NCBI GenBank assembly: GCA_015680905.1
Contig: CM027377.1
Coordinates: 12,238,501 to 12,302,500 of the forward strand
Reading direction: 5' to 3'
DNA from: Coptis chinensis
Taxonomy: Eukaryota > Streptophyta > Magnoliopsida > Ranunculales > Ranunculaceae
DNA: 64,000 bases
Position numbers and translations under genes: made by a program
Shown here: positions 1 to 64,000 of the stretch, piece after piece
Numbering within the stretch: the first letter of the stretch is position 1
Layout of the letters: the number at the start of each line of letters is the position of its first letter
Notes under the pieces: model-generated
What the model was told of the DNA's origin: nothing
Seen by the model: the letters and a program-made list of their open reading frames with translations, nothing else
Databases searched by the model: none

Positions 1-1070
1 TTTCACCTTCAAGATATTTATATGATTGAGAGTTTTAGACAATTTAGTTTTATTGTATTCTTTAGTTTCAGATTTTTAAAACCTTTTATCTCGTCAGAAT
101 GAGACTCTTAAAATGGCACCAGGAGCTCTGGAATAGTATGATCCTCGGGCCGCCCCAACTCATTTCTGATTTTGCATGTTCTACACTGTCCCTGTACACC
201 CATCTTTCGTATTGCGTCAGTCCATGCCACATCTTAAGAACCTATGCGATTGTCCTTTTCCACTGTTCTGGTATATTACATTTCAGGCTGGGCTCTGGCC
301 AGGGATTTCGGCTTTAGATGTCACCCATCATCCACCCATTAATCATGATGGAGCCACAGTGATGAAAGATAGGTGGGTTGATTTGAAAGTTGAGAGAGAC
401 AGTATGAATGCCTGGTACATAGAGAGGGATAGAGACAATATGAGTCCTAGAAAGAGGAAAAGCTGGATTGCAAATTTAGAATAATTGGTAAAGAGAGAAA
501 CAAGAAAGAGCAGATAAAAGACTAGAATTTGATTTTCTTTACTGGACCCCTTTCCCTTACTTTTTTGTTTATTATCCTTCTATTCTCTGGAATGAACACA
601 GTTCATGGTTGCATGTTTTCCCCTTATTTTACATATTAAAGTCGTGTAACACGATTTGAGGTCGATACTTGTTAATTAATGCTAGTTGAAGTCATTGCAA
701 CAACCTCAATGTCTCAGTCACCTCCTAGACCATTTCTGAAGCATCCTTGAATCTCCGCTGATTCTTTTTGTGTCTTCTTTCTTATCTATTCAAGGATTAA
801 AATTGCTTCGTAGTTCACAACTTAGCATCATTAATTGGATAATCATTACCTTGGTAGAACTTGTGGATTCATTAGGTGTATTATAATGAATTGCATCATG
901 TAGTTAGTTATTCGAGCAAGTCAGCAAATTTAAAATCTTTGAATCAAATTAAGTTGCTTCCTTTTCTTTTTCAATACAATTTATGCACAATTTATACGTT
1001 ACTAATAGAAATCGTTTATACCTCCTTTTTGTTAACACTTGATTGTTAACTCAAGAATTTGTCTGTGCAG
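1..1070. other. non-coding sequence upstream of the first recognisable GAUT exon
   Basis: I find no reading frame here that resembles the N-terminal part of a GAUT protein. The stretch is AT-rich and ends in a pyrimidine-rich acceptor (gtctgtgcag, 1061-1070), so most of it is probably the intron before the exon at 1071. Short frames at 99-317 and 176-484 have no recognisable content. The upstream GAUT exons are most likely beyond the left edge. Confidence 0.5.
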
Positions 1071-3237
1071 ATGGAAAGGTATGACAGGGAGGTCAGGGAA
1101 TCCAAGTTTGCCGAGCTGATGAACAAACATTTTGCAGCAAGCGCCATTCCAAAAGGCATTCATTGTCTCTCTTTGCGTTTGACAGATGAGTATTCCTCCA
1201 ATGCACACGCTCGAAGACAGTTACCATCTCCAGAGTTACTTCCGTTGCTCTCTGACAACTCTTACCACCATTTTATCATGGCGACTGATAACATCCTAGC
1301 AGCTTCTGTAGTTGTTGCTTCCACAGTTCAATCTTCTGTTAAGCCTGGATTAATTGTTTTCCATGTTATTACCGACAAAAAAACTTATGCGGGTATGCAC
1401 TCATGGTTCGCGCTGAATCCTCTCTCCCCTGCTATAGTTGAGGTGAAAGGTGTACACCAGTTTGACTGGTTGACGAGAGAAAATGTTCCAGTGCTAGAAG
1501 CTGTAGAGAGCTACCATGGTATAAGAAATTACTACCATGGGAATCACGTCACTGGCGCTAATCTCAGCGAAATTACTCCACGATCTTTTGCCTCAAAATT
1601 GCAGGCCAGAAGTCCCAAGTATATTTCAATTCTCAACCATCTCCGGATATATCTCCCAGAGGTAATTGGATGTGGACTGAAACCTTTTGCTTTGAGAAAT
1701 ATGTTACCATTCTGTATGACTCCACCAAGATCAAGAGAAACTTGATGATCCAGTTGGATCTTTACTTAATTAGAAATTTATAATCAATAATAATCACGAA
1801 GAAGAGACCATCAGGAGAAGACAATGAAGAGGTGTCTGTAGGACGATGGGTTTAATAGGATCAGTAAGGCGCTATACTAAGGAGGACAATCTGAGTGTTG
1901 TATTTTCGTGGCATGTGCGAGGAATCATTACTAGAAATTTTGTGTGAAATATGCGACTCTAGGGTGGTGAAGCTAATGGTTAAAAAAATTAGTTCTAATA
2001 CTTTTGCATCTTTAGGCAGGGTAACAAGGCTATGCGTGTTTCATCTCTTGTGCTGTATATGGAATTTAGCACATAAGGGGAAGGACTATGGGTTCGATCA
2101 CAATTAGTTTTTGAGATATGAAATGTGGTTCATCTTCCACTTACTTAAATATTGTTTTGTTTGCCTACTGGTTTATTATTATTAGTAGTAGTAGTACAAG
2201 TATTAGTTTTTTTTCTGTTTGTTTGTTTGTTCAAAGGTGACTGATCTCTCTGTAATTATGTTAACAGCTCTTTCCGAACCTCGACAAGGTGGTATTCTTA
2301 GACGACGATGTTGTTATTCAGCGTGATTTATCACCCTTGTGGGACATTGATCTTGGGGAAAGGTCAATGGTGCTGTAGAAACATGTAAAGGGGAAGACCA
2401 ATGGGTGATGTCTAAAAGATTCAAGAATTACTTCAACTTTTCTAATCCCCTCATTGCGAAGAATTTAGACCCTGATGAATGTGCATGGGCTTATGGAATG
2501 AACATCTTTGATCTGCATGAATGGAGGAAGACAAACATCAGAGATACATACCATACTTGGCTGAAAGAGGTGAGTCACAGTTTTTGATGGTTTGTATACT
2601 GTATGTGTTGAAAAATTGGTTAGCTATCTATCTGATTTTGATCTACTGTGGTATCACTCTATTTCATGTAAACTTTAAGAGCATTAATCATATGAACTCA
2701 TTATTTGCCCCATATTGTACTCATTTGCATTGTTACTTATTTACTGCACCAGCGCTTTTAAAACAGACATTTCAACCTCATTTTACAACTTGGTAGAGCC
2801 CCTTTTACTTTGTTCTGAGTTGAACTATAAATCTTACACATGGTTTTAAACACAAGAGTCTGAAATGGTCCAGCTACTGACTAATAAGTTGATGCCTCTC
2901 AATTGTTATTGTTGATATTCTCATATCATGATATGTTTTTTTCTTGGTGCAGAATCTGAGATTAAATTTGACGATGTGGAAGTTAGGCACACTTCCACCT
3001 GCTCTAATAGCATTTAAAGGCTATGTTCATGCTATTGATTCTTCGTGGCACTTGCTAGGTTTGGGTTACCAGAATAGGACTAATACTGAAAGCGTGAAGA
3101 AGGCTGCAGTTATTCATTACAATGGCCAATCTAAGCCCTGGCTTGAGATTGGCTTTGAGCATCTCCGGCCATTTTGGACGAAGTATGTGAACTACTCCAA
3201 TGATTTTGTAAGGAACTGTCATATCTTGGAGCCGTAG
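1071..3237 (+). CDS. GAUT: galacturonosyltransferase, GAUT13/14-like (GT8), 3' three exons, with apparent frameshift
   Basis: Three exons (1071-1661, 2268-2569, 2953-3237) encode about 391 residues of a GT8 galacturonosyltransferase, a Golgi type II enzyme family that builds pectin from UDP-galacturonate. Visible family marks are [17 protein letters not shown] near the start, the [12 protein letters not shown] metal-binding DxD region, [25 protein letters not shown], and HYNGQSKPW close to the C-terminus (stop at 3237). The junctions have good GT/AG sites and the first two exon boundaries are in phase. The N-terminal anchor and stem (roughly 140 residues) are missing and should lie to the left. 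In exon 2, after WDIDL (about 2355-2365), one base is missing in a G/A-rich run (exon 302 nt; 303 expected); the frame resumes as [14 protein letters not shown]. This is either a true null allele or a homopolymer error. The sequence is closer to GAUT13/14 than to GAUT1 or GAUT8 as I remember those families. Confidence 0.88.
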
Positions 3238-5710
3238 TTGATCATCCGAGGAGGAAAAAGGATGAAACGGAGAAAATTGATATATACTTGAGATGGATAC
3301 TCTTAAAGATTCATAAAAGATGGAATCTGGCCATGCAGGTATTGCGGTCGGATCTAGATTTCTGCTGTCCCTCCTAGTTGATAGATTCCTGCATTGCTGG
3401 ATGGAAAGAGACACATTCTTTAATTATGTAACATAGCGATCCATGCTGTTTTTTGGTCGAGAAATGGTAGTTATCCTTATTGTCTTCTCAGAGCTATTGC
3501 CGTCTCTTGATGCTGAGAGCCCCTGCTTCAGATGATGTGAAATAAAGGCAGTGCCGGACATGTTGGAATTGCAAATGCAAGCTTGTCCATAGAGGATCAA
3601 GAGGGAGGGCATGTCTGGTTCCTTTGCAAGACACCCTAGATATCCTTTCAATATATAATTTTTTTGCCTGTGTTCCTTACTTTTTGTTGGATCCCCCATT
3701 TTTTGTTGTGTATTCATGCTGGTCATCATTAGTTTAGTCAAGGATATTTGTTGTGTAACAGATCCCGCTAAAATGGGGAACTATTCTTAGACTATTTGTT
3801 ACTCATGAAAAATTGGAAATGTGCAGATAATTCTTTTTGCCCCTTCTTATGTCATTAGCTGATCTGAAGCAAATCCCCTTCCTTCATGCTTATCTCTCTG
3901 ATTTGTGTGTGTGCGGACTGCAACTTCCTTGAAATTCTCATGGAAAACAATATTTTGGAAGCAGGCTGTTTGCAGAATTCTTCTATTTACTCATTCAAGG
4001 GTATTCCTGAATCATTTTGTTCTCCACAAATCTATATTCTGAGATATAATAAAGCATCTTTTATTTTATTTTCCGCTCATGTTAATGATCCACTTCGCGA
4101 GGACTTAAAATTTGTCTCTATGGTCACATGAAGCTGTTTTGTTCTATTAACTTTGAGACTTCTTTCAAGCAAAAAAAACTTTCAGACTTGTGAACAAGCT
4201 GAAAATGAATATCTGTAACGAATATATGTATGGATATTATTATGAATGAACAAGGTCTCCAACGATATTTCTTATGAAATTACAGTTAGGGGATATTCCA
4301 CATGGGATGCAATCTAAATATCTAATTATAAATCACACACCTACTAGGTTCGACATTTTTAAACTTGCTATAGAAAAAAAAAAAAGGGTAGATGAATTAA
4401 TAATAAAGGGGAGCCCCACTTATAATTTCAATTAGGGAGGTACCTCCTTAGATAAAAAAAATTCTTCGTTAAAATTTTTGTTTTTTTTTTTGAGAGTTAG
4501 TTCCGAAAACCCAGCTTCATCAGTGTAGAAATGAATTGGCTAAGGTCATCCAACGATAATTCTTATGAAATTACAAAAAAAAAAAATCTTCCAGAAGGGA
4601 TTTGAATCAAAATATCTAATTAAAATCAAACAATCTACTAGGTTGTCGAAATTTTTAGTAATTTTGTGTACTCTCTTAACTATTTTGTATGAAATCTTTT
4701 ATATTCTACCAAGAATTTCTTTTTATGAAATTTGAAAATCTTAAAAAGAATATCGAAAATAGACGACAAGAATCCGAAACTGTATAGATTTTATACTATA
4801 GATATAAAAACTTTTCTAATAAAGATCAACATGACTTGAACAGTAGAGCTTGCTTCAACATTCTTAAGTTTAGTTTCAAACTTTCAAAACATACAATTTA
4901 TGTTTTGTTTTGCTCATGGAGTCTGTGCTATCAGTCAGACACCCTAATGAAACCAGTACACACCTCTTTCTTCATTGCCAAAATGAAGAGCTATTTGGAC
5001 TACGTTTAACAACTTCTTTACTATGTAACTATGTCAGTCTCTGATTTCCGTTCTCCTAGATTTTTGGAGATTATAAATTCCACTGATATTCTTAGAGATG
5101 ATGATATTTCGCGTGAATAAGGTTTCATATGCATGACTAGAATATCTTAACAGGGTCAAAAGGCTTTCCTGCAAAGATAAGGTTTTTTCTAGATTTCTAT
5201 ATAACTTTTGATCATAGGACAAGGACTTCAATATCAGAAGGTTATTATAGAATCAGACTCTTAAGTTTGCAGTAAGCTTCATGTCTGCAAAAGGGATTGG
5301 TATTTTGTGAACATCTATATTCTATATGGACGGTCAGCGGCTGCTAGCCTTTTCTGTACAAGTTAAGCTCCTATATAGGACATGCAGATATGGCAGAGAT
5401 CTTTTGTCAAAACGTGATTCTATTGGACATGTAAAAACTCAAGGAGCAAAATATGTCTTGTGATTGAGATCGATAGAGCACCAACTATGACAAAGTAATT
5501 GTGGTACAAATGCTACGTAAGGATGCCTTGGCATGTTGAACGCTTGAACCTGAAGTCAGAATGTCAGATACTCACTTTCTTTTGAGTTAAAGGTAATTGT
5601 ATTGAATAGCCAAAAATGTTACAAATGCAAAGGCATACCAATTACATATAGATTACATATGAAAACTTACTTTTTCAGATCAAATAAACAACTAAGGAAA
5701 AAATACTCAC
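3238..5710. other. 3' flank of GAUT and intergenic sequence
   Basis: AT-rich DNA without a convincing gene. The first few hundred bases are the presumed GAUT 3' UTR. Short frames such as 3055-3414 (-) and 3886-4131 (+) show no family features. An imperfect direct repeat lies at 4255-4365 and 4544-4660 and is listed separately. Confidence 0.5.
4255..4660 (+). repeat. imperfect direct repeat, two ~110-bp copies
   Basis: Copies at about 4255-4365 and 4544-4660 share CCAACGATA, TTCTTATGAAATTAC, ATATCTAATTA and CTACTAGGTT in the same order and spacing. The GGGATTTGAATC-like stretch in the second copy recalls a degenerate pol III B box, so an old SINE is possible, but no intact SINE structure is visible. 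Confidence 0.45.
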
Positions 5711-6599
5711 CTTTGCATTGTTTTGCCCGCAAATTGAACACTCGTGCATTTGAACCACCATCTGCTTTTTGTTCAGAGTTTTTGCTTTCTGGTCGCATCC
5801 ACTTCCCCTTCAGCAACTAAAAAACATTTATAACTTAGGAGGTATTTGTTTTTCCTACTTATAAGTGCTTGCTACTTATAAATGTTTGCTACTTATAAGA
5901 ACTACTTATAAGTAGGTCTTAAAATCTGTTTGTTTTTTACTATTTATAAGTGGTAGGGGTGTTTGTTTTTTCAAGCACTTATAAATGGCGACATTACAAT
6001 TTAACCCATATTTTAATAACACATCTACTATCTATATACTAAAGCAGAGACCTCTAATAGAGGATTTTCTCTCTCCTATGTGGCACTCTAATATGAGAGT
6101 TAGTTTTTTTTCTCTCTTATGTGAAACTCTAATATGAAAGATAATCTTTTCTAATAGCCTACAATCTCACGTACATAGAATCTCTTTGGAGAGTTTTAAT
6201 GTATTTCTAATTCTTATATTTGGAGAGTTGGAGTGTATTTCCATTTCTTATATATTTGATCAGATATATAAAATTGCTAAAAAATAGGTGATTTATAAAA
6301 GGTTACGAATCAAACATTTTTAGTGTTCCAATATATTTGATCATATAAAAAAATTTGCTAAAAATATGTGATTTGTATAAACTAATTCCTTATTACAAAT
6401 CATACAATTTTAATAAAGCACCGACTTATTTCGAATATGTCCTTAACACGGCCTCAAAACATACTTAAAAACAATTATACAAAAAATAACATCACAAAAT
6501 ATATAATAGAAAATTAAAAAAAAAATAACGGCAAAGCAATAATGACAAATATTTAAAAAATATATATAATAATGAATGAAACTAACGTAAAAAAAAACA

Positions 6600-9500
6600 A
6601 TTAATGGGGAACAGAAAACTGGATGCAAATGCATCAAACTATAACCTCAAATAATATTTAACAGAAAATCGAAAACTATATGCAAATGCAAGTATTAAAC
6701 TAATCTTAAAAAGTAATATATAGAAAATTGGAATATGAATACAACTGCATTAAACTAACCTCAAAGAATAATTAACGGAAAATCAAAATTTATTTGATAC
6801 AAATACATCAAACTAACATAAAAAAATAATTGTCGGAAAATCGGAAACTGAATGCAAATGCATTGAGCTAACCCTCAAAGATTAAATTAACGGGAAATCG
6901 GAAACTTGATGCAAATGCATTGAACTAACCTCGAAAAAAAATTAATTATAAATTAGAAACATGATGCAAATCGTGGAACTAATATTAAAAATTAATTAAC
7001 GGAAATCAAAACCGGATGCAACCGCGACCGAACTAATCTCAAAAAAATAAACTGGATGCAAATGCATTGAACTAACCTCAAAAAATAATTAACGGAAATC
7101 GAAAATTGGATGCAAATTCATTGAACTAACCTCAAACAATAATTAATCGGAAATCGAAACTAGATGTAAATGCAATTTTATCAAATAATAAGCGAAAATC
7201 GAAAACTGGATGAAATGCATTAAACTAATCTCACGAAATAATTAATGGGAAATCAGAAACTGGATGCAAATGCATTGAACTGACCTCAAAGAACAATTAA
7301 TAGGAAATTGAAATTGGATGCAAATGTATTGAACTAATCGAAAAGAATAATTAATTAGAGAAATCGAAACCGGATGCAACTACATTGAACTGATCTCAAA
7401 AAATAAATAACAGGAATTGAAAATTGGATGCAACTGCATTGAACTAACCTCAAAATATAAATAACTAAAAATCAAAAACTATATGCAAATGCATTGAACT
7501 AACCTCAAAACATAGTTGGGTTATATTGTGGTAATATCTCGATAAGTATAGTTTTGTATTTAAAATGGTGTTTATCTTATCTCTTTCCAGATGATTGGAA
7601 ACTCCTTTGCTATTCAAGTAGCTTCAATATATATGAACTTCACCTTTTATTAGACAATCTCACAAAACTTCAATCAAATTTCTATTATTAAACAATAAAA
7701 TAAAGTTGAAGGGTTTTATCAAATGTGAGTTATTTTTTTTTAATGGAAAGTGAGGTTTTCATGTTATAAGAAATTTGGTTGAGTGATTAATATAATATTA
7801 ATATATAATAGTTATGCATATTTGCAAAATATTTTTGAATAATTAATATAACAACACCCGTTCATAGATAATCTTTGAATATTCCACATAGTGAGTCATG
7901 CATAATTTAAATAATAATTAATGGAAAATCGGGAACTGGATAATCTTCGATGATCCCACATAGTAAATCAAACATAATTTACTTTTTATGTCATGTTTGC
8001 AAAGACACTACAGATGAATCAATAGAAGTTGGTATTACACACCACATTGAATAATTAAAAGGAAATCGGAAACTGGATTCAAATACATAATAGAGCTCAA
8101 AGAGTGATTAACGGGAAATCGGAAACTTTATGCAAATGCAATAAACTAAACTCAAAAAGTAATTAACTAGAAATCGGAAACTGGGTGCAATTGCATTAAA
8201 CTGACGTTAGATAATAGCTAACGAGAAATTAGAAATTGGATGCAAATCCCTGAAAAATAATTAACGGGAAATCGGAAACTGGGTGTAATTGCATTAAACT
8301 AACGTCAGATAATAGCTAACGGGAGATTAGAAATTGGATGCAAATCCCTGAAAAATAATTAACGGAAAATCGGAAATAGTATGCAAATACATCAAACAAA
8401 CCTCATATAATAATTAATGGGAAACCGGAAACTGGATGCAATTCAAATGCATTGAATTAAACTCAAAAAATAATTAACAGAAAATAAAAACCGAATGCAA
8501 TCTGTATTGAAACTAACCTCATAGAATAATTTGTGGGAAATCGAAACTAAATGCAAATACATTAAAATAATATCAAATAATAATTAATGGGAAATCGAAA
8601 ACCGGATATAATTGCATCGAACTAATCTCAAAGCATAAATAATCGAAACTAAATGCGGATGCATTGAACTAACATTAAAGAGTTATTAACGGAAATCGGA
8701 AACCTAATCCAAATGCAATGAACTAATCTCAAAGACTAATTAATGAAACATTGAAAAATGGATGAAACTAATAATTATTTTACACGAACTAATCTAAATG
8801 AAATGAATAATTAATGGAAAATTATAAATTTGATGTAACTACATTGAACTAACCTTAAAAATAATTAACGGAAATCGAAACTTGATGCAAATGCATTGAA
8901 CTAACCTCAAAGAACAATTAACATAAAATCGAAAAATTTGGATGCAACCGCATTGAACTAACCTCAAAGAATAATTAACGGAAAACTAAAAACTAGATGC
9001 AATCAGATAAAACTAAAATCGAGATTAATTAATGGGAAATCATAAATTCGATACAAATGCATTGAAATAGCCTAAAAATAGTTAACTGGAAATCGAGAGT
9101 CGAATGTAATCATCATCGTTGAATCCTCCTCAAAGCATAAATGTCTTTTTTAGCCTTCTCACATGAGTAATTAGGAACCCAAAACGAAAGTGAGTTTATA
9201 AAAATAGAGTCTTACATGTATGCAAACTGTATATAAATTATAAACTATCGAACTAACCTAGAAAAACAATTAACGAGAAATCAGAAACTGGATGCAGATG
9301 CATTGAACTAACCTCAAAGAGTAATTAATGGGAGATTGGAACCTGGATGCAAATGCAATGAACTAATCTCAAATACTAATTAACGAAACATCGAAACTGG
9401 ATACAATTGTACTGAATTAACCTTAATGAATAACTAACGGGAAAGCATAAAGTAGATGCAATTGCACTGAACTAACCTCAAATAATAATTAACGGAAAAT

Positions 9501-9640
9501 CGGAAACTCGATCCAACTGCATTGAACTAACCTCAAAGAATAATTAACGAGAATTTGGAAACTAGATGCAATGTACTACATTAAACTAACCTCAAAGAAT
9601 AATTAATGAAAAATCATAAACTTGATGCAAATGCATTGAA
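6600..9640 (+). repeat. minisatellite array, ~58-bp units, inside the Helitron
   Basis: A degenerate unit containing GGAAACTGGATGCAAATGC, ATTGAACTAACCTC and AATAATTAACGG recurs every 55-60 bp from about 6600 to 7500 and again from about 8050 to 9640, roughly forty copies in all. The two blocks are separated by the non-repetitive module at 7505-7870. The units are not identical and there are no spacers, so this is an old tandem array, not a CRISPR-like structure. Minisatellites near Helitron ends are a known property of these elements. Confidence 0.85.
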
Positions 9641-10010
9641 CTAATAACCCTAAAACATATTTGTATTATATGTAGGAGGAATAAATATCTCCACAAATAT
9701 AGTTTTACAATTTAAGTAGTGTTTATCATAATTCTTTTATTGTGATTGGGAATGTCTTGCTATTCAAGTAGCTTCAATATTATCTTCGTCACATTAGGCA
9801 TTCTTACAAAACTTCAATCAAACTTCTATTGTTAAACCTAACAATAAAAAGAAGTCGATGAGTTTTATCAAGGTTTGATGCTTCCTTTTTATAGAGCTAT
9901 GCATAGTGGTGCAAGAAATTTAAATGAGTAATTAATATAATTTTCATATCTCATAACTATGCATAGTTGCTAATATTTTTTAGAATAATTTAATATAACG
10001 GCACCCGTTC
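7505..10010 (+). repeat. duplicated ~360-bp module within the Helitron
   Basis: The segment 7505-7870 recurs at about 9645-10010. Both contain ATAGTTTT.., CTTGCTATTCAAGTAGCTTCAATAT, AAAACTTCAATCAAA, AGTTATGCATA-type and ACCCGTTC blocks in the same order. A third, shorter relative occurs at 17330-17483, just before another Helitron terminus, so the module probably represents a Helitron 3' region copied inside a larger element. Confidence 0.65.
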
Positions 10011-10146
10011 GTAGGACACGTTCATGTGACAAATCTTTTCAAGTGGGAGTAGTGTATTCTTTGAGGATATGGAAACAATCAATCTGTTTTAGTGATTTGT
10101 ACACATTAGTAAATAAGTTTCCTATTTAAAGCGGTGATGATTTACT

Positions 10147-10800
10147 GCTAAATCACCATAAATCTAATAAAACTATTATACAAGCTAGATTGAGTTTAAG
10201 ATAATTCCATTTACAAATTACAAATTAATATCCTAAACCACAAAGTGAAGATGCTATCTCAATTTGATCTCTTAGTTTTCAAATACTTATGCACCATAAT
10301 CACTGCTCATTAACGTATTTCGGTTTATTTTTAATAAAAATATATTGTGATTCAAAAATTTGCCGCTAAATCACCATAAATCTAATAAAACTATCATACA
10401 AACTAGATCGAGTTTAAGATAATTCTATTTAAAAATTACGGATTAATATCCTAAACCACAAAGTGAAATGGCTATCTTAATTTGATCATTTAGTTTCCAA
10501 GTACTTATGCACCATTATCGCTGCTCATTAATGTATTTCGGTTTATTTTCAATAAAAATATATTCTGATTCGAAAATTTGCCGCTAAATCACCATAAATC
10601 TAAGAAAACTATTATACAAACTAGATCGAATTTAAGATAATTATATTTGAAAATTATGGATTAATATCATAAACCACAAACTGAAGAGCCTATCTCAATT
10701 TGATCCCTTAGTTTCCAAGTATTTATGCACCATAATCGTTGCTCATTAACTTTTTTTCGGGTTTTTTTCAATAAAAATATATTCTTTGGACCCCCTTGGA
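10147..10800 (+). repeat. tandem repeat, three copies of 218 bp
   Basis: Units begin at 10147, 10365 and 10583 (exactly 218 bp apart) with GCTAAATCACCATAAATCTA and end near AATATATTCTGATTCGAAAA. The copies differ by scattered substitutions. The array lies immediately inside the 3' hairpin of the Helitron. Confidence 0.85.
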
Positions 10801-11594
10801 TTCGAAAATTTGTGTAAAACATTTTGTAAAAACCTTTTCAGCATACAAAATATTTAATAGATCCCGAGCGTATGCCCGGGTCCAAAATCTAGTGTACTCT
10901 ATTGTGGAAGTTAATGATGATCATATAAGAAATCAATTTAATGGAAGTAGAAATAAATTCATATAGACCATGCATTAAACAATCCACAATAAACATATTG
11001 TTTATTATGATAATCATGAAGTGCTATTGGAAAGACATTAACTTCTTCCATTTTTAAAATCAACTCATTTGCTATTTGGTTAGTTATGTAATTTTATATG
11101 CGTCCATGGGTAGTTATGTAATTTTATGTCTAATCCCAACTTATAAGTTGGAGTAAGTAGGATTTTCTCACTTATAACTTTCGGCCCTACTTATAAGTTT
11201 TTTTTTACTGTTGGCTACTTATAAGTGGGAAAAAACAAATGGGTAAAACCAAGTGGTCCACCACTTACAAGTGCTTATAAGTAGGAAAAACAAACACCCC
11301 CCTTAGTTTATAAACAATTCATATCCACTAATGATATCCACACAATGATATACTAAACTTGACAAAATGAGATGCTACCTGAAGTGATCATATCCACTAA
11401 TGGCCTTATTACATTGATAGCAAAAGATCTGCGTGCAGTTTCCGCATACCATCTTATTGCAACCTTGAGTTCCTGAAACCAAACACCAACTCCACCTGAA
11501 TTCTCTATTTTAATTTTTATTTTAATTGAAAGTCAAACCTTAAACCCCTTTTCTTTAACTAGTTGTTCCTTAGTGGGATCAACATAAGCACTAG

Positions 11595-11995
11595 CATAGT
11601 ACAAAATATCCCGATATATCACGATATTTGGGGATATCTATCCAGATTTCAGAGAAAGATATATAAATATCACGATATGTTTAGAGATATATACGACTAT
11701 AAATATCAGTGATATTTTGATGATATTTACGATATTTGTGATATTTTACGATATTTTGTGTATATAACAATTTTATTTAGTATTTACCATTATATTTCAA
11801 ATAAATATAAATAATGTATCATGATATATCAATAAATATCCACAATATCCACGATATTTATTGATATTTTGGATATATCCACGATATTTGCATGTGAAAC
11901 AATGTCAAATATCTCCAAAGAGGAGGATATATCCACGATACATATCCAGAAATTGAATATCGATAAATATCTATATCATAATATTTTGTACTATG
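11595..11995. mobile_element. hAT-type MITE, 401 bp, with perfect 8-bp target duplication
   Basis: Perfect 15-bp terminal inverted repeats (CATAGTACAAAATAT at 11595 and its reverse complement ending at 11995) are flanked by identical 8-bp direct repeats AGCACTAG (11587-11594 and 11996-12003). An 8-bp target duplication is diagnostic of the hAT superfamily. The interior is AT-rich and built of short inverted and direct ATATC/GATAT motifs. There is no coding sequence. Confidence 0.88.
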
Positions 11996-12003
11996 AGCAC
12001 TAG

Positions 12004-14380
12004 TATCCTTTTTATTTTCTTTCAAGACATGGGCAGGATTATTAGTTGTCGAAAATCGTGTTTTTAGGGTGTGATGGGTATAGTTGTTGAAAAGTTGGGG
12101 TTTGCTTCCCTCCCGTTTCTCATCATGGTGAATCTTTGGACGTGAATTTCGACCGCTTCAAAGCTTATATAATGGAAAACATTGTTGTTTTTCACTCGAA
12201 AGGGTAACCGAAAATTTTAAACATCTTATTAGAAGGGTAACCCAAAAATGTTGCCTCTTTCAACTCCAAGGCGAACAACAACGATGAGAATATTACTTCC
12301 ATGCCATGCCATGCCGCAATGTGCTATAGAAGGTGCAGTTCAATAGAACCTGAAGGGGAGACGAAGGTAATAACTAACAACTCTGCTTTTCCAGGTTGAA
12401 CAATGAAGCACTGATCGACACAGAGAGAGAGTGAAAAATTAATTAAGAAAACAAGAATCCAAAAACAAATGTGGAGAATTTGTCTTTTCTAATTTCAAGA
12501 TTGTAATAAAATCAATCATCTATATTTCTGCTGGAATAAACTCGAACAGAGAAATACACGACAAAACTATCAACAACAAAAAAGAAAAAAATTAATAAGA
12601 AACTTGGACCACTGTGATTCTCCTCTATCCCAGCCCTTTGACCACTGTTAGTCTCTTCAGCATCTTTGACCCAAAATTGCCATTCCCTGACATTCTTCTT
12701 GTTTATTGCAAAATTCTTATCAAAGCGATTTTATAGATTTCTTCCAGTTCTTTTTCTTCTCTCCAACTAAATTGCCCCTAAATTGAAGCCTTTGATTCCC
12801 ATGTCCTGTCCTCCATTAGGTGGATGAAAGCGGAGCCAGGATTCTAATTATGTGCCCACTCTATCCCACCAATTACGCAAATTTTTTTTATTTAGTTTTT
12901 ATCAGAAAATCTAAACAATAAAAATCAACAAAATTATACATTTATTTCAATTCACAAAACTAAGCGTTAACTACTAAAAATTGCATAACAATTAAGCCAT
13001 TAATTGATACTATGTGGAATTAAATGGCAAAAAACCATTTGTTCTCAAATTTACAAAAACCCAAACCCTTCAATTACTTCAATTTAAATGAGGTATCCAA
13101 TTATTTGGTTCTCCGCCAACTTTTTCCACTATGTCAAACCCTTCCCCTTCATCGTTTGGGTTTCTCTCTCACTCTTGAATAAATGTTCCCTCTTCATCTA
13201 TGCATGGACTAAAAGCGTGTTCTTGATTTGACATTTACCATGTTTCATTGAATTTTGAATTTGTTTTAATTCTACATACTATTTCATTAATGTAATTGTA
13301 TTTCTTCAATCTGCTATAGTATATCTAATTGCCTTCATTGTATTGGTGTTTGCTTTTTCATTTCTACTTAAATTTTATTAAGTGTAGTCGGTTTCTTCAT
13401 ATTATTGGAAGGGTTTATAAAGATATGCAATATTAGAGATTTGGTTAATTTGCAAGTTCATAATCATAATTCTCTTCGGCCCTCATAATCTTTTGAAATT
13501 GGTTTTCAGGTTTCTTCTTAAGGATGTTGGCTTCTTCTGATCTACATGCATTTTTTATACCTGGACTATCATACACAGTAAGTATAAAGGTAAATTCAAG
13601 GTTTTAATTGGGTTGAATACGGGTTCAAAAACTAAGTTCTTGAATGGGTTTTCTTTTCACATTTGAAATTAATATGTATGTTTGGTTTAGTGCTACAATT
13701 TTTTTTTTTTTTTTTTTATTTTTTTTTTAAGTTCTTCAGGAATGGAGTTTTTGCTAAGAGTTCGTGTTCATCTGTTCTTGATGCAACAGTGATTTCATCG
13801 ATGTTACGTTCAAATCGGCAGGTTTACGAATCGAAAAGAATTTTTACCATAATTGTGATCATGTACAGAAAAACATCAATAAGGTGAGACATTAAGAACA
13901 TAAACCTAGCGGTTTGATTAAATTGGATTTTGATCGTGTTCGTTGGTATTAACTATGCATTTAATTTGGAATGGGTTTTCAAGTATTTGATTTTGTCTAA
14001 CTCACACGTCACACGTCTCATGGTTCATGGTGTTGGATGCTCTTTACACCACTTTGGTTAGTTGGTTTATATCACGTCCTATTTATTAATATCGATGGGT
14101 TAAAGAGTAATTTCAGATATATCAAGAATTTGTTTTTGATGGGTTGCGCAAGTACCTTAGGAAGTTATAAAGTGAAAATGAATAGTTGTATGGACAGACA
14201 GTCTTAACCATCTGATTTGAAATCTGGAGTTAAATTGTCACTTTTTGGTTTCTCCAAAAAAGTAAAAATAAGTATTAGATAAGCTTCTAAGTTATTTTAA
14301 GTTAAAGACCAATACAAAAATGGTGACATTTTTTATAGTCTTATTCTAATGTGTTCCAAGTCATATGATTATATTTGCAG
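12004..14380. other. gene-poor sequence, no supported gene
   Basis: AT-rich DNA with long T runs (for example near 13700-13730). The frame at 13663-13887 reads through a T tract and shows no family features. Splice-like signals occur before 14381, so part of this may be introns of the decayed helicase relic. Confidence 0.4.
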
Positions 14381-14458
14381 GAAAGGGAGCATGCATTGAG
14401 CTCATTTAAGAATGGTCGTCATACTCTAATTTTGGTGGCAACCGATGTAGCGCCATAA
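14381..14458 (+). pseudogene. DEAD-box RNA helicase relic (one exon)
   Basis: After an acceptor-like atatttgcag, the frame reads EREHALSSFKNGRHTLILVATDVAP and then a stop. This matches the helicase C-terminal region around motif V of DDX3-like plant DEAD-box helicases (family pattern: RE.AL..F..G..PILVATDVAARGLDIP). It stops exactly where ARGLDIP should follow, and I find no other helicase motifs nearby. It is a fragment of 25 codons, so chance resemblance cannot be excluded, but the LILVATDVA core is highly characteristic. Confidence 0.45.
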
Positions 14459-17050
14459 TGATACACGTAAACGGAAGTGGCATACAAAAGGTACTTTCCC
14501 TTTACTTTCATGTGAACCATTTGTGTTTTGTCAATGACTTAAATAAGTTCTAATTTGAACTCAAAGTTTTGGTTTACAACACAGGCACACCGCATATATA
14601 CCTAACATGAAGAAGGGAAAAAGTTGCACGGTTCAGTAGTATTAAAAAAAAAAAAATTGATTGATATTCATTTACTCTATTTAATACTGATTACTATCCT
14701 CTTTTTTTTTCCTTTGTGGTTCAATTGTAGGAACTGTTAAGAACGTGAGCGACATTTATTCTAAATCCTTGCATTACTGAAGGCATCTTTGAGAGACGCC
14801 TTTGTTACCGCTTGATGTTCCAGGCGGTAGAGCACAATGGATCATTTAGAAGCTGATTGACAATACGATTATTTGCATCTTATCTTTCTTGATGTCCTAT
14901 ACATTGCGGGTACGTCTTTTAACGGCCGAGCCTGAACAACAACAGGGGTGGAAGGATCTGTGTCCATGAGGTCCCGAGCCACAATGAGCCCAACAACTCA
15001 GCTCATTGTGGCTTTTTAATCTTCTCCCTTAGTCCCTCATAGTTCTGAAAGTAATGCAACATGCTATAATCTCCTATCTTTCCTCATCCCATCCAAGTTT
15101 GCCATTGAATTGTAGAGAACTTATTGAGAAGGTAATGTAAAACTTTCTATCCCAACTATAGATTTGAGAGATCATAGAATGCATCGGGTGATATTGGTAG
15201 TGATACGATATGGGTAAAAAACCTATACAGGGAGGTTTTGTGGGGTTTGATTGCCTCTATTGGCTTTCTTAGACTATTGGTTTTCTATATTGACATAGGG
15301 AGCAATGCAAGGACAGCAACATCATCTGCAGAGTACTTTTTTTCCCTTCCCTTTTCTTTTGTACAAAGGGAATGGAGTTTTAGAGGAAGCTATGTTGTTT
15401 GAAGTTTGAACTATGTATTGGTTTATAGATATGATCAAAGTATGCATGACATTTCTTTTTGATGCAGGAGGTTTTTAAAGGAATACATAAGAGGAAACAC
15501 AATCGTGTATGCTTGAGACAATGCCAAGTACGCTGAGATGACTGGGAATATATACTATCGGTGATTGTAGATCTATAGTTTGATGTTATATCAGCCCTTG
15601 CTTCATGTCTTCTTAGGGAGTCTTTATCAGTCCAGCTCTGGGAGAATCCCTTCATCTCAGTGTCATAAAGGTATAGAAATTTCTTCATTTGAAAATAAGT
15701 TTGTTACCTACAAGTAACAGAACCTATGTCCATTATTGTCCGATTCTAATCGATATGTATACATCTGTATAGGCTTCTGCTTATGGTTAATCAAATGTTG
15801 CAAGAAAAGAAGGGGAGCCTGTGGAATTCATTATGTACTTACCATGAATTTGTTTGGAGGTGCTGATGGTATTGTTTGTTAGTCAAATAGTATTTACATA
15901 GTACTTCGGCTAGGGACCTCATTAAACTCGGTGATACTGAATATTGGGCCTAAAGAATGATATGTTGTAAGTGATTTTTAAGTTGGGAATAGTGATGATG
16001 TGTCCTATTAATTGACTGGGATGAAATTGATCTATAGTATGCTGTAGATATTGAATTTGACATTAGAAGAAATTTGGCTTCTGCATACCCATTATATTGT
16101 TACTCTGTACAACCAAAATTCCACTTTTATCTATTATTGCTGTGAACAATTTACAATTATTTACTCTAGGTTGGTAACTTGATAGTACTTGATAGTGTTT
16201 TTGAGATCAAGTAGCAACTGATGGTATACAACTATACATATACATACGAGTTGAGGGATGTGCTATTAGGGGAGTGCTAATTAGAAATATAATTGTAACT
16301 GTGAACTTAAATATTTTAGGAGCATAATATGTATACAATCCATTAAGTTATACCGAATACAGTGTATTGTTCTTAATTTTGTGGGAATAGGTTAGCTAGA
16401 TGGATACATTTTACGTCATGAACAACAAGTTTTTTTATCTCAATTTTTTGAAATTTTATGACTACTCTTTTAATAGTTGTAGTTCTGACAAAAAATGCAA
16501 GTTGCGTATTTCAAATTAACACAGATAAATTGTTTGTAAATTTCATTTAAAATTGGTAAAAGAGATTTTTTTTAATACCAACTGACTATATTGTATCTAA
16601 TTATGACTTTGTAAAATATAGTACTGCTTATGATCGAGGTTTAAATGACGACACCATTTCTGATTAAGAACAATCTTTCTCATGATTTGCTATGAAGAAG
16701 TTGTGAGGCATTCTAGCTACTCAACGTTTTTGAATTGTATAGGTTATTAAAACATTGGTAATCCATGTGTTGTAAGAATATTAAGAGATCGTACATGGCA
16801 ACTTGGAAACACATAGAAGCTAATCTAGGGTTAGTTAGTTTAGGTAGGCACTTTGAGACATAATTAACTATGATGTGCTGACAATGAATGTTGGTGTTTG
16901 GGTTGCAAACTTGCAATTGGAGATCGTCTACATGTATGATTGTACAAAACTTTCTTAAATCCTTTATCTTCCAAAACTTATAGTTTGTGGATTCACAAAT
17001 GACAAATGATAAGGGTTATTGCTGATTTCAAATGCAAAATATCTTAACTA
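14459..17050. other. gene-poor sequence, no supported gene
   Basis: No frame in this stretch has recognisable domain content; 15380-15688 (-) and 16713-16916 (-) are short and unsupported. It holds one perfect hairpin at 14977-15013, listed separately. Confidence 0.4.
14977..15013 (+). other. perfect 13-bp stem, 11-nt loop hairpin followed by a T run
   Basis: AGCCACAATGAGC (14977-14989) pairs perfectly with GCTCATTGTGGCT (15001-15013) across the loop 14990-15000, and the T of the last codon-like GCT is followed by TTTT. The layout recalls the 3' end of a pol III transcript or a short MITE relic. I see no upstream pol III promoter elements that would decide between these. Confidence 0.5.
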
Positions 17051-17483
17051 TCTATTATTTTATATTTAATAATGATGTTTGACAAATTAAGTTTTAAAAA
17101 AAACTCTTTGAGGTTAGAAATCGTGGCCTATAGTGGCAGGGATGTGAATTTTTTTTTTTTTTTTTGTGACAATTTTATAGAAACATTGCAAATTGATCAA
17201 CAGAAATGCCTATTAGACTAACTTTAATAATTAACAGAAAATCGGAAAATGAAAGCAAAAAAATTTAATTAAACCTCAAAGCACACAAGAGGATGAGAAT
17301 AATAGATATAGAATAAGTAATAAGAATATCTTAACAAATATAGTTCTGCATTTAAAATGACGTTAGTCTCTTTAGGTACTGGAAATGAACTGGAAAAATG
17401 GAGCTGGATACGTTTTACAAGTCTAGAATTAAAATTGCCTAAAGTTGAATGACACCCGTTCGTAGGACGGGTTCAAAAACTAG
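17051..17483 (+). mobile_element. short Helitron (3' end clear, 5' end tentative)
   Basis: The 3' end shows a hairpin ACCCGTTCGTAGGACGGGT (17453-17471 region), then TCAAAAA and CTAG (17480-17483), followed by a host T: a textbook Helitron terminus. The most plausible 5' start is TCTATTATTTTATATTTAA at 17051 after an A, giving about 433 bp. The sequence before the 3' end (17225-17480) resembles the module and minisatellite units of the large Helitron at 6031-10892, so the two belong to related families. Confidence 0.6.
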
Positions 17484-18026
17484 TAATTAGAAGAAAAAAA
17501 ACAAACACCCATATTAGCACACAAACTAAACAAAATTAAATTAAATTTTGTGCAAATAAAATAAAATATAGTAAGCACTTAGAAGTAGAAAAAAAACAAA
17601 CAAAATAAAATATTGTGCAAAAAGTGTCGATTTCCATGGACATAGGAATATAGGATAGGACTATAGGAGGAGATTGCAAGGAATGAAATTTCGATGACTT
17701 GGAAAACACCGATATCACCTCGTCTCTTTTCATATTCATTATTTTCTTCTTCTCCAAATGACCACCAACTTATTATTATTCACGTCATCTGTTTCCTCTT
17801 TTCTTAGATTTCTCGAACTCTTTTGAGAAAACAAGACAAGCCCAACTCTGTTTTTCTCCATAGTAAGAACCCATTTTCCATCTCGTTTACTACTTTTTCA
17901 ACTGTTCCATTAGTTTTGGAAGATTACCCATCACTAGTTGCAATGATTCTTTTGTCAGTGATTGGTTATTTTTTAATCTTTGTTCACAGGTATCCGTATA
18001 GGATTGATTGATTGATTGATCTGGAG
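17484..18026 (+). promoter_or_regulatory. upstream and 5' leader region of the MUB gene
   Basis: Contains the region just before the MUB start codon, with pyrimidine-rich stretches typical of plant leaders (17740-17870) and ATTG repeats directly before the ATG (18004-18020). The ttgttcacag at 17981-17990 could be the acceptor of a leader intron. No TATA box can be assigned with confidence. Confidence 0.35.
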
Positions 18027-19562
18027 ATGTCTAAAACTCAGGATCCATTAGATATCAAGTTTCGATTAACAGACGGATCGGATATTGGACCCAAGACCTT
18101 CACTCCCGCCACAAGTGTCGCGACTCTCAAAGAGTCCATCATTGCCCAATGGCCTAAAGGTTTGTTTTCTGTTATTTAATGTATTTCTTATCTGTCTTGG
18201 ATGTTAAGGATTAGATGTAATATATTTTTATACAACGCTTTCTTGCTGAAGATGTTTGCAATTCTAAATTCTTTGATGAGCAGTAACTGAGTAGATCAGT
18301 ATTTTAAATTGCTTGCCCTGCTGATTGGGAAAACCACTCTTGTTTAAACTCGTGTATCTGTAGGAAGTCAAGGTCCAATGTAAGAGTAGCAGACCAAGGA
18401 TTTCACTTTTTTTTCTTCCTTTTGTCCATCATTAGCTCACCTTGCCAATTAATGTAAAAGAAAATTTTAGATGCATAAATAACGTATAATATCCTTGACT
18501 AAGTGTCAAAATGTTCCAAAATGCCTGGGTAGTGGTGATGTACGCATCTTCTTAATTGAATATAAAACAAGGATAGCTTGGGTCGGAAATGGTGATCCAT
18601 CAGTTTTCCAGTGAAGTGAGCTTGAATTATTTTCCCAGAGCTTTAATTTTGTTTCTCTCTCAGCTTGGGCGTCTAATTTCTTATAATAGTCATACTGCAT
18701 TTCAGATACCATTTGCTAATCATTGGGCTTAACTGTAACAAGACTTATCTATCAATGTAAACTTTTGTTTTTTTTCCCTTACTGTAAACATCAGAATATC
18801 TTTTTGTTACCTAACATCATTTGGTTTTCTCTTTCACTTCGATTGCCGTCTATCTCCTTTGCCAATCCTTATTCATTGTTATTATGGTCTACATTAAGTG
18901 GGCATGTGCTCCTTGTTAGTTTTAAGACACATTGAACTTCTGCTATTGAGCAGAAAAAGATAACGGTCCAAGGACAGTAAAAGACATCAAGATAATAAGC
19001 GCAGGAAGGATATTAGAGAACAATAAAACACTTGGGGAATGCAGAAGCCCAATGTGTGATATCCCTGGAACAGTAACAACCATGCATGTCGTAGTTCAAA
19101 CACCTTCAACAGATAAAGGAGGTATGCTCTGAATTGCAAATTGTTGATCTTTTGTGGATGATGTGTTTTATATTCTGTATTATTTCCTTGATCAGTTGAG
19201 GATACAAATTGCATCTGCAAAGAAGTTATATTATATTTGGTTAGGAGGGGCACGACCCAATTCGGACCAACATCCTATTGGTCGAGTGGTTAAATATCCT
19301 TCTTTTCCTGGAGGATTGAACCCACTGCTCTGGACTTACTGACAATAATCCGGTCCAACATCTATCTTGTTCAAACATGCCCCATCTAAGTGTGAACGGT
19401 TAGAAATATAAAGTTAAAATTATAGGATGCATGAAACATTTCTCTGTTTTTGTAAATAGAGGTGATGTGAATTACTGATGGAAGTATATATCTTGTTGTG
19501 GAACAGAAAAGAAAACGGCCAATGACCCAAAGCAGAACAAGTGCGTTTGTGTTATCTTGTAA
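18027..19562 (+). CDS. MUB: membrane-anchored ubiquitin-fold protein (MUB)
   Basis: Three exons (18027-18159, 18954-19121, 19507-19562) join in phase to a complete 118-residue protein, the usual MUB length. It starts MSKTQDPLDIKFRLTDGSDIGPKTF, the conserved MUB beta-grasp opening, continues with ATSVATLKESIIAQWPK, DNGPRTVKDIKIISAGRILE and PGTVTTMHVVVQ, and ends KCVCVIL. The last four residues (C115-V-I-L) form a CaaX box ending in Leu, which favours geranylgeranylation; Cys113 is positioned for S-acylation. MUBs attach to the plasma membrane by this lipid and recruit group VI E2 ubiquitin-conjugating enzymes (UBC8 type). The start is fixed by the family's N-terminus. All four splice sites are GT-AG. 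No disabling change is seen, so the gene is probably functional. Intron 2 contains a SINE-like segment. Confidence 0.95.
19225..19390 (+). mobile_element. possible tRNA-derived SINE remnant in MUB intron 2
   Basis: TTGGTCGAGTGGTTAAATA (19279-19297) resembles a tRNA A box, and GGAGGATTGAACCCA, starting about 19 bases after it, resembles a B box. No 3' tail or target duplication is visible, so this is tentative. Confidence 0.3.
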
Positions 19563-21645
19563 TTTGCATTTTGAAGTGGAATAGGGATTGTCGATAAGTG
19601 AGTAAGTTATCCATATCTACTAAATTTGTATTTCCTATTGCTCCATAGCTAATAAACATTCTTGTTGTCTCTTCTCATTAGAGTATTGGAGTGATCTATA
19701 CAGAAGTTGGGAAATAGATCATGACCGTAGATGGGAAAGTTGATAGAATTCGTCTGACCCTGGCTCAATTTTTTACACAGTTTGGTTCCTTCCATGAGGA
19801 GGTCTTGCTTTATCATACATTTTCCATTGATTATAGATTCTTATTGTGATGGGTCTACCATCATTGCACTTATATCCCATTTTCTTGTGCACTCTCTGTT
19901 ATATAAGATCCAAATTTAGTACATTTAGAGTCGTTCATTGAAGAAAAGAAAAGAAAAACTGGAAGACTCGAGCCCTTTGGGATACCAATTTTTAAAGTTA
20001 AATGACATTCAGATTCGATCTTCAGAATTTCAGAATATTTATCTGCCAGAAAAGTCCCTCTCGGCCTAAAGGTTTCTAATGGGACCCCTGAGAGAATTTC
20101 TGAATGCAAAGGAATGTGGTTCAAATTTAAGCTTCAGATGGACCACAGCCACTGTTCAGAACTTCAGATTCTGAAACCTAAGACTGGCACTTTTGTGCAC
20201 CTTGAGTAGGCCACATTATTGCTGTTACAAGTGGACTTGATTTTAGCTTATTCTAAAAGGAGCCTTATCATAGGGGGTGCACATGGTACAACATTCCAGC
20301 CTGGCTTTCTTAGCTTTTAAGAATTTGGTCTTCTTGGACTGCACTTACCCAATTATATGCCTGTGAAAAGCTGGTTGGTTTTGTGCTCTATCAGAATCTC
20401 TGGGTTTGTGAAATTTCTGATCACATCATCCATGGGCAACTTTAAGGGAACAAAGTGAAAAAATAAGTTAATACACTTATACTAACAACTTGCAAATGTG
20501 ATACCTGCGGGCTGAAGCTAAAAAAAGTCATTAAAGGAGAAACTGATGCTGTGTAGTACTGTTTGCGCAATGCCTTCGCACCAGAACGCTAAAAATTAAT
20601 CACCCTGCTATTGAATGGTTTTTTTTTTCTTCTTCTTCTTCTTCTATAAACAACTATTGAATGGCTTTTAGTATTCTATTAGGATCGATATTAGATTTTT
20701 GAATACTGCCGTCTGCAAGTTTTTGTTTACATACAAATGTTGCCACAAAAGCGATGACTGCTTCACGGGGAGTTCACGGGTTCTTTTCATTTCTTGTCAC
20801 CTGTACAACGATGCTTCAGAGGCAACAACACGATTACTATATAGTATATACAACTCAATTTCTATATTAATCTCTGTAATTTGTTTTGTTTCCAATTATA
20901 TTGGTACGATTTGACCTGGTGGTTTGGAAGAGTTTGTATTGCATTTGGCTACTCTCGGTCAAGAATCAACTCTGCCGACCCCAAGTTGCAAGAAAAAAAC
21001 ATTTGAATAATGAAGCATCTACCCCAATTATCAGACTTTTTTTTTTTTTTTTTTTATGATTGGCAAGCCTATTTTAAATGGGATCAGTAACTCTTTGATG
21101 CTTAGGGTCGAGCTCCAAACTTATAGTATCATCACCTAAAAGTTTTGTCAATTATCTGAATTAGAGGTGCATAAGTACTGATTTGTAATAAAACAGATGC
21201 TCTATTAGCTAGAACCATTTTAAATCTTATTTGAATTTCTTCAATTTGTTTTAACAGACGGTTATTGCCTACTCCTACTTACTGAATGAAATTATAGAAA
21301 CTTCAATGAATGGTCTGTACTCTGTACAGTCTGTAGTGTAAAATAGTCCAATCAAGTACTCATTTGAAGGAGTAAGAATATTATGATCTAAAGATTTTTG
21401 TTCAGGCTCTACGTATTTTTCATGTGAATCCAGATGAATTCAGTTTTTTTTTTTTCAAAATATATTGTTGAGAATGATAACTACTGTTTGGAGACCAATC
21501 CACCCAAAATCAGCCCTTAATCCAATGTTTAAGTCTACTTAAAAAAATTCGCTAGAGCTTATGTCTAATTCCAAACAGGAGGACAACTGGGGTGCTGTTG
21601 TTTATTTCTGTTTTTGTTGTTTTTAAGATAAGCTTACATGTTTTA
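19563..21645. other. intergenic sequence after MUB
   Basis: MUB 3' flank followed by AT-rich DNA with a TTC microsatellite (about 20628-20645) and T tracts (21037-21057). Short frames (19870-20124 minus, 20699-20914 plus) have no recognisable content. Confidence 0.45.
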
Positions 21646-22768
21646 GTTTCCTCAAGTAACTAATCCATATATCTAAAACTATTATTGTATAGTGGGCGAA
21701 AATGGTCATATGCGATTTCAGGAGGCCACATCAGCACAATTTTTAAAATAAGTACTTAAAATTAATTAAAATTCAAAACAGTATTTTAATTATTTGTGAG
21801 TCAATTCCTACTAAAAAATACACTAGACGTTAAGTTATATGTTTTCGAGCTCCATAAAATAATAAGAAAACAATTACACACCAATCAAAATTATGATTCG
21901 CTACGGAACATTAAAACACACAAAATGATTCAAAAAAAAAAAACACCCCTCGCCTCAAACTACGAATCCTCAAAAAACGAAAAACCTTCCGCTAGAAAAT
22001 CGTTCTCATCGCCTCAAACTACGAATCCTCATAAAATACAAAGAGAATTTCACTCCAAAACCAGGAGTTGGATCGAATTCAATGAAGGGGGAGAAGAGAG
22101 AAGATACTGAGCTTCAGAAGTCTTATGGATCATTATCTTCTAATGGAGATTTCACCCCATATAAGGAGAATTTCACACCTAAACCAGGACTTGGATCGAA
22201 ATTAGTGAAGAAGGGGAGGAGAGTAGGCATTGAGCTTCAGAAATCATGTGGATCATTATCTTCAAATGGAAATCAATTTTCGACAAAGGAGAATCTGACA
22301 CCGATAGTCCTGAGTGATTCTAGATTGAAGAAACCTCTATCTGGAAGTCGATTACGACAGGAAGCAGATGTAATTTTGTGCAAAAGAAGAGCAGGAAGGG
22401 TACCATTTCAACCTCTGTTTGTCAACACCATGAGCAGTAGCATATCAGAAGCTTCAGGTCTTAAGGCTACTAGAAGCAGCATCTCAGTCAGTCAGTAATG
22501 ACCAAACAGTTGAGATCACTGCTCCATATACTGCTGTAAGTCTTTATGTTTATTATGCTATATACAGCTTGAATTGTTTGCTTACGTTATGCAGAACCAG
22601 TCATTTAGAGAGAGAAATAGGATGACAAATTGTCTTTTGAACAAAGAGTCCAGAAGGTCTCTGCAGCTACTACAAGGCCTAAAGGGCACCCAGCTTATTG
22701 TTCCCAGGATGGGTAAGTGAATGAGTTATTTATCTAGTCTCCTCAAGTAACTAATCCATATATTGAGG
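21646..22768 (+). repeat. direct repeats (~28 bp) flanking a 1.07-kb segment
   Basis: The sequence CCTCAAGTAACTAATCC, extended by a few bases on each side to about 28 bp with one mismatch, occurs at 21646-21673 and 22736-22763. The segment between them holds the gene fragment described next. The repeats are longer than normal target duplications and the segment has neither TIRs nor a poly(A) tail. Confidence 0.7.
22082..22714 (+). pseudogene. unrecognised gene fragment with duplicated ~41-codon unit and KEN motifs
   Basis: The frame 22082-22498 encodes a basic, Ser-rich protein in which a unit containing YKENFTPKPGLGSK and IELQKSCGSLSSNG is tandemly duplicated (period about 122-123 bp, from about 22041; a third unit begins near 22286 as KENLTP). 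KENxTP motifs resemble KEN-box degrons of mitotic proteins, but I cannot name the family. Near 22490 a CAGT triplication shifts the frame: without it the exon would run as SVSNDQTVEITAPYTA to a GTAAGT donor at about 22535. A further exon-like block (22594-22714), with a CAG acceptor and GTAAGT donor, reads SFRERNRMTNCLLNKESR. The preserved splice sites indicate a copied genomic fragment, not a processed copy. Function unknown. Confidence 0.45.
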
Positions 22769-23191
22769 AGAATGGCTGTAACAACTAACAAGGACTAGTC
22801 CTCTCCTCCATCTATACTTAGCAATAATCCAACTAATCATATATATATAGCTTGAGAAAATAAACACTCTGTATTGATTTACACAAGTGGTTTTTGTTCT
22901 ATTGATTAACATGTATTTAAAGAATAGATTACAACAGTATGGAGAGATTCACTCTACCTATCTAACTAAAACAAAGATTACATTGGTGTAACTAACATGA
23001 AAGATAAACTCCAAATCTTATCAAGTAGTTCTTTGATTCTTGGAGTAAACACGTGTAGATATCTTAATAACTCTTCACCTCATCCAATAATCTTTATCTA
23101 AATAAAACTCTGCATTTTTCTTATAAATTATCTTCTTCTTCAAACCAGATTATTGTTTCTTATTGATTTTGCTTATTAAAGTACTGCAATA
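22769..23191 (+). promoter_or_regulatory. upstream region of the left GH79 copy, with TATA box
   Basis: CCAAT occurs near 23084 and TATAAATTA at 23122-23130, followed 62 bp later by the ATG at 23192. The spacing fits a core promoter with a short leader. The rest is AT-rich. Confidence 0.45.
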
Positions 23192-25873
23192 ATGGAACTC
23201 AGAAACGTTCTTCTTATACTATTTCTGTTTAAGGTGTCAATAAGTTTGGCAGAAGATGTTATTGTTAAAGTGGAAAGTGTTACAAATATTGCTACAACAG
23301 ATGATAACTTTGTTTGCGCAACTATAGATTGGTGGCCTGCAGATAAATGTAACTATAACCAGTGCCCATGGGAAAAAGCTGGCCTTTTCAACTTGGTAAG
23401 AAAGTAGCTTCAATATATATTGAATTGTTCTCTTGTCTACGTGTATGCATTTTCAATTTTCATTAACTTATGTGGTTTTGCTGATATTTGCAGGATTTCA
23501 AAAATAAAATTCTTTCAAATGCCATAAAGGGTAAGTTATGATCAATATTCATATTTGATTATCGAGTGGCTTGCTTGAACTGAGTGAGGCCAACAAAACT
23601 TTTGTAGATTTTATTTCGTTAGGTATATGGGGTATTTTTAACCAAAAACTTTTAGTCAGAATGATATGTTTAAGTGTGTTACATGCATGGTACATCTTTT
23701 GTTTCTGTTTAATATCAGTTTATATTTACACAAACAAGAACTCTATTTTGATGGAATCGTGGATCTGAAGGAAAATGTTTGCATTGGTTTTAGCCTACCT
23801 GTCACCTGTGTATGGTACATGCAGAATTAATTTTTTTCATTTTTTTAAATAGATGTGTTGTGTTTTTTTCTACAGCTTTCAGTCCTCTGAGAATCAGAAT
23901 TGGAGGTTCATTGCAAGACCAAATTTTGTACAAAGTAGGAAAATGGGTAAAAAATTGCCCTCGCATAACAAAGACCACAGATGGGTTGTTTGGATTCAGC
24001 AAAGGTTGCCTCACTATGAAAAAATGGAATCAGATAAATCATTTAGTAAACAAGACAGGGTAAATCTCTCTTTCTCATTGCTTTCTTGCTAAAGGAAAAT
24101 TGCAATTAATAGTATAGGGACCTCAAATCGCAATGTAGACTTTCTCCAACTTCACATTCTCAAAGATCGATGTTGAAGATGAAACTAAGGTGGTACTCAT
24201 AATTGACTGTTTCAGAGCTGTTGTAACATTCGGCTTGAATGCACTCATTGGTAGAACAAAGGCCTCGGATAATGGTACCCATGTAGGTGACTGGGACTCA
24301 ACGAATGCTCGTGATCTAATCAAGTATACCGTCTCAAAGGGATACAATATTGACTCATGGGAATTAGGTAACAAGCAGCATATATATTTACATTTGTCGA
24401 TACCACTAATTTTGTGCATAGACAATAAAGTTGTGCTTCCTTATCACCAGGAAATGAGCTATGTGGAACCGGAATTTCTGCAAATGTTGATGCTAAACAG
24501 TATGCTAGAGATGCAATTGCCCTGAGAAAAATTCTCAACGAACTATATCAGGACTCCACAATAAAACCGAAATTACTAGCTCCAGGGGGCTTTTTCGATC
24601 AGAAATGGTTTTCTACCTTTCTACAGGCTTCAGGGCCTGATGTTGTCGACATAGTGACGCACCATATTTACAACCTTGGTCCAGGTGATGATCCCAATCT
24701 AATACACAAGATCCAAGACCCACTTTACCTTGATCAGATAAATCAGACATACAAGGACGTTGAGACAACACTTAAAAGTTTCCGTGGACATCTGCTTGGA
24801 TTGGAGAAGCTGGTGGCGCATACAACAGTGGTGGAAAGACTATATCACACTCCTTTCTCAATAGCTTTTGGTATGTTTCTCAAGTAATTAGTAACAGATT
24901 TTTATTATGTCAGTGTTCATATATTGAACATTCAGTGGTTTTAACTGCTTTCTCATGTTCCTGTTTTTTTAACAGGTACTTAGATCAACTTGGTATGACA
25001 TCAACCTTCAATCACAAGACCTTCTGCAGACAGTCATTAATTGGGGGGAACTATGGTCTGCTGAATACTACAAACTTTGTCCCCAACCCAGATTACTATA
25101 AGTATGTCATTGCCTCATTGGAGTGAAACCTTGTCTTTTTTTTTTTTTTTTTCGATAATAAGTGAAACCTTGTCTTAATCCAGTCATTTGCATGTAAGAT
25201 ATCTACTGTTGCTGTTTTGATTCCTAATACCTCTTTCTTCCTCTATCAGTGCTCTTCTTTGGCACAAATTAATGGGGAAGAATGTTCTTCGGGCTACTCA
25301 TAACGGCTCCCCTCACTTGCGCGTGTACTCTCATTGTTCCAGGACCAAGGTACAGTTTTAATCTTTATGTTTATATACAGGTATCTATCTTTTTTCCATC
25401 CAGTTGTTTTTTTATTGTTATCTTTCTTTTTCGTACTCTTTAACTTCTCCGTTTCATAAGCTAATCAGCTATAAAAAGACATCCTTCAATTCTGTGTTTC
25501 ATTTTCTACGACGAACGTTCTAACATAGGTTTCATTTTACTGCATGTCTCAGCCAGGGATTACTCTGTTACTAATCAATATGTCTAACTCTACTTCATTC
25601 GATGTGTCGGTGGTGAATGATGTGAAATTACATCCGACGATTGAAGAGTTGAAAGGTGAACATGCAAGAGAAGAATATCATTTGACACCCAAAGATGGAA
25701 ATCTTCAGAGTAATGTCATGTTGCTTAATGGCTCCCCTTTGGTGCTTACAAAATCGTTAGGCATTCCAGCCATGAATCCTGTTCATGCAGATCGTTCTTC
25801 CCCAATACGCATTGCTCCGGACTCAATTGTCTTTGCTACTTTGAGGGACGTCCTGGTTCCTGCCTGTGCTTGA
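23192..25873 (+). pseudogene. heparanase-like protein (GH79), left paralog, frameshifted
   Basis: Eight exons (23192-23395, 23494-23530, 23876-24059, 24216-24367, 24451-24870, 24976-25101, 25250-25349, 25553-25873) give a plant GH79 protein of about 515 residues: a signal peptide (MELRNVLLILFLFKVSISLA), CATIDWWPADKCNY, LRIRIGGSLQDQ, WELGNELCGTG with the acid/base Glu, APGGFF, VTHHIYNLGPG, GGNYGLLNTT, LLLINMSNSTSFDVSV and a beta-domain tail ending PACA. At about 24780 four bases are lost relative to the right paralog (KSF joined directly to PW), throwing the frame off just before WIGEAGG, which holds the nucleophile Glu. The correct frame is then kept to the stop. Translation would therefore miss the nucleophile. 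Exon 5 fuses two exons that are separated by an intron in the right paralog. All splice sites are otherwise intact, so inactivation is recent or the deletion is an assembly error. Confidence 0.85.
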
Positions 25874-26403
25874 GAGTGGTTTATTCTTGGTGCCAATAAC
25901 TCAGATATTAAAAGCAAGAGACAGTGCTATTAAAACTGACTCTATTTGCTATTGGTAGGCCATTGGAATTCACCCAGAATAGGATTTAAAGGATTTAAAG
26001 AATCATGTGTATTTCACAGATATACAATGCTGTTCCAGTTCACCACTTGTTTTGGTAAAACTCAAATGAGTGACAACCAATATAGACTTACAGTCCAAAA
26101 CAAAAACCAATATAGATTTACCCTTACCTGTAACTGGATTGAATCTCTGAAATAAGTAAAGCATGCAAATCAGATAAACTTAAGAGTACTCTAAACTTAA
26201 TGCACGGAAAACATATTAGAAGTACCATCCTCAGTGGGCAGACTTTGAGAATCAAAGGCAAGCTAAATGTAAATAATAATTATCGAAGCAAAGGTTGAAA
26301 TTTATTGTTGACACTGTCAAACAAATTTTACATTCCCATGAATTAAAGTAAGATAATGTAGTGCACAACACAGTGAGTGCAGAGTCTCAGTAAAAGTGAC
26401 CAT
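25874..26403. other. 530-bp convergent intergenic region between the GH79 paralogs
   Basis: The two genes face each other tail to tail, so this interval holds both 3' UTRs and both polyadenylation regions. I see no gene and no strong terminator-like structure. Confidence 0.6.
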
Positions 26404-28682
26404 TCAGACACAACCTGGAGCCTCAAAGTTGGGCAAGGCTATGAAGGCAATGGACAAAGGAATGACAGATAAAGGAGATTGCACATCGGTAAGAAGTGGA
26501 TCCAAATTCGGGATATCTCCACTTTCTGTAAGTTGTAATGGCTTCCCATTTAAAGCCATTGTCTGGCTTCTGAGGTCACCATCTGGTGTTAAGTGGTACT
26601 CTTCTCTCATTAATGTTCCATCTGAAGCTTTTCTTCCAATCCATGAAACTGATTTCTTGAGGCCATGCAAGAAAGAACCTTCTGAGGGACTTCTCTTTCC
26701 TATATGAAGGTCGATATTCATATTGTTTCGAACCATAACATTAAAATTGGTCTGGTTGCTTAGGTTGATGAGGAGTAGGGTAACACCTGGCTGACAATGA
26801 GAAAACAGTACATGTTAATAGACTATCTTGAATGATCAAGTGTCTGAAAAAAGATGACAGTGTCTTTTCTGGCCTATACACAAAAACATGCACCCATTCA
26901 ACATGGCTAACTTTCATTCCAAAGAAGCTTTCTTCGATATCAGACATCCTGAATTGTCGTAATATCAGATTTCCACAATTAAATGGAGGTCACATATAGC
27001 TTACTGGAAATTTTTGTTTAATACAAACTGCATGACAATGACGATTGCAACCTGCAGTGTCACAAATTTGGACAAGTTGAGATTTAATAAGTAAGATCCC
27101 ACCTATGAGAACCTTACGATAAATTTAGGGTGTCGCTAGCTAAGAACAACGCTGTCTACCGAAACAAAGAAAAATTCACTAAACCCTAGATATTCTAATA
27201 CTTCTACAAAATCAGCTCGTCCATGCATTCGCACCACATTTATGTGGTGTTTGAAGTTCATTTGTGAGCCAATAGTTTTATGATTCTGCAGTCCTTTTTT
27301 GGGGCAATTTAAAATAATAATAATATGGAACTCACTCTTCCTTTGGAACAATGGGCATAAACGCGTAAAAATGGCGATGAATTGTTATCAGCAGCAAGGA
27401 CTCCTTTGCCCATAAGCCGATGCCACAGCAGTGCACTGAACATAATAAATCCATCAACAGAGGAAGGACATTAGAATTAGAGTATCACTCAAGTATAAAT
27501 GCCGTTTCAATCTCAATGAAAATTTTCTTGCCTGTAATAATCAGGATTGGGAACAAACGTTGTCGTGTTGAGGAGACCATAGTTCCCACCAATTAAAGTC
27601 TGCCTACAATATACTTTAGTATTGTACTTGGATGCCATCCCCAATTGATCTAAGTACCTGAAGTACGTATGGATATCGTACAGAAAATCTTAGAAACAGA
27701 AACAAACGCATATATATACACTGATGTAATCCAAAGAAGAAGACGAAGAAGACTTCTTGTGTCTCGTACATGAATGATAAGTTAGTTAAACCCAAGAAAG
27801 AACAAAAACGAGGAGAAATATACCAAAAGCTGTTTACAAAGGTATTGGACACATGACGACCTCCACTGTTGTAGGCGCCACCAGATTCTCCAACCCAAGC
27901 AGAAGCCCAGGGCCCATGACTTTTTATGGTTCCTTGAAGGTTTTCAAATGTTTTCGATACCCGATTTAAATAGTGGGGATCCAATATTTTATTCGCAAGA
28001 TTGGGATCATCACCTGAAAAAGGAATACGTTACACTACTGATTTAAAAATTTCCAGCGAAATTGCCAAGAAACGCCTTCAATATCGTATATTTCTTTTTA
28101 AGGTAACAATTACATTACATTTTCTAATTATTAGGAAATGTAACAAGCTCATATGTTAAACTTGATACGAACTATATACTAGAAAACATATAGGTTCCAA
28201 ATATATGAAATAATATGCACCAGTCACCATATCAAACTTTCGGGAATTAGTTGTGCTTATGTCAGATACGAGAATTACATGGAAATTACTTGCTATGATA
28301 TAGTTGCTTTGGTATATGGTTTTCTGATGCATATCTAACATGAAGGAAGAAGGAAGAAGGAAGAAGGAAGAAGGAATCAGGAATGAACACACAATATAGT
28401 CACATTCTTTCTTTGCTTTATGTAGATTAATTCATGTGGGCACGTAGGAATGAAGCATTTCCAGCATATACTTACTGAGCATATCTTGAATCTAGACTAG
28501 TACTTTTCAGAATTTTTTTTTATTGTTCAAGATGGTTATGAATATTTAACATGCTCATCTTATACGTTAGAGGTGTTTTGAGTGTGAATTCTGAATTATA
28601 GGTCATGGGCTTTACCTGTTCCATGTTTCAGTATATCCAGTTATGATCTTTGTAAACTTTATGAGTCTTAGACACTAGAAAG

Positions 28683-28719
<37 letters not shown>

Positions 28720-30154
28720 CAAAAACGTCCTAACCTACCTGAACCCAGATTATATAGATGATGTGTCATGACATTGACAACACCAGACCCGGAAACCTCA
28801 AGAAGCTTAGCATACCACGCTTCATCGTAAAATCCTCCTGGTGCTAAAAGCAAGGGTCTTGGGTGAGATTTCTGGTATAACTCATTGATGATTTTATTAA
28901 GTTGCATCATGTCTTTCCCATATTGTTCAGCTCCAACACTTGCACCAATTCCACTTCCGCTCAGCTCATTTCCTTGCACAAGGAAAGAATTTGGTAAGGG
29001 CGACTTGAAAAAGAAGACAGAAGAAATAAGGAATCACACATAAAATTAGGCAGTACCGAATTCCCATGAATCAACTTGGAATCCTTTGGAAATGGTGTAC
29101 TTCATGAATGCCTGAGCATTACTAGAATCCCAAGCACCTCCCCAAGCAGAACCTCCAATGATTTTATGTCTTCCATAAAGTGCATTCAGACCAAACATCA
29201 CTATTGCTCTACGAGCACAAGATTTAGACAACAAATGCATGACCAAGTCAGATCGCCATTACCAATTTACAACAACTACTACTGCTAGAGTTAGTGCTAG
29301 TGATATAGATTATGTAACAAAAGTTCTAACATATGAACATTCAATATCTTTTGTGCAGTCAAAATTGGTGAAATGTACTAGTTATATTAAATGCATGTTA
29401 GTCTAAAAGAAATTACCCTGTCTTGTTGAAGAGGTGATTGAGCTCATCCCACCTATACATCGGTAGACAACCTTTGGAAAACCCAAACAACCCGTGTGGC
29501 ATCTTTGTAAATGGATGGCAAGGATACTTCAAAGTTCCCACATTGTACACAACTTGGTCTTGCAAAGAGCCTCCAACCCTTATCCGTAAATGATCAAAAG
29601 CTGTTACAGAACCCACAAACGACTGAAAAAACCAATAATACGAGGTGGATTTGTTCTTACTTGTAAATATGGTTTAACCATGTGATACTTAGTATTTAAG
29701 TTTGAAGTAAATCTATATAAAAAACATATCCAAATCAATGAAAAGTCCTTAAAGATTAGTCTAGATGAGACAAATTAAACGATCAAGAGTACAAACCTTG
29801 GATGGCATTGCCAAGAATAGGATGAGACAAATCCTATAAAGATCAAAGTAAAGAAATCACTGCCGATGAAACACCAAATGTCCTATCCTCAATTTCTTAA
29901 GCAGACCAAATCATACAATAACACGAGCTTTCATCAGTCGTTACCAGAGATAAAGCAGTAGACTTTCCCCAAGGACAATGGTTATAGTTACACTTATCAG
30001 TAGGCCACCAATCAATAGTAGCACAAACAAAGTTCTCGTCTGTCTCAGCAATCTTTGCTGCACCATGAACTACGATGGTTGCATCTATAGTTTCTTGAGC
30101 TGAAATCCTGCTTAGATAGGTGAAAAAGAGAATCCATGACAGCCGGAAACCCAT
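26404..30154 (-). CDS. heparanase-like protein (plant GH79 endo-beta-glucuronidase), intact
   Basis: Nine exons on the minus strand (30154-29945, 29833-29797, 29600-29417, 29208-29057, 28972-28739, 28013-27824, 27657-27532, 27435-27336, 26790-26404) join without any break to 539 residues, the usual plant length. A signal peptide (about residues 1-19) leads to CATIDWWPTDKCNY, LRIRVGGSLQDQ, FGNELSG with acid/base Glu197, APGGFYDEAWY, MTHHLYNLGSG, WVGESGG with nucleophile Glu315, CRQTLIGGNYGLLN and a C-terminal beta-sandwich (LLLINLSNQTNF). Family members cleave glucuronic-acid glycosides; relatives act on arabinogalactan-protein glycans or, in Scutellaria, on baicalin. The substrate here cannot be told. 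It is secreted or cell-wall located by its leader. Intron 7 uses a GC donor (ACAG|GCAAGA). A TATA box lies at 30724-30732 and a leader intron probably spans about 30626-30172. The frameshifted paralog lies tail to tail. Confidence 0.93.
28684..28718. repeat. TG dinucleotide microsatellite in intron 5 of the GH79 gene
   Basis: About 17 uninterrupted TG units end shortly beyond the donor site at 28738. A GAAGGAA-type purine repeat (28343-28376) lies in the same intron. Confidence 0.95.
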
Positions 30155-30903
30155 TCCAGATCAATCCAGCTGCTTCAAGACCAGGGTGAATCCTCCGGAA
30201 CTGCTAAATGCAGATAAAATTAAACAACAAAGAATACATTTAATGTCCTTGGGGATCCAAATATGCTCAAGATATGTACTTCTCCATGAAAAATGGGTTT
30301 TCTCATCATTTGAAGCAGATCTAAATTACATCCAATTGCATAAACACAATATCAACATAAGAATTGTGTTTCGATATATGAGCTATAGCCTCTAAACAAC
30401 TCAAACAAAAGAATATTTGTCTAAAATCTAATAACAAATATAACAAACACTACTAACAATCCAACACGAATCATCAAAATAAACAAACCAGAAACTCAGT
30501 GAAAACATACCAGGCTATGCCCCAAAATCTTTGAAAAACGAAAACTGAAACAACATAAGCAAAAGTTACAAGATATAAGAGTGCTCCGGCCCTTTTCTCA
30601 AGTGAGCTAAAATGATTGAAACTTACTAGTTAATAATGGAGTTGTTGAAAGCTCACGTAAAGCAACATTTTTCTGTAAAGAAAAGAAACAGAACGACACT
30701 ATCTTTACGTTACTTTGACTCCTCTATTTATAATAACAATTTTAAAATATCAACTGCAAAAAACATGCGTATGACTATAAATGAGAATTTAGTCATTATT
30801 GCACGTACGAATCTTTTTATGTTGGATTTTGTTGGAGTAGAAAAACAGTCAAAAATCTATCTGGCTTAACTGTACAACTGTTTTGTTTAATGTTTTTGGT
30901 TAA
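30155..30903 (-). promoter_or_regulatory. 5' leader and core promoter of the intact GH79 gene
   Basis: On the minus strand TATAAATAG (30732-30724) is followed by a short purine/pyrimidine-mixed leader, a donor-like GTAAGT near 30626 and an acceptor-like AAGCAG near 30172, just before the ATG at 30154. I infer a TATA promoter, a short first exon and one leader intron. Upstream of the TATA the sequence is AT-rich up to the Harbinger element at 30907. Confidence 0.5.
30724..30732 (-). promoter_or_regulatory. TATA box of the intact GH79 gene
   Basis: TATAAATAG on the minus strand, the best match to the plant consensus upstream of the start codon. Transcription would begin near 30695. Confidence 0.5.
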
Positions 30904-31238
30904 TTAGAGCATATTTAGAGTATCTTTAGGAGAGCAACAAAAAATACACTAAAAGTTTGAACCAAAAAAACACTAAACACCAACCATTTTAAGAGCAACA
31001 TCAAATTTTCAACATCAAACTATACGGTTTTGGATAAACCGCGCCATATAGCCCACGCGGTTTTCCCAAAATCGCACCACTAAAGCCTATCTGACAAGCC
31101 CAAGCCCACGCGGTTTTTCAGAAACCGCGTGTTATAACCATTTAACCCTCTTGATCCTGCGAGGTTCTCTTCATTTTTCATATTCCCTCTAATCTAAACT
31201 CATCTCCTTGAGCAAAAAAAAAAACACTACCAAAACTC

Positions 31239-32419
31239 TTGACGATTTTTTCAATGGATCATTCATCTTCTTCTGATTCATATTCTTCTGATTCTTCATT
31301 GAGCTCGAGCTCTTCAAATGATAACACTGCAATTAAAATTTATAAATTAGTGGCTATTGCTCTACCTTTGGTTCGACATCGTCTGAGTTTATTGCGTCAG
31401 CAAGAAGCGGAGTATTCTTATAGACCACATAGTGGTTCGAAGAAAGGAAGAAAATATAAGAATCGTCAGTATGAGCCAACACTGGCTCGTGTAAATGCTA
31501 ACTACTTCGGCGCAAATCCTATATTTTGTGACCACAACTTTTAACGCCGATTTCGTATGGGTTAGTCATTATTTACTCGTATTTTGAATCATCTTAATCA
31601 TAATGTACCATATTTTCAACAAAAAGTTAATAGTGCGGGTAAGTTTGGGATTAACCCAAAAATAAAAGTAATTGCTGTTATACGAATGCTTGCTTATGGG
31701 ACTGTAGTTGATCTAGTAAATGACATGTTACATGTTGCTGAGCCAACTGTTCATGAATGCATGCGCTATTTCTGTGATGGAATTATTAGAATTTTTGGAG
31801 GTGAATACTTGCGCAAACCAAATGCTGCAGATATTCAACGTTTGCTTGAAGAGTCTGAGGAACGCGGATGGCCTGGAATGCTAGAAAGCATTGATTGCAT
31901 GCACTGGCAATGGAAGAATTGCCCATCCGCATGGTAAGGGTCTCACACTGGCCATGTGCATAAACCAACAGTAATTTTGGAGGCAGTTACTTCTCGTGAC
32001 GCATGGATTTGGCATGCTTTTTTTGGAATGGCGGGTTCTCACAATGATCTTAATGTGCTTGACCGCTCACCAATATTTGATGATATAATAAATTATGAAG
32101 TTATTCCTTGTAACTACACTGTGAATGGCTATCATTATGATATGGGTTATTATTTGGCTGACGATACTTATCCTAATTATGCCACTTTGATTCAAACGAT
32201 TACTAAACTGACTATTGCACAAAACAAACATTTTGCAAAGAAGCAAGAAGCTGCTAGAAAAACATAGAGTGGGCGTTTGGTATATTACAGTCGCGTTGGG
32301 CTATTTTAGCGAATCCGTGCAGGTTATGGTATTTGGAGAACATGGCTACTATTAAGAGGGCTTTCATCATTTTACACAATATGATTGTGGAAGATGAACG
32401 TGAAACGGATATCCTATAA
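31239..32419 (+). pseudogene. Harbinger DDE transposase (HARBI1/DDE_Tnp_4 type), disrupted
   Basis: One reading frame from 31239 (Ser-rich N-terminus, then YEPTLARVNANYFG) holds the family sequence but has in-frame stops at 31542 (between HNF and RRFRMG), 31557 and 31935 (after CPSAW), and a 1-nt deletion near 32263, after which the protein continues as EWAFGILQSRWAIL to a stop at 32417. Family marks are RRFRM, FGINPKIKVIAVIRMLAYG, ESIDCMHWQWKNCP with the first catalytic Asp, HVHKPTVILEAV, WHAFFGMAGSHNDLNVL with the second Asp, YYLADDTYPNYATL and the EWAFG block. The family's third acidic residue is expected in the region after LADD; I do not assign it exactly. The protein would catalyse excision and insertion at TTA sites. 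About 390 residues in total, as usual for the family. Confidence 0.9.
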
Positions 32420-33016
32420 TATATTCCTGAGTATGAAGTGCCATGTAGAGAAGGTGCATCTGAAGATCAACGCCACTTTGTTCTATCTCGTTGGGCATCT
32501 GGCGTCGAGAGGGTTCGTTTAAAAGTTGTTCATGATAGATTGAAGAATGACTTGGTCGAGAATTTGTGGAGTAGGCGTGGGCGGCGTGGTCAGACTTGAT
32601 TTCTATTTCTATTTGCACTTCATTTGGACTTTGTGTTTATTTATCATTTTAATTTCTATGTATTTGTGTTCCAAGTTTATTTCTATGTATTTGTGGTTTT
32701 ATAAAATGATTTGTGTATATGAGAATTTTGAAAATACAAAGTAGACTCTGCCGATTTTTTTTTAGAATGATAAAAATTATCAACTTTAAATTAAGATAAC
32801 TTAACTCAAATTAAAAAGAAATATTCAATTAAAGTACATTCTAATTAAAATCAAAATACAAACTCAAATTAAAGTACGTCATTAATTAAAAGACATAAAT
32901 TAAAAGACAAATTAAAATATTCAAATTAAAAGACATACAAACTCAAATTTAGACTATGCATTACTTTGACTACTACCAGTGATATTGCCAAGTCGATTCT
33001 TCATTTTTTGTAAAAT

Positions 33017-33999
33017 TTATGTCCTTTTAAGTTGCCAAATTTCGCGCTCGTCTTCGGGTAATCCTTCTAATTTCATTCCTAGTATTTTCGCATCATTTTC
33101 ATCTTCTTGAACTCGAATCGCATCTTTTTTCAATTGAAGTTTTTCTTTTTGGATTTGGAACTTCCAATCTATCGAACTTTTCTTCAATTGAACTTTTTCG
33201 AATTCCATCTCATCTTTCTTCAACTGTCTTTGAACTTCCAATTCATAACTTTCTTTGGTGGTTTTAGAAAGTTCCACCAGAAAATCATCAAGTTTATTAG
33301 CGGATTCCTCCACTTTAGAATCACCTTCTTCTTTCTCTTTTTGTCTTCTTCTCTTGTCTTCTTTCTTTCCAAGAGGCCTATCCTCAAGCCCATCAACTTG
33401 GTGTGGATCATAATCCATTGGTTGAGTTGTCGCAGTTGATATTGGAACTGATGAACCTCCTTCCCCACTGTTTGACTTCGACTTTTTGGTGTGATGCAAA
33501 TCATTTCTCAACTGTAGCCTCTTCCATTTGGGTGAGTCTTTCACCATATTATAACATTGCATCTACTTCCAAACCCCATTATGCATCACATATGCACTTA
33601 TTGCTTTCTCAACCTACCAATTAAGCAAAAACTAAATTAGAATTGAAAAATGTATTTGTGAATCAAAATAACAAATAAAAAGTAAATACTTACAATCATA
33701 TTGTCATTATAGCCACTTGGAGGAGATGCTTGAATCTTAGAAATAATAGCATGAAACTTGTTGATATTAGTTTGAATGAGAGTCCAACGGTGTTTCATGC
33801 CCGTCAAGTTGCGTTTGGTCATTCTTTCTATATTTACATGAAATGTATTTAGAATTCTAGCCCAAAAATCGTTCGACTTTTGCTCATTTTCTACTACACC
33901 ATCTTGACTAACTTGTAGCCAACTATTGGTGAAAGTAACATCTTCTTCTTGTATCCATGAAGTCCCTCTAGATTTTGCTTTTGGTTATTGACTAGTCAT
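33017..33999 (-). pseudogene. Harbinger ORF1 protein (Myb/SANT-like with NAM-associated-type tail), disrupted
   Basis: Starting at ATG 33999, the minus strand encodes a trihelix/Myb-like DNA-binding domain (TSWIQEEDVTFTNSWLQVSQD, FWARILNTFH, LTGMKHRWTLIQTNINKFHA), then an intron (33693-33614, GTAAGT donor), then VEKAISAYVMHNGVWK and a long Lys/Glu-rich coiled coil (about 33100-33350) ending at 33017. Stops interrupt the frame after MTSQ (33984-33986) and before MQCYNMVKD (33563-33565). Plant Harbinger elements need this second protein to bring the transposase to the element ends and the nucleus. Similar host-annotated proteins are often called glutathione S-transferase T3-like or NAM-associated. 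Confidence 0.8.
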
Positions 34000-34378
34000 T
34001 GTTGTTTTAAGAGTAGAGAGTGGAAAGTAGAGAGTAGAGAAAAGAAGTGAGTGTAAAACAATGGTGTGAGTGTTTCAATTTATAAGGTTAGAAAGATATA
34101 TCCGTTTTTTGCCCATTGTTATTATTGAGAGCACGCAGTTTTGCCAAAACCGCGCCATAGAAGCCCAAGCCCACACAGTGTTGGCAAAACCGCACGGTTT
34201 TTCTAAAACCGCGTGAGTGATTTGATACAACACCAAAGCTAGAACCAAATATTGGCCGATTTGGTGTTTGGTTTGATGTTTTTATCAACATGTGACTCTC
34301 CTGAAGTTGAAAAAACACCAAATTGTTGGAAATTTGGTGTTTGATACTAGGTTGATATCACTCCTAAAGATGCTCTTA

Positions 34379-34749
34379 GAAGAGATACTATCCTAGCATC
34401 AAACACCAAATTTTCAATAATTTGATGTTTTTTCATTTTAAGAAGAGACACATGTGGATGAAAATACCAAAACAAACACCAAATCGGCAAAATTTAGTGT
34501 TTGCTTTGGTGCTCTATCAAATCTCTCTTGTGGTTTTGAATAAACCGTGCGGTTTTGCGAAAACCGCATGGGCTTTGGTCTTAGTTTGGGACTATGTCTC
34601 GTAGTGTTTCGAACACCAAATTTTGATGTGACGTAGTTTACCAAAAACCGCATGTGCTTGGGCTTGGTCTCTTGGGTGGTTTTGCGAAAGCCGCGCGTGG
34701 TTTGATTCAAATATTTGGTGTTTTTGTGGTATCTCTCCTAAAGATGCTC
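34379..34749. mobile_element. Harbinger-type MITE, 371 bp, abutting the larger element
   Basis: It begins right after the TTA at 34376-34378 (GAAGAGATACTATCC...AAACACCAAA) and ends CTCCTAAAGATGCTC followed by TTA (34750-34752). Its left part is similar to the reverse complement of the right end of the larger element (ATCAAACACCAAATTT, ACATGT, AACACCAAATCGGC in order), making a near-palindromic junction of about 2 x 230 bp centred on 34377. It shares the AAACCGC subterminal motifs, so the larger transposon probably mobilised it. Confidence 0.75.
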
Positions 34750-34775
34750 TTATAGATACTAGTGCTTTAGATATA

Positions 34776-37167
34776 CTAGCAAATATGCACGTGCAAGCAC
34801 GTGGAAATTGTAGTGAACAACGTACAAGTTCGTCTGTGTTCATTATATATAGACTAAATAGTAAAAGCTACAAAAAAAGTTCAAGTACACAACGCTATTG
34901 AGATAGAGTACAGAGAAAAACTAATATCATATATATATATATATAGTAGGTAAAGTTAGAGCCACTGAAGTTCAAATTATGGGATTATCCTTAATCGGGT
35001 GGTTTTTGGTGAGACTTGACTAAAATAAAGGGGGAGAGCTTGCTTATTGTATCTTTAGGGATATTGAATAAACCCAAGATTTTCTTCTTCTTTATTTATT
35101 TTCTCTTTCTTTATTTAAACTTTAGCTCTTTCCCCAATATTGAAATTTCTCGACTTTAAACAAATTTGAATTCTAAGCTCTCTATGATGTCTGGGAGATA
35201 AAATATTCTTAAGGCAAGTTCTTTGTTGAAATATTCAGTTGTAGATAGTCACAAAATGTCACAGTTGTCAGAGCAAGAAGAGATTTGTATGAATGATTAC
35301 ATTAGAGATAGTTGAAGAAGTTCCATTAATATAAAGAGCTCATTGAAGAGCATTTGAAATGGAGAATTGCATTAACTTATGTATTTGATACAAAGAGCTC
35401 ATTGAAGAGTCGAAGTCCAAAACCATAGTAGTGTTTTTAAGTGTTTTTATCAGACATATAGATTGAAAATTAAACCAAACAAAACCAACTTATGCAACAA
35501 ATAGGAATACCGGTACATAATTGGAGTCATAACTGACTTCACAACAAACATTTAACATTTTGTATCAACTCCACGTTTTATGATCTAAGTTGGCATTGGA
35601 TACAAAAAACTGAATTGGTGTACTTGGAACAAAGCTCTCCAATCAAGATAGGAAGGTAGGTCCATTCTCAGTAGCAAGTCGAGTGTGTTCTTGACATGAT
35701 GAACAAAATGTGTGTCCTAGCTTTGGCATATGGAGCATCTCTTGCTGCAAAGAAAGAAACATGCAATCTATGAGTTTGTGTGAATGGGAAAAAAAAACAA
35801 CTGCATGGTCCCGTACTCCCGTACATGTACATCTCAATTAGCCTCTGAATTATGCATGCTCGTTCTTGCTATCCTTTGTGAACTTATAATATTCTGCCTC
35901 CGCTTCCACCAACATACAGAGCCAACAAAAATTAGCAAAAGTGCGAAAAACACTCTGAACGCGATGCCTATCTTAGCAGCAGTGGAAAGATGTGAACTAT
36001 ATGTAGGTAGTCCAGGTATGCCACAAAGACTTGCATTAGTTGTAAAGGCATATATGTCCACAATAAGTATTCTTATATGCAAATCATTTAATTTAGAGTT
36101 AACCATAGGCTTTTAAAGAGGCAATGTAGCATACTTGAAGCCAGCTGTATGAAGAAGTTTTCCTCCAAGCACAAATGGGACTCTTCCAGATAATAAGTTG
36201 TTATTGGGATTCCTGCAGCACGATAAAATAGATTAGAAAGTTTTTCTACATATTCGTGTACATAAGAAAGCAAACCTATGTTGTGTACCAACATCCTTGC
36301 TATTGTTGTATATGAATGAACTAGAAAGCATAATGAACATAAATTGGTGAACATAACATGCTCTGCATGTCTTGGGATGCATGATGTGTTTAAATAAGAA
36401 GATAGATACAGATCAAAAGAAGAAAAAGGGAAAGAATCAGGCTCACTTTAACATAGTCTGCGTGTCCTACACAATAACATGCGCATAGTGTCGGTTAACA
36501 GTCTCATACTCCACATGGGACTGCAAAAGCACCATAAAGTTTTAGAAAGTGAGATATATTTCCAAAACAATGTATTAACACCACTGAAGAAAATTAATGC
36601 TTCTACAAAACATATATGCAGTACAATAAGACGCAAAAATTGTAATTCCTCTCTACCCCTTTGCAAGATCGAGCTTTGTTGATCTCATTAGGGCGAGAGC
36701 CTTGGCTTTCCCTCTTTTACTGGCACTTGAGACAAAGCGTGTAACAAATTCAGTCATTCAAAGTCTACTATGCTACCTACGTATCAGTCATTGTGTACTA
36801 AATCAATCCATTATGCACTACACCCAAAGCTAAACTTACTTCAAAGTGCCCATTTTTTCTTCAAAGTTTATTACTAACCTTGAAGGCAATTCGTTTCTTT
36901 GATGGGGTCAAGAGGCAACCTTCAATTTCTAATAAATAGTATCTGTAAAATGGATGATGGCAATTCATTTCTTTGATGGGTGAAGAGTGCTATTCTTTTT
37001 TTTTAGGTGAAGGAGGAGGTGATGGAAGTTGAGCAGTTTTTTTTAAGCTGGAGAGAAATAATGCAAACACGCTGTAGAAAAACTATGATAGAAATTTAAG
37101 GAAACAAAAATCAACAAAATTGCGGGCGAACGGTGGCTCATCAAGCCTCTTATATAAGTAGAATAGA
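34776..37167 (-). mobile_element. non-autonomous Helitron (minus strand), 2.39 kb, carrying a captured gene fragment
   Basis: Read on the minus strand, it starts TCTATTCTACTTATATAAGA (from 37167, after A) and ends with the perfect hairpin CACGTGCTTGCACGTG, then CATATTTG and CTAG (34776), before a host T. Insertion is between A and T without duplication. These are canonical Helitron ends. Inside is the 3' part of an RLP4-like gene in the same orientation, with introns, as expected of Helitron gene capture. No Rep/helicase coding is seen. Confidence 0.75.
35643..36212 (-). pseudogene. RLP4-like receptor-like protein, C-terminal fragment (captured)
   Basis: Minus-strand pieces encode the end of a plant RLP4/malectin-LRR protein: an LRR tail (NPNNNLLSGRVPFVLGGKLL, exon 36212-36135), then FTTNASLCGIPGLP, a transmembrane helix (IGIAFRVFFALLLIFVGSVC), a juxtamembrane WWKRRQNIISSQRIA (about 36040-35850), and a last exon (35744-35643) with APYAKARTH in one frame and EHTRLATENGPTFLS in another. 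RLP4-type proteins are plasma-membrane receptors lacking a kinase. The frame change in the last exon and the absent ectodomain make this a non-functional fragment. Family assignment comes from the CGIPGLP, CWWKRRQN and ENGP...LS signatures. Confidence 0.75.
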
Positions 37168-38813
37168 TAATGAAACTCGCAATGAAGACCAAAGGAGAAG
37201 AACCAAAATCATAAGAACAATTGTGACCAAAATCAAACAGCTTGACAGATTAAGTTAAGGTAATTAAGAACTCAGCTTAATTATGGATACCAACTATGTG
37301 GGGATGATTGTTTAATCCTACCCTTTCTTGGCATTCACTAATTGCATGCTAAAAAAGTCATTACTTAAACTCAGGCTACCAAACTTCATATATGTATATA
37401 ACTCTTATTATAAACTTTAACCACAATGTGTTATTTGCAAGGATTCTAACTTGATGCCTTAATGAAAGAAATCTAGTGGAACCATACCCGAGAAGATGCC
37501 TTGAAGAAGTAAAACAAAACTCAACAATACAGAGAACATTTCAATTTATCAATATACGAATATTGCAACACTAATGACTTAATAGTAATACATTATGTTT
37601 GATATAACGTAAGCTATGGATTCTAAAAGTGTTTTTGAATTTTCTACGAAAGCACATATTTTTTGGCAACGATATCCTGCGAAAAACTTTCCCCTAGACT
37701 CAAAATTGTGCCATGAACCAATGAGAGATGGGAAACCCCTATCCACCCTAAAGAAATTTTTTTTACTATCAAACATTCCATAAGGAAGACGGAACACATG
37801 ATTTTCTCATGCCATATGTAGATTTAAGTCTTCAAGCCAAAGATAATAAAAATGTGAGTCCATACTTCCTACCAATATCACAAATTTATTAATTCAACTC
37901 TAATTCATACCTTGGGGCAATGGAGCATGCTCTTCCTCAAGTGCCAAAGACCCAAAACCAATATTTTGGTTATTGATTTTCTGCACCAAACTGAACCAAA
38001 TGCCATTACAAAAAAACCACTAAATCCAAAAATAATAAATTCAATCAAAAACCCAATTTACCACTAATAAAAAATACCAATTGTTCTAGATTGAGAGAGA
38101 GAGGAGTAGTAACTCTCGTAAATACATAAGAGAGAGAAAAGAAAAACAATTGACATGGACTTCAAATTTACCTTGTGGATCTGAAGCTTTATTTGTTAAA
38201 GCTTCCAACTTATACTGAGAAGCAGTGAATTTTTCCCTCGTTAGATTTCGATGAAGAAGAAACACATAGATTTTTTTGAGAGGGAGAGACCGAGAGAGTG
38301 AGTAAAAATCGAGAAGCATATAGAATTTTTTTTTGTTAGATACAAAATGACAATTTTGTCCCTGTGACGTACGTGCAAATTACTGTTCATCGACCTCCAT
38401 ATTTTTCTAATTAATTAATAACACTTTATTAATTAATAATAATTCTATCGCCCACATTCTAGTAGTATTTCCAAATTTAATATATAGTGTGTGTAAATGA
38501 ATCCAAGCAAAATCATGGACTTAAAAGTTGAATTAAAGGCTGAATTTTTGTAGATATGATCTCCCCACCATAGAGAACATGCTCACAAAAATTCAGCTCA
38601 TTCAAAGGAAGTCTAACCTTAGATTATGCTCACACAAAACTTTTAGACTGTTAGGTGAAAAGTTCAAAAATGAATACTAATTTTTATATAGTTAGACGCA
38701 TCTAAATATTATAATTTTTTGTGAGAATGATCTTCATGGTGGGGAGATCATCTCCACAAAAAACCAGGCCTTAATTCTTTTGTATGTCGAAAATGTGGCT
38801 ATAATGTGTGCAT
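37168..38813. other. AT-rich sequence, no supported gene
   Basis: Frames at 37579-37797 (-) and 38086-38319 (-) show no family content. The latter begins in a CT-rich stretch that looks like a plant leader, so a minus-strand transcript could start near 38330, but nothing downstream supports a protein. A long AT inverted repeat (TTAATTAATAA...TTATTAATTAA, 38410-38440) lies at the right. Confidence 0.4.
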
Positions 38814-39340
38814 AATGGAATCAACCTAAGTCTGTCCAATTTAAACTTAATTAGAATGAAAATGATATGTATATTAATTAGATATTTAGATTGCCAATAA
38901 TGGAATCAACCTAAGTCTGTCCAATTTAAACTTAATTAGAATGAAAATGATATGTATATTAATTAGATTGCCAATAATGGAATCAACCTAAATCTGTCCA
39001 ATTTAAACTTAATTAGAATGAAAATGATATGTATATTAATTAGATTGCCAATAATAGAATCAACCTAAGTCTGTCCAATTTAAACTTAATTAGAATGAAA
39101 ATAATATGTATATTAATTAGATTGCCAATAATGGAATCAACCTAAATGTGTCCAATTTAAACTTAATTAGAATGAAAATGATATGTATATTAATTAGATT
39201 GCCAATAATAGAATCAACCTAAATCTGTCCAATTTAAACTTAATTAGAATGAAAATAATATGTATATTAATTAGATTGCCAATAATGAAATCAACCTAAA
39301 TTTGTCCAATTTAAACTTAATTAGAGTGAAAATGATATGA
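38814..39340 (+). repeat. tandem array, about seven copies of 77 bp
   Basis: Units beginning AATGGAATCAACCTAA and containing TGTCCAATTTAAAC, TTAATTAGAATGAAAAT and GTATATTAATTAGATTG start at 38814, 38898, 38976, 39053, 39130, 39207 and 39284. The spacing is 77-78 bp except for the first (84 bp, carrying an extra GATATTTA). Copies differ by one or a few bases, so the expansion is recent. Confidence 0.92.
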
Positions 39341-41080
39341 TGTTGGTAATGATGGAGGGTAAATTCCATCTAATCTTGTAATTTCTTTGGAGTAATAGAA
39401 TATGCTTTTACTATAGTAAATCTTATACCAGCACAATGCTTCTGCCACTCTGCAAACACAACTACACAAGTAAAGTACCTGTAAACACATAGATAGATCT
39501 ATTTCTCCTTTTCATTTGCCTGATCCAAGAAATGTGTTATTTATTTGAAGTTATTATGTGTAAGAAATGGAAAAGTTGTAACATAAAGCTGCTTTCTAAA
39601 CGAAATAAAAATGAAACTAAATTAATTAAATTAAATTAAAAATAAAGTAGGGATGGAAATTAAAATATCACTCCTCGTTGATTTCGGTAAGTCACTGGAA
39701 GCCAATAGCCCAATATACTAGGAGTAGGAGGAGCTTTATTTGAAATCAGAACCCAGCCCTGTTATTTTTTTCTGTTTGAAACCAGCCCAGCCCATCCCAA
39801 CTTATGTATTGGACTATTGGGGCTAATGGACCCCAGGTGGTGAATGCCCTGGGATTGTTGCCAGTGTGAACTCATGTTTTTGTTTCTATCATCCGGAAAA
39901 TGCTCCCAAGAATCAAGCACATTTAAACTTAAAAGGGTACAATGAAGACAGAATATTGCATGTACGATAGTTCTGGACGTCTGGGAATCTGAGGTTAAAG
40001 GAAAAATAGGAATGAATTTACGCATACTAGAAATGGAAGCTAAGAATAAAGTTACAGGATAAAAATCGTATGATTACTGTAAGAACAATACAATGTTGCA
40101 GTGTGCTTCAGAGAAATTGTAATTATTTAGGAGATATTGGATGCTTAAGAAAAGTTATGTGGAAATAGAGGGGCATAATACGTTTTGCATATGCATATCC
40201 TACCAACTAGACAGAAGCATTCAACTGTACTGCAATGATAGGTGAGTTTCAATTAGATCGCCGTAGTTCATCAGATGCAAACCGGCCATGATCTGAATCT
40301 ACTACACTTTGATATAATGTGCATTGTACGTCATCGTCAACAAGACAACATTCTATGTTTGTGGTAAGTACACAAAGGCTTTAAAATAAGAAAAAACAAC
40401 ATCCAAAACATGGATGCAGTGGTTGCGTGTACAGTTCATAACCAGGAAGTCGATCAAGGAATCAAGTCCTGTGATGGATAGATTTATAAATGGTGTTAGA
40501 AATCAACTACACGTCTAAATGGATTTTTCTTGCCAATGGAACACCAAAAATATATAGGAGGACTAATAATAATTAATAAGCCACACTATTGCGCAACAAT
40601 GATGATCCAGAGAAATGTAATATTCTATTCAAAATAATCAACAATGATAATAATAAGCCACACTTTGCATTACTACTACATATGAAATTGTAGTAGTAAT
40701 GCATACTGCTTAATTGGTGAAAATTGCAAAGTAAGACTAAGAGTTCCCTATTCGTTTCCTAGAACTTATACTAAAGGGTTATGAATTTATAAGCTGGCGC
40801 GCCAAGTTTAGAATCAGCGACGTTATGACAGTACGTCTCAAGAACATAGGAAAGAGATTGAGAAGAGACATGAAATACTTAGACATGATGAATAAATTTC
40901 AATTGAAAGCATGGAGGGTAGAAGTTAAGAATAAACAATAAAGGGCAAAAGATAAAAAGAAAAAGAAGAGTGAAACGCAATACTAATTGCTATAAAGACG
41001 TACTGTACTGCGTTGCTGTATCACAAAGATTTTTCGAAAATTCCTCGAGGCATTTATAGAGCTTGAAAAGATTGTGAAAA
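39341..41080. other. intergenic sequence, no supported gene
   Basis: AT-rich with short unsupported frames (39762-40025 minus). CATTACTACTACATATG and an inverted relative near 40670-40700 form a small palindrome. The last 100 bases are the presumed leader of the truncated NLR gene. Confidence 0.4.
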
Positions 41081-41181
41081 ATGGTTGAGGGTGTTGTCTC
41101 ATTTTTCTCAAACAAATTAAGCTTGCTCATTGAACAAGTTGTCTCACTTAGGGAGTTAGGGACGAACTGGAATGGATCAGG
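41081..41181 (+). pseudogene. probable NLR N-terminal coiled-coil fragment, cut by a LINE
   Basis: The frame starting at 41081 reads MVEGVVSFFSNKLSLLIEQV and continues to the LINE insertion point. The opening resembles the Rx-type coiled-coil start of CNL resistance proteins (family pattern: MAEAVVSF...L..LL..E). After 33 codons the LINE begins. Joining across the insertion would give a stop about a dozen codons later, so the gene was probably already damaged or the resemblance is limited. LRR and winged-helix fragments of the same family lie downstream at 44.5-47.2 kb, which supports the reading. Confidence 0.45.
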
Positions 41182-43322
41182 AATTAAGTGGGCAGAAGTG
41201 TGTCTAACATAGCTGATCTTATGGAGAGATATCAAGTTTCGTCGGGTCAGATTATGAACAAGAATAAGAGTAGGATGTTTGTTGGGGGTATGAATATGGA
41301 AAGAAGACATCACTTGCAACAACTCTTGAATATTCAAGTGGGAGCTCTACCCGAGAAATATCTGGGGGTGCCGTTGATCAAAGGTAAGGTTACTAGAGTT
41401 GTGTTAGCTCCCTTGATAGACAAGATAAAAAAGAGGATTACAGGTTGGAGAGGAAAATTACTATCCTTTCAAGGGAGGAGTGTTCTCATAAAGTCGGTCC
41501 TGTCTAGTATTCCGGTGTACAACATGGGAGTCTACAAGTGGCCTGTAAGCATCATAAAAGAAGTCAAGAACTGTTAAAGAATTTTTCTCCGGACGGGCAA
41601 TCCAAATTAAAAAAAGACTAGTGACAACCTCGTGGGAAAAAGTTTGCAAACCTCGAAAAGAGGGTGGTCTCGGTATCGAAGATTGAAGGAGTTAAATCGG
41701 CTTTGTTAATGAAATTAAAACTTGGCATATAAGGTTTAATGATGATGATTATGCTGTTTTCATGAGAAAGAGAAGTTCTTTACTAGAGAGACGGAGAGTT
41801 GATAAACTATTATGCAAAGTCTACTATATGGCCAGAATTAAGTGGGCTTTGCCTCAAGTTTCTTCTAGGGCTCGGTGGATTTTGGGCTCGGTGAGAAGGT
41901 AAATCTATGGAGAGATATTTGGATTGGGGAGCAATCAATTCAACAAAGGCTACAATTACAACCGAGGGTTCTCAAGGGATGTAAAGCTAATGTTAGCGAT
42001 TATCTCCGATGGTGCATGGTCTATCCCTCGAGCTCTTCAAGTCATTCTTATGATTGCGGGTTTAACTTAAATTAGTTGCCTATTATCAATGGGGCAGACC
42101 ATGCGATTTGGAAGCCTGACCAACAAGGTCAATTTTCGGTTCAATCTGCATTTGAGACAATTAGAAGGAGAGCACCAGGCTCTTGGTGGTGCAAACATTT
42201 GTGGCACAATTGGTTGCAACCAAAGATCTCGGGTACTGCTTGGAAGCTATTGAGGAACTGTGCTGCCACTGATGAGTCTCTCCAAAAAAGAGGTGTTAAA
42301 CTAGTTTCTAGATGCTACATGGGATGTAATGCGGCTGATACACTCCAACATATTTTGTGGGATTGTACAGAGGCAAAGAAGTTATGGGAATGGGCTGGAT
42401 TTCAGTTTGGATGTAACGACAATTTTACAAATTTTTCGGAGGCACTTAGGCTACATAGAAGAAGCGGTTCTCTCGTTAAGCAGTTGTGGGTGTCGACGGT
42501 ATTAGCAGGCATGGTCATCAACTGGAGAAGTAGAAATCGATGCATCTTTGAAGGGGAACAACTGAGTCTATGTCAAAGAAAAGCACAATTGAGGACTAAT
42601 ATCCAATTCTCTTTACCGCCTTTGCTACAGTCGATGAAAAGAGGGGGTAGTGAGCCTCGTATCTTGAAGAATTGGGGTTTGCAAAACAAGCTAAGGAGGG
42701 CACCTAGGATTAAGGATTGCAAATGGTACCCACTTGAGGGTGATATCATAAAAGTTAATGTCGATGGGGCTTCTTGTGGTAATCCCCGCCCCTTCGGGCT
42801 ATGGTGTGTGCTTTAGAAATTATGAATGTGTGTTCCTAGCGTGTCTTTGCGGAAATATTGGTCATCGATCTAATTTCATAGCTGAATGTTTAGCAATTCT
42901 AGAGGCGTGGAGTATGCTATTAAGAGAAATTAGAGGAAGGTATGGGTGGAGTCGACTAGACATCTGCGGTTAATGCTTTTGGAACTTCAAGTGTACCTTG
43001 GTGTATGAAGCGAGATGGCGAGATGCATAAATCTTTTAGATTACGCAAATTGACTCCGGTTTGGAGAGAAGCCAATTTCACACAGATCAATTGGCAAAGT
43101 ACTTTCGTTAGTTTGCAAGACAATGATCAAGTTGTTTTTATTGTAAAACCCCCATGGATAACCAAATGAGAGGTTCCAGAGCATGTTTATTATAGGTTTT
43201 GTTAAGTTCTTATAGTGCTATTGTGTGAGTAGACTGTAAGTAACTCCTCATGTACTCTCCTCCTCCCCCCCTCCCCCCAACCACCTTTATCAATACAAAT
43301 TTTTGATTACTGAAAAAAAAAA
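41182..43322 (+). mobile_element. 5'-truncated LINE (L1-type) retrotransposon
   Basis: An 11-bp target duplication AATGGATCAGG flanks the element (41171-41181 and 43323-43333). The element ends in TTTTTGATTACTG and an A12 tail (43313-43324, overlapping the duplication). It contains only the 3' part of ORF2 and is therefore 5'-truncated, as is usual for target-primed reverse transcription. Confidence 0.88.
41188..43170 (+). pseudogene. LINE ORF2 remnant: end of reverse transcriptase, zf-RVT and RNase H
   Basis: The RT thumb/connection region (QVSSGQIMNKNKSRMFVGG, EKYLGVPLIKGKV, RITGWRGKLLSFQGRSVLIK) occupies 41188-41577. After frameshifts come GEKVNLWRDIW (41875-42075), the zinc-binding zf-RVT region (SVQSAFETIR, HLWHNWLQPKISGTAWKLL, CNAADTLQHILWDC, 42076-42500) and an RNase H start (IKVNVDGASCGNP) that continues in another frame as FIAECLAILEAW (42758-42973). 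Multiple stops and shifts show that it is dead. In plant L1 elements ORF2 supplies endonuclease, RT and RNase H; the endonuclease and RT catalytic core are missing here because of truncation. Confidence 0.88.
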
Positions 43323-43333
43323 AATGGATCAGG

Positions 43334-44489
43334 TACTACTGAAAACTTGGCGTTTCAAAATTTGTTTAGGAAATGAGAAATGGTCGATTTCAAATATCTT
43401 ATCGGAGATTGGATGACTTTATCATGCATATTATTCTTCAGTTGACAATATTATTTAAATGATCAATTATAGTCCTCTTTTTAAGTTAAATTAAAATTTA
43501 CCTTGTAGGAGGAACATGATATTGATTTTTTTAACTGGCAACCACTTTTCCATATTATTAAATCTTTCCTATGATTATATTGCAGGTGGCTGAAAATTAT
43601 GATGAGGACTGTAGCATGTGTAAATGACCATTTATAGTTGTAACATTGAATTGAAGTCCCAATGGTACCAGAAATGCTACAGTTATCTATTTTGCAGTTA
43701 TCTGTTCTACTTGCAGCTGGAAAATAAACTATTGCCAATTCTATGGTGAACTCCTTCCTCCTCGGGTTAAGCTTCGGAAAGTTGAATATAAGTGGACCAA
43801 GAAAGTCGGTCCAGCTCGAGACCATAGCTTCTCCCTGCGGAGTATGAACATAACTATCTCTTATACTTTCAAATGTTATGTTCGAAGTTTTGATGGTTGA
43901 CGTAGTAATCCAAGTTTTATATGATAGATACTAAAAGTAGATTGGCATTCATATATTTCACATTGTAGTAATGAAAGATTCATGCAAACAATTTGGTGGT
44001 CATGAAGTAGGCACATCTTAGATATTAAGTACTGTAGTTTTAGTCACCAACTTTCTATAGTTTTCTTCTCATCTTCTTTCTATATTATTTTAGGTGTTTT
44101 TTATATCTGTTTTATGACAGGATTTGGTATTGGAATTTAGGTCCAATCAAGTTAGCATTTAATCTCTAAATTGTCTCAATTTGTTACATTCGTTTCTAGA
44201 AAGTTTGTTGAATGATCTTTTTTCTTTTGCGTAATGTCTCCCGTACTTGAGATAAATTAGATCGGCATAGCCATTGGATTACACTGTTGATTTTCTGTCA
44301 ATGTTTAACAAAAGTTTTCAAATGCATGTGTTTTTTTTTTAAAGTCTGACGAATTAGAGGTAATTTTCTTTTTATCGAGTTGAGAATTCTCACTTAAATT
44401 CCAGATACAATGGAGTGGTTGTATATTAAACCCATATGCTATTTTAAACGGGTATTTTGTTTTGCTATTAAAATTTCAAATATAATTGA
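43334..44489. other. sequence between the LINE and the NLR LRR fragment
   Basis: AT-rich, with no recognisable domain in any frame (43481-43825 minus is unsupported). It may be an intron or decayed coding sequence of the old NLR gene. Confidence 0.4.
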
Positions 44490-46051
44490 TTTGCTTCCCA
44501 GCATGCCACGAGGAACAAATGTTAGAGAAGCAACAAGAAGGTTCGCAATCTTGCTTAGCTTGGAGCATATGGATGGCAACATTGTGAGTTTGTACTTCTT
44601 TTTATAGGATGCTTTTACTATCTATAATTTCTCTTAATAATAGATGCTAATTATTAGAATGTGATTTTTGGTCCAATATTCTGTTTCTGAAACTTATTCT
44701 GAATTTCAAAGACATGTTTGAAAGGATTCATTTTACAAATGCATCACCCATGTATTCAGTTGGAATTGAAATGCTGACATGACCAGTTTATTCCAACAGG
44801 TACTTGTTAGAAGGCAGAGCGCGCACGCGCCTTCCATTCCAGTATTGCAGCTTGTACCGTTTGTTTCCTATTTGTTGTTTTAGGATTTCTATTAACATAG
44901 ATAGAAACAATGTGTACGTATCAGGAATTTGTAATCTCTTTATAAACAATTGTATAAACAGTAGAAATTAATCAAGTAAAATATTCTCTCAAATCAATCT
45001 CTCTAGTTTATTAGTACTTCTTGTAGTTTATCAGTACTTCTTGAGGGATGCTGAAAAAAAGCGCAAAGAGTTTCCTATGGTGGAGATTTGGGTGATCCAA
45101 ATCAATAACTCTTCTTACCATTACCGTTTGAACTGTTCTTCTATTCCAAATCTCCGGTCTTTGTTAATATTTTCTGAAGACATCTCATACAAGTGGGAGT
45201 GCAATTTTATGAAATGCATTAAAATGTTAATGGTGTGGATTTGGAAGCTGTAGAACTACCGGGAGGCTTATCTTAAGGAATCCGAAAACTCATTCTTTTG
45301 CACTACTTGGGGTTACGTCAAACTAACTTAAAAATTCTTCCAAGTCTAGATCTAAGAATCACTCGCATCAAAAGCTTACCGAGAGGACTATGGAAAATGA
45401 AAAACCTAAGACACCTCTATTTGGATCGCGTTGATCGTCGTCTCAAGTTTCTAGTTGTAACATGTCTCGACATAAAAGATTTTGGATGAGATCTCCTTAC
45501 GCTAGAGGTTGGTGTTTCCATCTGGATGTGCAAGGGTGGGGGTTATCAAATGTTTTCACAACATCTGAATGTCTTCGGTCGTTGACGCTATTTGGGAGTG
45601 TAGCAATAGAAACATATAGTTGGAAAAGTTGTTTTCTGTCGAGCCTCACTGAGTTGACACTAGAAGTCTCCAGATCTGAAGAAGACCCGTCAGACGTGTT
45701 GGGAAATCTACCAAAGCTGAAGATACACTTTTTAGGAGTGAATTAATATGCTTACAAATGGAAGGGAAATGGTTTTTTCATCTGAGCGATGGTGCAATGG
45801 CTAGGCTTAGGCATTTGCGTATGTCTTTGAGTGATGAACTAAGTAAGCTTCCAGATGGACTTAGAAGCATTACCAATCTTCAAATTGTTGAGATTGCTGA
45901 CCAGACAGGGAGATTCAAGCAGAGAGTAAAAGAAAATGGAGAAGATTGGGACAAGATTGAACACGTTCCTTTCATAGTAGTCCTAGACTCCTTTTCACTT
46001 CCAGACTTTTTGATAGATGGTGCTGCAAGTATTTCTTTAAGGCAGCTGTAA
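44490..46051 (+). pseudogene. NLR leucine-rich-repeat region (CNL, RPM1/RPP13-like), decayed
   Basis: Fragments in several frames follow the order of a CNL C-terminus: REATRRFAI (about 44520), YHYRLNCSSIPNLRSLL (45115-45165), then VDLEAVELPGG, LLHYLGLRQTNLKILPSLDL (45298-45350), TRIKSLPRGLWKMKNLRHLY (45360-45420), LSSLTELTLEVSRSEEDPSDV (45640-45700), LGNLPKL, and SDGAMARLRHLRM...LSKLPDGLRSITNLQ (45785-45900), with a final stop at 46051. Stops and frame changes separate the pieces, so the gene cannot encode a working immune receptor. The stretch TRIKSLPRGLWKMKNLRHLYL is typical of plasma-membrane-associated CNLs. It is probably the remnant of the same locus as the coiled-coil fragment at 41081. 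Confidence 0.78.
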
Positions 46052-46962
46052 TTGGTATGTTTAGCGTTCAATATTACTTCCCTGTGTTTGTTGCATCACT
46101 TGCATGTGTTCTGTATTTCTTGCATGTGTGCTATGTTTGTTAAGGTTCATTCCCCCACTGGATGCTATGGTAGTTATATATATAACTTGTTTTTCCCCCT
46201 CTCGCAGTCTCAGCCTCTCAGGTATCATTTTTTATATTTACAAAAAATCAATCTTTTTTCTTCTGACATATTCTTAATTCTTATTATTATCAATACACTT
46301 ACAATGCTCCATGTATGTACTGTATGCAGGAGATCTATTACATATTCTTCATTTCTATCATTTGCAGAATATGAAGATTGAAGACTACTGATCGTTGCTT
46401 GGAGTTGCTAACTATGCTGTGAAAGATTGCCAATGAAAGTGGAGGGTCATTTCTTTAATGGAAAATAGAACAGGAAAAATTGTTTCTTCCCTTCATTTGC
46501 TTCTTTGTTGTGAGTTGTGATTTGTTGGATGTTATTTTCTAGTTTGTATTAGCTAATCTGGTGTTATTACTCCATCGTGTGTGTAGTTAAACTTCTTATT
46601 TGTCTAATGATGAAATTCTACAACTTTATATGCATACCCTGTTTGATGCACATTATTAACTAATGAACGTATATTATGAAAACAAACTTGACACAAGATC
46701 CATCAAGTGTGTTTGGAATAATTAGATGTACAGTAGCTATTATCAGTTGCTGTTGATGATACTCTTTTGAAGTTGTTTAGGTAATAATAATATATTTAAA
46801 TTTTGAAGTGTTTAGATGGTGTAAAGAGCATTTGGTTCATCATGCGTTTACTTGGGCCAAAGAACTCTAACACACATCACGCTTGGGAGTTGGGCCAAAG
46901 TATTTGTTAGTGGCGAATTGGCAGGTAAGTAAGATTCAAATCCATGTCGATAAATTTTAGCT
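46052..46962. other. sequence between two NLR fragments
   Basis: No domain content; T-rich with several short frames. It probably contains the 3' flank of the LRR fragment. Confidence 0.4.
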
Positions 46963-47196
46963 TTGAGTTACACTGATTTACCCTCCCATTTGAAGTCTTG
47001 TTTTCTCTATCTTGGTCTTTTTCCAGAAGATTACGAGATCAATGTTCACAAACTCATTTCGCTCTGGATTGCGGAAGGTTTTGTGCAATCAAGGAGAGAT
47101 GAAAAGATCCAAGATGTCGCAGAGGATTACTTGGAGGACTACATTCAGAGAAGTATGCTCCAACTAGCTTTAAAGTTGTTTGGATGTTATTTCTAG
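46963..47196 (+). pseudogene. NLR ARC2/winged-helix fragment
   Basis: The frame reads SYTDLPSHLKSCFLYLGLFP, then EDYEINVHKLISLWIAEGFV and EDYLEDYIQRSML, the highly conserved end of the NB-ARC domain of CNL proteins (family pattern: LSY.DLP..LK.CFLYL..FPED..I....LI.LWIAEGFV). No P-loop, kinase-2, RNBS or MHD motif accompanies it and the frame stops at 47196. It lies downstream of an LRR block, the reverse of the protein order, so it must come from a second, truncated gene copy. Confidence 0.82.
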
Positions 47197-47603
47197 TTTG
47201 TATTAGTGAATCTTGTGTGATTCGATGAGCGTGTGTCTCTCATTTGTTAATGATGAATTACTGTTACTTTAATTATTATGGAGCATTTAGATGTACAATT
47301 ATTGTAATCTGTTGTTGTTGGCTCATAGTGCTTTTACTTAAAAGTTCGTGTGTGCAACGATTTTTGTGATTTGTCTGAGTTATTTTAGTTGCCTTCTGGA
47401 ATTCTGTAACTTGATTTTCAACCAGGAATCCTAAGAAGAAAAGGTAACGTTCAGGACTCCAACTTAATTGAATTTATACATTTATACAGTATCCAACAAA
47501 CAGGACTTAGTTGCAGTCTGAATGTCTGATCATCAAAGAAAACAAAATCAAAATTTAAACCAACTTTTTAATTTAATATGCAAACTCAGATTAGTGTAAT
47601 TTG
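47197..47603. other. sequence between NLR fragment and MITE
   Basis: AT-rich; I see nothing supported here. Confidence 0.45.
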
Positions 47604-47606
47604 TAA

Positions 47607-48074
47607 GGGCATCTCCAATGGGGGGTGTAAACCGTATAGAGTGGAAATTTTACACCCCAAATATCATAAAACTCTTTCCAATGGGGGTGTTAAACCGTAG
47701 GTAATAGTGTATTAGCTAATAGAGAGGGTGGGGAATTCCCCCTCTCGCTATTAGTTAATAAAAAACCCGGACGTCACTTAAAATAACGTCTGTTTAACTT
47801 AAAAACTCGGACGTCACTTCAACACACGTTTGAAGCTTTATTTTTTAACTCGGACGTCACTCCAAGTGACGTCTCAGTTTAAATTAAAGAGGGACGTCAC
47901 TTGGAGTGACGTCCGAGTTTAAAATCTATTTTTTTACACTCTTCCATTGGAGAGTATAGAGTGTGGATATTTATGAGCTATACAATACTATACAATTAGA
48001 GGTGTAAAATCCTAATGGCACCTACGTGGAGCCTAGGTGGAGGTGTAATTTTACACCCCCCATTGGAGATGCCC
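47607..48074. mobile_element. Harbinger/Tourist-type MITE, 468 bp, with palindromic core
   Basis: GGGCATCTCCAATGGGGG (47607) and its complement CCCCCATTGGAGATGCCC (ending 48074) are flanked by TAA (47604-47606 and 48075-48077). Secondary inverted repeats (GGTGTAAA/TTTACACC and several ACTCGGACGTCACT/AGTGACGTCCGAGT blocks) mean that much of the element can fold on itself. This terminus is a very common plant MITE end. Confidence 0.88.
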
Positions 48075-48257
48075 TAAGGTACGCTGAGGTTACACTAAAA
48101 TAAAAAAACCCCAAGAAAATGAAACAAGGAAAACATACCCCAAGGAAGAAGACTTAGAAACAAGAATGTACTTCAATTCCTGAATACAATGTTTCCACAC
48201 TTCAACTGAACTATCTTCATTTATGTTACAACATCACAAGCACATTCAATATCCAAG

Positions 48258-48849
48258 TCATCCAGAACTGGTAGCTGAAGGTTTACGCTCTTGGAGAGAA
48301 ATAACAGTTTCAAAAGCACCCACCAAGGCCTTGACTTTGCTCTTCCTGGTCTCAGCCAACTTACTTGCAGTCTCTTCAATAACATTATTAAACAAGCCTT
48401 GGGCATCTTTCTTTCCATTCACATCTTGGTGCCTAAGAACAACTTTTTCAGATTCAGCATCGCCTGTAGAGCCACCATTATCAACTTCTCTCTTCTTAAA
48501 GTTTTTCCTTTTATTATCACCCTTACCGTTTTCGTTCTCTCCCAATACTCTTCCTTTCCTGAATCTGAGTCTCCTTGGGGCACTGTTCTCGGACTTTAGG
48601 TCAACCACCTTTCCCCTCCTGAAAGTTAGCTTATGTGCAGGGTCATCATCTTCAGGGTGAACCATTGCAGCCTTTCGTGGTCTCCTCTGGTAGTCCTCTT
48701 TAGAAGTATCAGTTTGGTTCCGGTTCTCAGTTTCACTGTACTCAGAGTCGGTCTCGGTTTCAACGTATTCTTCAGTCTCTGTCCCACCACAATCGGACTC
48801 TGCATATTCTTCTCCCACATGCAACTTAAGTGATGGAGAAGGTGGGGAA

Positions 48850-48883
<34 letters not shown>

Positions 48884-49859
48884 AAGATAATCTAGAAAGA
48901 TTTACAGATTCTGGTCGATCCAATTCCAAAGTTTTCCTATCAGGTTTTGTCTCGATAATGTATGGTTTTGGCTCGATAACGTATGGTTTTGGCTCAATGA
49001 CAAATGGTTTTGTCTCGATAACATATGGTTTTGGCTCAATGACAAATGGTTTTGTCTCGATAACGTATGGTTTTGGCTCAATGACAAATGGTTTTGGATC
49101 GATGACATATAAGGTCTTTTCAAAGACTTTTTCTTCAATGGGTGGCTTGGATTCATCTTTTTGGGTCTTGTTTACATTCTTCAGGGGAGAGCCACTCTGC
49201 AGAACTCTAGCTTTTATTGCATTTAAGCTTGTAGTTCTGTTTAAAGATGGTTTTGGGACCAAAGCAGCTTTTGGCAGTACCATATTTTTCTTCTGGCCAA
49301 TTTTGGAGATCTTACCATTCTTGCTATTCATGGCATCATCAATGCTTCTTCTCCCAATCTGATCTCTAGGAAGATTCAATGAGGAGGAGGGTGACTTCGC
49401 AGCAACACGCTTTGGTTGGGAAGAAAACCTGGATTTTGCAACATTGATTATTTCCTTAGCAGGTGACGGAGCCTTTTGCTTAAAGATTTTGGTCTGTTGC
49501 TTGTTAATTTCAGCTGTATCACTAATCCGGCTTTCTAGAACAAGAGTTGGAGTTGATTTGATCAGCGGCTTCTTTCTCCTTGTCCGCGCACTTCTACTCT
49601 TTATTGGTAGACTTCTTTCACCATGTATAGCCTTATTTCCTTTCAGTATGGGATGGTTTTCCTTTGCTTCCAAAGCGTGCATCCTTCCGTATTTACACAA
49701 ATCATGGCAGGAACCTGTGGACGCTCGAAGATAGTGGGGAAGAATCTTTTCACTGCTATTTGAAGTGCTTGGTATCCCTGTTGAGCTCCTCCTCAAACTA
49801 CCATCTTTGTGTTGAATTAACTCTGGGCTCAAAGACATCTCAATCCTCTTCTCAGCCAT
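48258..49859 (-). CDS. plant calmodulin-binding-domain protein with K-P-x-V-I-E tandem repeats
   Basis: An uninterrupted minus-strand frame encodes 533 residues from MAEKRIEMSLSPEL. I prefer this ATG (49859) to the in-frame one at 49928, because a CTTCAG acceptor at 49901-49896 indicates that the codons between belong to a leader intron and exon. The protein is basic and disordered: Ser/Arg-rich N-terminal half, a tandem pentapeptide-like block of KPYVIE, KPFVIE and TKP units (about residues 250-305), a Ser run coded by a GAT-type repeat on the plus strand (325-337), an acidic Glu/Thr stretch, and a conserved C-terminal domain (about 404-530: HKLTFRRGKVVDL, PRRLRFRKGRVLGE, KVVLRHQDVNGKKDAQGLFN, NVIEETASKLAETRKSKVKA, LVGAFETVISLQ). 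That C-terminus is the plant CaM_binding domain, expected to bind Ca2+/calmodulin through a basic amphipathic helix. The molecular role is otherwise unknown. Confidence 0.9.
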
Positions 49860-50655
49860 TTCAAACAAAAATGATGACAATACCAAGAAAAGAACCTGAA
49901 GCCAATGAAGTTTGTGATTAACTAACAATATAGAGTGGTAGACGACACTAAATCAATAATATCTAGGTACGTCACAAAGAAAATTTGCTTTTAAATCTAC
50001 CAGAAGCAAATAATTTTAGGATAATAAATCTTCATGTATACTGAAATGAATTGTTAAAATGCTTTCTACAAATTTTCTAAATATTTATGTAAACTTCATG
50101 TATCACTCTCTAAATGTTCATTGCTAGAATGCATCCAAGGGAGATGATTTTTTCCTATGAGTGAAACAGGGAACAAGTCAATTCCTAAGCACCCTACATA
50201 GAATTTCTCTTTTATATGATATCTCTACATAAAAATACCAAACTAACCATATTTTTATAAAACTTAAGATTTCATCACTTTCGAAAATTCCCTTTCACCA
50301 GCATCAATATAAAATACTCTTTACAGTGAATAAGTAAATTCAATCCGTTGACTTCCTAATTGCAATCAATAAAGATGTTCTGTTAATTTCTGTAGTAAGA
50401 GAAAAATAAAAGGAACACGAAAGATAGTGGAAAATAAATAAAACAATAAACAAATCTGAAGAAAATTTTATAAATGTAAAACATTTTATATCAATGACAT
50501 AATTTTTCTTTCAGAGACTTCGTTTAAGATAAAAGGCAAAAGAAGAAAACAGGGGAAGAAACTTCCGTAGAATATAACACCATTAGTTTGTTCTACCTGA
50601 ACCATTACATTGAACAAAATGAGCACGGGAAGTTGCTTGGGAAGTTTGGGTCTAT

Positions 50656-51010
50656 GAAGCACCGATACGTCCCTAAGGGTGAAGTATCCGTGTCCGGCAT
50701 GGATACGCCCCGATACGCGTCCGATAAGTGTCGGATACACAATTTGGAGTATCCGATTTTATAATTAATTTTTTAATTTCCGACACGCGGGGGATACGCG
50801 GGGGACAGTAATCTCACACATACAAGAAAATTTTTTGGAACTTCAACAAAAAAAAAACAAGTGAAATAAAATCCAAGTTAAGAAGAGATGCAAGAAAAGA
50901 AAAATGAAGTGAATCCAAGTTATACATGTAAGTTGCTGCTTAATGTGTTTGAATTGGTCATTTTATGAAGTAGAATTGCCATTTTAATTTGAATTTGGTG
51001 AAAAATGCTC

Positions 51011-51084
<74 letters not shown>

Positions 51085-51175
51085 TATTCAAACGTGTCCA
51101 TGACATATCCGTGTCCTATATTTTTGAAAAATGCCGTGTCCGCGTATCCGTGTCACGTATCGGTATCCGTGCTTC
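50656..51175. mobile_element. non-autonomous TIR element (hAT-like), about 520 bp
   Basis: GAAGCACCGATACG (50656) faces CGTATCGGTATCCGTGCTTC (ending 51175). Further GTATCCGTGTCC/GGACACGGATAC-type motifs recur inside both ends. The core is AT-rich and includes a long AT microsatellite. I cannot define an exact target duplication, so the superfamily is uncertain. Confidence 0.6.
51013..51080. repeat. AT dinucleotide microsatellite, ~68 bp
   Basis: An almost uninterrupted (AT)n run inside the TIR element. Confidence 0.97.
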
Positions 51176-52575
51176 CTAGGTTAGACGGGGTGGACAATTT
51201 ATGCATAGATACGTCAAACAGATATGAAAGATATAAGCAGTTAAGCACCCGCTAAGATTTTGTTTCCTGTCCAATATGCAAACAATGAAATAACTAGAAC
51301 TCTAGAAGTAACCGTACCGTCTAAGATTATTAGCTGAAGTCTGAAGGATTTAGTTCTTCATTGCTAACCAAATTAAATATTCTGAAAAAAAAAAAAAAAA
51401 AAAATACCACCCCACCCTTAAAAATTGGATTCTTAATATAATCTGCAAGCAATTATGTTTTTAGGACTAAGTAGTAAAACTTTTGATAAGGACTATCAGT
51501 TCCTTTACATTTATCACCTTACTAACCAAACAACAGATTCTGAATTTTAACCAAATTGGTATTAGGAAAACAAAGCTATCTCAAACTCAACAACAAATAT
51601 GTTATTGCAATATAATGACATTATAAATCATGTCTCTAGTGAAGAAACAACAACTTTGTGTCATCCTCTATAACCTCATAAGCCAATCTTTAATCAAAAT
51701 TAAACTCAAAAATCACAAAAACACACCTTTAAGCAACTCCTTGATATTCAATCAAACCCCTTCTTCCAAAACCAAAAGCCAATCACCAAACCTGAAACAA
51801 AATCAATAGCACACCAAGATCACACCTCAAATAAAACACCAACTTGTAGCACAAAACACAAACAAGATGAAATTCTGCTGCAAGCCCATTACTTATATAC
51901 ACATAAACAATAGTAATACAATGAAAAAAAGACTTTGTCAAAAAAACATACCTTTTCAGCAAAATATATATTCACTGGTATGTAAAGAGAAAGCAAAAGC
52001 CCCTTAAAGAAGAAGAAAAAACTCAAATGTTACTTCAAAGATCGTGCAAGCAACAAAAATGCTGTTTTGAGGTGTTGGATGAAAAGATTGCGTGTTTTTT
52101 TTTTTTGTTATGCCAGAAAGAAAGAAGAGAAAAAAGAGGGGGAGGAAAAGAAAAACTCGTAAAGAGTGGGACCCACCACCCAACTAAAAAGAAACGGTTT
52201 TTTCGTCTTTGCTAAGTTTTAAGCCATGCAATTATTTTTTTCTTACCTAGAATTCCAACTCATTCAAAGATCGTGTTGTGCCATTGTTTTTGTTTAGAGT
52301 TTTAATGGGGAAATAGGTTGTCAATATTGTTGATATCTACTGAGATTAATGAAATGGAATCTGAATATTCTGTTTTGATGTTTTAGATGTTTGATATTTA
52401 TGATTGTATCGGTTTTACCATTTTACAGAAACCTATCACAACTGTGGTTTTGACTTTTGACGACGGAATTGAATCATTTGAAATGTTTGCCCATTCGGTT
52501 TTGAGGTTATAAATTAAATGTTGAACTGAAGGCCCTAATCGAATCTTTAGAAACGTTTACCATATAACGAAATAT

Positions 52576-53100
52576 CACTGTTCTAAAAATCGGTCTAGGC
52601 GGCCGCCTAGGCGGTCTTTAGGCGCTAGGCGGTGCCCAACCGACTCGCCTAGGCCCTAATCGTTTAAAAAATCGGTGAACCGACTAGACAAGTCTCAAAG
52701 TGCAGACCGATTACAGCGGTTAAAGCGGTTTAAAGGTCCAAGTTTTTTTTTTTTAAATGATTAAATGTCGAAAAATAAAAAGGCCCGTAGGCTTAAGATT
52801 TAAATGAGTTTAAAATACTTAAGTCTAATGTAAATTATGTCATTGTAATAAAGAGTGTTGTTTTATATGAAGTCAATATTATTCAATTATTACACATTTT
52901 ATAATAAGTATTTTTTTGTTGTGTTTATTTTTTGAATTATGGTAAATAATTTTCTTTATTTCTTGAAGTATATGTATATATTATTATATATATTAGGAAA
53001 AAAACGCTTTAATAAGCTAAAATTCGTCTAGTAAGATATAAGGCCTGTACACTAAGCTAGCTCCCAATCACCGACTACCGCTTTGTTTTTTAAAATACTG
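52576..53100. mobile_element. probable hAT-type MITE with GC-rich GCCTAGGCG ends, ~525 bp
   Basis: It starts CACTGTTCTAAAAATCGG followed by a GC-rich palindromic block (TAGGCGGCCGCCTAGGCGG), and ends near CCGACTACCGCTTTG...AAAATACTG. The flanks CGAAATAT (52568-52575) and AAAAATAT (53101-53108) agree at 6 of 8 positions, suggesting a decayed 8-bp duplication. The left end is typical of a widespread plant hAT MITE; the right end is degraded. Confidence 0.45.
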
Positions 53101-53108
53101 AAAAATAT

Positions 53109-54773
53109 AATTAAACTAGTATAACTATTAGTAGTGGGGAGTGAGCAGAGAGTGAAAAAGGAAGAATGAAGATGAGTTTGGGGCAAAAAAGAAAAAAACA
53201 TACCCCCAAAATTCGCTCTGTTCACTTGATAAAGGCCATTCGAATTGAGCCTCCAAACCGATAACAACATGAACTGATGTTATGGGTTTTAGTCAGTTCT
53301 ACCGTAGAGAATCTGACTTCGTCAAATCATAGTAGAATAGGTAAGTGTGTAGAGAATCTGACTTCGTCAAATCAAAGTAGAATAGGTAAGTGAAATTATC
53401 GAAATACGTGTCAACGTCAAAACTTCTGAATTCAATGTTAAAAGTCCACGATGAACGTGATAATCTTTTTAATAGTTTCTATTTCATGCCAATCTAATTA
53501 GTGCATATTCTAAGATTCTCCAACAATAGGTGCATTGACAATTCACCAAATAAATCATTATCCCTATTCCCTACACAAAAGAGTTTAAAGTTTACAAGTA
53601 GATTGATTTGGTCACCATCATTTTCATATTCTTATTAAAAGTCATTATTGTTGTGGTTTTATACTATGCTCCTTATCCATTCTGTAGTTTATTATCATTT
53701 TAGGTACTTTTCGGCGTTGATTTATCTTACTCACGTAATTTGAAATAGTCGGAGTTAGTAATGACTCTCATGAACTTGTCGTGTTGAGTTATAGTTTACG
53801 GCAACTCCTCATAGATCTTACCTACATTAACATAACTAGTATTGAACACGCGTTAGTAGTGTTACACACTTGGGATATAGAGAGAAAACCTATGTTGTAC
53901 GTACGCGGACGCGGCGACTCGGTTATATCTCAAAAAAGTAGGATACAGACGCGATAAAAGATGTGGAAATTAATTAATATTTATAATTTTATTTTATATA
54001 AATTAAATATTAAAAAATAAATTAAATATATCAACATTAATAAATTCAAAACTATTAAAAATAAATAGTCACAAAATTAAATTTAATATTTCTTAATCAA
54101 ACTTTAAAGGCATGTCATAAGTTTCATAAAACAAAAAAATGAAAAAATTGAGTTTTTTAATATTATTTTGATTTATTTTTTTAGGTCAAAATCCGCTTTT
54201 GACTACGTCTTGACCCGCGTCTAGTTTAGTTGACTGCGTCTTGATTATGTTGACCGCGTCCGATATGCGACTATGTCGCGCCCGCGTCTGAGGCGTGTCC
54301 GACGGGCACACAACCTATTAGTAGGTGAGTCCGTGCTTTAGAAAAGAAAACCAATAAAAATTGGTTTTAAAACTGAAAAAAACAAAAAATATCAAAAAGC
54401 AGAAAGTGACAAAAAATGCGGAAACCATGACAGCTAACCCGTTGGCTCCAAGCCGCATTACATACGTACGTAGTTAAGAAATTCTGTATTGACATGTGTT
54501 TCACCGCAACAATGATGTTTTTTTTCCACCTATTCTATGTATTTTCATGCATTTCATGTGGATGATTCTGCATATATTGTATATTTCAAATTTATTCGTA
54601 TGTTTTGTGTTGTGCACTATTACTCGATCTCGACTCAATAGCATTTGAAATTGGAGTGACGATACTATTTCTTAATTAATTTAATAGAGCGCTAAAATTC
54701 CTCACAAGTTTTCGATAGTAAATCAAAATATAAGTTTGTAAACTACAGAGGATGTTAAACCAATTAAACAAAG
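53109..54773. other. intergenic sequence left of the LTR retrotransposon
   Basis: AT-rich, no gene. It contains a 45-bp tandem duplication (53304-53393) and, at about 53885-54337, an AT-rich block with GC-rich ends (ACGCGGACGCGGCGACTC on the left; GTCGCGCCCGCG and GTCCGTGCTT on the right) that resembles a degenerate relative of the element at 50656. Confidence 0.45.
53304..53393 (+). repeat. 45-bp tandem duplication
   Basis: GTAGAGAATCTGACTTCGTC and the following 25 bases occur twice in a row, 45 bp apart, with a single T/A difference. Confidence 0.95.
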
Positions 54774-55485
54774 TGGGAGGAGTCGTTTGAATTCGACCAA
54801 TCTTCTGGTTTGGTGCAGAAATTGGATTATATAATCCAAATAACAGGATCTCAGATAGAGACTAGAGAGTGCTGTAAAGGAGGGTTTTGGTTTTTCTTGA
54901 GGTTTGCGAAGAAAGGGGGAAGAGGGTTGAGATTCTATGGAGGGACCGAGTTCGCTTGTGAGAGAACTGCCTACGTATCCTCTTTTGGTTTTTCTCTTTC
55001 TGGGGGAGAGAGGAATCAGGTCCGACGTAGTTCAAATAGGTAGTATTTATAGGCTTAAGAAAATGTCAATTCGGGGGACACGTGTGTCTCTTGCACACGT
55101 GTAAGGTGGAGATCGTGAATGAGTGTTGGGCTGGTTATATTATTAGTCATGTGCTGATTGGGAGTTGGCGCCGTCACCCCTATTTCCCGGTAGTGGGAAG
55201 TACAAGTAAGATTTTGGTAATGATTACCCCTGGTGGTGATCCTATCCGAAGGCGTTCGTCTCGGCCATGCGTTAAATCGAGACATCTTTGTTCGCACCAC
55301 CTACACCGAAAGGAGCCTCCGCAGTCGGTCTTGGAGGTCGATGTCCCGAAGTTCGCTTATGCTTTGCGCGACATGTGTGTTCACAAGGGAGCTGCTCACA
55401 GGTCGGTCTTGGAGGTCGATGTCCTGAGTTCGCTTATGCTCCACGCGTGCCTGATAACTTTATGAAGATATCACTCCCCTACACA
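54774..55485 (-). repeat. 3' LTR of the Tat-type element (left boundary approximate)
   Basis: The right end (minus-strand 5' end) is TGTGTAGGGGAGTG at 55485, directly after a polypurine tract. The left end is placed at TGGGAGGAGTCG (54774) because composition changes there; TG at 54814 is an alternative. It contains a TATA box (55051-55044, minus) about 434 bp from the U3 start. In U3 a block TCGGTCTTGGAGGTCGATGT is repeated 78 bp apart (from about 55326 and 55404). The second LTR needed to confirm the ends is not in the window. Confidence 0.65.
55044..55051 (-). promoter_or_regulatory. LTR promoter TATA box
   Basis: TATAAATA on the minus strand inside the LTR, in a suitable position to start the genomic RNA near 55018. 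Confidence 0.55.
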
Positions 55486-55497
55486 GCCCCCTCTCAG
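55486..55497 (-). promoter_or_regulatory. polypurine tract
   Basis: GAGAGGGGGC on the minus strand abuts the TGTGT start of the 3' LTR; it is the plus-strand primer site for reverse transcription. Confidence 0.65.
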
Positions 55498-56012
55498 CAG
55501 AGTGTTTTTGTCACGGGAAATGTTCTGCTGAGAGAAAAAATGGAAGAACGTGTGGAACATTTGCGAGCTGTGGTGGACGATCTGACTGGGACGGCGCAAC
55601 TTTTGAATCATGTGGTAAGATGATTTGGCGGGAAATGGAAGTTGTGCCGTCATATGCACGTGACAGAATCGTAGCAGTTGAGGGAGAAACGTGTCGCCGT
55701 ATTATACGGAACTGCTGAAAAGACAGTACCTTGGAACACGTGTGCGGGCTAGAGCATAGGCTGTAATCATAACTTCTTGGTAACTGAACGGGCGGTTTAT
55801 ACAAAATCAAATTTGGGACATCAAAAAGGTACTGCGTGTTTTCTTCTTCCGCAAAAACGCAAGCTAGGGTTCCTCAGTGAGTGCTTCTGCTGCTGTTACC
55901 TTTCCATTTTCAATTTGCTTTCCTCTCTGTCCAGTGCACTTTGTTAAGTAAGTAGGTCATTGTAAGATTATAGGGTTTAAGCTTGAGTAATTGATAGAAA
56001 AGACTCGTTATA

Positions 56013-57942
56013 ATGTCTGATTCTGATGATACTCGATCGGAGGAGGTTCGGGAGATATCATTGAGTTGCGGAGAGTATGAGGATGACGAAGCAGTGAGTG
56101 TTGGCGTTGAGGTTGAACTAGATGAGGAAGATAGGGTAGATGAGGGTAATACTCGATCTAGGTCAGAAGGTGGCGTAGCCAGTACGTCAGGTCGAGGGGA
56201 GATGTCGTCATCAAGTGATGTGCCCCTTAGAAGTGTAAACCGTCGTGCTGCAGACTCGTTCCCCGAACTGAGGGCAGCGTATGGGATTAATGTCCCCGAC
56301 CTTGAGATATACGAACCACGGTTGAGTGAAAATGTTCGTAGTGAGGAGTACAACCCGCCTAATGGTGGAATAATAATCTGTGAGGGCCAGCTGAGAGCGC
56401 ATATGCAAATACCGTTCTCGAAACTGGTATGTGACTTCTTGGCCCATTGTTGGAAGTCTCCTTGTCAGTTCGTTGGTAACACCTGGCGATTGTTTAAGGT
56501 GTTTGACCTGTTGAATGCGAGTGGGGAATACGACATAGTGGAGCACTATGTGGTAAGGAGATCTGGGAATTTGAACTTTAGCTTGCAAACCATGACGACG
56601 CGTTCTGCTGTGATCGATGGTGTAAGCAATGAGGCAAAGGGCGCATGGCGACCTGCTAGAGGTGGTGCCTCAGGAGCTGGAGGATCGAGTTTCCGCCCTG
56701 AAGGGGGTTCGATCGATGCTCCTGTGGAGTTAGAAACGGTGGTTTTCAACCCTCGCGCAAGGAGCAGGTCGGAGAAGAGGCCGCGCGATGCCTCTAAGCA
56801 AGACGCTGCCCGAGTTACAAAAGTAGCGCGACACGCTCTTGGGGAAAGCTCCAGTAGCGGGGGGCGGTTCGATGGTGGCGGCTGGGGTTATTGTTTCTGC
56901 GCGAGTGGAGCGACTGGCGTCATGGACTTGGCTACTTTTGGGGTGGGGTCTAATGCACCTCGTCGGGGGCGTGAACCCAGTCCGGTGGCGAAAGCGCAAG
57001 CTCCGCGTAAGGCGAGTGGAAAGGCTGTTGTGGTTGCTCACGAGCTAGAGGGACATTTTGTTTTTCCGGGCGAGCATGGGCGAACGAACCGTGGAAGCGA
57101 AGTGATTGTAGCTTTTCGATCGAAGTAAGATATCGGGTTACTGTTAGAAACGATAGCTCGGATGGCAACCGCAAAGGAGCTGGATGAGAAAGGGCTGGCC
57201 GATAACTCGAGATCGAATGGAATTCGCGCAATGCTTGATGCGTGTGTCTATCTGCGTTTGATGTAATCGTTTTACGATACACAATTTGTTATTTTGTGGC
57301 TATTAACCATGCGTGTGTTTTGCAGCTAGTAAGTGGGTTTCGTAAATTGAAGGAGATTGCCCGTTCACAAAAGCGAGATAGAGAAGCGGTGGTGAAGTCG
57401 CGATGAGTTTGAAAAATGTCCGGAGGCCTCGAAGATGGAACGCGAGGAACCGGAAGATCCAAGAAAGCTCATCAAGCCGAAGTCTAGCCAAGATCCGAAA
57501 GACAATCGGGGCGTAAGATCCGAGGCAAAAACTTCTGTGGAGCTGAAAAAGAACATCTTGGCGGCGACCGTGGAAATCGGGTAGTCAACGAAAGTATGCC
57601 TTATCTTCGTAAGAAGGTTGCTCGGGACGCTACCAAAGCCTATGACGCTCGGATGCAGACTTTGTTGAACTAGAGGCGCAACTACAACGCTTTGAAGACA
57701 TATCATGCACCGTACATCTCACACATCGGGTAGAACAGTGCCGAGTAATTAGTGGCGCCCCGCCGCTTCGAGAGGTCATGCCGGAGATTGCACTACCGCG
57801 AATTGATGCTACTGCGTCTGATGTGATGATGAGTTTAGACTTGGATGGAGTATCTGTTATGGTGACTGGGAGGGATGCTGAGATTGATGAGTCGCTCATG
57901 CCTGGAGAACTAATTGTCGAGCCCAGAGATGGCGAGTTGTAA
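56013..57942 (+). CDS. antisense ORF of the Tat-type retrotransposon ('gypsy-type transposon' domain), with intron, partly decayed
   Basis: Opposite to pol, ATG 56013 opens a frame to 57128: an acidic Asp/Glu/Ser-rich N-terminus, then AAYGINVPDLEIYEPRL, IICEGQLRAHMQIPFSKLVC, DFLAHCWKSPCQF and NTWRLFKVFDLL (about residues 85-175), which resembles the plant 'putative gypsy type transposon' (Transposase_28) domain, then an Arg/Ser/Gly-rich linker with KRPRDASK. After a break the reading continues as ETIARMATAKELDEKGLADN, an intron (about 57262-57327) and GFRKLKEIARSQKRDREAVV, with further frame damage, and ends in an acidic stretch to TAA 57942. Such antisense ORFs are known in Ogre/Retand elements; their function is unknown. 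It is probably expressed from its own plus-strand promoter, since the leader 55780-56012 looks like a plant 5' UTR. Confidence 0.65.
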
Positions 57943-57961
57943 GTTTGTTATGTAATGCTGT

Positions 57962-58141
57962 CAGCTTATAAGCTGTGATACAATAGAGCCGGGTTTCACA
58001 GGGGTAACCCGGGCGATTCGCCTTTTATTTGTATGTGCCGATCGCGGAGTGATCCGATACCCGCTTCTTTTGGGGCACTCCTGTGAGGACGAATATTGTT
58101 TAGTCGGGTTGGATTTCCTGAGTAGTCTCAGCAACCCGGCT
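57962..58141 (+). other. hairpin cassette A, downstream of antisense ORF 1
   Basis: Within 180 nt: a perfect palindrome CAGCTTATAAGCTG (57962-57975); CCGGGTT/AACCCGG (57989-58012); GGAGTG/CACTCC (58046-58081); and a 40-nt hairpin (58102-58141) with a 10-bp outer stem (AGTCGGGTTG with CAACCCGGCT, one T-G pair), a one-sided GATTTC bulge, a 5-bp inner stem CTGAG/CTCAG and loop TAGT. It lies 20-200 nt after the stop at 57942. Confidence 0.75.
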
Positions 58142-58772
58142 AACTTACTATGGTTCCAACTTGCTAGGACAGTCGTTGTTTTAGCGGTATGCCTATGCCT
58201 TGTTGTTTTTGTTCCCCTATTATGTGTGAATCGCTTGCTTGACCATAGTTGTGTCTGCGTATAACAAAGCATGGCGGGTGCATTGCAATGACCACTTCCC
58301 TGCCCATGATTGGTAAACTTGCATGAGCGCCTTGTTGTTAAATTGCTTGCAGCTGTAAGGTGTTGCTCGTAACGAGGTCACCAGGTCACTGGATCCTGGT
58401 TCGTGAAGGAGGTCGAATCGTGTCGTGTTTAGTGCCGCTAACGGCAGTGTTCCCTCGCGTGCGTGACACGTGGAGGGAGACGAGCGGTTCAAGGAACATA
58501 ATGATGGCGGGCAGATGGCGTTTGGCGTCTCAAGGTAATTATGAGGCGCTTAGGAAAAGACGTTTTTTATTGAATAAAACTGCTCATCGAATACTAACAA
58601 AGTATTTGCTCGTCTTCTTGCCTAAACTTAAAAGTCTGTCTTCTCGCTTTGCTCTTTTGCTGTGCATCGTCGTTGTTGTTGCTCGTTCAGGTACGTTCAT
58701 TCTCCTCTGAGAGTGTTATTTCGTCGAGAAGAGTTTGGAATAAAACTGTAGCTCATGTGACAGTACCTTTGT
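58142..58772. other. spacer between hairpin cassette A and the second antisense ORF
   Basis: Internal DNA of the retrotransposon without a convincing ORF. Small hairpins occur (ACCAGG/CCTGGT at about 58378-58397; TGCCG/CGGCA near 58432). TTTTTTATTGAATAAAACTG near 58563 resembles the pol end at 61085-61100 (TTTTATTGATAAAATCG), suggesting that the duplication behind the second ORF set began near the pol end. Confidence 0.35.
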
Positions 58773-59750
58773 TTGCTAGGTTTTATCATGGTAAGGTGTC
58801 GTCCATTCATGAGGGGAGAAGGAAGCATGAGAGAAACGCCTCCTCTGATAATGGAGAGGATGGAGTTTGAACCTCACGTGCATGGTGATCGCGGGAAGAG
58901 GAAAGCTGCTGCTGTAGAGGCGAAGGGTCATAAACGACCTAGGAAGGTTTGGGCGCCCACCGGCGCATTATATGTTTAGGTCGCCCCGCCGGTAGTAGCG
59001 ACATCGATCGATCATCACGCCGCCATGAGTGTAGCGACTTGAGGCAAGGTCGCCCGATCGCAGGTGAGAGTTCGCCCTCTACTTGTGGTGATGTGGGGAG
59101 CCGAATTCTACTACATGGGAAGACGGAAAGAAGCGTATGGTGAAACGCCGGACTATAGCTTCCACTCGGCCCATAGCGACCAGCGCCTCGGGCGGGGATC
59201 GTACTGGATGGTGATAAGGCAGAGGTGAAAGATGAGGACATGAAGACGTTGCTGGGGACGATGGATATGGCCGCTTGTTTGGTAAGTTTAAGACACACTA
59301 GGTTGTTATGTCGGTTACCCAGGCAAACTGATTCTTTGACTTTGTTCGTGCAGTTTCTTGCAGGATATGATAAGTTGAAAAAAGCTGTCCAAAACACCGA
59401 GACTGATGATGACCCTCACGTCGAGCTAGGGTGTATGCGAGCTGCATGGGGGGCTGATAAGAGAAAGCTGGAAGTGATGACTACCAAGTACCAGAACGTT
59501 ATGGCTGAGAATGCTGTGTTAGTGAACGGACGGACTGAGCTAGAAAGGGAATTAGCTGTGGTGATTTGCTTATGCTAAGAAATGTCAGAAAGTGGCGCGC
59601 AAGAAAGCCAAGAAGGCGCATTAATCGAAGCCCGCATATCGCCTACGCTGCTCTGGACGAGAAGTATGACACCTTGAAGAAAGCTACTGTAGGCGATGAA
59701 CAAGGGCAGGGGATGCGTGTGATGTTGAGATCTGCCCGCACAATCGCTTT
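58773..59750 (+). pseudogene. second, partial antisense ORF (coiled-coil part), decayed
   Basis: The frame from 58773 holds a basic region (RGKRKAAAVEAKGHKRPRKV) and then breaks. Around 59225 it resumes as KDEDMKTLLGTMDMAACL, followed by a GTAAGT donor (59282), a GTGCAG acceptor (59352) and FLAGYDKLKKAVQ with an extended helical segment (AAWGADKRKLEVMTTKYQNV, then AENAVLVNGRTELERELA). The exon-intron pattern mirrors the end of the first antisense ORF (DACVYL, intron, GFRKLKEIA), so this is a diverged duplicate without the N-terminal domain. Function unknown. Confidence 0.5.
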
Positions 59751-59853
59751 CAACGGTAGCGCACCAAAAATAAGCATGTCGTCACTGAGATTTGATGATG
59801 CGATCTACTTTTGTCTCTGTCAGCCAGAAATTATAAGTGTTGTTTACATTTTC

Positions 59854-60022
59854 CTCTCTTATATGAGAGTTAACAATAGAGTCGGTCTTCGGGCTTGCCC
59901 GAAAGCGGTTCACCTTTTTTTATTCAGAGAACTGGTTTCCACGAAAGTGGCAGTTCGATACTTTGTTAATTTTTGTAATGAACACCGATCTGGATTTTCT
60001 GGGTAATCCCAGCAGATCGGTG
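59854..60022 (+). other. hairpin cassette B, downstream of the second antisense ORF
   Basis: CTCTC/GAGAG (59854-59869); TTCGGGC/GCCCGAA (59888-59903); GAACTG-CCAC/GTGG-CAGTTC with a GAAA loop (59929-59956); and a 40-nt hairpin (59983-60022) with a 10-bp outer stem (CACCGATCTG with CAGATCGGTG), a one-sided GATTTT bulge, a 5-bp inner stem CTGGG/CCCAG and loop TAAT. The order and spacing match cassette A, while the paired bases differ in a compensating way. Confidence 0.75.
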
Positions 60023-60149
60023 GATGTAGTTGTTGTGACGAATGGTCATATAATGTTATTGGTTATGTTCTGCATGCATGTTGTCGTGTACTCGTGTGTA
60101 ACTAGCGCTACGCTTTATGATTTTAGAAATATGCATCCCGCCATCTAGT

Positions 60150-60930
60150 CGCCATGTATAAGTCCTCGGCGTGATCGAGAGGCTATGTAGCCCGTGAAAT
60201 ATAAAATATAGGTCCTTGACGTGACAAGAATTGGAGAGGCTATGTAGCCTCGAGCTCCGGAGAGTCGCCTACTCGAGAGAGCGTTCTCGTTTAGTCGATC
60301 CTAGAAATATAGGTCCTTGACGTGACAAGAATTGGAGAGGCTATGTAGCCCTCGTGAGCTCCGGAGAGTCTTTCGCTTTCGGAGAGGCGCTCTCGTTTAG
60401 TCGATCCTAGAAATATAGGTCCTCGATGTGACAAGAATTGGAGAGGCTATGTAGCCTGTGAGCTCCGGAGAAATCGCCGCTTCGCGGAGAAGTTCTCGTT
60501 TAGTCGATCCTAGAAATATAGGTCCTCGATGTGACAAGAATTGGAGAGGCTATGTAGCACGTGTGAGCTCCCGAGATCTTAGAAATATAGGTCCTTTAAG
60601 AGAGCGTTCTCGTTTAGTCGATCCTAGAAATATAGGTCCTCGACGTGACAAGAATTGGAGAGGCTATGTAGCCTGTGAGCTCCGGAGAGCTGTCTGCTCG
60701 CGGAGAGCGTTCTCGTTTAGTCGATCCTAGAAATATAGGTCCTCGACGTGACAAGAATTGGAGAGGCTATGTAGCCCGTGAGCTCCGGAGAGCTCGGGAG
60801 AGCGTTCTCGCTTAGTCGATCCTAGAAATATAGGTCCCTCGACGCGACAAAAATTGGAGAGGCTATGTAGCCCGTGAGCTCGGAGAGAGCGTTCTCGAAG
60901 TAGGTCCTCGGGACTATGTAGCGTGAGCTT
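60150..60930 (+). repeat. tandem array of ~95-114-bp units in the retrotransposon
   Basis: The block TCGATCCTAGAAATATAGG, followed by TGACAAGAATTGGAGAGGC and TATGTAGCC, recurs at about 60295, 60401, 60504, 60618, 60721 and 60816, with partial copies at both ends. Units vary in length at a GC-rich GAGCTCCGGAGAG segment. Such arrays are common between pol and the 3' region of Tat-type elements. Confidence 0.88.
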
Positions 60931-61089
60931 CGGAGAGCTATCGATGAGTCGGATGAGCGGAAGTAGACTCGGTCGAGGAGGACGTTTGGATGCCAGTAAA
61001 TGGAATAGCTTATACTAGGTAACATAAAAAATAAAGTTGAAACTGATCGATAGTGCTTAAAAAAAACAGAATATACAACAACAAAGGTT

Positions 61090-64000
61090 TTATTGATAAA
61101 ATCGTTTCAGCAGATAAGTATTCCATGGGCGAGGTAACAATTTCCTTCGAGTTTTTATCCAAGACTCCGCTGCCCACAACACGCTCTACTATGTACGCAC
61201 CTTCCCAATTAGGGGCTACTTTGGAATCGCCTTGCGTCTTTTTTGAGCACCGGATCGCCAGCCGGAATGATCGAGGATGCACTCGCTTATTGTAGGAGTT
61301 CTTCGTGGTTTGTTGATAAGATGCGACTCGATGGTGGCTAAGTCACACCGCTTCTTTGAGCAAATCGACCTCGTGCTAAGACGAATCATTGTGTCCAGTT
61401 TCAACGAGCTCGGACCGAAGTCAGTGTGAGTGTCACCGGTGGGAATGATGTACTTCTGTGCCATAACACAAGGAGAATGGAGATTCGCCGGTACTGGACC
61501 GAGCTGTGGTGCGATGAGCCCACAAGATGTTCTCCAACTGGTTCGGCCATTGACTTTTGTTCTTTTCAATCTTTTTCTTCAAATTTTCTAAGATGGCCTT
61601 GTTACTTGTTTCCGCTTGACCATTACTCTGAGCGTACTGTGGAGTAGAAAATGCATGAACTATCTTCCATTTTGCTAGAAATTCTTTAACGGTTCGACCT
61701 TTGACATGACGAGTGTATGTGGCAACCCAAATCTGGTGATGATATGAGTCCAGATGAAATTGCGGACATGCGATTCTTTAACATATGCTAAAGGAATGAC
61801 CTCGACCCACTTGGTGAAATAGTCAGTTGCCGCTAAGACGAACCGAAAACCAGTGCTTTTCTGGGGGACGAATGGTCCCATAATGTCCATGCCCCACATG
61901 TGAAATGGCCATGGGCTTGCTATATTGATCAGCTCGCGTGCGGGCTGAATGATGTTGTGGCCGAATGTTTGACATTTTAAGCACTTGAGAACGTATGCTT
62001 TGGCATCGGTTTGCATACGGGGCCAGAAGTAGCCTTGGAAAATTGCCTTGTGGGCTAAAGAACGACCTCCGGCATGGTTTCCACATTCTCCCTCATGGAT
62101 TTCGGCAAATATCAATTGTCCCTGCTCTGGAGTAATACATCGCAAGTGCGGTCCACCAGCAGATTTTCTAAACAACTTATTGTGTAACACGCAATAACGA
62201 CGTGCTTGATATTGGATCTGTCTAGCTTTGGCACGCTCTACAAGGAGCGTGCCCTGATGGATGTAGTCCATGATGGGCTGCATCCAGATCTGGCGCAACT
62301 GATCTTCGGAGAGAGGGATCAGATCGGCTATAAGTAGGGCATGCTCGACCTGATATGCAGGTCGGTCGATCACCTCGATAAGGAGTTGTCGTGGAACGCA
62401 ACTCGATGTTTGAGTGGCTAGGTAAGCTAGGCTGTCTACGTGACGGTTCTCATCACGCAAAAAATGGTGTATGGTAGATTTCTGAAAAGAAGGCAACAAA
62501 TGATGAACGACCTGAAGATACTTCGAAAGATTACCTTCTTGAGTAGTGTACTCTTTAGCAATCTGGCGAACGACCAGTTGCGAGTCACTAAAGACTTGAA
62601 GCTCTTGCACACCGAGTTGTAGCGCCATACGAAGGCCCATGATCGCCGCCAGATTCACTACCAGTATTGAAGATCGCGGTCGAAATCGAACTTATTTTTC
62701 GACCATAAGTCCTTCGGGAGATACTAAGACGACTCCGATGCCACTCCCTCCGGGGTTGCTAGATCCATCTACAAAGAGAGACCAGAGTGATTTGACACGC
62801 TCTTTGTCAACAACAATCTCCATCTCTGGTTCCCAGTGTGGGTCCTGAACAAGGAAATCGGCGAGGAAGTCGGCTACGACTTGACCTTTTTGAGAGGTAC
62901 GAGGTACAGTGTTCACCAAGCTCCTCGGCCCATACGGCCATGCGAGTAGTCTTGTTTTCTTTGTGGAGAAGTTTCTTCAATGGGAGGTTGGTCAGTACGC
63001 TGATCGGATGTGCTTAAAAGTACGGCCTGAATTTTCTAGCCGAATACACCAAAGCAAGTACGGCTCGTTCAAGGAAAGAATAATTTTTCTCAGCTGGCGT
63101 GAGCGTCTTACTTGTGAAGTAGATCGGCTTTTCGGAATTGTTATCCTCTTTGAAGATAACTGAGCTGAGGGCGAAATCTGATACTGCCAGGTATAGCCCC
63201 AGTGTCTCTCCATCGACTGGTGTGGCTAAGATGGGAGGCGTGGTGAGGTATTCTTTGAGAGTGGCGAATGCTTGGTGGCATTGATCAGTCCATGAGAACG
63301 GCTCGCCTTTCTTGAGGAGTTGTAGGAACGGACGACATTTGTCAGACGCCCTGGATATGAATCGATTAAGTGCAGCGACCATACCTGACAACTTCTGTAT
63401 CTGCTTCTTTGTCTGTGGATCAGGCATGTCTAAGAACGCTCTGATTTGGTCTGGATTCGCTTCGATCCAGCCACGCTGTGACACCTGATATCCGAGGAAT
63501 TTACTAGAGGACGCTCCAAAGAGGCATTTCTCTGGGTTCAACTTCATTCGAGTGCGGCGCAATCTGGAGAACGCTTGCTCAAGGTGAGTAATATGGTCGA
63601 CTGCTTTTTTGCTTTTGAGGACCATGTCGTCGATGTAAACTTCCATGGTCTCTCCTAACATGTCCTGGAACATGTCAGTTACCAGACGCTGATATGTCGC
63701 TCCGGCGTTCTTAAGGCCGAACGGGAGGACGTTATAACAATAAATTCCTTGTTCGGTAATGAACGAGGTCTTCTCTTGATCTTCCTCAGCGAGTGGGATT
63801 TGATTGTATCCGGCCAGACGCATCCATAAAGAAAGAAGTTCATGCCCGCAAGTCTGGTCGACAAGGCGGTCAATGCGTGGTAGGGGAAAACTATCTTTCG
63901 GTGTTTCTTGATTGACATTCGTGAAATCGACGCATAGGCGAACAGTTCCATTCTTTTTGGGGACCGCCACGATGTTAGCGACCCAATCGGGGTATTCCAC
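61090..64000 (-). pseudogene. Tat-type pol: reverse transcriptase, two RNase H domains, integrase (5' part off window)
   Basis: Reading on the minus strand from the right edge: RT with VAVPKKNGTVRLCVDF, LPRIDRLVD, YNVLPFGLKNAGATYQ, VYIDDMVLKSK (catalytic YIDD near 63620) and FLGYQVS; then the RT-linked RNase H (ETLGLYLAVSDFALSSV, YFTSKTLTPAEKNYS) to a stop at 63014. A second, archaeal-type RNase H follows (LFVDGSSNPGGSGIGVVL; FSDSQLVVRQI), then the integrase: HEGECGNHAGG and CLKCQ zinc site, WGMDIMGPF with the first Asp, ATDYFTKWVE. Around 61690 a small deletion removes the second catalytic Asp block and shifts the frame; the sequence continues as EFLAKWKIVHAFSTPQYAQS, NGQAE with the catalytic Glu, WAHRTTARSSTGESPF, then a C-terminal NWEGAYIVERVVG region ending at a TAA near 61090. 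Several stops and shifts: inactive. Confidence 0.92.

Follow-up and report, generated by a model that had tools for sequence, protein, structure and literature searches.

A Retand-like retrotransposon with two antisense genes

The DNA analysed here is a 64,000-nt stretch of Coptis chinensis contig CM027377.1 (hereafter the window). The hairpins that we describe lie in a ~12.5 kb Ty3 retrotransposon of the Tat clade, Ogre/Retand branch, which extends from window position 54873 to about 67412 and has pol on the minus strand. Its 3′ LTR (54873-55483, minus strand, which is the sense strand of the element) matches the other LTR (L009:3308-3912, corresponding to window 66808-67412) at 89.4% over 625 aligned columns, and a 5-bp target duplication, AGTGC, is found at both outer LTR ends. 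A stop-free pol fragment at 61675-62691 (minus strand) contains an RNase H-like domain (RVT_3) followed by an integrase zinc-binding domain according to Pfam; no Pfam match for RT or gag was obtained in 10 stop-free pieces of the window's own copy. Among related copies, we found RVT_1, RT_RNaseH and then RVT_3 (L014:907-2526), RT_RNaseH, RVT_3 and then Integrase_H2C2 (L025:2-1495), and RVT_3, H2C2 and rve (L028:6698-7825), which over the copies gives the order RT, RNase H, second RNase H, integrase. The available text of PMC6317226 describes a second RNase H (aRH) between RNase H and integrase as the order for Ogre and Retand. We read the RVT_3 of the related copies as this aRH, and the arrangement by which the Ogre/Retand branch of the Tat clade is recognised is present in these copies.

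Plus-strand open frames are located between pol and the LTR. With the end of pol placed approximately, this region measures about 5.5-6.2 kb, which falls within the 2.9-6.6 kb reported for the pol-3′ LTR region in the accessible part of PMC11963269. A tandem array with a unit of roughly 103 nt (60204-60887), a feature frequent in Retand-type elements, adjoins pol. The long pol-3′ LTR region, the antisense ORFs and the array fit the description of Retand in PMC11963269, as far as its text is available. When searching for the TRP28 domain (PF04195), no Pfam match was obtained in six plus-strand pieces (E up to 10) or in seven antisense-oriented ORFs of other copies (E up to 0.01). According to the available portions of the literature, TRP28 occurs in the antisense ORF in 97% of young clusters (PMC11963269) and in 23% of Retand elements (PMC6317226). 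Because the domain was not found, we name the element Retand-like and not Retand. A plant calmodulin-binding domain gave a Pfam match in the window. Furthermore, a long hairpin of ~19 bp, wobble pairs included, was observed at 55490-55534, one arm of which abuts the polypurine tract and the 3′ LTR border.

Two antisense genes were delineated on the plus strand. Antisense gene 1 (55998-57942, exons approximate) consists of an ORF at 55998-57128 and later open pieces up to a TAA at 57940-57942. Antisense gene 2 lies at approximately 58480-59836; the phase of the open frame 59177-59578 points to the TAA at 59834-59836 as its probable stop codon. The divergence at the three codon positions, for which 39 other copies were compared (16 to 39 per place), is unequal in antisense gene 1 at 56300-56620 and 57800-57942, which agrees weakly with a coding sequence that reaches the TAA at 57940-57942. 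The test is weak, because the thirds are also unequal inside the modules described below (for instance 0.096, 0.079 and 0.172 at 59840-59980). Since, in addition, the open frames 57956-58264 and 59539-60006 overlap the hairpins, the ends of both antisense genes are weakly placed. We considered coding as the cause of the hairpin conservation reported below and rejected it, as overlapping frames exist, yet no fitting codon-position bias was seen in this weak test. A protein search with antisense ORF 1 found no relatives among 5940 candidates at E <= 0.001. The stretch 58480-58559 shows ~2.5% divergence among 39 copies, among the lowest values of the region, and a hairpin with CACGTG is located just upstream of it (58450-58479); this stretch is perhaps the promoter or the first exon of antisense gene 2.

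Two 40-nt hairpins of identical geometry

The initial annotation had pointed to two 40-nt hairpins with the same geometry and compensating base-pair changes. Both 40-mers are present letter for letter, hairpin 1 (h1) at 58102-58141 and hairpin 2 (h2) at 59983-60022, both on the plus strand. RNAfold returned the described geometry for each of them, namely a 10-bp outer stem, a 6-nt bulge on the 5′ side, a 5-bp inner stem and a 4-nt loop. The energies were -20.1 kcal/mol for h1 and -22.5 kcal/mol for h2, with z-scores of -4.2 and -5.5, respectively, and none of 200 shuffles folded as well. The stem of h1 lengthens to 12 bp (58100-58143) and the hairpin is closed by TTG/CAA, and the heart of h2 reads CTG-GATTTT-CTGGG-TAAT-CCCAG-CAG. 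About 150 nt separate each hairpin from the inferred stop codon of the plus-strand antisense gene that precedes it.

Comparison of h1 and h2 bore out that seven of the 15 pairs are changed and that all of them are still paired, six through two-sided changes and one through a T-G/C-G exchange. Overall, 15 of the 40 positions differ, 13 in the stems and two unpaired. When 13 random substitutions were introduced into the stems, all 15 pairs stayed intact in between 1 and 59 of 400,000 trials, according to the transition bias used. No further site of the same geometry with all 15 pairs was found on either strand of the 64-kb window outside an AT microsatellite (51014-51084).

The hairpins close two related modules

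Upstream of the hairpins, the two regions gave a local alignment score of 49, compared to a mean of 23 and a maximum of 44 in shuffled sequences (0 of 2000 as high). Downstream of the 40-nt hairpins no similarity was detected (1045 of 2000 shuffles as high), so that the module ends with the 40-nt hairpin. Similarity and alifold place the putative 3′-UTR module 1 of antisense gene 1 at 57943-58143 and module 2 of antisense gene 2 at 59837-60022, both on the plus strand. Judged by their sequences, these two modules are related to each other. Their order is hp-a, a conserved ACAATAGAG (as in the window's copy), hp-b, a variable part and the 40-nt hairpin (hp-d, that is h1 in module 1 and h2 in module 2).

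In module 1, hp-a (57962-57975, plus strand) is formed by CAGCTTATAAGCTG, with 90.4% of the cells paired and 15 two-sided cells, and in module 2 (59854-59869, plus strand) it has the stem CTCTC/GAGAG, with 97.5% of the cells paired. The hp-b of module 1 (approximately 57986-58022, plus strand) is degenerate in the window's copy and a clean 5′-bulged hairpin in some others; nine exact-word matches were found in 40 copies, most commonly GAGCTG-GTTT-CCTGGG-GTAA-CCTGGG-CAGTTC. The hp-b of module 2 (59879-59911, plus strand) is likewise 5′-bulged, with 19 exact-word matches in 40 copies and GAGCTGT-GTCT-TCAGG-CTTG-CCTGA-GCAGTTC as the commonest form, and its inner stem carries an A-U/G-C two-sided change in seven of 40 rows. 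The variable part of module 2 holds a further bulged hairpin, hp-c (59929-59956, plus strand), which has the plan of the 40-nt hairpins; its sequence, GAACTG-GTTT-CCAC-GAAA-GTGG-CAGTTC, is also the commonest form among 24 exact-word matches in 40 copies. The plan of hp-c in module 1 is uncertain. The common plan consists of an outer stem, a U-rich bulge of 4-6 nt on the 5′ side only, an inner stem of 4-6 bp, a 4-nt loop and an unbroken 3′ arm. In two subfamilies (L059:1-101 and L060:1-101), GAACTGGTGTCC or GAACTGGTTTCC directly follows the 40-nt hairpin and resembles the beginning of hp-c; the hairpins may therefore vary in number or arrangement.

Pairing is conserved among copies of the element

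In 40 copies including the window, which also comprise the 18 rows from which it was built, the model R1 recognised, in the correct orientation, 77 of the 80 hairpins expected (44/44 and 33/36); at E <= 0.01, h1 was not found in L038, L041 and L042. In the 18-row alignment, 97.0% of the cells are paired, compared to 21-43% when the arms are slid. Divergence among 39 copies is 4.2% for h1 and 2.8% for h2 against a mean of 12.7% for 56000-60200, and 8.5% and 2.5% of the 40-nt segments, respectively, are less divergent.

An earlier set of 93 hairpins contained only those with 11 or more of the 15 pairs, a filter biased towards pairing. We therefore rely on a repeat by ungapped core scan with no pairing filter, in which 98 of 100 expected hairpins were recovered (40 of h1 class and 58 of h2 class), h1 being missing in L038 and L042. 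Five of these hairpins have shifted or broken arms with fewer than 11 pairs. The initial annotation had named unpaired substitutions at stem positions as evidence against selection on the fold. This was borne out only in part: 20 of 40 h1-class and 41 of 58 h2-class hairpins are fully paired, and 20 and 17, respectively, contain broken pairs. Broken pairs and indels in single copies are as expected of old insertions, and pairing as a whole is far above what a tree-aware null produces. For 53 distinct unfiltered hairpins, with trees built from the same 40 columns, the paired fraction was 0.907, compared to a null mean of 0.615 and maximum of 0.791 (0 of 2000 runs as high). The number of two-sided cells was likewise reached in 0 of 2000 runs. 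The count of pairs with a two-sided change is unremarkable, as 273 of 2000 unfiltered null runs reach the observed nine. With the filtered set, the corresponding numbers of runs were 0 (paired fraction), 0 (two-sided cells) and 14 (pairs with a two-sided change) of 2000.

Furthermore, we inspected 20 loci picked by the 22-nt core, a non-random choice consisting mostly of sites without a listed partner or with rarer core letters: 176 of their 180 outer pairs (pairs 1-9) are kept, and all 20 were scored by the model. Wobble pairs are retained as well; among the 93 filtered hairpins, T-G at pair 3 occurs in 39, G-T at pair 6 in eight and G-T at pair 2 in six.

Helix-by-helix shuffling within the window's family gave a mixed result. 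The observed pairing was clearly beyond the shuffles for hp-a (0/300) and the outer stem of hp-b (0/300) in module 1, and for both stems of hp-b (inner 0/300, outer 4/300) and the inner stem of the 40-nt hairpin (0/300) in module 2. A moderate signal was seen in module 2 for the outer stems of hp-c (14/300) and of the 40-nt hairpin (11/300) and for hp-a (26/300). No pairing signal was detected by this shuffling for the 40-nt stem of module 1 (outer 189/300, inner 93/300), the inner stem of hp-b of module 1 (235/300) or that of hp-c (300/300). The true registers of all helices pair better than slid registers. Selection on the predicted structure is well supported by these comparisons of copies.

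Occurrence in the genome and specificity of the plan

When searching this one genome with the core pattern, allowing up to 3 mismatches, we found 1716 matches compared to 107 for the reversed pattern, so the hairpins have many relatives, although these counts take related sequences as many and not as independent events. With the outer-stem letters left open, there were 337 exact matches and none for the control. Among the first 100 core matches listed, pair 20-27 is G-C in 60, A-T in 39 and G-T in one; A-C, expected 23.4 times if the two positions were independent, was observed in none. The unpaired letters 16 and 24 of the same 100 matches are C-G (39), T-A (29), C-A (27), T-G (4) and G-A (1), so that all four common combinations are present, and they are not independent. 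In all 18 listed same-strand neighbour pairs within 3 kb, h1 precedes h2 at a spacing of 1750-1889 bp, and no opposite-strand h1/h2 neighbours were found among the matches listed. One h1-class hairpin (L063:32-71) has quite different flanks and perhaps belongs to a separate family. The sole IMG/VR match to the core pattern (L029) was dismissed as chance, as an inner-stem pair is broken and only model positions 10-31 are covered.

We scanned 18 copies of 8 kb with a strict descriptor, which asks for a 5′ bulge, a perfect inner stem and an outer stem of 6 bp or more closed by CTG/CAG; 14 of the copies could be mapped, L014, L017, L021 and L026 having no anchor. In the mapped copies it found hp-b in module 1 (8 copies) and, in module 2, either hp-b or hp-c (10 copies) as well as the 40-nt hairpin (11 copies), and no CTG/CAG-closed hairpin beyond the module sites. 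On the opposite strand of all 18 copies, and in one mononucleotide shuffle per copy, it found none. In the window together with L009 it returned hp-c and h2 only, compared to 0.12 per 9.1-kb shuffle; h1, with its TTG/CAA closure, falls outside this descriptor. Once the closing pairs were left free and the outer stem was set to 7 bp or more, the search of 54873-64000 also returned five additional places on the plus strand and two on the minus strand, so the plan as such is not restricted to the modules. A search of window 40000-64000 against Rfam (E up to 2) gave two matches far below the gathering scores and none at the hairpins.

Strand of the fold and alternative explanations

The strand with the better predicted fold is the antisense-gene strand. 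Among the 53 distinct hairpins, 41 fold better on it and one folds equally well on both (40 of 48 in the filtered set). The count of single-step G-U and A-C states (16 vs 12 distinct states, 40 vs 26 cells) does not discriminate between the strands, and A-C is found at pair 2 in one subfamily (11 of 38). The initial annotation had also suggested a packaging, dimerisation or export signal of the element. Located between pol and the 3′ LTR, the hairpins could serve in one of these ways, or in strand transfer, as part of the genomic (sense) RNA or its cDNA. The genomic RNA does carry the complement, in which h2 still folds well (-22.0 kcal/mol) and hp-c is nearly as stable as on the antisense-gene strand (-9.5 vs -10.4 for the commonest form), one form of hp-c even being more stable there. 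However, h1 loses three pairs on the sense strand (-15.5 vs -20.1), the commonest forms of hp-b drop from about -13 to about -6, and alifold of the whole modules is weaker (-52.4 vs -69.2 and -67.1 vs -76.8 for the two modules). Moreover, the modules come after the inferred stop codons of the antisense genes. A role of the genomic RNA fold in packaging, dimerisation or export is thus unsupported, and we judge a signal in the genomic RNA or its cDNA unlikely.

Two-sided changes might also arise during reverse transcription without any selection on RNA, as inverted repeats in retroelement cDNA are susceptible to template switching and palindrome correction. Events of this type are recognised in principle, but correction to perfect arms would erase the wobble pairs, of which T-G at pair 3 is kept in 39 of 93 hairpins. 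In addition, the bulge and loop letters are near constant and few parts of the region diverge less than the hairpins, which makes this origin very unlikely. The retained wobble pairs also make single-stranded DNA, the other substrate proposed initially, a poorer fit. Inverted repeats may serve as protein sites in duplex DNA, and the hairpins could be such a palindrome, either a cruciform or a paired binding site. Yet RNA accounts better for a 6-nt insert on one arm between exact stems, for the wobble pairs and for the fact that both modules hold several hairpins built to one plan, and we regard a DNA-level palindrome as highly improbable.

The hairpins could also be an ENE-like stability element, the U-rich bulge of which would clasp the poly(A) tail of the antisense mRNA; of the elements with an established function, the ENE comes closest. 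In the plant LTR retrotransposon Evade/Copia93, an ENE located between ORF and LTR is a structured RNA element that protects the RNA of the element, according to the accessible text of PMC12501189, and the bulges described here are U-rich and lie in a presumed 3′ UTR. In contrast, the Evade ENE belongs to the sense RNA of Evade itself and has U-rich tracts arranged as internal loops, whereas our hairpins are on the antisense-gene strand and have one-sided bulges. No facing U-rich tracts, the defining feature, were found on either strand of 55400-61000 by a simple descriptor that is unvalidated on a known ENE. We consider an ENE-like element distinctly unlikely here.

Comparison with known systems and proposed role

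The antisense ORFs (aORFs) of Grande, RIRE2 and Retand are similarly located between pol and the 3′ LTR in a long region, with an array by pol, as described in the available parts of PMC11963269 and PMC7264820; the element studied here differs from them in having no Pfam match to TRP28. Antisense transcription is reported for Grande, from its own promoter, and weakly for Retand, in the accessible text of PMC7264820. The words 'hairpin', 'stem-loop' and 'secondary structure' are absent from the main texts of PMC11963269 and PMC7264820. Several plant structured RNA classes in the available text of PMC12218528 are likewise single hairpins with a central bulge, and words beginning with transpos, retrotranspos or gypsy are absent from the main text of that paper. 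Among titles and opening lines of abstracts, we found no report of hairpins behind the antisense genes of such elements. A structured 3′-UTR element of a retrotransposon is a kind already known; new are the antisense-gene strand and the plan of its own.

The proposal of the initial annotation, a structured RNA behind the antisense genes of a Tat-type element, is supported by fold, position, domains and pairing. A repeated, pair-conserving fold, as predicted from the aligned copies, stands behind both antisense genes. On balance, we favour the reading that a structured 3′-UTR module follows each antisense gene and would set the fate of the mRNA, the 40-nt hairpin being its terminal and least variable portion. 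The modules would be transcribed as 3′ UTRs of the antisense mRNAs, and a protein, of the host or made by the element, may recognise bulge and loop. The module would thereby set the fate of both antisense mRNAs, be it 3′-end formation, stability or export, and a single trans-acting factor would govern both genes. Close to the presumed 3′ end, the 40-nt hairpin could provide the principal binding site or hinder decay. The structured 3′-UTR element is thus probably a protein-bound mRNA-fate signal, and a role as translation enhancer or decay block is a possible variant.

In HIV TAR-type hairpins, two stems are separated by a U-rich bulge on the 5′ side, the 3′ arm is unbroken and an apical loop is present, and the hairpins described here are alike. 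They differ in the length of the bulge (4-6 nt here vs 2-3 nt) and in being placed in putative 3′ UTRs with several per putative mRNA. An improbable extension of the favoured reading is a Rev/Tat-like system with the hairpin array as its response element, in which an antisense-gene protein would bind the 5′ U-rich bulges in both 3′ UTRs and so control how much of itself and of the second antisense protein is supplied. If true, this would provide a mechanism for the long-unexplained antisense genes.

Antisense genes are widespread among Retand-type elements and still lack an explanation. The conserved fold behind both genes suggests that the antisense mRNAs are produced and that selection acts on their fate, and the 40-nt RNA may offer a small handle on the purpose of these genes.
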